A stretch of 48,524 bases of DNA. Source: Thermomucor indicae-seudaticae (Eukaryota; Mucoromycota; Mucoromycetes; Mucorales; Lichtheimiaceae). This document shows positions 1 to 48,524 of the stretch, piece after piece. Where the stretch lies: contig JSYX01000082.1 of the NCBI GenBank assembly GCA_000787465.1, forward strand, positions 1 through 48,524. Direction: 5' to 3'. The notes under the pieces are model-generated. The model made no database searches. It had not been told where the DNA came from and saw only the letters and a program-made list of their open reading frames with translations. Both the position numbers and the translations under genes were made by a program. The first letter of the stretch is position 1; the number at the start of each line of letters is the position of its first letter.

Positions 1-1079
1 TGTGTCGCTTTCGCGAAAAAAAATGAAATCGAGCGTATAAAGCATCTTCACATAGAAAGAAGCGTTGACGGCACTCATCAAAAGTGAGGCCAGGTGACGA
101 AGGCCAAAAATGTTTGATACAGCTCCTGAAATGGGAATATTTCAAAATCCGATGGCTCCCTTTCCTATTTGCCCGTGAAGATTTTCCTCACAACGGTAAG
201 AGAAGCGATGATAGAAGTAACTGTGTACATTAAGAAAGATACCTGGAGAATGAATTTAGCATAGTAAGATGCGATAAATTGTTTTATGGTCCTGCACGTT
301 TCCAGGAAGACCGGATTTATGGTTTCTTGGCTAATTTGCGACAGTTCAACAATAAGTGATCAAAGACCATCCGTTGAAAACGCCTGGCTGACTAAAGACA
401 CAAAGATTGTATCTATCAACACAGCATAGATTTAAGATGAGAATTGTGTTAGAAAATTAGACTTATCCAGTCCGCGTTTGGTTATCAACGAGTCAGTAAC
501 TAGTCGTCAAGCTTTTTTACTGACAGTGAAAAAAAAAGACCTGCACAAGCAAAGAGTGCAACTGAAGATGCAAACTAGTCTATAATGGAGCTCTCGGATA
601 CTGCTGACGGTTTCGTAGTTGCTTGTAGGAAAAAGAATCGTACGAACCCAAAACAGAACATTTCTTCAGAAGACAGGTGCCTGCTTAAATGGTCATGCAC
701 CGCTTGCAGAGAAAATAGAAGAAAACAGGACACTTGGTTTGTCGATCAAAGAGAAAATGAAATAGGTTACAGACGTAGATGAGGAAAAATAGACCGGTTG
801 CAAGCAAGGCTGTTGATACTGTATAAAGGATCTTGCGTTGGCATCGAAGTATAGTTATGGACGGATATATAAGAAAAGACCTCTGTTTGTCAACTTCTGT
901 AGAGTCACGGCATCACTTTGAGAATGCAGCCTTGCCGAAAGAGAGGTATACACTTTTCAAGAAGTGAAAAACGGCATGCTGCTTCAGTGACACTGGATAG
1001 CTTTATCATTGGAGCCACGGAAAAAAAAAGATTGTGCTTCACTGGAACAAAAAACGTTCCTCTTTCAGCAAACCTAAAA
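1..1079. other. No recognisable gene; left-edge intergenic DNA
   Basis: Only short open frames occur here and none resembles a family I know. The stretch is rich in A/T runs and probably contains the promoter and 5' leader of the ING gene that follows. A frame at 918-1157 is open through the ING start codon and beyond, but its part upstream of 1080 does not look like an ING N-terminus. Confidence 0.5.
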
Positions 1080-2389
1080 ATGACTGCCGAAGATGCTAAC
1101 ACAGATCAAGATCGCATGTCATTCCTCGAAGGCTATGCAGACAGTAATGTCATTTAACAGTAAAAAAACAGCCGTATTGAATGTCACGATTGATTCAACT
1201 TGTTTTGGACAAGAGAAGCTATCGAGACTTTGCCCATGGAACTGCAACGGAATTTTGCATTGATCAGACAGCTAGACGAGAGCGCCCAAGGTTCGTTCGC
1301 CAAGCGATCACACCGGCAAATGTTTGTTTCCACGAATTGACAATATTTGGTTGGACAGACCTCATGGATACCGTAGCGGAAGAGACACAGGCGATCAGCA
1401 ATCAACGGACGGTCCTCTCAGTAGCTGAAAGACGAGAAAAGCTCGCCCACATCGCAAGCTTGTTGAACGAAGCTCTGAAACGTGGTGAAGAAAAGTTTGC
1501 ATTGGCGAAGTCAACTTACGATACTGTATGTGGTATATGAAAATGGAAGTAAGAATTTCATGACTTACAGAGCGCGTATCAATTGATCAGGTGGACCGAC
1601 ACTGTACCAAGCTTGATAATGACTTGCAAAAGTTTGAGGATGAACAATTGATTGGCCCTGGACGCCGTCCCACGGTTGCGACGTCGTCTGCAGCAGTAAC
1701 AGCGGCTGCCACAAGGCCCTCAGCAGCATCTACAACCGCGTCAACATCAGCGATGGTAACGACTCGCGGGCGAACTATGCAACAGAAGGAATATGGTAAT
1801 GAGAGCGACCTAACTGTATATAATGTATCTACTAACTTACGGATTATGTAACAGATGAGGGCTCACAAAGTAAGTATATTCGTCGCGTCGGGGAGTATAT
1901 TCAATGCTATATCACCTTTTTACATCAGGCAAGAAGAAAGGGAGATCGAGGAAGAGAAAGGTAGAGGATGTGGATATCGATGAGGAAATACAAGGAGAAT
2001 ACCTATCACCAGAGGATTCCAGACAGCATGCTCAAGCGTAAGTGTGTGACAAACAGGTATCTCTTTGCAGTGAACCATTAACATGCTATACATGAACAGC
2101 GCCATCAACCTTAGCAATCTTCCTATTGATCCAAACGAACCTCTTTATTGTTACTGTCAACAAGTTTCATTCGGTGAAATGGTTGCATGCGATAACGAAG
2201 ACGTAAGGCCACCAAGTTCTTTTATATTGGAGTGCACGTTTTTTGGTGTTGCGCTAACTGACAAATATATATACATAGTGCGAGATCGAGTGGTTTCATC
2301 TGGAATGCGTTGGCCTGCGCACTCCTCCAAAAGGAAAATGGTATTGTAAGAACTGTGCCGCTCAGCTTAAAGGGAAACAAAAGAGGTGA
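1080..2389 (+). CDS. ING-family PHD-finger chromatin protein
   Basis: Inhibitor-of-growth protein, a histone H3K4me3 reader that is a subunit of acetyltransferase or deacetylase complexes in the nucleus. The ATG at 1080 opens an N-terminal ING domain reading MSFLEGYAD, then after an intron [20 protein letters not shown], then [15 protein letters not shown] low-complexity Ala/Thr/Ser linker follows (1681-1760), then a basic stretch (KKGRSRKRK), and last a C-terminal PHD finger split by an intron. The finger shows Cys4-His-Cys3 spacing: [20 protein letters not shown], then [12 protein letters not shown], then GKWYCKNC. About six introns of 50-115 nt are needed, and all junctions used are GT-AG and keep frame. 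The stop TGA is at 2387-2389, 9 bp from the stop of the convergent cyclin H gene. The Yng2/ING4-5 type is likely, but I cannot assign the exact paralogue. Confidence 0.9.
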
Positions 2390-2398
2390 TATAACCTT

Positions 2399-3815
2399 TC
2401 ATGCCACTGGCGTTTCCTCCTCCTCCTCGTCGTCATCATCGTCAACTTCGTCATCACTCTCTTCCCTAGCCTTTTTTCGGCGCCGCTTTTCATCTTCTAG
2501 CTCTTCTTGTGCTGCACGCTTTTTATATCTAATCATATATATCATCATTAATTCTACAATTAAAAACTTTTGATTTGCATTGTTGTCAATCATAGCTTAC
2601 AAGGTTGAATCAGGATTTTTGGCTGGATTCCGGCATACGCGTAACCTTCGGTCGATAATCTTGGCTTCGTCTGGGGTTACAGTCACTAGACGATGCAATG
2701 TGTTGCGAATATCTCCAACTAAATTCCATATTTCATCTGCTTGGCTTTTTCCAAACCGCAACTCCAAATAGCTATCATCCGGTTAACTGCACTATTTCTA
2801 GCCTTCCATTTTGTCTAGTGTACCTTTTCACTTGTTGATCGAATCCATTGTCCTTGCCAGCAACTGCAAATGCTGCCACTGCTAGTTGAGAAGGCTGGTA
2901 TATCAAAGGAAGGTCCGTAAGCAGCATGGACCCTATCACCGTTGGTACTTTGGCGTATGTCTCCTTCAGCTTGGCAAGATCCACGTCGTCGACTGTCTTT
3001 TTTTTATCGGTATATACCGTAAGTACTCGAAGAAGATGCATTATTCGTCCTGCTAGATGGACGAACGAACCTGCAAGTCCAGATAAAAGCCATAGGCCGG
3101 TCGATAGGGATGATGGACGAGATATTGAAACTTTAGTCCTTGAGATACCGTGAATTCTAGGTTTAGAATATTGTCTCCCGAGGGTAACTGTAGTTTCTTG
3201 CAAAAGTCATCAATCGAGATACGCTCGCTCTCGGATTTGCTGGCCAAGAATAAGCAAGTGAGTCTAAAGAAAGAAACGGTGAGTCCGCAAGGAACGCCTT
3301 TTTCTTTCTCAGGACATTACTGGCTTACAATATGTCTTTGGGATGATAATCCATAACGGTGTTATACAAAAAGAATCGCTTCATGTAGATCACTGCTGTT
3401 GCCTTGAAATCCTTTCTCTTTAATAACTGCTGCAACGGCCGAAGCATAAAAAACCCTCTTCTTTACCATCACAGCGTCTGAAAACTTCAAGTGTCGACAT
3501 ATGCTTTGTAGCTGCTTTTCGTAAAAACGACACAGGGCGAGTTCCTCTTGAACGCTCAAATATTGCTTGTTCTCTTTCTCCTCCTCTTGTGCTTCTTTCT
3601 GTACCTCATGTCTTAATGCATATGTCTAATGCACAAGGGAAAGCGAGAAATAATGCCAGGCAGCGACGTACCCATTCCTCGCGTACGCGTTCAACTGCAG
3701 CGTCATTACTTGACTGACGAATACGCTGGATCTGCTCCGGACTGAATCGCCAATGGCGGTATTGCGAAGATTCTTCGTACAATGTTGGCTTACTGGCTTC
3801 GTCAGTAGCTGGCAT
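2399..3815 (-). CDS. CCL1: Cyclin H (Ccl1-like), TFIIH/CAK cyclin
   Basis: Regulatory cyclin partner of Cdk7/Kin28, acting in TFIIH phosphorylation of the RNA polymerase II tail. Reading leftward, the N-terminus contains SSQYRHWRFSPEQI, the hallmark cyclin H start. It is followed by EELALCRFYEKQL, then ATAVIYMKRFFLYNTVMDYH, then LLTCLFLASKSESERISIDD, then QYLVHHPYRPAYGFYLDLQ, and the second cyclin fold segment LTDLPLIYQPSQLAVAAFA. The C-terminus is a strongly basic then acidic tail (KKRAAQEELEDEKRRRKK, then D/E runs). At least four short introns separate these blocks. The ATG at 3815 is chosen because it gives a short leader before the HWRFS motif; an in-frame ATG at 3854 is also possible. 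The gene lies just downstream of the HSF gene on the same strand, with 84 bp between them. Confidence 0.9.
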
Positions 3816-3899
3816 CTTCCTTACGAAAAGAGTAAAAGGAGAGGAAAAGGGCATGAAATTTTTTTATTCTCTTTTTCTTTGCTCATTTGTCTAGCAGAA

Positions 3900-5453
3900 T
3901 CAAGATCCATGCTGATCAAGGTATTCCAAAGGGAGATGCTGTTGTTGTTGCTGATGATGGAAGGAAAGGTTATCTAAAAGCAACTGGTTTGTGTTGCTGC
4001 TGCCATTATTGTTGTTGAAGATATTAGGACTATGCGGACGACTATAACGGGCAGTTGCATCATCATCCGAGAGAAACGATGACGGACTCGGGCTAGGTGG
4101 CAAAGGGGTATTGATAGCAGATGCTAAAGGATCTGGGCTTAGCTGAGAGGGCGAGACAGGAGAAGGTTGCTGTGAGGAATCAAAGGTCTGTAGAGAGGAA
4201 GGTGTAAGTTGTAAATGCGATGATGACTGATGCAGGTTCTGTGTCTGTACTGTCAGGGGTATTGCCGGACGCGAGGGTAAATGCTGGGACGGTAACGGCG
4301 GGGTATGTGGTTGAGAAGGCGGTGAAGGAGAAAGCGAGGGTTCTCGCCCCGTTCCCAGATAAGCATTGGATACAGGGTGATTCTGTGAGTTCCCATGTGC
4401 ATCCGGTGAAGTGATATAGATTGGTGGCGGTTGCTGCTGTTCAGGATCAGGCTTAATATCAACGTCAAAATCGGGTGGTATTTGCACTTTTTGAGTAAAT
4501 ATGTCAATACACAATTGCCTCTCTCACCCAGCGGACGATATGCATTCGCAACTTACGGGGTGCTCCTTGCTGACGTGACAAATAATCCACCATTTGCTTA
4601 ATCATTCGTTGTTGTGCTTGCTGTCTCCGTCGCGTCTCAGCTAGTTCTCGTACTAGTTCCGAGAAGTTCTCTTGGAGTTGCGCCAGTTGCTGCATCATGT
4701 CGGACTGGGCTACTTGCATAAGCGCCATAGGCGTGTTGAGATCATTCTCCCGACGCACCATATCCGATTCGACTGCTTTCCGTTTTATTTCATCCAAAAG
4801 ATCAGGCCGTCCTTGTATGAACTTTGGATGGGAGAACTCCCATATCTGGTTTTCAGCCAACGCTCGATGACCACGAGGAGACTTGTTTACTTTATGAAAA
4901 CCGTACCTGAGACGTATTAAATGAGTGGACGTCTTTACCGGATGTCTGCATTGAATTGATTGAACTTACATATTGAGCTGGCGTACGAAACTGCTAAAGT
5001 TATTGTGCTTGAAATGCTTTGGTAACACGTCGCGGGAAAATTCTGTAATATTGCAGACGATAAATGACGTTCCAGTATACGTCCAGGCAATTAGATGCTG
5101 GTATTGCTTATCGGCCACCATACTGTACACGCACCCGATAAATTCTCCATTTTCCTAAAGACCGTTTATATAATAATTACTTACTTGTATAGCTTGTGTA
5201 CAAAGGTGTTGCCGGTTCCTGACTTGCTAGGTTGACCATTGACAGGTGGTGGTTGAAGCGACATTTGCCGTGCAAACTGACTGTGCAGTTGCTCTCGTGG
5301 CGAATCGCAAGGTGAGACGTAGGGTGAGTGCAAAGGGGATACCAAGGGGGAAATCGTTGGGGACTCAGAAGACCCTGAACCGTTATTGTTACAAAGTGCT
5401 GAATGCTGAGTCCATCCAGTGGACGATGCCGAGGGTGTCCGCCCGTGATGCAT
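3900..5453 (-). CDS. Heat shock transcription factor (HSF family)
   Basis: Sequence-specific activator binding nGAAn repeats. The N-terminal region is Ser/Pro/Asn-rich. The winged-helix DNA-binding domain is assembled across two introns: NTFVHKLYNMVADKQYQHLI, then GTSFIVCNITEFSRDVLPKH, then FKHNNFSSFVRQLNM, then YGFHKVNKSPRGHRALAENQ, then IWEFSHPKFIQGRPDLLDEI. It matches the HSF fold, including the FSSFVRQLNMYGFHK recognition helix. A coiled-coil oligomerisation segment follows (about 4560-4740, heptads with Leu, Met and Gln). A final intron leads to a Pro/Ser/Gln-rich tail ending in QQQQQH and LDQHGS. That tail is probably the activation domain. The ATG at 5453 begins MHHGRTP; no better upstream start is visible, though an upstream exon cannot be excluded. 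Confidence 0.93.
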
Positions 5454-6190
5454 ATTGTTGAACGAAGCAGAAGGACAAAAAAAAGGCACAATGGAAAGAG
5501 GGGCGAAAAGGAAGGGACGAGCAAATGATAAAGAGGCGAAGTTGATCCAAGGCAAGCGCCCTGCCTTCTTTTTTTTCGCCCGCTAACTTACGGATGGATG
5601 TGGCTATCAACTCACTAATAGCACAAATTACCTTTGCGGTACCTCTATCATGTCCTCCATTAATTCGGCAGTTTTTGCCAAGATGACAATGATACATTAC
5701 ACCGCTCCATAATGGCCGCTTCTTGGTCATCAATAGTTCGACTTGGCGTCGATATAGTAGTCTTAACGATGATTGCGGTTTATTTCTCCTTTCGGATATA
5801 AACAATTGCCTTGTTTACATAAACTTCGGCAGACGCTATTCTGTCTTGGGACCTCGACAGATTATTAGCAATTTCTTGCTTCAGGATTTTTGGCAAAGCT
5901 CCTGAAAAGTCAAAAAGAATTGCAATCTGTGCTATGAAGCTGCTGTCCTGTACCGAATTAATGCCTCGGTTGGACGCAAACTGATAAAGACTAAGTGTTC
6001 AAAGAGATCTTTAGCTTGTTATGTTGCCACTTTGGCTTGGCTGTTCAAGTTGAGGACCGAAAAACACAGGTGGCTCGTGCCCGAATCACTGGAGACCTCA
6101 GGACCCTATCGGCTGTTACAAACCATGAGGGTAAGGATAAACTTTAAGCCGTACACGGAGTTTTTTTGGCGAAGGTTCGTGTCTGTTTTA
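5454..6190. other. Intergenic gap with weak coding-like remnants
   Basis: Shared upstream region between the divergent HSF (-) and bZIP (+) genes. Two stretches look protein-like on the plus strand without forming a complete gene: a frame around 5840-5990 (reading DLDRLLAISCFRIFGKAPEK, with further helical residues) and a frame at about 5998-6127 (VARARITGDLRTLSAV). The latter could splice over 6128-6190 to a stop just after 6200. On the minus strand, 5795-5915 also reads openly (LPKILKQEIANNLSRSQDRI). I do not recognise any of them. Intervening stops occur, so these may be chance frames or an eroded gene. Confidence 0.25.
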
Positions 6191-6205
6191 GGCAAGTGCG
6201 ATTTG

Positions 6206-6280
6206 TGAGTCATTGAATGAAGGGAGCCAATCAGATGACTTCAAAACATGCATACTGATGGCCGAAAAATGAGTATATAA
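6206..6280 (+). promoter_or_regulatory. bZIP gene promoter: GCRE, CCAAT box and TATA box
   Basis: A perfect TGAGTCA palindrome lies at 6206-6212, which is the consensus target of Gcn4/Cpc1-type bZIP proteins. A CCAAT box lies at 6227-6231, a TGACT half-site at 6236-6240 and a TATATAA box at 6274-6280. The order and spacing are those of a standard fungal core promoter with transcription starting near 6300-6310. The gene downstream encodes a Gcn4-type bZIP factor, so autoregulation is a reasonable inference. Confidence 0.6.
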
Positions 6281-6301
6281 GCCTTATTCTTCAAGAAGTC
6301 A

Positions 6302-6394
6302 ATGTTCATTGTATTGGTGGATTCCCCTGTTAATTATATACTTGCTTTAGCTGTTTACCTTTATTCGTTTCATATTTCTTCGTTGTCTGTCTGA
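6302..6394 (+). promoter_or_regulatory. uORF1 in bZIP leader (30 codons)
   Basis: First ATG after the TATA box. It starts MFIVLVDSP and ends with TGA at 6392-6394. It would be translated only if transcription starts upstream of 6302, which is about 22 nt after the TATA box and therefore borderline. Confidence 0.4.
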
Positions 6395-6414
6395 ATCCTC
6401 TGTGTCTATTCAAT

Positions 6415-6444
6415 ATGGCTTCCATTGCCGTTTCCGCCGCATAA
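6415..6444 (+). promoter_or_regulatory. uORF2 in bZIP leader (9 codons)
   Basis: A minimal upstream ORF, MASIAVSAA followed by TAA at 6442-6444, in the context CAATATGGCT. Its short length and position resemble the reinitiation-permissive uORF1 of GCN4-class genes. Confidence 0.55.
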
Positions 6445-6547
6445 ACCCTTTTTCTTCGTACACACAAGCCGTACGGAATCCCATTAACAAGCTCAATTCA
6501 ACACCCCACCACCAACGCTACAAACAAACACTTTAAAACAACCCAGC

Positions 6548-6652
6548 ATGTTATCCAGCATGATGGCATTCAAACCTTGTCAATTACGGTGCCCCAACAA
6601 GCTTTTATCCAAAAAGACCTGCAAAACTCGATTATCGTTACTTCCCTGCTGA
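6548..6652 (+). promoter_or_regulatory. uORF3 in bZIP leader (34 codons)
   Basis: Begins MLSSMMAFKP and ends with TGA at 6650-6652, only 12 nt before the main ATG at 6665. Because it ends so close to the main start, ribosomes translating it would rarely reinitiate at the main ORF. This is the expected behaviour of an inhibitory distal uORF. Confidence 0.55.
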
Positions 6653-6664
6653 AACCATTTCAAA

Positions 6665-7375
6665 ATGAACTCGAACATATTCCACCAGTTATTCCCTGCT
6701 CAGCAAAAACCCACTGCTGCTACGGCTGCGACGACGGATCCTCTGTTTGACGACTGGTTAGTGCAAGACGCGCTCGACGACGGCGATTCTAGTGCTCCAG
6801 AGTGTAGCTGTAGTAGTACTAGTAGCCCTGGTGTATCGACGCCTCGAGACCAGTACTTTTCGGACGATTGCGGTAGCCCAACACCTACTACGCCTATCAA
6901 GCAAGAGCCTATCTCGATGCCGCCTTGCCAACAACAAAAACAACAACAATTGATTCACGACATTGCTCAGCACCCATTGACGGCAGCCTTGGCTGCGTTA
7001 ATGACAGCAGCCTCTGCTGCTACTGCTGGCCAGACTACACCTCCGCCCACTCCTCCTCCTTCTGCTCCAGCTTCGACCAGTAACAACAGGCGAAAACGGT
7101 CCAGTTCACTAAGCCCACAAGAAGAAGCTGCTATCAAGCGACAGAAGAACACTGATGCGGCACGAAGATCAAGACTCAAAAAGGTGCTGAAGATGGAAGC
7201 GCTCGAACGTCGGGTCTCTGAACTCGAAAAGATCAATGCTGATCTTGCGCTCCGTGTCGCAGTTCTGAACTCGGAAAAAACTGGCTTGGCCAATAAGGAA
7301 CAGTCCTACGAGGAACGGATCAAGATGTTGGAGACTCAGCTCGCCGAAGCCCACAAGGCCCTGGCTCGCCCGTAA
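6665..7375 (+). CDS. Gcn4/Cpc1-type bZIP transcription factor
   Basis: Intronless 236-residue factor, the likely regulator of general amino-acid control. The N-terminal half contains DPLFDDWL, resembling the acidic/aromatic activation motifs of Gcn4 and Cpc1, then Ser/Thr/Pro-, Gln- and Ala-rich linkers. The C-terminal bZIP region has the basic region IKRQKNTDAARRSRLKK (about residues 158-174), which matches the Gcn4 signature NTxAARRSR. It runs into a leucine-zipper-like coiled coil (MEALERRVSELEKINADL) that continues to the end. The leader with three uORFs and the upstream TGAGTCA site support both translational and autoregulatory control. The family call is firm; orthology to Gcn4 rather than a paralogue is inferred. 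Confidence 0.92.
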   Translation: MNSNIFHQLFPAQQKPTAATAATTDPLFDDWLVQDALDDGDSSAPECSCSSTSSPGVSTPRDQYFSDDCGSPTPTTPIKQEPISMPPCQQQKQQQLIHDIAQHPLTAALAALMTAASAATAGQTTPPPTPPPSAPASTSNNRRKRSSSLSPQEEAAIKRQKNTDAARRSRLKKVLKMEALERRVSELEKINADLALRVAVLNSEKTGLANKEQSYEERIKMLETQLAEAHKALARP

Positions 7376-7378
7376 AAT

Positions 7379-9120
7379 TTTTTTCGACTAGTTAAAGCTC
7401 CGAAAGTTTAATAAATTTGCCGAATGTTTCTTGTTTTCGAGCTTCGCCTTTTCTCTCTTGCTTGGTTTTTCAGTGCAGGCAAGTATTATATACAGTTATT
7501 CTTGTTTCTGGGATATTTCTTTTTGTCGCAAAGGATGATCAATCTACAGACCTGTACCGTAATGTTTTATTGGGGAAAACCATTTATTGCCTACTTTTCT
7601 AGCTGAAGCTACATTGTTTTCGAAAATGCTTGCCTCAGTTGCAGTCCTGGACTTGTTTATTAACGTGTTCTCTCTTTGTTACAGGTAAACAAGCGTTCCA
7701 TCGTTCAAATAACCCGTAGTCGTGAATAAAAAGTCGTTTATTGATGCCGTATCTTGTCAATTTCGAGTGTTGTTTTGCCATAACTGTCACCACTCCAGGC
7801 ATGTCGTTTCAAGCTCAGTCTTGGGCTTTCAAAGCCTGAAAGTGTTGTTACAGGCACCGCATTTGGAAGCCTAAGAAAGCAGCTCCCTTTCTCTCTTGAG
7901 TTTCCTTTGCCTGAGCATCCCTCTTTTTCCGCATTCGCGTTCACGCTCCTCTGTTAATTTAACCCTCGGGACTGCTCCATTACTGACGCACTGCCAACAG
8001 TACCACACCAAAAGGGTACCAGAAAGGTCAAAGCATGGAACGCGTTCGTCCACCTCGTGTTTAACAGTTTCCCCGAGGAACAGCGATGTTAGGGTTGTAA
8101 TGTTCGCGATATTAATTACTTTGTTCTAGTGTGGGTGCTCTTTGGTCACAGTAGCGAACCCGGCCGCCGATGCAAGCCCCAAGGAGCTCGGGGTAGCAAA
8201 CCAGACTATGAGTGCTGAACAAAAGCGGCAGCTTGAAGAGAAGGCTATGGAAATTGACGCGCGTAAACGGCGACTAGCAGGAGGTCAGCCTGCTGCAAGA
8301 CGAGCTGCAGTCGATGCATGGCATCGTCGACTTAAAGCGCTGATGACCAATATGGATGCACACTGACTGGTTACGCCCAAAATCTGCGATTTCTTCTACC
8401 ACAGACCAAACACCATTACGCTGTTTACAGCGCTTGGTCGACATCCTCCACACTCGGTCGGTAGCCGAACGCGTATATGTCTCGCTCCTCCGACCCAATT
8501 GCATCCCGTGACAACGATGAGACGGCTATGGCGTTTTCTTCTTCGATTCAGAACCAGGAGGACGACATGCAAGGTCAATGGAAGCAGAAAGGCTTAAATC
8601 TTGCCGCCTAGCGAAGAATCCCGTAGCGATCCATCTGCCTTACATACGCCCGGTTTACTGCAGATCATCGCGATTTGAAGGACTTTCCGCAGTAAGCATT
8701 AACGATGAACATGCATCTTCGGAGAGTGGTAATAAACAGATTCTTAGGCGCGATCGAAACATCAAGGGTATAGTTGTTTAAAAATATGCATCTCGCGACG
8801 TATCGATATCTTCTCCGGGTATGAAATTTTGTCGTCATCGTGCGTAGCTGAGAAATATCACTGCAGAACATCCACACATCAAAGGTAGAAATAAAGACAT
8901 GATATCGTATCTTGCTTGTTTTGAGTGTTGCTTTGCCATTGTTGACGAGTAATTAGAGTAATCCACTAGTTTTATTGATAGACGGGTATCATATGTACAG
9001 CAAGATGTATTGTCGAGTATAGACTCCGGGACCTTCTGTAGTGGGGTATGCTTCCTAAGAGCAATTGAGGCAGCACTGGTCCACATAAGGGGCATCTGTA
9101 GACGACACGATAACCTGATT
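7379..9120. other. Intergenic region with possible eroded gene near 8.2-8.6 kb
   Basis: Holds the 3' untranslated parts of the bZIP gene and, on the other strand, of the OPT gene. Between 8205 and 8610 several short plus-strand frames look protein-like. One has coiled-coil composition (MSAEQKRQLEEKAMEIDARK), an overlapping frame reads EVSLLQDELQSMHGIVDLKR, and one starts at about 8479 (MSRSSDPIASRDNDETAMAF) and stops in GLNLAA. They are in different frames with no complete set of splice sites, so I treat them as a possible decayed or unrecognised gene. A 34-nt imperfect repeat lies at 7748-7781 and 8906-8939. Confidence 0.3.
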
Positions 9121-11698
9121 TTAGCCTGCGACTTGGGATTTGATGGAAGGAAGAAACAAACCTAGTCTGTTACCCCACCAAATGGGAAATCTATGGTCCT
9201 CGCCGTTCGCTGCACCGTACAGAGCATAGGCAAGGAAGAAGACCATGAGTGATGTACCCGCATCAAAGGCAGTAGACGTAAGGTAGTTGTAGTGGACAAA
9301 CCAAGACCGGTAGTATCGCTTAAGGTACCACTGAGAGGCAAGCACAAGGATAAAGGACACGGTGATAAACGACGAAGCAGCACCGGGCAAAGTGCAGAGG
9401 CCGACCAGGATCATGGGCACATTAACCGATTTGAAGCCGATCTTAGGGAACTTTTTGTGGAGAAGCCAAAAGGGCAGAGGAAGGAAAAACCCAATGACGA
9501 ATGCCCACAGAACAATGTAGTACTTGCTCCCGGGACCAAACATGGCCATTGGGCCAATAGCGCCCCAAGTAATGGCAGCTGAATTGATCGTCTTGTCAAG
9601 GGTGGTTAGTTCGTATGTATGCGATACATAGAGAGAATCGTCGCGGTTATCGTCTTACCTGAGGCATGGCACCGTTCCAGATATTGCTGCCTTTGGGATC
9701 AAGCAAAATGTCTCGTTCATTGGTCACTACGCTCTATATCGATTGGAAACCGATCAATATGGATTGCGCGGCAGCATGGAATACGTTTCCCCGTGTACTT
9801 GCATTATTCACGATATAATTGAACAAGGAACCCAAAATAGTGCCGACGATCTGATTAAAGAACACGACGCGAGGAGGCACCTTGAGATAATGTCCAATCT
9901 TTAGGTCATTGGCCATTAAGCCTGCTTGACTCAGTGTGTTGTAACCCAACGTCTTGAAATACATGTTGGCCACTATCAAAAGAGAAAAATGAGACAGGCT
10001 CACATTCGTGCTCCCGGGGGCCGGTGACCACCACTTACCTGGTAATCCAGGCAAGACGAAACCGCAAATCATTTCAGCAAAGACGTTCAAGCCAAAACCG
10101 GTGCCAGTGACAGCATGGATGAGATTGAGCGGTAGCGACATGATTGAAGACAATGCAATGGCGAAAATAACACTCCACCATGGCAATTGACTATGGTTGA
10201 CGTAAGCAATGCCGATATTGAGAGCAATACCAATCACGAACAGCAGATAATACCACCAGGAAGGTACCTGCAGAAGATAGAAATTTAGCTCAAGATAATG
10301 CATTTACTGTGTTTCAGGTACCTCTTTGTAAGCAGCCATGAGTCTCATATGGATATCGACATCTCCTGTCTTGATGTTCTGGCGGGTGGTTTTCCAGTTG
10401 TTCCAGATCTGCTTTCCATAGTACAGAATGACATGAGTAATGGAAGCGGTAACGGCAAGGTTGATAAAGACATAGTTGATGGCCGAGGTGGTGGGGAAGC
10501 TTGGACGTCCGACTTCCTCTAGTTTGGTTTCGTTGAGCGAATTGTCAGCGTTGAGGACCAAGTGTTGCGGATACACTTCGGATTCGCCTGTCGTCTCGTT
10601 CAGCAAAAAGATGGAGTTGGAGAGGAACGGAAAGCTCTGAGCGTCCCAAACGTTGCAGTAGTAGACGAGCGGGTAAATCAACCACATCAGCAGAATGCCG
10701 CCGTAGATATTTAGCTGGACCCAGAGTGGCAGTACTAGAGGGTTCAAGGACGACAGGTAGTTCCAGTCGAAGCTGAGCTGCAGGATGCCCAAGCCTTCAT
10801 TCACCGCCAGACCACCAAAGAGACGCTGGAACCAATGCGAGCTGGTATTGGCCAAGCAAAAGACCGAGATGCCGCCGAGCAATGGAAACATGTACTGAGG
10901 AAGAAACTCGTACACGAAGACTGCCAGAAACACCAGAAAGAAGTATCGGGTACGCCAGCGTGCTTCGTCTTTGCTGGAGTTGAGTGTTCGGAGCAGCGAC
11001 ACGGTCGGAAGCGAAGTAGGCCAGATCATGTTGGCGGGGTAGACGAGGAAGGGGCGCAGTTGGCCTGCGATGCCGTACCCAACAAGTTGCGTTGCAAAGA
11101 TGAGAAAGATGGATCCTGCGGCTCCAGGAGGATCGGTATAGTAGAGCTGTTGGGCAGACAAGATGTAGGTGGCGTATGCAGAAGTGTTTGCTGCTGAGAC
11201 CATAATGTAGATGCAGGTATGTTCCTTGACGTTAAATGGGCCAGGATTTAACCAATCGTTCCGCGGGAGATAACGTGCCCAGGCGTTGCAGACCACATAG
11301 GCCAACATGAGCATAAACGTGTTGGATAAGGGTAGACCCACTGGTTTGAACTGCATGAGCTGGTAGACCGCCGCTGAAAGACATGCAAAGAGCTGATTTT
11401 CATGTGGAATCAACAAGTATGAGATATGCGACCATAGGGTATTATCTTACGGACTTACAGTGCCAACCACTACTGCTCGGAGGGTAAACGATGGTAGACT
11501 CGGATCATCATCCATTGTAGCGAGTTCGTTGACAATCTGAATGTATGAGTCTTCTTCGTCCTCATTGTTATCATGAACAGATCCCTTCCGCTGTTCTTCG
11601 TCAACTATCATTTCCTGCGGCAGATACATATCCGGCTCAACATGCTTCTCGGATTTTTCGTTTTCCTTGTAATCGGCGGTCTTTACTGGGTCATCCAT
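9121..11698 (-). CDS. Oligopeptide transporter, OPT family
   Basis: Proton-coupled peptide (or peptide-conjugate) importer, predicted multi-pass plasma-membrane protein of 757 residues from six exons: 11698-11459, 11392-10322, 10267-10039, 9972-9785, 9733-9659 and 9591-9121. The joined length is an exact multiple of three. An acidic cytoplasmic N-terminus (about 60 residues) precedes many hydrophobic segments. Family hallmarks are NPGPFNVKEHTCI (the OPT NPG motif), KIGHYLKVPPR, LLDPKGSNIWNGAMPQ and AITWGAIGPMAMFGPGSKYY. The exon 4-5 junction (after NNASTRGN) uses a weak GTATTC donor and is the least certain. A TATATAA box on the minus strand at 11745-11751 lies about 50 bp upstream of the start. 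The ATG at 11698 is the only one before the acidic leader. Confidence 0.93.
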
Positions 11699-11743
11699 GG
11701 TTCCAAGATGAGAGAAAGAGATTTAATGGGGACTAAAGAAGAT

Positions 11744-11752
11744 GTTTATATA
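11744..11752 (-). promoter_or_regulatory. TATA box of OPT transporter gene
   Basis: Reading on the minus strand the sequence is TTATATAAA, located 46-54 bp upstream of the OPT start codon. That implies a very short leader. Confidence 0.5.
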
Positions 11753-13134
11753 AGAGGGAAAAAAGAGAAACGAGGAAAATGAATTAGGGAAGTCCCGATG
11801 CAACTTTTGCAGCAACTACAAAGGGGCGGGGACTTGAATATAGCAGAAAGCTGATAAATGTTGTCAAGAGACCTTTTTTATTTTGAGAAGTAGGCAACGA
11901 AGAAAATGGTAAAACGATCCCTTTTTTGACATTTGTTTCTATTGTATCATGCAGTTCTTCTTTTCAACTGGTTTCGGGTGAAAATTCCTTGTAGCACATG
12001 CACAGAGAGAGAGCCATCATAATTGCATTAATTGATCGCATCATTCTTTGATAGCATACAAACTGACTCTGTCAATTTCGCAATTGGACTAATTCCAAGT
12101 CAGTTACAACTGCATCATGGCATCGACTATGAACGATATCGTGACATTGAGGGCACTGCATATCTCTGCAGAGTTTAATCTTGTTTGTTGGCGTTTGCTT
12201 GTTAGAACAACGAACAAATTGCCCAAAACAGACCGGAAGAGGTAAGATACATGTTAATGTATGAACGCTAATCATGCAAACGTTACGATAGCCACGTTTT
12301 CCTCGTTGGCTATCATCCCAACTGTTCGGGAATCCTGTCTAAAGGCAGTAACTTTCCGCTGAAACATTTTTCCTCTATTTCAATGGAGTCTGTCCATAAT
12401 TGAGCCCGACGACATTACGCGGAAAATACACCCATTGTATGTGTATGACACGAAAGATCAACATCACGTGTCATTTAGCGAAGAGAAGTTGTTATCTCTT
12501 TTTCCGTTTATAAGCACCAAGTGCTACTTAGTGTTCGTGTTCGAGTACTACATATCAAGATATCATACATGCATCTCAAAAGGCAGAGAAGGGCATATAT
12601 GGAAGTGATTTTCGCAGGTATAAGAAGCACACATTTCGAGAACAAGTACGGGTCTATTTCGTTCCAGCTGGTTATATGTACTTGGTCGATATTTGTTTTA
12701 AACAGGACACAATGATGTAGACAAAAGGTACCTAGACGAGACTTATTTAAGAGCATCTTTGACGCCGACGTAGCATAAAATATGGTATTCACCTAAAAAG
12801 GTTCTGACGGCATTTCCATGCCACTATGTAGACTCATTGTATCGGAAACTTGTGTTGGAGAAGCCTTCAATCTATAGCCAACAAGTATGCTCCATATCTG
12901 AGGGTTTTATGAAAATGTATGGAGCATCCCAGACCAAAAGTTCGGCATTATGGAACTCTTCTTTTCAGAGTATTAAACTAGGAGAGTATCTTTAATACGT
13001 ACGCTACATTTCAATATAATCGCTCTATGCCCGCAATCTACACCAACTCCAAACATCGTTTCGAGCGATTCTCTAGGAAAGAGACACACAAATCAAGTCG
13101 GGTTGTGGGGAGGGAGAATATGGTATTACAGGAA
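11753..13134. other. Intergenic DNA, no gene seen
   Basis: Contains the upstream region of the OPT gene and the downstream region of the protease gene. Open frames are short, lack family similarity and are AT-rich. A CACGTG E-box-type hexamer is present near 12466. No repeat or element boundaries were recognised. Confidence 0.5.
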
Positions 13135-14469
13135 TCAAGCTGCCGTCGAATTAGAAGCGGCATTGGGCAACTTGGCAGGCGCGAAACCGATACGATTGTT
13201 TCCAAAATCAAAGACAGTGACAAAGTTGCGCAACAGCATGTTACCCAGAATGAACTGCTTGGAGGGGATAAAGAAGAGCAAACATTGGCCATCGGTATCG
13301 CGCTTGCCAACCAATTTCGAGATGGGCACACTGATATAGACGGATCGGCTCTTGTCTTCGGAAGACGGGAACACAATCTTGAGATCATCCTGGTTGTCAT
13401 TCAACCGATTGCAGTCAACGATAAACTGGTTATCCACGAGCTTGGCCTCAGGGGCAATCGTCTCCGCCAGTTGCTGAGCCAGTTTGGTAGGCAAGTACAT
13501 AAAGTTGGAGCCCGTGTCGACTGTAAAAGGTGATCCATGAGGACCCGCAAACTTGAAATTCACGTTTCGGGCCTGGAAGCCTTGCACCCAAATCGACCAC
13601 CGCTGGTGTGCCAGCTTGTCGCTGCCGCTGCCGAGGAGTATCCCGTTGTTCTGCTGGAACGACACGACGTCCGAGTAAACGAAGTTGCCATTCAGCTTGT
13701 CCTGATCGACTCCGCCAAAGACCACTTCTCCCGACCACGCCGTCTTCGAACTGTCACCAATGTATACAGAAAACAGCGGCTCGGGGATCTTGCCAGCCTG
13801 GTAAAGCGCCATCGGAAACGGATAGTACGATTGCTTGTAGCTCTGGTACATGATGGTACCTGCAGGGAAGCCGGCACCGAAAATGCCGTCGAGCACGTAC
13901 TCGTCGCCGCCACCTTGCTGTGCAATCGGTCCCTGGTTCTTGTCCACGGTGGCAAGCACCTGCTTGTCAAGGCTCAGGTCGCCGACTGAAATAGAGTCTA
14001 CAAAATATTCGCCGCGTGCATTCCCAGTACCGTACGTAATGTTGAAGGCGTAATTGGTCGGATGGTAAGTCGACGATTTGCTCGGGTTATACTGGTGGCC
14101 AGAGAGACACCCGTCCTTGGAGGAACACTGGAGAGAAGGAACCCAGGTGTCGGCGCTGCCAGTGTCGAACAAAAGGAGGAAGTTCTGAGCTGGTGTACCA
14201 ATGGAAACTTTTACAGCCAGTTCGTAAAGTTCGAGGTCGTTCAACAAGGGCACTGATCCTGATCCTTTACTGCTGCTGCTGCTACTACTACTGCTGCTCG
14301 GATAGAGGTCTAAAAGGGCATCGTATTCGAGGGCGTGGAAGCTGTTACGATAATACCGGGAGTCGCTTCGGCGGGCAACCTGACGCAACGGCAGACGAAC
14401 GGGCTCGCTGGCCAGGCCACCGAGAGCCATCGCAGCTAAAGTGCTGAGGGCTAGGATAACTGAACGCAT
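13135..14469 (-). CDS. Secreted pepsin-like aspartic protease (A1 family)
   Basis: Single-exon 444-residue preproenzyme. Residues 1-20 (MRSVILALSTLAAMALGGLA) form a signal peptide. A basic propeptide follows and includes a run of ten serines (residues 58-67). The mature bilobal enzyme carries both catalytic motifs: FDTGSADTW with Asp102 and VDTGSNF with Asp318. The flap region is FNITYGTGNARGEY, with the usual flap Tyr, and the C-terminal ILGNMLLRNFVTVFDFGNNR is typical of the family. Six cysteines are visible in the mature region (CSSKDGC, and others near the C-lobe), so disulfides are likely. The enzyme probably acts outside the cell in protein breakdown. The serine run in the propeptide is encoded by a triplet repeat near 14262-14300. 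Confidence 0.95.
   Translation of the reverse strand: MRSVILALSTLAAMALGGLASEPVRLPLRQVARRSDSRYYRNSFHALEYDALLDLYPSSSSSSSSSSKGSGSVPLLNDLELYELAVKVSIGTPAQNFLLLFDTGSADTWVPSLQCSSKDGCLSGHQYNPSKSSTYHPTNYAFNITYGTGNARGEYFVDSISVGDLSLDKQVLATVDKNQGPIAQQGGGDEYVLDGIFGAGFPAGTIMYQSYKQSYYPFPMALYQAGKIPEPLFSVYIGDSSKTAWSGEVVFGGVDQDKLNGNFVYSDVVSFQQNNGILLGSGSDKLAHQRWSIWVQGFQARNVNFKFAGPHGSPFTVDTGSNFMYLPTKLAQQLAETIAPEAKLVDNQFIVDCNRLNDNQDDLKIVFPSSEDKSRSVYISVPISKLVGKRDTDGQCLLFFIPSKQFILGNMLLRNFVTVFDFGNNRIGFAPAKLPNAASNSTAA
14262..14300 (-). repeat. Serine-coding triplet repeat in protease propeptide
   Basis: Imperfect tandem array of AGC/AGT codons (plus strand CTGCTGCTGCTGCTACTACTACTG), encoding the ten-serine run between propeptide and mature enzyme. 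Arrays like this are prone to length variation between strains. Confidence 0.7.
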
Positions 14470-15360
14470 TACGTGGAAAACGGTATTATGAAAGGGAAAG
14501 GAGCGGAAGGGAAGGGGAAAGAGCGAGAGTGGAGAAGAAGGGGAGAAAAGACCATCAAAAATAGCGTGAACCAGAGGTTGAACAAATTTCGTTTCCTTGG
14601 TTACACAGCTGTTTCTTTCATTTTGCAGAATTCAGGCACGTCCGACAACTCTTTTTTCAAGAAGCACGAGGCACACACCTAGAATCATATTAGCGTCTGC
14701 CTCAAAATCGTGCTAGTTCATATCTCAGTAAGTGCAACCTTCCATCCATATTTTTGGTTCCAATATGTAATCGCCAGATCAAAACTACGCATCCATTCTT
14801 CGAAACCTGCAGAACGATCACTTTCAACGGACAAGATAATGAACCGTCAAACTGACACTGCCAGTCATTATCTCTGGCTTGTATCTGGGTATTTGCAATA
14901 ATGTAAGCTGGTCAAGAGATAGGCGGCAAGATCCCAAAAGCGCGCCTTCCCTCGAACCGGGCGGGTCAAAGTTAGTTTGAAGACATTCTTGGAGTAAGTA
15001 AAGCTTCAACTGAATCGGCTTGTGATGCGCTTATTAGCACCTGTAAAACGCTCATTGTCCTATTTCATTTTCTGTATGTCATATGTAGTCTGGTTAATCG
15101 AACGATTGAGGCATCGTTAGAGTTGCCAAAATCAAATTGAGGATGCGATTTCCGCCAGGCACAAAGTCTTTGCACACAATGTCCTCCAGAAAAGACCGAC
15201 AACAATGATCTGCGGTAGATGCGATTAACCAAAGGATTTTGCGATCTTTATTGCTAGCGTGCTTTGCGCACAGCATGATCCCTTTTTTAGCATATAGCCT
15301 GGGAGAAATTTCCCATTGTAGTGGCAAATTTAATTGTGCATTATGCTTGTAAAGAAGCGT
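14470..15360. other. Intergenic DNA, no gene seen
   Basis: Upstream region of the protease gene and downstream region of the aconitase-like gene. I specifically looked here for the missing aconitase swivel domain on the minus strand and found nothing resembling its GDENYGEGSSREHAAL-type block. Confidence 0.55.
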
Positions 15361-17402
15361 TCACTGCTGACTCGGTCTCATCTCAATCCGTGTCCCTTCC
15401 CTATTCGATGCCACAGTCAATAAAGAATCTTGATCATCATCAGCATGTAAAGCCGCTTCTGGAACATTATCGTTATCGGGTGGCTCAAACACGAAGGGCA
15501 GTCCATCCGCGCCAACAATCCTATCTCGGGTCGGATCATATGACAATTTGCCTCCAAATGCCATGGCCATGGCAATCTGTTCTCCATTTCTAATATGAGA
15601 TTCTACGGTCTCCACTGGATACAGGCAATACACCATACCTCAGGAGAAGCAACAAAGACGTGACTATTGGGATTCAGCTTGCTGTGATAGCGCAAGTCGC
15701 AACCGTCGCAAATGAGAACGGAATTGGGTGTTGGCAACTCAAGAGCTTTGTGCCATAGCTCACCACCAGGTCCGCAGCCATTTGCGATGACCGTACCACC
15801 GACTTTCTTAAACAAGCCGTGCAAGCCCTTTTGTTCGATCATTCTGCAGTCGTGCTCGGAACTTGGCACAACCAAAAGAGGTGCCTTCAACTTCAGACCT
15901 TTGTTTAGCGCTTGGCGAGCGACATTAGCGGCACGTTCGATAACTTGCTCAGAAGCATTTCTTGAAGGACCGATCACTACAGCACTCAATGGCTCTGGCC
16001 AATCTTCACTTGCCACTCTCCCTTTTAAGCCCTCGACGGTTGTGGTCAGGATTGGCATAAAGGGGCCGTCAATATAGGGTTCCAAATCGCTTAAATTAAG
16101 ATCGATAACTTGTTCGTATTCAGCTCCGTTGTCGGGTCGCAAGAGATCTCCAGACGCAGACCGTGCCGCGTTAGCAATACCCTGTCGACCTGTCGCGCAA
16201 AGGTATTCAAACATGGATTGAGTGAAAGGAAACACGGAAGCAGTTGCACCGAGCTGCTATTTATCACATTGTCACTGACCGTATGTAGTATGGAAATCTT
16301 CTCTTGCGCTTACCTTTGTAGCCATGTCACAGACAGTAGCCATATCTCCAGAAGACATGGATTCAGCGCCTGAGCCATAGTATTCCAATATAGCACCTCT
16401 TGTTCCTTTCTTCTCCAAGGCCATTGCCAATTTCAGGACAATATCTAACGACGCTCTTCAGTCTGAACATTGTCCTTTATTACTCTCTTTCTATAAGAAA
16501 TGTGTACCTTTTGGAGCGACCCAGCCAGATAAACGACCGCTCAATCGAATACCGATGACCCGTGGATGTTCCAGCTTGCAAGGCAAACCTGCCATGACCT
16601 CCGCTGCCTCTCTTTCACCTATGTCTAGGACTATCGTGCCCAGTCCACCTGTACTATGGGCATTTAACCCAGCACACGTCACGAGACCTCCAGGAAACGC
16701 GTAATGCTTGAGGATCGCTTGATGAATGGTGTTTGGGCCATGTTTCCAGAACCTGACTCCGTACTTTGCAGATGCGTCAGCTATAAGATTATAATCATCT
16801 TTGCCGAATAGATGTGCTGGATCTATCTCGTTTACGTGAGTCTTGTCGTTTTCAGCAACGCAATGGACACTTGTCGGGACAGCAGCCTTTTCGAGTCCGG
16901 CCAACAGAAATTGCGCAAGCACGGTTGGCGCAATGGAGTCTCGGCATGCAAGGCGATCAGGCAAGAGTTGAAGCTTTGCTTTGCCGATTTCATGTTCTTG
17001 AGGATCGTTCAAATGCGCATACAGGATCTTTTGAGCTAACGTAAGCGGCTTGTTATCAAGTCTGCCAGTCAAAAAACGAGACGCCAGTCAAACAGAATTC
17101 CTTTTTTCCGCTCCACTTCTTATGCGATTGACAACACACCTTGCACGCATCACGTCCAAGTTTTGCCTTAAACGATCGTAGGGGACAGGCTGTCCATCAT
17201 GCATGGACATGCGTACATGAGGTCCATGGTATCTAGCAGGAATCGCGTAGTTTTTGCGGACATCATGCAACCCTTGAAGAGGTTTCGGACGCTGAAAAAT
17301 GTGGACAGTTTCTGCATGAGAGACCGATAACCTTAAAATTCATACACGCTCAAAAAGCACCTGAGACTGAATGGTTCGAACCCACAGAAGTCGTGAAGGC
17401 AT
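15361..17402 (-). CDS. Aconitase-like protein lacking catalytic motifs and swivel domain
   Basis: Derived from mitochondrial aconitase but probably not an aconitase. Six exons (17402-17361, 17291-17140, 17061-16508, 16444-16314, 16256-15639, 15576-15361) join to exactly 571 codons, giving 570 residues against about 780 for the enzyme. The N-terminus MPSRLLWVRTIQSQ looks like a short mitochondrial presequence. Family landmarks remain: KPLTLAQKILYAHLNDP, YAFPGG, EVMAGLPCKLEHPRVIGIRL, LSGWVAPK, GAEYEQVIDLNLSDLEPYI and AMAFGGKLSYDPTRD. The usual TDSHTPNAGG block reads CAGLNAHSTGG (residues 194-204), so Asp and His are lost. IGSCTNSS reads IGPSRNAS (388-395), so a cluster cysteine is lost. CGPC reads CGPG (454-457), so a second cluster cysteine is lost. 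The protein stops where domain 4 should begin. No internal stop or frameshift is present, so a maintained non-enzymatic role is plausible. Confidence 0.85.
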
Positions 17403-19084
17403 TGGTATAAAGAAGAAAGAAGAAGGGAAAAAAAGATACGGGACAATGTTGCATTTCATCGGCTACCCTCGGAAGCCTATCACATGCTTCAAAATTCGCA
17501 TATCACCCTAAGGCTTCATTTATCCTCCAATCAACGATCTGTAAAAACAAGCTTTTCCTTTTTATCCTCGTCCATAAGAAAAACTTGTGGATACCCCAGA
17601 GAAATTACCACATATCAGAATGATTATCACTACATACTGCTCACTCGAGTACAGCGACAAGAACCTTGTCGGAAAATGATTCCGTGAATACCTGAAACAG
17701 ACAATCACCACAACGTCATGGAATGCGAGGCAACTCAAAAAGTTGAAAATTCTGCCTTTGAGGATCTGTGAGTCTTTCCTGATCTGTTCATAGACTTCTA
17801 CTATATGTACGCTCCATCATTCATGGCTGGATATAGCGATTGCGATCTCGTCGTCTTGAGGAAGAATAAGAGATCCCGGAAGTGGACATAGTATACGTCT
17901 CTCTGCCTTCGCTGTGAGACTGAAACAATTGTTGCCTTACATGAGTTGCCCATTCGTGTCATGAAGCCCTCTGGTTAAATTAAGCCCATTTTCTGGAATA
18001 GTTCGAAGACGAGATGTTTAAAATTTATAGAACGAACATTGATCCACAATGGCTAAAGCATGATTCACAACACAGGATACATATTATCAAAATCGTCACC
18101 AAACATGGCATAGCTGAACATTGTTCAAACGAGTTTTGCAGATCAAAACATTCCCCAATGGAACTATACCCATCAATGCTAAACATGCACTAAAGTAGGA
18201 AACGCATTGCTGCAAGGGACAGGTGGACACAGAGGCTCCTGAGACTGGTCTCTCTAATACAGGACATATAAGCTGAGGAAGCAGGGTCCCTTCATTCTGG
18301 GGTCGCGAAAGGACAGCGACCTTGTGTAACAAGATCATTATATACCTTGAGTCGTTCGTGTCATCGGCATTTGAGCGGGCCATACTCGGGCATGGGCACG
18401 TTCCAGATTCTTTGGCTATGTACCAACATATGAAATCATCTTAATAATATAAAGAGAGATGGATTACGAAAAGACCCTGTTTTCCAGGTCGTCGAAGATA
18501 GTATGTTTGAAAAGGATCATGATTATCCCCCAAAAATGGAGAAACTGGTACTCCCCATCATTTAGCCAGATCAAGTATTACTATTGTACAGTACAATAAC
18601 TGTTTCCGCACCGAATGGCCCTTTCATGTTAAAGCTAGCTGAGGGCGGCGGGAGCGAGATACGGTCGCTACCTGAACTGGCACCACCTCTTGTGCTAGAA
18701 TGAATAAAGGTCCCAGTTCTAGTTTATTCTCTCTCCTTACATATAGATATCGAAAAGAAAGGGACGACCCAATATTGTTTCTGATTGCAAGTGGTAGAAG
18801 GGTTAACGTGGGAGGAGTATGAATTGGCTCAAGTCGGGGACCACGCCCATCATCGAAATCGCTGTGTCCTTGTCCCACCTTACACTTCTTTCATTTCTTT
18901 TTTTATATTCATTTCTTTTTTTCTCACTTCCTTGCCAAGCAACCCGCTCCTTTCCCTTTGTTCTCCTTCTTTACATGACCTTTGTTGTTCTTACTGCGCA
19001 ATTTTAGTCAAGAAGTTCCTTCAGCCCGTGTCACTCATTTCATTGCAGACATTCCAGTTATCACCGCCGTCCTGACAACCATCA
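17403..19084. other. Divergent promoter region, no gene seen
   Basis: About 1.7 kb between the aconitase-like gene (-) and the surface-protein gene (+). Only short frames occur and none is recognised. The stretch 18885-18975 is a strong pyrimidine tract on the plus strand, as is common just upstream of fungal transcription starts. Confidence 0.5.
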
Positions 19085-20390
19085 ATGAGTTCCGAAGGCG
19101 CATTCGGTACATTCGCTCACAAAGATGGATCGGCAACAGCAGTTAACACGGCGTTACATGATAGATCGACCGTGCCAGGATATGGGTAACGCTTACCCAT
19201 TTTGTGCCCCTTTATCGACCGATACTTGGTATGAAGGGTCGCAATATCAGTTTGTGTGGAATTACAAGTAAGCCTCTTCTCTCCTCTCTATATGCAGAAG
19301 AGACTGGACTGACGCAAAAATAGCTACCCTTTGTATGTCACCGCGGTAAGAATATAGACGTTCGCAATGCACCCCGGTTCGACCGAAAAGTTCAACTTTA
19401 TCTGTTAGAATCAACTGGACCTCCATCTCTATTACAAGAAAAATTACGCTTACACGCTTATTACATCTTGGAACAATCTAACAACAACCGATGGTTCCTT
19501 GACGGTCACAGTAGACGAAAGCTGGTTTCCAACACCAGACACGTCTGGCAACAATGTAACATGGACAATGTACGGATATTATTTGCCAGCCGGAATGAAT
19601 GCGACAGAAGAATTGGTGGATGTTTCCAGTTTATATCCGCGACCTTTCAACTTTTCAGTCGTTCGTAAGTTGATTTTCGTTCAGTATAGCAATACACGGT
19701 TTTAATATTCTTCTCTTATAAAAAGAAATCTACAACGCATCCGACGTCACGGCAACGAATAATAGTAATAGCAGCAACGTCAACAGTAGTAATAGCGGCA
19801 GCAACAATAGCGGAGGATTGCCGGGATGGGCCATTGCTGTGATCGTGATCGCGTGCGTGCTATTTGTAATAGCCGTGGCTGCGCTTATTTGGGGCATTCT
19901 TTATCTTCGTCGTCGCAGTAAACAGGGCAGCGAGAAGACGTTTATTGAACGCATCACAGAGCAACGGAATATGAGCGAACGGAGCGCGGGTATCGATGCC
20001 GCAATGCGCGCTTTACCAACCTCAACCTACGACACGACATCGATACGATCAAATACACCCATGATTACTGCTGCCAGAGGAGGAGGAGGAGGAACCAGCC
20101 CGCGTCATTCAGATACCACTGAATTCGGGTCTGTTGCTTCTCGGCCATCATCACCTGGTGACCCTACCGTATTCCAAAACTTGTTTCATCCGTCATCAGA
20201 GGATGCGGAGGAAGAACTGCGGCGGAGAAAATTGGGTGAAGCGCTCCTTCAACGCGAACTGGCTGAGGAAGGTGCTTCTGTCAAGCACGCTGAGCGTCGG
20301 GCCTTGACTATCAGAACAGCTGCACCGGAATTGGGGAGTCAGGCTGTGATCCTGGAAAGACGCGACAGTGATCTTCCACAGCCTCAGTAA
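19085..20390 (+). CDS. Single-pass membrane protein with extracellular beta-type domain
   Basis: Unnamed fungal surface protein. The extracellular part reads NAYPFCAPLSTDTWYEGSQY, FVWNYNYPLYVTA and LDLHLYYKKNYAYTLITSW, then DGSLTVTVDESWFPTP. It is assembled across three short introns (about 19270-19320, 19346-19410, 19663-19725). An Asn/Ser-rich stalk with many NxS/T sites follows, then one transmembrane helix (WAIAVIVIACVLFVIAVAAL, about 19827-19890). A basic stop-transfer (LRRRSK) leads into a cytoplasmic tail of about 150 residues rich in Ser/Thr/Pro. The start is unclear. The frame carrying the conserved YPFCAP block has an ATG at 19125 but no signal peptide, while an ATG at 19085 opens a protein-like frame that hits a stop one base out of register at GGATATGGGTAAC. 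Function is unknown; a sensor or adhesion role is only a guess. Confidence 0.7.
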
Positions 20391-20840
20391 TCATTTGGGA
20401 GAATCCTACTTATTACTACTCCTCCTTCTCCTTCCCTTCTTCCCTGCTGTTTGATATTCCCCTGACCTTGTCGAATGAAAAAATGTACTATCCCAGTTTA
20501 TAATTTATCACACACATACTCATGCATACACCATGTTACATACATATATCTATGTATACACATCCAACAATCCTCAATATATCTAGATGCTGAGCATTCT
20601 TTTTTGCATATCACTGTTGCTCGGCCTTTTGTGTACTTCTCTTTCACTGAAATGAGCATTGGGAAGGCTATTGAAACGATCATGCAGTCCATTTAGCAAT
20701 GGGGCCTGACAATGTTCTGCATGCCACGGGCAAATACCGTCAAATCTATTCGTACGAATGAGGCGAACTGTTTGTGTAGGCCTTTCGGCCACAACTCCCC
20801 ACCGAACTAGCAAAGCAAGCTGGCGACAAGTCATTCATCA
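20391..20840. other. Intergenic DNA
   Basis: 3' flank of the surface-protein gene with pyrimidine-rich and ATAT-rich stretches. No gene is recognised. It may include the lost 5' part of the SPRY relic that follows, but I could not align it. Confidence 0.4.
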
Positions 20841-21475
20841 GTGTGCTCGGTTGTAACATGGCAGCACATGAAGACGGTTTATTTCAGCATCTTACCGCCA
20901 TTCAGCTGCATCAGAAAGCAGTTATTGGCGACAGGATATCATCACATTTTGGCCCGGGTTTTCGGCCACAACGAAAAGACAGGACATGGCGCCTACTTCG
21001 AAATGACGGTCATCCAAGCTGCAAAAGAGACCGTCATGGCTATCGGTTCGACGACGCGACCGTATACACTGCTTCGATTAGCGGGATGGAACAAGTGCGC
21101 GATTGGATACCGCAGTGATGATGGGCGCAAGTTTCTAGATGACGCAACGTGTGGACAGGACTATGGAACTACCCGGGGGGAGCAGCCAAAGACGGCCGCG
21201 AATATACGGTGGGGCTGGGGTATGTGCCTTTATAGGACCAGTGTTCTTTACCTTGAACGGTCGTCGGATAAAGGACGCCTTCATGGGCTTGGAACGTTCA
21301 TTCCTACTTTTCCAACCATGGGTGCAGATCGCTTTGCGGTTGTGAATGTGCACTTGGGTCAACGGCCATTCTGGCATTCTATAGGTCCACCGTGGCCCGG
21401 TCATTTTTTGCTAAAGAACTTTTGTCAATCTGTGTCTTTTTATTCCTTGGGGGAACTAAGGGCAGATAAAGTAGT
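20841..21475 (+). pseudogene. SPRY-domain protein relic (Ssh4/Ear1-like), frameshifted
   Basis: The SPRY fold is clearly readable but spread over two frames. Frame A gives GHGAYFEMTVIQAAKETVMA, then IGSTTRPYTLLRLAGWNKCA and IGYRSDDGRKF. It then breaks near 21203-21210, and the continuation GGAGVCAFIGPVFFTLNGRR, then IKDAFMGLE, lies in frame B. Near 21297-21310 the sequence returns to frame A with PTFPTMGADRFAVVNVHLGQ. No credible intron sits at either break (the only GT..AG there is 16 nt), so two compensating indels are the simplest reading. SPRY proteins of this type act as adaptors for Rsp5 ubiquitin ligase in endosome/vacuole sorting. The 5' part expected before the SPRY domain is not found. 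A sequencing error at one break (a GGGGGG run at 21175-21180) is an alternative. Confidence 0.65.
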
Positions 21476-21476
21476 T

Positions 21477-22003
21477 TCAAGAGGTATTAGCAGGTGAAGG
21501 CGTAATGGTAGTACTGCTGCTTTGCTTGCTGTTGTTGTCGTTGTCGTTATTACTGTTGTTATCAGGCACGAGCGGGCTTTCCTTGACGGGACTCGAGCTC
21601 GAACCAGTATTAGGGTGAGAATGGGGAATCGTTTCAGGCGAAGGGTGCTCAGAGCCAATCGTGACCTCGGGTTCCTTGCCTGCCTTGGAAAGCGCATAAT
21701 CACCCGAGTCAAAGTACTTGCGTTCCTATTATTATTGTTAACCAGCCGTGAGTGAGTTAGTACTTCCGAATTCTCGTTGAAAACGCGGTTATATCACCTT
21801 CAGTTTATGCCCTAAAAGGTCCTTGCGGTCAGGAAGCTTGCCATACATCCGAAATAACTTCTTCTCTTCTTCATTAAGTTGCTACTCGTTCGAAAAACAG
21901 CAGATTAGAACAAACAGTCGCATAGCCAGAAAATGCGTGTACTTGTACAAGGTCGGAATGTACTAACGTTAATGTCGATCTTGTTGGCCTTGGCGGGATG
22001 CAT
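21477..22003 (-). CDS. IGO1: Endosulfine/ARPP-19 family protein (Igo1-like)
   Basis: Small inhibitor of PP2A-B55, activated when Greatwall/Rim15 kinase phosphorylates the serine of the FDSGDY motif. It controls entry into quiescence and mitosis in other fungi. Three exons (22003-21968, 21881-21798, 21725-21477) join to 122 residues. They read MHPAKANKIDIN, QLNEEEKKLFRMYGKLPDRK and DLLGHKLK, then ERKYFDSGDYALSKAGKE. The conserved endosulfine core and a HPSPETIPH motif are intact, followed by an Asn/Asp/Ser-rich tail. The first intron uses a GTTAGT donor. The gene converges with the SPRY relic, whose last frame runs across this stop. Confidence 0.93.
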
Positions 22004-22424
22004 TGTTAACAACAGATGGAAGAACGTCGATTGACAGCTTCAATGAGAACAAGAAACGAGCCCATACAGGCAACCCATTTTCCCTTTCTGCGTGAAAGCA
22101 GACGCTCGGTGGGAAACTCCGATCTCTCTCTTTTCGAAACCTTCCTTTGTCCCGGACCCTCGCTCCTTCATAAGCCGAAACACGCTGCATTCCAGCATAG
22201 CGCTCGGCATCATTTAGCTTATAAATTTACCATATGAAGATGTCTTAGGCACTGCATACAATTCGTTGCTTGCAGATATGAGTGATCAACAGCGGGGAAA
22301 CCAGATATGATGTTAAGCATGCGTAATTGCTGGGGACTTGACGTCAAGGTCCATCATAGCTCTGTTACGAATAAAAGACCTTTTGGCTTATCTTTCTTTA
22401 TCATCATCGGTTGCTTTTTCCTCG
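22004..22424. other. Divergent promoter between endosulfine and phosphoketolase
   Basis: About 420 bp separating the two start codons. A short frame begins with an ATG at 22278 and stops after about ten codons, which would be a uORF if transcribed. No TATA consensus is obvious. Confidence 0.4.
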
Positions 22425-25400
22425 ATGGCTACGTTGACATCGGCAGCAGGGCTTCGAGATATTGCAAAACATCTGGGTGTGGCATTGGATCTGGATCGAC
22501 AAAAGCCAGATGATTTGGAACCATATTTGGCATTGCAGCGCGCTACAAACTATCTCGCAGGCGCCATGATCTTTCTGCAGTCGAACGTACTGCTTGACCG
22601 AGGCCCTCTAAAAAGTGAGGATATCAAACCACGTCTGCTGGGTCATTGGGGTACCTGTCCTGGCATCAACCTTGTGTACGCTCACTGTACCCGGTTGATC
22701 AAGCGGCAAAAGCTGGCCATGCTCTTTGTCACAGGCCCTGGGCACGGTGCTCCTGCTAATCTTGCCAATCTCTACATTGAACAGTCCATTACAAAGTACT
22801 ACCCGAAATATGCGCTGGATAGAGAAGGGGTTGAGAAATTGGTACGCGGATTCTCGTGGCCAACTGGGTTTCCGAGGTAAAAGACCGGGCTAAGTCATAC
22901 GACAAAAGTTTTCCTTCCCCCGCCCTAACATTCTCTGTGGATCAGTCACACCAATTCTGAGGTGCCTGGCCAAATTCATGAAGGTAGAGAGCAAAACGTT
23001 GCCGCGTAGATGGATGGGTGCTCACTGGCGACGATGCAGGCGGAGAACTCGGTTATGCATTGGCGGTCAGTTTTGGCGCGGCCCTTGATAATCCTGATCT
23101 TATCGTTACGTGTTTGGTCGGAGGTAATGATCTCTGTAAACGCCAGGGGAACGGCGCGAGCGGTAGAGTACTGATGCGCTTGCTTTAATATTTTAGATGG
23201 TGAAGCAGAAACAGGACCAACCGCGACAGCCTGGCAGTCCTTCAAGTTCATTGATCCAGCTACTTCGGGTGCTGTTCTGCCTATCCTGCATCTGAACGGC
23301 TTTAAGATTTCCCAACGGACTATCTATGGCTGCATGAGGTAATACATGCGAAGTCGCCGCTACGAACGCGTGGATTCCTCACCATGCCTTCCAATCTAGT
23401 GATGATGAACTTGTTTCCCTGTTTACTGGCTATGGATATCAAGTACGCATCGTGGGTTCCGATCTGGACAAGATCCAGGTCGATATGGCAGTATCTCTCG
23501 AGTGGGCTGTGTCGACGATCCGGGACATTCAAAAAGCAGCACGATCCGGGAAACCTATCTACAAGCCACGTTGGCCAATATTGATCCTGCGTTCACCCAA
23601 GGGCTGGACAGGTCCCAAATCAGTACATGGGAAGCAAATAGAAGGGACATTCCACGCGCATCAGGTCCCGCTTCCAAAGGCTAAAAAGGACGAGGAGGAG
23701 CTGCAAAAGCTACGAGAGTGGTTGGAAGGATACAACCCCAAGTCGTTGTTTGACGAATGTGGTAAACCGATTCGTGAGCTTTTGGATTGCTTTCCCGAAG
23801 ACGAGAGCCTACGGATGGGTATGCGGAGAGAAACCCATGAGGGATCGTACCGCCCATTGGAACTGCCTGACTGGGAAGAATACGCCGTCCAAGATCAAGA
23901 GGCGTCTAGTTCAATGCACCTTGCGGGACAATATCTTGGTGAAGTTTGCGACCGCAATCCACGGTCGTTCAGAATCTTTTCGCCGGACGAGCTCACATCC
24001 AATAAACTTACCAAAGTGCTAGATAAAACGACGCGTACCATGGAAGTATGTTTTACTCAAGGACGCGTTAAAGAACCAGTGCAGCTCATCACTGTTCGTT
24101 GTAATCTAGTGGGATCCCGATCTGGTTGGCAAAGGTGGACGAGTGATTGAAGTGCTCTCGGAGCATACGTGCCAAGGTTTACTGCAAGGCTATACATTGA
24201 CAGGAAGAACAGGCTTATTCCCAAGCTATGAAGCGTAAGCTGAAGAGGGCGCCACATGTTGACTATTTCAAGAGTCTAATCGCGGCTCTATAATCAGCTT
24301 CTTGGGTATCATTACGACCATGTTAATTCAATATGCCAAGTTCCTTAAACTGGGACAGGAGACACTGTGGAAGCGGCCTGTGCCATCCCTCAACTATATC
24401 GAGGTAAGCAAAATTCTGTATCCTATGTCCCGTCAAGATACACTATCCTGACAATGGCAGGGTTTATAGACCAGTACGCTTTGGCGTCAAGAACACAATG
24501 GATTCAGTCATCAGAACCCAGCATTTCTGAACAACCTCATGAATCTAAAGTCAAATATGATACGTATCTACTTGCCTCCGGACGCGAATTGCATGCTTTC
24601 GACCCTGGACCATTGCTTACGGTCAACAGGTTATATCAATCTCATTGTCAGCGCAAAGAATCCGACTCCACTGTGGATCACGTCCGCCGAGAAAGCAGCC
24701 GAGCACTGTCGCGCCGGTGTTTCAGTTTGGTCTGAATACAGCACCGATGAAGGACGAAACCCGGATGTCGTGATCGTAGGATGTGGTGTTGAGACAACGT
24801 TTGAGGCGATTGCGGCTGCGGCTCTCCTGAGGAGAGACTGCCCTGAGCTGCGTGTCCGCGTGGTTAATGTAACAGGTAAGGGAAAAGGGAATTGCTTGCA
24901 AGTGCACAACGCAGAACTTTGACGATAAACCGTCGTCTTTTGGTTGCAGACCTTATGGTGTTTGGCTTTACACATTCGCATCGACTCTCGCAAGATGAGT
25001 TTGACGCCATATTCACAGCCGATAGACCCATTATCTTTAATTTTCATGGTTACCCATCCGCAATCAAGAGTCTGGCATACGACCGTGTTTCAGCGCATCG
25101 TATGGCTGTGGTAAGTTTGCCGTAGAACATGGTAGAAAAACGAGATACTCAATTTGTTCTCAAGCACGGCTACAACGAGGAAGGCACAACGACTACGCCT
25201 TTCCGAATGCTGACAGCAAATGGTATGACTAGTAATCTGTAAGCATCGGATCATGGCTCCAATCCACTTGCTTGTATTAGGCTGTTCTCGTTATGATCTG
25301 GCCATTGATGCACTCCACAGAGTTTTGCCGCATGAAGCTGTGAACATCAAGGCTCGAACTTTGATATCAAACTATAAGCATGCAATCCGCGAACACGAAA

Positions 25401-25462
25401 AGTATATCCAGCTTCATGGTACCGATCCCCCGGAGTTGGCTGAAAAGCCCAAGTTTACATAG
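22425..25462 (+). CDS. Phosphoketolase (xylulose-5-P/fructose-6-P type)
   Basis: Thiamine-diphosphate enzyme that splits xylulose 5-phosphate (and often fructose 6-phosphate) with phosphate to acetyl phosphate and an aldose phosphate in the cytosol. About ten exons. Motifs in order are [47 protein letters not shown], then [34 protein letters not shown], then [15 protein letters not shown] (TPP/Mg binding), [67 protein letters not shown] and [13 protein letters not shown]. All introns are GT-AG and restore frame, so the gene appears intact. The ATG at 22425 (MATLTSAAG) is preferred. An in-frame ATG at 22338 would add 29 residues. Fungal phosphoketolases are known to be of bacterial ancestry; nothing in local composition adds to that here. 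Confidence 0.93.
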
Positions 25463-26275
25463 CCATGTACACTCTTTTTACTGTTGATAAAGAGGCATTT
25501 GCACTGCGGAAAGTGTCAATGCTGCTTTTGCGTTGTTTCATGTCCTTCAGCATTGAGGTGGATGATCTTGAAATCACTTGTGTATTGAGGGCGCGGAATA
25601 GCAGGAAGCACAAATTCTGGTTATGCTTTGAGCTTTAAAGCTTCATTGGAGGAAACGTTGCCCACGAGACTTGCTTTGTACTGCAACGGTCCTGATATCT
25701 GCCCTTATTATCAAAGCATTGGAGGTAGCACAAGATTCGGTAGTCCAGGCGGTGGAATTGCTTGAGGCTTCTGTTTTCTTGTACAGAGCTTTTGAGATGT
25801 CACACACATAGTAATAAGCGTCTTATATTGATGGTCATTTGTCCGCAAAACTTGACGGTAATATACCGTGAGGATATGTCGCATTAGTGTGGTGCGTAGA
25901 CATTGCTTATAATCTCAGTTCAATTGCTTTTCTGCGCCCTGTTTATTAGATTTTGGTGTATTTTCGAGTAGGATTACTAATCAAAGGGCATCATGCCGAG
26001 AAGGCGGAATTCACACTCAGAACCGTTCAAGTAGGCACTACCACCTCTACTGTAGCCTTCTCGAAGACACGGGCTTGAGCAGACATAGGAGAAACGACAA
26101 AGATTGCAGAATCTTTATAAACGGGGAATCGATTACGGAGTCCTGCAACCGCGGATTCCAGGTTGTCTCCGCCATACCAAGCGGACCAGTGACAATGGAA
26201 CCAAAAAGCATAAAAAAGTTGGTAGTGTGTTGGATCAGGCTTCGTTTTTTGTTGGAAGAAAAAAGCCAGAGTTGA
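25463..26275. other. Intergenic DNA, no gene seen
   Basis: Contains the phosphoketolase 3' flank and the region upstream of the MFS pseudogene. A minus-strand frame at 26027-26335 is open (ending AQARVFEKATVEVVVPT), but it overlaps the pseudogene first exon and I do not recognise it. Confidence 0.4.
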
Positions 26276-28252
26276 ATGGCCAGCTCGAGAAGAACGTCGA
26301 TTCGATCCGTTGCAACAGCCATTGCACATGGTCAACCTCGACTTCCTGACGTCCCCGCTATACCTACCTAAGTAGCTCCGGGTTCTCCGGACGACAGAAA
26401 CGACGCGTTATCTGGTAACGCGCGGGCATTCGATGCGACGCGTATACTTCCGCTTATTTAACGGTTGGTCTCTAGGTAAATGGCAGCAAGAACAGGGTCT
26501 TGATGGTGGCTATGGATGGCTTGTAGTGACGGGAGCTCTTCTTGGTCAATTCACATCTTTCGGAACCACATCCAGCTGGTAATACTATCAAGCAGCATCC
26601 CATACTACATGCTTTTGCTCATGGATTACCTTTTTCTTTTTGCCGTAGGGGTAACAACCTAGTAGACGGATCTTCTACCTGCGAAACGATTGTGCTTAAG
26701 ACACAAACTGGTTAGGTGTCATGCAGAACTATTTTGAGCGCTTGGTCTTCGAAAACGTACCCAATGCTCAAGTTCAACTGAGTTTGGCTGGGACTTTGAT
26801 GGAGTTCTTTATAGATTTGATGAGTCCGCTTTTTCAGATCCTGTCGTCGCGTTATGGTATCAAGTTTGTCATGGATTCTCGGCGTGCTGGGCCTGGAGCT
26901 TACCGGTTTCGCGAATAAGGTATAACAAAGATCCTTATCCTTGCAAAAAGATGGCATATACCTTCGCTTATGATGTGTAGTACAGATCTGGCACTTGTGC
27001 ATCACGCAAGGACTCCTTTTTGGTGTCGGCGCATCATTTCTATACATTGTACACATTAATAAATTGTCATTTCATTTCACGCTGTTGTCTCAACCGACTT
27101 TATCCTATGCAGGCTGCCATGGGTGTACCTGCCCAGTGGTTTGTTCGCCGGCGTGGGTTGGCTCTTGGTCTGGGAGGCAGCGGATCTGGCATCGGTGGTT
27201 TAGTGTTACCGTTCATCGCAAGTGCACTCAACAATGCCATCGGTATTTCCTGGTAAGGAAAGCTCTTCCCATTTCTCTTTAACAGATGTTTAAGACTAAC
27301 TTGACGAAAGCAGGTCTTATCGCAAACTAGGCTTCATTATCCTTGGCTTAAACATCGTCACCTGTGTACTCGTGAAAGAAAAATGCCCGCGCCACAAGCG
27401 GAAAATTGAAAGCAATGAAAATGGCAAAAAACGGGTGCATCCTAGACCCAAGTTGAGCGAAATATTCAACTTTAACGTACTCAAGGATACCAACTATCTC
27501 TTGTGGGTGGTCGGATTCATGATCGCCGTGATGGGGTACTTTGTGCCGTTTTTCTTTCTGCCATGTAAGCAAGCTTTCTTTGTCGGACCCGATCGGTGCA
27601 AGACGATATTGACATGCAGCGCCAACAAACGACAAGCATACTGTAGTTATCTTGGCATGTCCAGCGAGACAGGCACTGTTATGGTGGCCGTCATGTCTAC
27701 AGGTAACTTTGCAAGTCGCATTGTAGCTGGGTGAGTTGAAAGAACGCATCGTCGGCAACATCACAGTCAACTTGCTAACTGTCGGTCGAACAGACTTATT
27801 GGCGACCGTATCGGTCACTTGAACACGAATATCATTTTTACTCTTCTCGCTGGCGTCAGTTCACTGGCCATATGGACGCATGCTTACACGTACGGCACTC
27901 TCATGGCATTTTCCGTTGTCTTCGGTCTTCTTTGCTGTCCTTATGTAACCTTCTGTAAGCTTGCACATGTCTCTTTTGCGAAATCGACATCCTCACGAAT
28001 TCGTTTGTAGTATCGACGGTGACAGTTGTTATTCTCGGCATGGAGCGGTTTCCTACCGGTCTTTCAATCATCATCCTTTCCAACTGCATTTCGGTGTGGG
28101 GACCAACCATAGCCAGTGGTGCTGAATCCAGAGTCAACGCTGAACCCTACTATACCTACAAAATATTCACTGGGGCTGCATGCCTCGTTGGTGGAGCGCT
28201 GCTTGTCATTCTGAAAATCAAGATGTCCAAAGGTGTCTTTGCAAAGGTTTAA
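26276..28252 (+). pseudogene. MFS transporter pseudogene (monocarboxylate-transporter-like), copy 1
   Basis: Upstream member of a tandem pair; close homologue of the gene at 29378-31406, exon for exon. The start ATG (26276, MASSRRTSIRSVATAIAHGQ) survives. Exon 1 then carries an in-frame TAA at 26369-26371 (codon 32), although the homologous tail SPDDRNDALS continues to the donor at 26415. In a later exon 11 nt are missing at about 26873 relative to copy 2 (GTCATGGATTCTCGG here), which shifts frame and leads to early termination. Downstream exons are still open and well conserved: MGVPAQWFVRRRGLALGLGG, FNFNVLKDTNYLLW, YLGMSSETGTVMVAVMSTGN, MAFSVVFGLLCCPYVTF and GLSIIILSNCISVWGPTIAS. This indicates recent inactivation, or use of an internal start for a shortened product. 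The family is proton-linked monocarboxylate or riboflavin transport (MCH/MCT); substrate unknown. Confidence 0.8.
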
Positions 28253-29311
28253 CCCAATTCATCACATACCAAACATCCATTATAACCATACTACCCGACC
28301 GTTCTCCTCCATGTCACGCTGTTGATGTGAAGCCTATATTGTCCTTGTCCGTTCGTACACATATCGTACCGTTTCTCTAACAACATCGAAATAGGGTTAA
28401 TTGCCTTTGAATATTGGCGGTAGGATATGGTTGACTTCTTGATTCTCAAAACAATAGCCCATACGCATGCTTTTTATGAGCACTACCATCCAGTTATCCG
28501 GGATGCTTTTTGAAGCCAGAATGACGCTGTAAACTGCATTAATGCTTCAGAAACTGTTAGTTATTGATTTGGAATTTCTTTCAAGTTATGGACAACATAT
28601 CACACTGTCACTTTGATTCAGGTATCACGGATACCTGTAATGGAGGAGGCGATCAGACCCAAAGTTTGTTTTCCACGTTGCCCGCAAAAGTTGCTTTATT
28701 TAGAAGTCCTCTCAGTTGAAGGTAACACAGAATCCAGTCCATTCCTTCAGGAGGAGGCACTGCCCGACTTTTTGTTTTTCTCGAACAGTCGCAGTTTTTA
28801 GGGATTGCACAGGAAGTATTTATTTACAACTTGTATCCACCATTGATATGACTAGTATATGCCTGATCCTCGTCCGTGAACGTATCAAACGGATGGAATT
28901 GGAATGACAATGGGTTACTTACCCGAGAACTACATATACGAAATCACGAATCGTTCTTCTCATCATTGGGGTTTCACTGCCTGAGATCTTCAGCGAAGTC
29001 TGAGTAATCGCGAAGAAAGTTTGAGATTGTGCCGGAAGTCGGAACCTGTATTTGGCCAGTGCGGGTAAAGGAAGAAGACTTTTATTAATCGTACTGATGA
29101 GCTTTGCCTGGGACGCAATGAACAATTGATATTAAACAAAAGATAACAGTGAAGAATTCTGGGATGCTTCAGAGGAAGTTGGGAGAAAATATTTATCTAC
29201 GGAGAAGTGGGTCGGCGCTTAAGTTCTCTCAAGTACTACTTGGATCCCGCGCACGCGTCCCCTATAAAGAAAGTCAGTGAACCAATGGCAATGGAACTGC
29301 CAAAAAATTCA
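28253..29311. other. Spacer between tandem MFS copies, no gene seen
   Basis: About 1.1 kb of AT-rich DNA with short frames only, ending in the promoter of the second copy. No mobile-element signature was recognised that would explain the duplication. Confidence 0.5.
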
Positions 29312-29318
29312 TATAAAA
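29312..29318 (+). promoter_or_regulatory. TATA box of MFS copy 2 (with upstream CCAAT)
   Basis: TATAAAA lies 60 bp before the ATG at 29378, and a CCAAT box lies about 30 bp further upstream at 29282-29286. This is a complete core promoter, consistent with copy 2 being the active gene. Confidence 0.5.
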
Positions 29319-29377
29319 GCTTCAAAGTAGTCCATGGATGAACAATGCCTTCATACCGCGAGAACAGACGTGATTGA

Positions 29378-31406
29378 ATGGCGACAGCCACCGCCCTTTC
29401 AGATACCCGTGCATCAATTGGATCCGCTGAAACTGCTATTGTCGACGGTCAAACTCAAGTATCGAACATATATCGCACATCTACAGAAACGCCTCCTACG
29501 CCTCTCGACGACGGACACGATGCACTGTCTTGTATGTTTTCTACCTCTTTCTCTGTAACTTGTTGTATGCGGCGTTTTGTCTGATGATGGGGACTCTGCG
29601 ACAGACAAATGGCAGCAAGAAGAGGGACCCGACGAAGGGTATGGCTGGTTTGTAGTTGCTGGCGCATTTCTTGGTCAATTCACGTCATTTGGCACCACGT
29701 CCAGCTGGTAAGTCTATAACATTCCTGTAACCAGGGATTTTTCTTTACTAATCGAGTGCCTTATTTTCCTACGTAGGGGTAAGTATGCTGATAAGTACAT
29801 CCTTACTGACGATTAGGGGTCTAATAGAAAACTGGATAGGCGTTATGCAAAACTATTATGAGCGTTATGTCTTTAATAACGTACCTAACGCCCAACTTCA
29901 ACTGAGTTTGGCCGGCACTCTGATGGAACTCCTTGTCGACCTTATGGGACCCGTCTTTCAGATCTTGTCCACTCGTTACGGTATCAAGTTTGTCATGGTT
30001 CTAGGAATGATTCTCGGTGTACTCGGCCTGGAGCTCGCGGGTTTTACAAGTCAGGTAAATATAACAATGTCCTTATTCCAAGAACAGGTCGGATCCATTC
30101 ATGCTTCTTTCTTGAATATTTTAGATCTGGCACTTGTATCTGACGCAAGGGATCCTTTTCGGTATGGGCGCGTCGTTTCTGTATATTGTAAGCGGGTGAG
30201 CTAGCAAGATGGAGAATCGGTGGCTCTAAGCGAGAAAACTGAACTTATTTAGGTCGCCATGGGCGTCCCTCCCCAATGGTTCCACCGTCGGCGTGGACTT
30301 GCTCTTGGCATCGTAAGCAGCGGATCTGGTTTCGGCGGTTTGGTGCTACCATTTATCGTTGGTGCTCTCAATGATGCTGTCGGTATAGCATGGTTAGTAA
30401 GAACTGGATCGTTTTTTCTTGCCAATAAATACGGGACCTGACTTGATGAAACGAAACACAGGAGTTATCGTATCCTCGGTTTTCTCGTTCTTGGACTTAA
30501 TATCGTTACTTGTGTTCTCGTCAAAGAAAGACACCCACGCCACAAGCGTAAATTTGACAGCAATGAAAAAGGCGCCCATCAGCAACCGAAACTTGGCGAA
30601 ATATTCAATTTTAATGTACTCAAAGATACCAATTACCTCTTGTGGGTCCTAGGATCGGTAATTGCATTGATGGGTTATTTTATCCCATTCTTCTTTATGC
30701 CATGTAAGCACGCCTTTGCCGAAACCAGATTACCGAAGCATACTAGACATGTCTTATTTAACCTTTGCACTAGCATACTGTAGCTATCTCGGCATGTCGA
30801 GCGATGTTGGAACGTACTTGGTAGCTGCCATGTCTGCAGGTAACTTTGTAGGACGCATCATGGCCGGGCAAGTAGCAATATTACCGAAACAAAATGCCAA
30901 CGAGGTTTCTAATGCGTGGTTCTATCACACACAGAGTTATTGGCGACCGTATCGGTCATTTGAACGCAAACATCACTTTTACACTTCTAAGTGGAATCAG
31001 TTCGCTGGTAATATGGACCCATGCCTATACGTACGGCACTCTCATGGCATTCTCCGTCGTTTTTGGCCTCTTTTGTTGTTCTTATGTAACCTTCTGTAAG
31101 TTTATCGATCCTACCCCCTGGCAATGAAACCATGGTCCCTACTCATCCAATTCGCTTGTGACAGTATCGCCCGTGACAGCTACTATTCTCGGCATGGAGC
31201 GGTTCGCCACTGGTCTATCCATCATCATTCTTTCTAACTGCATTTCCGTGTGGGGACCCACCATCGCTAGCGGCGTTGAATCCAGAGTAAATGCCGAGCC
31301 GTATTACAGCTACAAGATATTCACAGGTGCCACATACCTTGTCGGTGGCACTCTGCTCTTCATCCTCAAAGTCAAGATGTCCAAGGCTATTTTCACAAAG
31401 ATCTAA
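29378..31406 (+). CDS. MFS transporter, monocarboxylate-transporter-like, copy 2
   Basis: Intact partner of the upstream pseudogene; predicted 12-TM plasma-membrane permease of the MCH/MCT (SLC16-like) group. The ATG at 29378 starts a hydrophilic N-tail (MATATALSDTRASIGS, ending PPTPLDDGHDALS). TM1 region: GYGWFVVAGAFLGQFTSFGT. Then VMQNYYERYVFNNVPNAQLQ, FQILSTRYGIKFVMVLGMIL, MGVPPQWFHRRRGLALGIVS (the conserved loop RRRGLA), VLKDTNYLLWVLGSVIALMG, YLGMSSDVGTYLVAAMSAGN, VIGDRIGHLNANITFTLLSG and GLSIIILSNCISVWGPTIAS. About eight introns. Between the exon ending SSW (29707) and the exon starting at 29840, frame is restored only if a 2-nt exon (GG, 29777-29778) is used, or else by an alternative acceptor at 29815 adding eight residues. 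Substrate is unknown. Confidence 0.9.
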
Positions 31407-31610
31407 AGGCCACTTTTTTCCATAGCATGTACAGATTTACATAATTACTGTTATTTCATGTTATATAACTCTGTAATCCACTAGTAACATCTTTAAATGA
31501 GTGAAGCGCGCCGTTTTCGCGTTCGTGTTCCTGCGGGTCACAAATTCCGTCCAAAATTGGAAATGCCTTGCTTGTTTGCGACTTTGAATCTCTAATTGGC
31601 ATTGAGCGCA

Positions 31611-34600
31611 ATGGCGTCTCCAAAAGAGTCCGTCCCAGATGTCGGTAAGACCAGGCGAGGGCCTGCGAGCGATCGTGCTCGAATTAATAGGTTTCATTGA
31701 GCATAGACAAGCCGGAGCAGCAGCATTTCGTTAAATTCTACCGTTCCTTGCCTACAGTAAAGAGATCATGAAACGATTTTGCAAAATCGAACGACCTGAG
31801 CGCTTATTGAAGGGTTGTTGGTCCGTCTACAGGCTGACGAGGGAACGATACGACTGTTTGAACGTGAAGCCAACCAAAAGCGATACTACTCATTCCACGG
31901 GGACGATGCGATCTATATAGCCGAGAATGTGTACAAGACGTTATCGGTTGTGAAGTATTGGGGTGGTAAATGTCAAACCTTGACGAAGGGGAACCGCTTC
32001 TTAAAGTTACAGTGTGTGTATGTAGGTGAGCCTGGCCTTGCAACAACCACACTGTCAGGGCTTGCCGCTGAATCGTTCCTGCGTGATGCGCTGCTTACCA
32101 AACAACTTCGAATCGAAATATGGACGAACCAAAGGGGACAGTGGCAACTGACGCGGAAAGCGTCCCCGGGAAACCTTCAGGATGTCGAGGACTTTTTGTT
32201 TACTACTTCGAATATGACAGCATCGCCTGTGGTCATGGCCGTCAAGTTGGGTACCAGTGGCGAACATAAAGTGAGGACCGAGCAAAATTAGCAGCGAAGG
32301 TCAAGTTCTCTGCACATTGGACTAATGCATTTGATATACTAGATTGTTGGCGTTTCCTTTGCTGATGCATCAATCAAGAGAATTGGCGTCTCAGAGTTTA
32401 TAGACAACGAGTTGTATTCGAATTTTGAGGTACATCCGAGTATATGGATGTACGACTTGAGGCTGACTTGATGTCTCTTAGTCTCTGGTGATCCAACTAG
32501 GCGTAAAGGAATGCTTGGTGGCTAAAAGCGAAACGGGGAAGGATTATGAAATGATGAAACTTAGAGGTGTCTTGGATCGATGCGGGATTGTTGCAACGGA
32601 ACGGAAAAAAGGTACAAACATTAAAGGAAAAGAGATGGATAAGATCTTGCTGAACACATTTATCGTCCGTTTAGCGGATTTCAACGCAAAGGATATCGAA
32701 CAAGATCTTAATCGGCTGTTGGAAGGAGAGATATCGGTTGCCGCATTGCGTAAGGCGTAGCCAAATGGAAAAGTGTTGAGTGTACTAATCAAATACGTTC
32801 AGCGGAATTCGACATGAAAAATGCAATGGCAGCATGTGCATGCTTGATTAAATACCTAGGAGTAAGTGAAAGGAAGAAGCATAACTACTAGAATGGCTGT
32901 GATTAACGCGGAAGTAGTTATTGAGTGACGAAGGGAACTTTAAACAGTATCAACTGTTGCATCACGACCTTTCTCAGTATATGCGTTTGGACGCCTCAGC
33001 ACTAACAGCTCTCAACTTGATGCCTAGCCCGCAAGAAGGTTCCAACAAGGCCATGAGCTTATATGGGCTCTTGAATAAATGCAGAACAGCGCAAGGCAGT
33101 CGCCTACTGATGCAATGGCTGAAACAACCGCTGCTTAGCTTAGAAGAAATCAACCGTCGACAAGACCTTGTCGAAACCTTTTTTGAGATGACTGTGTTCC
33201 GACAATCATTACAGCAAGATCACCTAAAATCCGTACCAGACTTACACCGGCTTGCGAAACGGTTTCAGAGGGGAATTGCAAACTTGCAGGTAACGCATCG
33301 ATATCTTTTCCTGGATGCATAAAGTACTTCTCTGATTTGGAGGCGGTTAACAGGATGTCGTGCGAATATATCAAGTAGTCATGAAGCTGCCAGCTATGCT
33401 AATGTGCTTTGAGAATCAAGGACCAACGGATGAACGGAAAGCCGCACTAATGCATGAAACATTTGTCGCCGAGATAAAGGCACGCTTGCTGGTGTTTGTT
33501 TGCTGGTGTGTTGCATCCATTTCCTGACCAGTTACGGTATAGGATTGCGTCGACAAGTTGACCAAGCTTCAAGAGCTGGTGGAGACAACCATTGACCTTG
33601 AAGCTGTAGAAAATCATGAATTCATAATTAAGCCGGATTTCGACGAAGACTTGCAAGGTTGGTTTGTGCGAGTGATAGTTAAGGCCGGTTCTGATCGAGC
33701 ATTGTAGAACTTCGTGAAAGGATCAACTCGACGCGAGACTTGATGGACAAAGAACATATTCGGGTAAGCAGTTAAAGGCTGTAGAGAATGAGAGAGAGTA
33801 AGATCTATAAGTTGATCAATTGTTTTCCAGGTTGGAGAAAAGCTACGGCTAGACACCGAAAAGAAGCTCAAGCTTGAGAAACACACAACTTACGGATACT
33901 GCTTTCGTGTTGGACGCACGGAAGCGTCCGTGATACGAAACAAGCCTGAATATATAGAATACGCTACTCAAAAAGCAGGAACGTATTTTGCCACGACCAA
34001 GCTGAAAGATCTCAGTGTAACCTGGACTGATCTATGCAAGAACTATGACCGGAGACAAAGCGATTTAGTAAAAGAAGTTATTAATATTGTCGGTATGTGA
34101 TATCCTTGTCTATTCGCGTACGCCGGTAATAATTAAGCCTTGTCATGAAGCCACTTATTGCCCTGTGTTGGAGGTCCTTGGCGGCGTTTTAGCTCATTTG
34201 GATGTATTGCTGAGGTAAAGTCGACCAGCGTATATGGCGATGGACAATTCCCTTATCCGAAGACAGTTTTGCAGAAGTATCATTCACAGCACCCAAGCAA
34301 TATGTCCGTCCACGGATGCATCCACATGGTAAAGTATTATTGTCCTCTCAGCACTTAATTGCGCTTAATTGATGATATCCAGGTGAAGGCGGAGTTATCT
34401 TGAAAGAAGCACGCCATCCTTGCCTTGAAGTACAAGACGAGGTCGTGTTTATACCCAACGACGTAGAGATGATGCGAGGTATGGTTGGCAAAGTGATCAT
34501 GAGCCCGAATTCTTGTTGACTGACTCCTTGTAAGACCAATCGGAATTTCAGATCATCACGGGCCCGAACATGGGCGGCAAATCAACATATATCCGTCAAG

Positions 34601-35720
34601 TAAGTTCTCATATGGCAACGAAACGACGTTACTTGCATTAACAAAATTCGGACACAGATTGGGGTCATTGCGCTGATGGCCCAAGTTGGCTGTTTCGTAC
34701 CATGCACTGAAGCCGAACTTTGTATATTCGACTCTATTCTGGCTCGTGTCGGTGCAGGCGACAGTCAGTTAAAGGGTGTGTCGACTTTCATGGCGGAAAT
34801 GTTAGAGACCGCGACTATCTTGAAAGTAAGTACGGGGATGGACATTCTATAGTAGGCATAGGATGTTCATTCATGCTTTAAAGACTGCGACATCGAAATC
34901 TCTTGTGATTATTGACGAACTCGGAAGAGGAACAAGCACATACGATGGTTTTGGTCTGGCGTGGGCCATTTCAGAGTACGTCAGGTTTCGTAACGCAGCA
35001 AAGCTTGGGGACTAACGTGCGTTGTGGGCAGACACATTGCTACACAAATAAGAGCTTTTTGCCTCTTTGCCACACATTTCCACGAACTGACTGCGCTTGA
35101 CCAGACTGTGCCACATGTCAAGAATTTGAATGTGGCTGTATATATTGACGAAACCCAAGAACAAAGAAATATTACGTTGTTGTATAAAGTTAATGAAGGT
35201 GAGCTTAAGAAGAAAAGAAAACAGAGGATTTACTGATTTTGGGGGGGGGGGGAATGACATGCAGGCGTCTGTGATCAAAGTTTCGGTATTCACGTAGCGG
35301 AGCTGGCTCAATTCCCCTCAACTGTCGTAAAATTGGCCAAACGAAAAGCAGCCGAGTTAGAAGAAGATTCAGGTACAGAAGCGAAAAAAAAATCAGGAAA
35401 AGCAGACATCATTAGCTGATCGACTACGTTCGTCATAGTCACCAAAGAAGAGATAGCAAAGAAGCATGCAAAAGAAAACGTTGAGGTACGCGTGACACAA
35501 TGACCGGAGGCATGTTGCTATGCGCATGATAACGGAAGAAATATAGGCAGGCACACGGACCATCGCCAGGATAGCCGAGGAACTTGGACAGATCGCCAGA
35601 AACAAAAATGTGGATGAACTCAGCCACGAAACACTTCTTGAAAGTGTACGCCAAGTTCGGCTAAAGCATCATCGCGAATTGCAAGACAATCCGTATCTCT
35701 GCGACTTGCTTCATCCGTAG
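31611..35720 (+). CDS. MSH2: DNA mismatch repair protein MSH2
   Basis: MutS homologue that pairs with MSH3 or MSH6 to recognise mismatches and loops in the nucleus. It is spread over more than twenty short exons. Order of landmarks: the N-terminal domain ([11 protein letters not shown], then [20 protein letters not shown]); the connector ([14 protein letters not shown], then [13 protein letters not shown]); the lever/core ([17 protein letters not shown], then [20 protein letters not shown], then FQRGIANLQ); the clamp ([17 protein letters not shown], then [10 protein letters not shown]); and the ATPase: Walker [55 protein letters not shown], Walker [21 protein letters not shown] and [10 protein letters not shown]. 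The C-terminus includes [17 protein letters not shown]. All key ATPase residues are present. Start 31611 ([11 protein letters not shown]) and stop at 35718-35720. Confidence 0.95.
35241..35252 (+). repeat. Mononucleotide G12 tract inside an MSH2 intron
   Basis: A run of twelve G lies inside the short intron that ends at GACATGCAG (about 35264), 12 nt from the acceptor. Such tracts change length readily when mismatch repair is weak, and this one replaces the usual pyrimidine-rich sequence near a 3' splice site. Confidence 0.85.
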
Positions 35721-35878
35721 CCGGGCTTTGAATTGTTAGCAGCAACATGCAAAAAAAGAGAGCGCATATAAAAAGTTCGTTTTTTTTTCGCTGCTGGTCC
35801 CAGTCCTTCTCTTTCTTTCTTTCTTTCGCCCCTTTTCTTTTTCTCTTCTCTCGCTTTCGACTGAACATATATATCACG

Positions 35879-36769
35879 ATGGCAAACGGTATCAAGCATG
35901 GATTTATTTCCAAAACGGTGGGGTTGTCACTAGGGTTCCTGGGGATTGTGGGATTGGTCGTGTCGCTGGTGTCGCTAGTGCCTGTAAACGTGTATAATAT
36001 GTTCGTCAGCGTGAACGCTTTGACCGAGCTCCTCAAGTACGAACTGCAAAAGACTCATCAAGACTGGTGGGCCTTGACGGCCGACAGTGCCTTGTATTCA
36101 GTCTTTTTGACGGGCTCCATTGCATCGTCTCTGATCACGATCGTCCTGGTGTTGGCAACATGCTTCCGTCAAGGGGCACGACATGGCAATGGCGATTTCA
36201 ATGGCAGCATGAGTGAAAGTCCATCAGTACCCAAAGATTTGGAGGAAGCGGAAAGAACACAACGGAAGAGTGTATGGCTAAGTCGCATGGGCTGTCTCAT
36301 CTTTGTAGGACAGATTGGTTGGGTTTTGTTTGGTAAGAACGAACAAAGGTTTGATTGAAAAGCGTCATTAGTAATCATATTGACTTGATGTGATATACTA
36401 GGTACTCATCTCCTATTTTTTATGGACGAACCTACCGACTTACCAGACACCATTCGCAAATCAACCATGATCTCCGTCATGATTTTGTGGCTAAACTACC
36501 TAATTATCACCATATTCTCCTTTATTCTCTTTTGCGCTTCACTCTTTATCATTCTCGGCGTGAAGCGACCGCAGCACTATCACTATCATCACCACCACCA
36601 TCACATCCGTCGTCCTTCTTCTTCGTCTACGTCATCTTCATCCGTTTCGTCATTGGCGCGTCAAAATAATCATCGGCGGGCCAGTAGTTCTTCCGTTGGC
36701 AATGAAGAATTGCAGTGCCACTATGGTGAAGCAACTCCGTTACTCCAAACCACGTCTGTTCCGAAATGA
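35879..36769 (+). CDS. Four-TM SUR7/claudin-like membrane protein with His-rich tail
   Basis: Predicted plasma-membrane protein of about 270 residues from two exons (intron about 36332-36401). TM1 is at VGLSLGFLGIVGLVVSLVSL. A loop follows, then TM2 at GSIASSLITIVLVLAT, a basic/acidic cytoplasmic loop, TM3 at MGCLIFVGQIGWVLFG (split by the intron), a short external loop (FMDEPTDLPDTIRKS), and TM4 at LIITIFSFILFCASLFIILG. The topology resembles SUR7/PalI-type fungal tetraspan proteins, but the diagnostic cysteine motif is not obvious, so the family call is tentative. The cytoplasmic tail has HYHYHHHHHHIRR, then serine runs. Start at 35879 chosen over an upstream in-frame ATG (35747) because that extension is compositionally a 5' leader rich in T/C. 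Confidence 0.75.
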
Positions 36770-36998
36770 TTACCCCTCCAACACCATCTTATATATACGT
36801 ATTCTTTTTCCCACTTCTTGTTCATATATACCTTTCTTCTATTTTATTATTATATATTAGTTTTTTCTTATATCTTGTATCGATCTTTTTTCTACCCGTT
36901 TCTTCGCTTTTACCCCGCCTGATCATCATATTGTATGTATACCCATATCCCGCAAAAAGAAAAAAGCACGCACACGAAGAAACACGTATACATGGCGT

Positions 36999-39208
36999 CT
37001 AGGCTGCAACATTTGCTCTGTGGGATTCATTGATGACGAATATCGACAACACCATAGACATGGCGATTAACATATCCCAACGTTCCAATAGAAACCTCCA
37101 GATGTCTGGTCTATCCGGCTGAACCATGTTATCTAGCCAGTAACTGGAGATCTTTTGGTTCTGATATGCCACCACTGTTATCATCATCACTTTTAGCCGT
37201 ACTGACGCGTCATCCGCCATTGCACTATGACTTACTCATGAAATTGCGTGTACTCCCTTCATGTGTCGTGGTTACAAAAATAACAGAGGATATGTGCTAG
37301 CGAAAGAAAAGAGAAAGGTGTGAGCTATCAACCGAAACGACAAGACTTTCTAGAAGATTTAACTTACTGATTCATCCAATTCATCTTCTGCTGGTGTAAC
37401 CACCATGGACAGCCGCCAGCCAAGAGGACTGACTCGGTTGTGCGGTCCTCCTGGATCAAGCCGTGTAAAGATTTGGATCGCATCGGATTCAGACCACACT
37501 GCTAGAAGGTTGCCGCGGTCATTGATTTGCAGGCCAGCAATATCATTTGTGCCATAGTAATCGATTGGTTCCAGTTCGTCATCTTGCAGCAGGTAGTATT
37601 CTGGAAGAATCTTGCCGTTTTCACGATACAGGTATGGTCTTTCATCTTCATTATGTTGAAGGAGATCCACACGCTCAGTATAGTCGTACGTCAGGAACAC
37701 ATTTCTAATATACGGAACAACAATTGTTTTGCCGTCTTCATTGCGGGCTAATAATTTAGGTTATGAGATGAGTCACGTACAAGCTTATCCCATGATCCAG
37801 AAACCACATACTATAAATTGCGCGCGGCATCTTCGTTTCTGTCCGTTCCTGGTGGAAGTGTGTACCGTCAACGAAAGCCATATACTGAACAGTAGTGCTA
37901 CTGTATACTCCAGGCTACATATTATTGCGTCAATCGTGCCTTCGGAATTATCAGCTCGATCGTAACATACCGTAAAGGTTATTCGGTCCCTCTTTTTCCA
38001 TACGACCGGATTTATAGACATATCGCCGTCAGCAATAGTGGCATTAACGTAAAATTGCAAGGGAGTCTTGTGGACATCAGTCGAAAACACGCGATAAGTT
38101 TCTGGGCTAGCACGCGATTTAATCAATCCGTTTAATATCGTGCTCTTTACTTGTGTGTCCTCACGGGGGTGTCCTTACACAGGCGAGTACAGCCGCGCTA
38201 AAATCAAATTGTGTCTTTCAGTTTTCCTTGGCTGATGGCGCACTAGGTTGCACGCTTATTAGTAGGCTTGCTAATAGCTTGGTCCACAAGCGATTTTTTA
38301 TACCTCCCACTTTGTCGCCTGGTGTTGCCATCCCTCGCAAATCTACAACTGTTGCGTGCGGAGGAGACGCAATATTCTCCGGGAGATTTAATACGCGAAA
38401 CCGATATTCATCAGGGTCACTGTGGCAACAAAGTTAGAGTTGCATATGTAATCTAACTGTTGGTGTGTCTTTTCATTTACCGCGAGTAGAGGATGGAACC
38501 AGCCTCCAGTGAAAATGCGTTGATCCACGTTGTACCAGGCATCAAAACATCTTTATAAATGAAACCGTCCTCATCCGGTTGGTAATAATAGATTCTGACA
38601 TAATGCTGTACGTCTTCATCATCGACAACATGGTACATGACCGCGAATTGATAACTATTTGGGGGACCCTGAGAAATCTTTGTCATTGGGCCCTGAAGAT
38701 CATGCCGAAATAAGTCTTCCCAAGCTATACACATGAATTTCTTTCAGTTGTCAGACAAATGGGCTATGGCCCACCTTCAAGCAAATCATCATTCTTTTTA
38801 CCATTCTTCTCTGGTGAAGCATCAACGTCGTTGCTTGTCAAGTGTGTTTCAATGGGTCTTCGCCTCTGCTGCACAATACCTGGAACCCTTGAGAGTAAGC
38901 AAAGACAGGGGACGAAAAAGTTGTGGGAAAAAGTTGACGCGCGTACCGATGACGCCTGTTTTCAATGGACAGACGCCATGCATCATGCCCGTCTGCTCGG
39001 CTGCAGGGGACGCTTCAAACCAAAACGACGTCTGGTACAGGAAAGGTCCAACCACTGAAAGCAAGATTTCGTCAGGTACGCGATCAAGTGGTGTCGATTC
39101 CAAAGAAGTTATTAAAGTCGGTTGCGGATGAGGGGAATCAGGCAGGTAACTGGCTAGATAAATTACGCTGATCCCCACCAACAGCATGACGAGAGCGCGC
39201 CATTGCAT
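36999..39208 (-). CDS. Unrecognised membrane-anchored protein
   Basis: Multi-exon gene I cannot assign. The ATG at 39208 gives MQWRALVMLLVGISVIYLAS, a signal anchor. Next come VVGPFLYQTSFWFEASPAAE and HGVCPLKTGVIG. An intron with donor about 39003 and acceptor about 38906 leads to IVQQRRRPIETHLTSNDVDA. Then, exon by exon: SYQFAVMYHVVDDEDVQHYV, RIYYYQPDEDGFIYKDVLMP, YRFRVLNLPENIASPP, TPLQFYVNATIADGDMSINP, MFLTYDYTERVDLLQH, AGLQINDRGNLLAVWSESDA and SSYWLDNMVQPDRPDIWRFL. A C-terminal hydrophobic helix (IAMSMVLSIFVI) stands just before the stop. The repeated beta-strand pattern with GNLLAVWSESDAIQIFTRL looks like a WD/propeller blade, so an ER- or surface-exposed beta-propeller is possible. Middle exon boundaries (37700-38300) are approximate. 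Confidence 0.65.
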
Positions 39209-39367
39209 AGTAAACTGATGCTGGTCTGAGATATGGAATAGCGTGTATTAGGGGTGTCTATTCTTGTCTGCCGAAATAAAAGGGGTTCAACGTGGAAACC
39301 TTCGTTATCTCAATTTTCTTTCCACTACATATATAATCATCCAAGGATTGCTCTCTCTCAATTCAAG

Positions 39368-39440
39368 GTAAGACAAAAGGAACAAAAACGAACAATATAG
39401 TCCCAACGTGATGCATCGATTTTTTTTGTTGTGGTCGCAG
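39368..39440 (+). other. Probable 5'-UTR intron of coiled-coil gene
   Basis: CAAG|GTAAGAC donor at 39368 and TGGTCGCAG acceptor ending at 39440, with the ATG only 8 nt after the acceptor. The sequence before the donor has no in-frame start, so the intron would be untranslated. Confidence 0.5.
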
Positions 39441-39448
39441 GCGCTGTC

Positions 39449-41482
39449 ATGACTTCCTCTCAAGTCCAGCAACTACTTGACCACCGAAACCTCGAGCCCT
39501 GTCTTGCTCGACTAGGCACCATGCCAGAAGGTATATACAAAAGAGTCAGGTCCGCGCTTAAAACACAACCGAAACACACAGACCTTTATTCTTGTGAACC
39601 GAGTTTCTGTCACGAACCCTAAAAGGGACCTTGTGCTTATTTTCGTTTCGATTGTTACAGATAAACCATCTTTCATCGCCGAGGTCAATGCCATCAATGA
39701 CGTTAATACCTTGCGACAAATGCTTATTCAGAAAGAGCGGGATCGGCAGAGTATAGCCAACGATTTAGATGTCGCTGCTCGATTAGGGCTTGTTATATCA
39801 GAAACAAACGAAGCAATACAGATCAAGGTCTGTTTGGTCTTGGCAGAGGACAAGACAAGGACAAGTATGTGTTATATTCTATCAGTTGTTTACGGTTCTT
39901 GCTTTCCTTGCGATAGTTGGCTCAACTGGAACGTGAAAACGAGTTCTTGCGTCAAGAACTTGAACGATTATCGTCACATCATTCACATTCAACTTCACAC
40001 CGTGACGACCCATCGCGATTTTCATCTGACAAACATGACGATAACGATACCTCCATCTATTCTGACGATCATTTTACTCACCTTGACCATACTTCTGACT
40101 CGAGGACAGCTGCGGAAGAGCGGCTATACCTGACGCAAGAACTCGAGCAGGCACGGCGAGAGTTGAACAAATTTAGAAAGGAAATGGACGGCTTGTCTGC
40201 TCAATTGAACGATATGGCTTCTGAGATGGTTTGTGATCGCAATAGCGAGCTTGGATCTGTTCCACATTCAATATGTTAAGCAACACATAGGTCGATTCGC
40301 GAGCACGAGTGAGCATGTACGCTAAACGATTAGGTATATCCAAAAAATGGAAGTTGCCATAATTACGAATACTGATGGCCTCATCCAGCCGAAGTCGAAC
40401 ATAAGCTGGCAACAACACGCGAAATGAACACAAATCTTCAGATGCTACTCGAAAAAGCATTGACGTCTCAGAAACAGTCGAGCTCCAACACAACGCATCT
40501 AGTGCGCAACATACAGGCTGACTTGGCTCGAGTAAGTGCAGAAGCGACCGCAGACCTAATCCCAAAAATGGTTAAGGAGCATGCTGTCTATTAGGTCATG
40601 AACGAAAATGACCAGCTAAGAGCCAGAATAGCGGATTTAGAGAACCAGCAGATAGAGTCTGAAGAAAAGTTAGCCATGATGGTCGCGCAGGCAAAGGAGT
40701 ATGCTTCTTTGTTAGAGCAAGCTCAGGACACTATCCATAGTTTAAGTGAACCGCGACTTTCTGACGACGACACGCTGAGCAATGGCGTGTCGACAGCTTC
40801 CGTATCGTCTTACTGGGACGGTGGCAAAGAAACAGAGATTACTAAAGTATGTAAAAAGCGCGAAAGATAATGCGAAGCAGCGTTGTCTAATCATTGAAGG
40901 ATATCTGTCATTCAGGGACCGGTGTTCTCTGCCGAGTTCCGTCAGGAGATGCAAAAAGAGATCGAAAGGAACCTTAACCTGCGCAACGAGATACGGCACA
41001 GAATAATCACCTACGAGTCCATTAGTTCAGATAAGAAGAAGACGCAAGAAGGACTAAAGTATCTCTTGGCAGACCGAGGTGATAATGCCACTTCGTCAAG
41101 CTCATCCGCAGGCGGAAGCGGAGTCAGTGGTCTAGCAAGCGTGCTGGCAAATAACACTGCCTCTTTAAAACGAGATCAAAGCGAAGAATCGGCTGGAAAT
41201 AGCAACTCACAACAGCAACAACCACAACCATCCGTACCCTCACAAACCATAAACACCCTACGGCCAGCTAATTTCCTAACGGGTTTTGGCAGTTTTGGAA
41301 CTGAAAACGGACTGGTTAACGGCATGGGAACGACCAACTTCATCACGCGAGGGATACCAGTTACGTCAAGAAATTTCATGACATTCCGTGGAAGCAGTGA
41401 ACCCAGCATCAGTACGCGATTTTTCCAGCGGATTGCTATGCGTTTCGACGAATATGAGAAAAGAGAATCCAACAGGCGGTAG
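39449..41482 (+). CDS. Coiled-coil protein with CC1-box-like motif (candidate dynein adaptor)
   Basis: Long coiled-coil protein of about 500 residues from seven or so exons. It starts MTSSQVQQLLDHRN at 39449. A segment reading SIANDLDVAARLGLVISETN matches the pattern AAxxGxxLLxxN, the CC1 box by which BICD, Spindly and TRAK-type adaptors bind the dynein light intermediate chain. Coiled coil follows at once: LAQLERENEFLRQELERL, then LTQELEQARRELNKFRKEMD, then LARVMNENDQLRARIADLEN. A Ser/Asp-rich spacer leads to GPVFSAEFRQEMQKEIERNL, which could be a dynactin-contact (Spindly-like) site, although the match is loose. The C-terminal third is low complexity (Ser, Gln, Asn) with a conserved-looking RFFQRIAMRFDEYEKRE end, perhaps the cargo-binding part. 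The family call is inference from motif and architecture only. Confidence 0.7.
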
Positions 41483-41673
41483 AGAGTCGGATTTCTTGAG
41501 TCTTCAATAAGAAGTGCGGATCAAATTTCTGTTTCCGCTTTGCTGCTCCACTTTTCTTTGTACTTGCAAGTGTGTGGTGGTTATCAAAGGGGGAACACTT
41601 TGTAATTCTGAGCAAGGAGTAACCGAGAGGGAAAATAAAATAGAGCTTCTCATGCTCGGATGCCAAACGAGAA

Positions 41674-44382
41674 ATGAGCGGCCATGAAACAGATTCGTCG
41701 GACGATGACTGGGTAATTTCGTCCACTATCCCTGATGAGTCGAAGCCAAAGACACCGGCGCTTCGCCAAACAAAACCAACAATATCTCAGGCAGCAATCA
41801 GAACAATCCATGCATCCATACCAAAGAGTCAACTGTTGCCTCCTCAGAAACCACCGCCTGCCGCCACCTTGACAAACTCAACAACGACAACGACGACATC
41901 AAAAGTTCGACAGGCAGCGGTACCAGACTACCTTAGTTCCGAGGAGCTTGACAAAATCTGCCGCACAATGAATGGCAAGATGCTGATGGAAAGATTGGTC
42001 GGAACGTACAGGAATGCCGAGACTTTTATAAAGATTCGAGAGATTGAAACACCTAAGCTCAGCATAGACACACGACTGTGTGAACATCTTCATGACTGTC
42101 CTGATCCTGGCATGTTGATCGTGGTAAGTTTCTAAAGAACAAGGAACAATTGTGGTCACATCTTATTGAGCGCTGGGGAGACAGAATTTTCTTTCTCACT
42201 TGGCAACTTATTTTGTCGAGAATGAACCTGATAAGAAAGACGAGACACGGAAATTTTGTCGCTATCTTGCCCAGGCAGCGTGCCACGCATACCGGATGTT
42301 CCTGACAACACCTCCCACCAAATACAAAGTTCCGAAGATGGAGGAATACGAAAAACAAGAGCAAGACTTAATCTCCTTTACTGAAGAAGTGTCTGAACCG
42401 AATCTGATATCGTTTGACGACGAACCCGAACCTGCTGGATTACCGAGTCAAGTCAATGGAACGACAGGACAGAATGGCGTTAACAATCATAGTGAAGAGG
42501 AGGAGGACGAGGTTGACGATGACAACGACGAAAGTGACGTAGATACGAGTGATGACGACGACTTGAACGACGGGATTGCCACGATCAGTCTAGTTGAACT
42601 GCTTCATATACCCCCCGACGTTGCAAGTAGATATACCCTTAGTCGGAGACACCAGCTTGCAATGATCGACTTGCTCGAGACAACTCCGGCACCGATTCTT
42701 ATTTATTATGCGATGGACGTGTTCAAGTTGGAATCGCTTCTGAAGAAAGACGGAGAATGTGTGGAGAATGGCATACAGCTTTGCAAATCTCTATTAGCCC
42801 GGAAGAACTACAATGAAGCAGTATCTTGTATTCGAAAATTACAGCTATTTGATGCTTTCCCAATCCGACAACTGGCCCAACAATTACTCGTCGCAGGACA
42901 AGGTGGTGTATTGCCTGTCCTTGTAAGCGGTCATGAACACCTGCAGCGGGAGCTTCTGCATTACATTGACGTCCAACTTCGGTACACATTTGCTGGATCT
43001 TTGGGTGTCGTTCGACAAGGTAAGAATCACCCACGGGGTCTGATCTTTCGTCCATGCTGTGTAACAATGGGCGCGCTTTGTGCTACAATCAAATAGAACT
43101 GCTTAAAAGCATAGCTGAAGATGAAAAGACCATGCCACCGTTACCACGTCTGAAGGAGCGAAAATTCCAGAAAGAGTTGTCAAGCTATGGCAACAAGATC
43201 CTGCTTGAACTACAGCTTCCTGAGCGCGAGTACTATTTCATATGGCTATCTCAAAGATACGCCTGTCTTCGCTGGCTTATAACGCAGCGCGCATTGCAGC
43301 AAATGGAGGAAGGATATCCGAGCATCGAAGCGACATCGAATTTCAATGGATTGATTGATCTGGTTGCTGGAGACGATCCAGCACTTGCAAAGCTCGCCAT
43401 TAAAGAGTTTGTCGATATCGGTGATCCCATTGCACCGCCTCATTTTGCGGCGCGTCTAGGTCAGCAGCAATTTTTTACTCAGTACTATAGCCGGCCTCTT
43501 CAGGAACGCATGGTGGGTGTTATCAAAGGGGAGCAGCTGTCACGGATTCCTATTCCTCCTCCGGGAAGACATTCGCCAATGGCTCCACCACCAAGATACT
43601 ATACGATTCCACATAATGTGCTACCTGTCATGGTCGATAACCAGGAGCAATTGATGCAGATGCAATTCACACTGGCACAGTGCCGAATATGCGGTCTGGA
43701 TACGGAATGGGTACCGCAGTTTGCACGCAGCACATCACGCACCGCGCTGATGCAGATAGCGTGCGATTGTGACGTGGTCTTTCTGCTTGATCTGAAAGCC
43801 GCGTTGGATCCGTCAAATATCGGTTTCTTACACATGATTGATCGTGCTCTTCGGCAATTGTTTGAAGCGAGTCATATCACGAAGTTAGGTAAGAGCCAAC
43901 ATCAGTTAGCGGAAGAGCGAATAATAAGCTTATTATTCCAAAGCGTATGACTTTGGCGGGGACTTGGCTATGCTTCGAGAATGTATGCCAACTGCTAAAG
44001 AGTGGAAAACGGAAAGCTTCGTTGATTACAAGAATCTCAAGACAGCCGCAGGTCAGCCGGTGGCAGGCGGTCTCTCGGGACTTGTCTCCACCTTCTTGAA
44101 GTTCACAATGAATAAGAAGCAACAATTGAGTAACTGGGAGCAACGACCTTTGACAGATGAACAAATCAGATACGCAGGTAAATGCTTTTTTTTTTTGGCC
44201 TTTGTGCTATCGGCTTAGTTTTATCTTATATAGCTGGGGACGCATATTGCCTCCTAGAGATTTATTCCACACTTGTCTCGATGGATCATCCGTTCGTCAA
44301 ATCACTACCTCCAATTAATAAACACAGCTACCAATCGCGTTTCTCCCCCTATGCTACCGGGGCGCGGGTATACACACCATAA
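41674..44382 (+). CDS. MUT-7/EXD3-like 3'-5' exonuclease (DEDDy)
   Basis: Large exonuclease of the RNase D/WRN-exo superfamily. The N-terminal half is helical (YLSSEELDKICRTMNGKMLM, FLSHLATYFVENEP), interrupted by a very acidic insertion at about 42490-42570. MUT-7-like repeats follow (LVELLHIPPDVASRYTLSRR, YNEAVSCIRKLQLFDAFPIR). The nuclease domain near the C-terminus contains GLDTEWVPQF (motif I, Asp and Glu), then KLAYDFGGDLAMLRECMP (motif II), and across the last intron TDEQIRYAAGDAYCLLEIYS (motif III, Tyr-x3-Asp). The complete DEDDy set is therefore present. Five exons; the last intron (about 44179-44232) has a T-run. In nematodes MUT-7 is needed for RNA interference and transposon silencing. 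In this fungus the role is inferred at most. The stop is 121 bp from the convergent deacetylase gene. Confidence 0.88.
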
Positions 44383-44503
44383 GGAATATTTGTCGTCCAT
44401 TACTGAGTTGACATACAAGTATACTACATTTTTTACTTAAAATAGTATGGTACGTTGTATATTACAAAAGAAGAGGGCGGGGAAGTGGGATGGACAGGGA
44501 CTA

Positions 44504-46173
44504 TTATCGGTCAATATCCATGCTTTCTTTTTGCCAGATCGAATCAACAGCCTCTCCATCGTTATCATCATCCCCTTCATACCATTCGTTTTCCAAGAAC
44601 ACCCCTCGGTTCTTTGGTCGCGTATCTTTCCCGAGTTCAGAGTCCTCTTCAGCATCGTTCAATTCCTCATCACCATCCAAAAACCCTTGAATATCCGGTG
44701 GTATTTCCTGCATCTGGATACTGGGTGCAGCGTTCAGATACCGTAGTTGTTCCATGACACGTTCGCGAACTTTGAGGAGATATTGCCGATCGTTCTGGTT
44801 TTCAACGCGTCCAGACAGATGAGGGTGAAGTTTGTAGTCTGGCTTGAAGAAGTCAATGTATTCGTTAGGCGGCAGGTCGTTAGACAGCTCTGTATCGACC
44901 AAGATCGAAGTCTCGTATGTCCAGCATCGCGCGACGTTACGAACTGTGTATCCTCCTCCACCCACAACGAGCATAGGTATCTTGAAGTCCTTGATGATCT
45001 GTACGCATCGTCCGTGCGCTTCAATACTTAGATTGAAGCAACCCAAGCGATCGCATCCCAGCGAATCGGCGCCGCACTGGAGAACGATGGCAGACGGCTG
45101 AAACGTCCCAATAACAGCATTCATGACTTCCTCGAACAGCCATACGTAAGACTGGTCATCGATCCCATCCCGAAGTGGTACATTAACAGAATAGTATTTG
45201 CCAAGTGCGGATCCGATCTCATCAATGTGACCAGTGCCTGGAAAGAAGTCGCCATTATACTTGTGGAACGAAACCGTCATTACTCGATCAGTAGTATAGA
45301 ATGCTTCCTGAACGCCGTCTCCATGATGAATATCAATATCCACATATAATACTCGAGGAAAATATCTGTGCGAATTGCGATAAGCCAAAAAAGAACCATG
45401 GTTATTACCGTTGTCTTTCTCTTACCGAAGGAGTTCAAGAATGCCAAGTACAATGTCATTTACGTAGCAGAATCCACTGGCCTCACACTTTTTCGCATGG
45501 TGAAGACCTCCAGACCAATTGATGCAAATGTCGGCACCATTAGCAATAAGTTTTCGTGAAGCCTCGATCGTGGCGCCGGCATACCGTTGGCAAAACTCGT
45601 ATATACCCTCAAACACAGGGCAGTCGTCACCGACATTGAATTTCTGGAAGACGTGCTCGAATTGTTCAGCATTGTCGGGTGTTACTCTATGAATTTGTAG
45701 AATCGTCAAGTTGTGCCCCGGTTTTGCGTCAGGTAAAGAGACGCACACACCTTTTCAGGAAATCAACATAGTCTTCTGCATGGAATGCAAGAATTTCGGC
45801 GTCAGTCGCACGTCGAGGTTGAAAGATCTCCATCTTCTTGTGTAAGCCGTATTTGAGTACCAAGTGGTTGGTGAGCGTTAATCGATGAGGTTTCATTGGG
45901 TGCCGCTCCTATAACGATATAAGTGAAGGAGACACACACACAAAAGTTGATGAATTTACTACTCAATGGAGTACTGGCGGTAGTAGTAAATGCATAACTT
46001 ACACCGTAGTGATAATTGCCCACCCCTTCGTCATGAAAATAAGCGACTCTAGTCTTGTCATGAGACGCTAATCTCACCGAACGGGGAGCCATGTACTTTG
46101 CTTTTTGTGTTGAGCGGTAATCCTCAGTAAATGTGGCAACGACACTGCCGTCATTGTAGCTTCGACGTGGCAT
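44504..46173 (-). CDS. HOS2: Class I histone deacetylase, Hos2/HDAC3 type
   Basis: Zinc-dependent lysine deacetylase, in other fungi the catalytic subunit of the Set3 complex. The N-terminus reads [20 protein letters not shown], then [35 protein letters not shown] and HAEDYVDFL. Catalytic core: [20 protein letters not shown], then [20 protein letters not shown] (the tandem active-site histidines), [17 protein letters not shown] (zinc ligands), [35 protein letters not shown] and [20 protein letters not shown]. The acidic C-terminal tail includes [30 protein letters not shown] together with [13 protein letters not shown] fits HDAC3/Hos2 better than Rpd3. Three introns. It is divergent from the release-factor gene, with 91 bp between the two start codons. 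Confidence 0.95.
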
Positions 46174-46264
46174 GTATCAGAGTGGGAAAGAAAAGAATAG
46201 CGGAAAGGAGGAGCTGAATCCAATTTCTGGAACACCTTGACTGACTTTGTCCTACGTATTCGAC

Positions 46265-46968
46265 ATGATTCTTTGGTGCCTTCGATTCTTCATTGGCCTA
46301 CGCGGTTACTCTTCGTCAACGCCTAATCAGGAACTCTGGAGTTTTGCCGAAGCTACAGAATGGATTGCAAAATTCAACAAAGACAAGATTCCAAAAGACA
46401 ACATTCGTATTACTTTCAGTCGAAGCAGTGGCCCCGGTGGTCAAAACGTCAACAAGGGTAACAGCGGTGAAAATGAAAAACAAAAAGGAAAAAGAACGGT
46501 ATTTGACCTGTTCCTGGTTTATTATAGTCAGCACAAAGGTAGACATGCGATTTCAGTTAGATCAGGCGACTTGGTTACCAGAGTACGCGAGGCAGAAGCT
46601 CATTGCTTCGCCTTCGCCTCATCGAGTAACCAAAGAGCGAGAGTTCGTTGTGACTTCAGATCGCACAAGATCCCAAGCCAAGAATATTCAGGATTGCTAT
46701 GACAAACTTGTGGAAGCCATTAAAAACGCTGTTGCCGTTCCGCGTGAACCCGATGCTGCTACTTTGGCACGAGTGGAAACACTGTAAGTTGATAAACTAA
46801 GATTGGCGGGGGATTATCGTTATTCTTTTTTTCTTTGGTTGCACCTTCAGCAAAAAGACAAACTAAGGGTCAATAAGACGACAGCGGGAAGATGCGAGAA
46901 GGAAAGAATGGAAAAAACGACATTCGCAGAAGAAGAGTAGTCGACGGTACAAGGGCGACGATTATTGA
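46265..46968 (+). CDS. Mitochondrial ICT1/Pth4-type peptidyl-tRNA hydrolase
   Basis: Class I release-factor-like protein that frees stalled nascent chains from mitochondrial ribosomes. The N-terminus MILWCLRFFIGLRGYSSST is a plausible mitochondrial presequence. The catalytic segment reads FSRSSGPGGQNVNKV with the GGQ motif intact. An intron (46459-46529) splits the valine codon after NVNK. It continues STKVDMRFQLDQATWLPEYA, then RQKLIASPSPHRVTKEREFV. A second intron ends in AAG at about 46880, and the last exon encodes a basic tail (RQREDARRKEWKKRHSQKK), as in the family. The second acceptor is an unusual AATAAG. A CAG acceptor at 46851 would instead give an early stop after KKTN. Confidence 0.88.
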
Positions 46969-47857
46969 TTAGCAAGTTGGGCGCTTGATTTCCCATGAAG
47001 AGTCGGCATCACATACGATTGTCCAGGCCGAAACTTCTGTATTTTGCGGACACAGTCAATGGTGGTTGATCGAAGGCAGCAGCCGACTAGGCTGCGTCTA
47101 ATCAACAAGTTGTGATTTCTTAAAGTAGATTGAATGGGTCAGCATCCTGTATTGAGATTGAAATAAACTTTACACGTTAACAGAGGTTAAACAACGAGCG
47201 AAAAGAACGAACTGTACGACTGGTATTGTGAACCAAAGTCGAATATGGAAAAGACGAGTCAGCTCAGTTGGAATAACATGGATACGACGGACTATAAGCC
47301 CCGACCTTATGCTTCAGAACAAGTGGTCAAGGATATGTAGATAGACTGTCCACCTTTCAGGTAAAAGCTGTATAAGTTACTGATGGTGTGTCCGGGATTC
47401 TGTGTTGCGCTACACGGAAGCTGCTTAACACTTCTAGTGCTTCCCCTTTCCGGTTTGAAAATGAGACCATACAAACATCAGGGTGGCCCATTTGATCACT
47501 ACAGACCTGATAAGCGCTGCTTGATTCGATCTAACTATCCAGGAAGAACGATTGTTAAAGAACACAAAACTAAGGTTCAGCAAAGCTTTAGAGCTGTTGA
47601 CCGCTCGAAATTAGGCTTCTTAGTTCCGTGCCAGGTCCACCACAAAACAATTCTCATAGCGTAAAACACGAGAATATGATGAACAAATACTTGTAGCTGA
47701 ATGTTTATGTCCTGAAGTCATCTGTTGTAATGTAAATATCTGATGGAATGATATAAAAGTTGATTCATGCTAATCACTGTTCTCTATTTTCTGCTTGGCA
47801 CAGTGACTAACGTAAAAAAAAACAGCATATTTCATACGTATAGTAAGAAAGCTTTAA
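46969..47857. other. Intergenic DNA, no gene seen
   Basis: Convergent 3' flanks of the release-factor gene and the right-edge gene. One open frame (47383-47664, containing HQGGPFDHYRPDKRC) is not recognised and has no supporting splice or family signal. Confidence 0.45.
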
Positions 47858-48524
47858 TTATCGTCTGCAACGTCTTTTGTGGCGTTCCCTCTCTCGTTCT
47901 TCGCGCTCTTCACATATATCCTCTTGTCGTTCCTCGAGCCTCTCTTCTCTCTTCATTGTGTTAGCAATGACATGTCCGGCCGCAAATGTACCCCTTTTCA
48001 TCTTGACGTCGCCGCTTGAAACTTTCTTTCTGGAGGTTCGTCTTCCCTGTTGCGCTTCCTTTGGGGTGGTGCAGTTCTGGAAGTTGCTGCTGCTACTTCA
48101 GCCGTCACCGCATGACGCGACTGTTCCGTGAAGAACGACTGGGTGGCGGATGAGCGGTGCTATAGTGGTGCCTCGATTTTTCCGCCACGGATTGGCCTCC
48201 AAACCACCGGAAAAACGTGTTGTGGTCGTTTGCAACTGCTGCTATTACAGTGATCGTCGCTTTCCCGGGATTTCTTACGCTCTTTCGAAGAAGCGTGTCT
48301 TTCATCTGTCGTTTTTGATTTCAGCATAGTACACATGGTCGATCGATAATAAAGCATTCATGAGTTCGGCCGCATCATTGGTCTTCTTTCGTTTCTTCAT
48401 GAATAGCTCGTATGGGCGCAAGTAAGGAAGAAGATCAGAAAGCCCGATGAGACCCAGTCTCGAGAACAGAGCAGGCCATTTCTGATAAGCAGCATTGGCG
48501 GTGTGGGATGAACCGAACGCAGTG
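47858..48524 (-). CDS. 3' part of an unrecognised gene leaving the right edge
   Basis: At the edge an open exon reads AFGSSHTANAAYQKWPALFS, then RLGLIGLSDLLPYLRPYELF and MKKRKKTNDAAELMNALLSI, which is clearly protein-like. Further left the same strand holds a basic low-complexity frame (RHASSKERKKSRESDDHC) and, last, a highly charged coiled-coil tail (NTMKREERLEERQEDICEER) ending at the TAA at 47858-47860. The blocks are in different frames, so at least two introns are needed. I could not fix all junctions, and the first block could instead end in its own stop near 48307. Family unknown; the 5' end is outside the window. Confidence 0.5.

Follow-up and report, generated by a model that had tools for sequence, protein, structure and literature searches.

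The analysed stretch of DNA from Thermomucor indicae-seudaticae (contig JSYX01000082.1, 48,524 nucleotides; hereafter the window) contains a gene for an aconitase-like protein that is likely an old paralogue, probably of the AcoB/Aco2 lineage, which selection has retained in three-domain form, without the swivel domain and nearly all of the active site. Its spliced reading frame is intact and its framework residues are preserved, loss is focused on catalytic residues, and a swivel domain was seen neither in cis nor as an orphan gene.

Results

Structure of the gene and its flanking sequences

The gene occupies positions 17402-15361 of the minus strand (Table 1) and is composed of six exons of 57, 152, 554, 131, 615, and 216 nt. 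The five introns between them have GT-AG borders and lengths of 54-78 nt, similar to the 57-80 nt of the introns in two intact paralogues from this genome. The model comprises 574 codons plus a stop codon, with no internal stop; stop codons, frameshifts, and broken splice sites, by which a pseudogene would be recognised, are all absent from it. The initial annotation had described six exons joined into 571 codons without an internal stop, and while the exon number and the open frame stand, the re-spliced model corrects the length to 574. The altered motifs that it had listed, i.e., CAGLNAHSTGG, IGPSRNAS, and CGPG, are likewise present in the protein, although they start at residues 199, 392, and 458, which are 4-5 residues later than had been given.

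A pyrimidine tract before the ATG is a feature of many fungal promoters, and the gene possesses such a tract as well as a possible polyadenylation signal past the stop codon (Table 1). A scan of the surrounding DNA for promoters and terminators with bacterial patterns gave results near the chance level. The first 28 residues of the protein include 5 Arg/Lys and 1 acidic residue, a composition that makes an N-terminal mitochondrial presequence plausible, and the protein would then be imported into mitochondria. The adjoining gene, which runs in the same direction, encodes an aspartyl protease; the genome is rich in such genes, with 38 PF00026 matches when exons are counted.

Table 1. Positions in the window of the aconitase-like gene, its flanking signals, and neighbouring genes
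Feature	Positions	Strand	Description
Pyrimidine tract	17409..17436	-	28 nt, ending 6 nt before ATG
Exon 1	17346..17402	-	Presequence-like N-terminus, 19 codons
Intron 1	17292..17345	-	54 nt; in presequence, at a place similar to that of a paralogue intron (C292/C8 comparison)
Exon 2	17140..17291	-	Intron at its 3' end splits codon R70
Intron 2	17062..17139	-	78 nt; phase 2; same place in C292 (true aconitase), not in C8
Exon 3	16508..17061	-	Domains 1-2; Gln72 lost, Asp100-His101 deleted, His147 kept, Asp-Ser-His loop lost
Intron 3	16445..16507	-	63 nt; absent from both C8 and C292
Exon 4	16314..16444	-	Asn258 and Glu262 lost
Intron 4	16254..16313	-	60 nt; phase 0; common to C8 and C292
Exon 5	15639..16253	-	Domain 3; ligands Cys358 and Cys424 changed to Ser and Gly, respectively; Asn446-Arg447 substituted; C421 retained; C480 and C483 gained
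Intron 5	15577..15638	-	62 nt; phase 0; common to C8, not C292
Exon 6	15361..15576	-	Last part of domain 3, then linker; stop codon at expected start of swivel domain
AATAAA, possible polyadenylation signal	15247..15252	-	~109 nt past stop codon
Aspartyl protease gene	13135..14469	-	Single exon
OPT oligopeptide transporter exon	10304..11446	-	Ordinary fungal gene
bZIP factor	6653..7375	+	Ordinary fungal gene
Phosphoketolase exons	22317..24150	+	XFP_N and start of XFP
Histone deacetylase exon	44504..45421	-	Ordinary fungal gene

Domain content and the missing swivel domain

The preservation of domains 1-3, which had been noticed from the translation, is borne out by profile and sequence comparisons. 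The protein fills the whole PF00330 model (1-463 of 463, E 4.1e-75, 254 bits, above the gathering score), and its residues 53-574 align with pig mitochondrial aconitase (E 1.5e-126, 426 bits). The TIGR01340 model for mitochondrial aconitase matches residues 57-552 with 450 bits, which is below its curated cut-off of 825 bits, while the large subunits of LeuC-type enzymes and homoaconitase give clear matches that are weaker than that of mitochondrial aconitase. PF00694, the swivel domain, is absent from the 574-residue protein, whose stop codon lies in the linker before the swivel, in agreement with the earlier view that the chain ends where domain 4 should start. An interval of 891 bp lies between the stop codon and the start codon (ATG) of the neighbouring gene, and tblastn of the window with the swivel domains of the paralogues C8 and C292 yielded no swivel remnant, only scattered chance matches (best E 0.079) of which none is collinear downstream. 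A swivel domain on a further downstream exon, the event that the initial annotation had named as able to overturn its reading, is thus ruled out by this search.

In the 24.8-Mb genome assembly, where the window is contig C75 in the numbering used here, a profile search of the contigs for PF00330 gave 12 matches at five loci, the fifth of which is the aconitase-like gene. C292 is the mitochondrial aconitase, and C8, which has nine introns, is an aconitase of the AcoB/Aco2 type that carries the Arg-to-Lys change of that group; C258 is predicted to be homoaconitase-like, and C29, in which a single frame encodes both domains, to be isopropylmalate-isomerase-like. The standard steps of the aconitase family are covered by separate complete genes. 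C292 is 39% identical to the aconitase-like protein, and the two align over domains 1-3 and the linker. When the best candidates from the genome were scored with PF00694, 5 matches at 4 loci were found, all in genes with their own PF00330; neither an orphan swivel gene nor a swivel subunit encoded elsewhere was seen among them.

Concentration of loss on the active site

The protein was compared with 228 reference sequences, consisting of C8, C292, and 226 of 240 fetched database proteins (the 14 outside 700-860 aa being left out), in which 158 of the 481 columns of domains 1-3 were near-invariant, i.e., at least 98.5% invariant. The active site was represented by 16 residues in domains 1-3 of the pig enzyme. 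The MAFFT alignment shows 3 of them as conserved, and the number falls to 2 when no gaps are placed in the Asp-Ser-His loop, a reading suggested by the equal lengths of the loops; the two survivors are then H147 and the cluster ligand C421, which corresponds to C458 of the aconitase-like protein. As had been stated in the initial annotation, two of the three cluster ligands are gone, C358 being changed to Ser and C424 to Gly. In contrast, 87 of the 142 other near-invariant sites are retained, including 27 of the 52 polar ones. Fisher's test of the active site against the 142 sites gives a p of 0.0023 with 3 residues kept and of 0.0003 with 2; against the 52 polar sites, the values are 0.023 and 0.008, respectively. 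Retention in the active site is far below that at other invariant sites, and the loss is therefore concentrated on the catalytic set. Two other observations are less clear: near-invariant positions no more than 4 residues away from the active site are retained only slightly less often (27/49) than distant ones (60/93), and 163 of the 325 columns common to C8 and C292 are unchanged in the aconitase-like protein. It has three private deletions in domains 1-3, one of which removes exactly Asp100-His101. Whole-codon length changes were dropped as evidence of selection, since an alignment of open frames can show only whole codons.

Aconitase needs its cluster ligands and base pairs for holding the cluster and for citrate dehydration. 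With most of them replaced, the protein would be expected to form no normal 4Fe-4S cluster and to have no hydratase activity, and the loss of the catalytic set and of the normal cluster site, proposed earlier, is upheld by the comparison. At the sequence level, it has the hallmark of a pseudoenzyme, namely, a recognisable enzyme domain devoid of catalytic residues. Over the same columns it contains 10 cysteines, compared with 8 in C292 and 5 in C8, and two of them, C480 and C483, compose a new CxxC at positions that are Ser and Arg in 228/228 references.

Lineage of the paralogue

Introns 2, 4, and 5 agree in position and phase with introns of C292 or C8, which marks the gene as a DNA-level duplicate and rules out a retrocopy. 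An insert of one residue that precedes the first aconitase motif is common to the aconitase-like protein, C8, P0009 (Gonapodya), and P0019 (Filobasidium); P0122 and P0195 also have letters at that column, in an irregular alignment. Residues that are rare among the 228 references are shared with P0019 and P0009 in 20 cases each, with the bacterial P0041 in 16, with C8 and P0001 in 15 each, and with C292 in 0, although this zero is partly built in because many C292-like references make its residues common. In a thinned set of 25 references the counts were 15 for P0009 and P0019, 11 for C8, 10 for P0001, and 0 for C292, and a set of 18 gave the same counts, plus 10 for P0021. Plain residue sharing is even: 44 residues are found otherwise only in C8 and 43 only in C292 when these two are compared, and a three-way alignment gives 40 for each. 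In a tree of domains 1-3 built from 26 hand-picked rows, the aconitase-like protein joins C8 and P0009 with support of 88/51, while the alternative topology that groups it with Mucorales aconitases is not rejected (p-AU 0.216). Its end branch measures 2.17 against a median of 0.18; a mixture-model tree put this branch at the program limit (10) and was not used for placement. The site of Aco1p R604, whose change from Arg to Lys marks the AcoB/Aco2p subclade including Saccharomyces cerevisiae Aco2p, according to PMC3556520, belongs to the missing domain 4, and is Lys in C8 and P0009 and Arg in P0019. The nearest kin of the protein is probably the AcoB/Aco2 lineage, which is favoured by the insert, the rare residues, and intron 5, the other measures being even or weak.

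The nearest match of C8 itself is a Gonapodya protein (65%) and not a mucoralean one, in a set that was fetched with other queries. In P0019 from Filobasidium floriforme, a divergent aconitase on a long branch, the motif CGPC reads CGAC; this is possibly another fast-changing protein of the AcoB type.

Search for orthologues

A search with the full-length protein, in which the 7997 candidates sharing most words were scored, gave 4551 matches, the best 120 of which were inspected. No close orthologue was found, identity being nowhere above 44% among these best 120 of 4551. Within the same 120, DSHT is present in 120, GSCTNS in 118, CGPC in 119, and all three in 117, the exceptions being P0019, P0020, and P0028. 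A second search with residues 384-500 scored 173 candidates and yielded none with E <= 0.001; it may miss orthologues below roughly 45-50% identity, as we estimate, and genes that are unpredicted in their genomes. Neither search, therefore, brought up the orthologues with the same substitutions for which the initial annotation had suggested looking. Two short proteins with PF00330 only, P0074 and P0095, were looked at as truncated parallels and rejected, because their catalytic motifs are kept. An exon of the true aconitase C292 retrieved proteins of Fennellomyces, Lichtheimia, Apophysomyces, and Dichotomocladium with 87-89% identity, showing that close Mucorales aconitases are present in the database. 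Thus, the aconitase-like gene is confined to an unsampled or narrow lineage, or else its orthologues have diverged too far to pass the word filter or lack a gene prediction in other genomes. Among the best matches in the open-licence literature, at the level of titles and starts of abstracts, no description of a swivel-less, catalytically dead aconitase was found.

Retention of the reading frame

Loss of constraint was simulated with a neutral model in which the whole gene was unconstrained, the fraction of changed sites equalled that of lost invariant sites, and indels did not occur. Four settings with 300 runs each, using two proxy ancestors and random stand-ins for the invariant sites, produced no stop-free frame in 1200 runs, about 8-10 stop codons being expected. 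Frame retention, from which selection had been suspected at the outset, hence exceeds the fully neutral expectation, although the outcome would also be compatible with a frame left open by long constraint and recent death of the gene. Codon choice is gene-like: with two different training sets, each including a paralogue, none of 500 random synonymous versions reached the score of the actual sequence. GC3, at 0.452, is the lowest among the seven coding sequences compared and the nearest to the GC contents of introns and intergenic DNA (0.40 and 0.42), which suggests that the gene is probably weakly expressed.

Discussion

The findings of the present study are best explained by a selectively retained three-domain protein that would work without catalysis, probably in mitochondria. 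The loss of the swivel domain would leave the substrate cleft uncovered, and the remaining body would most likely use this old cleft to bind a small ligand or a protein partner; partner or ligand binding, or a scaffold role, may be the simplest job for such a body. Binding of RNA, which had been among the roles first considered, or of DNA gets no support, because the pI of the protein (5.8-6.0) and its net charge (-8 to -11) are acidic, near the values of its paralogues (5.4-6.0, -6 to -10), and nothing else points in that direction.

The rather unlikely alternative is that a fast-changing, long-lived paralogue was functional until recently and has since turned into a pseudogene, no longer expressed but with its frame still whole. 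The very long end branch, the low GC3, and the absence of the swivel domain would all accord with such a history, as would the lack of orthologues among the best 120 of 4551 matches and in the search with residues 384-500. A dead gene, however, would have to have escaped any stop or frameshift and retained five clean GT-AG introns, a pyrimidine tract ahead of the ATG, AATAAA past the stop codon, and gene-like codon choice, all of which argue against recent death.

There is a slimmer chance that the protein is a neofunctionalised enzyme, whose framework carries another active site and acts on another substrate; C458 and C480/C483 might then compose a new metal site. The swivel domain, which supplies the catalytic Ser of aconitase, is gone, the number of cysteines is only slightly raised, and no orthologue was found that would show their conservation, all of which weigh against a new enzyme. 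On the other side, the CxxC is unique compared with the 228 references, C458 is kept, and another branch of the aconitase family, AcnX, has a different substrate (PMC8184944, PMC5144071). An equally speculative, improbable idea is that the cleft was rebuilt in a mitochondrial three-domain remnant, where C458 and the CxxC might coordinate a metal or make up a redox-sensitive disulfide; if so, the protein would be a mucoralean iron or redox sensor derived from a dead metabolic enzyme. A swivel domain supplied in trans, which would make the protein comparable to the large subunit in a two-subunit isomerase, is very improbable despite the domain layout of stand-alone large subunits and the clear, if weaker, LeuC-type and homoaconitase matches, because the 5 PF00694 matches (4 loci) among the best candidates of the genome sit in four complete genes and the catalytic residues of the large subunit are gone too.

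The reading as a probable, selection-retained pseudoenzyme of the aconitase family can be set against several known systems. In comparison with mitochondrial aconitase, represented by the pig enzyme Aco2 (PDB 1nis) and C292, the protein is alike in domains 1-3 and the linker, which align, and unlike in that the catalytic set is mostly gone, only 1 of the 3 cluster ligands remains, and domain 4 is missing. IRP1 and IRP2 are full-length proteins with domain 4 present, and the latter, to our knowledge, has no aconitase activity. The aconitase-like protein matches IRP1 with only 83 bits over residues 190-374, compared with 426 bits for pig mitochondrial aconitase, and an IRP-like mode of action without domain 4 is unlikely. 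IRP1 nevertheless exemplifies an aconitase-family protein with a non-enzymatic role (PMC6584224). A DNA-related role, i.e., the maintenance of mtDNA, is ascribed to S. cerevisiae Aco1p in the review PMC11431987, but Aco1p is an active full-length enzyme, while the protein studied here is acidic and no nucleic-acid-binding feature was seen in it.

The closest comparison is with AcoB/Aco2p. According to PMC3556520, AcoB of Aspergillus fumigatus and Aspergillus nidulans is expressed, is inactive with aconitate and homoaconitate, does not complement yeast, and can be deleted without a growth defect, which makes it a puzzle in Aspergillus, an expressed protein inactive with the substrates tested. 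A probable AcoB relative that has lost the catalytic machinery and kept the body would suggest a non-catalytic job for the lineage, one that would become testable by simple gene removal, and it would be a clear case of the conversion of an Fe-S enzyme into a pseudoenzyme. The likeness to AcoB/Aco2p lies in the insert, the rare residues, and one intron, together with the inactivity already reported in PMC3556520 for Aspergillus AcoB. The difference is that AcoB proteins, as described there, keep virtually all catalytic residues, whereas in the T. indicae-seudaticae protein 13-14 of 16 are gone, along with the entire swivel domain.
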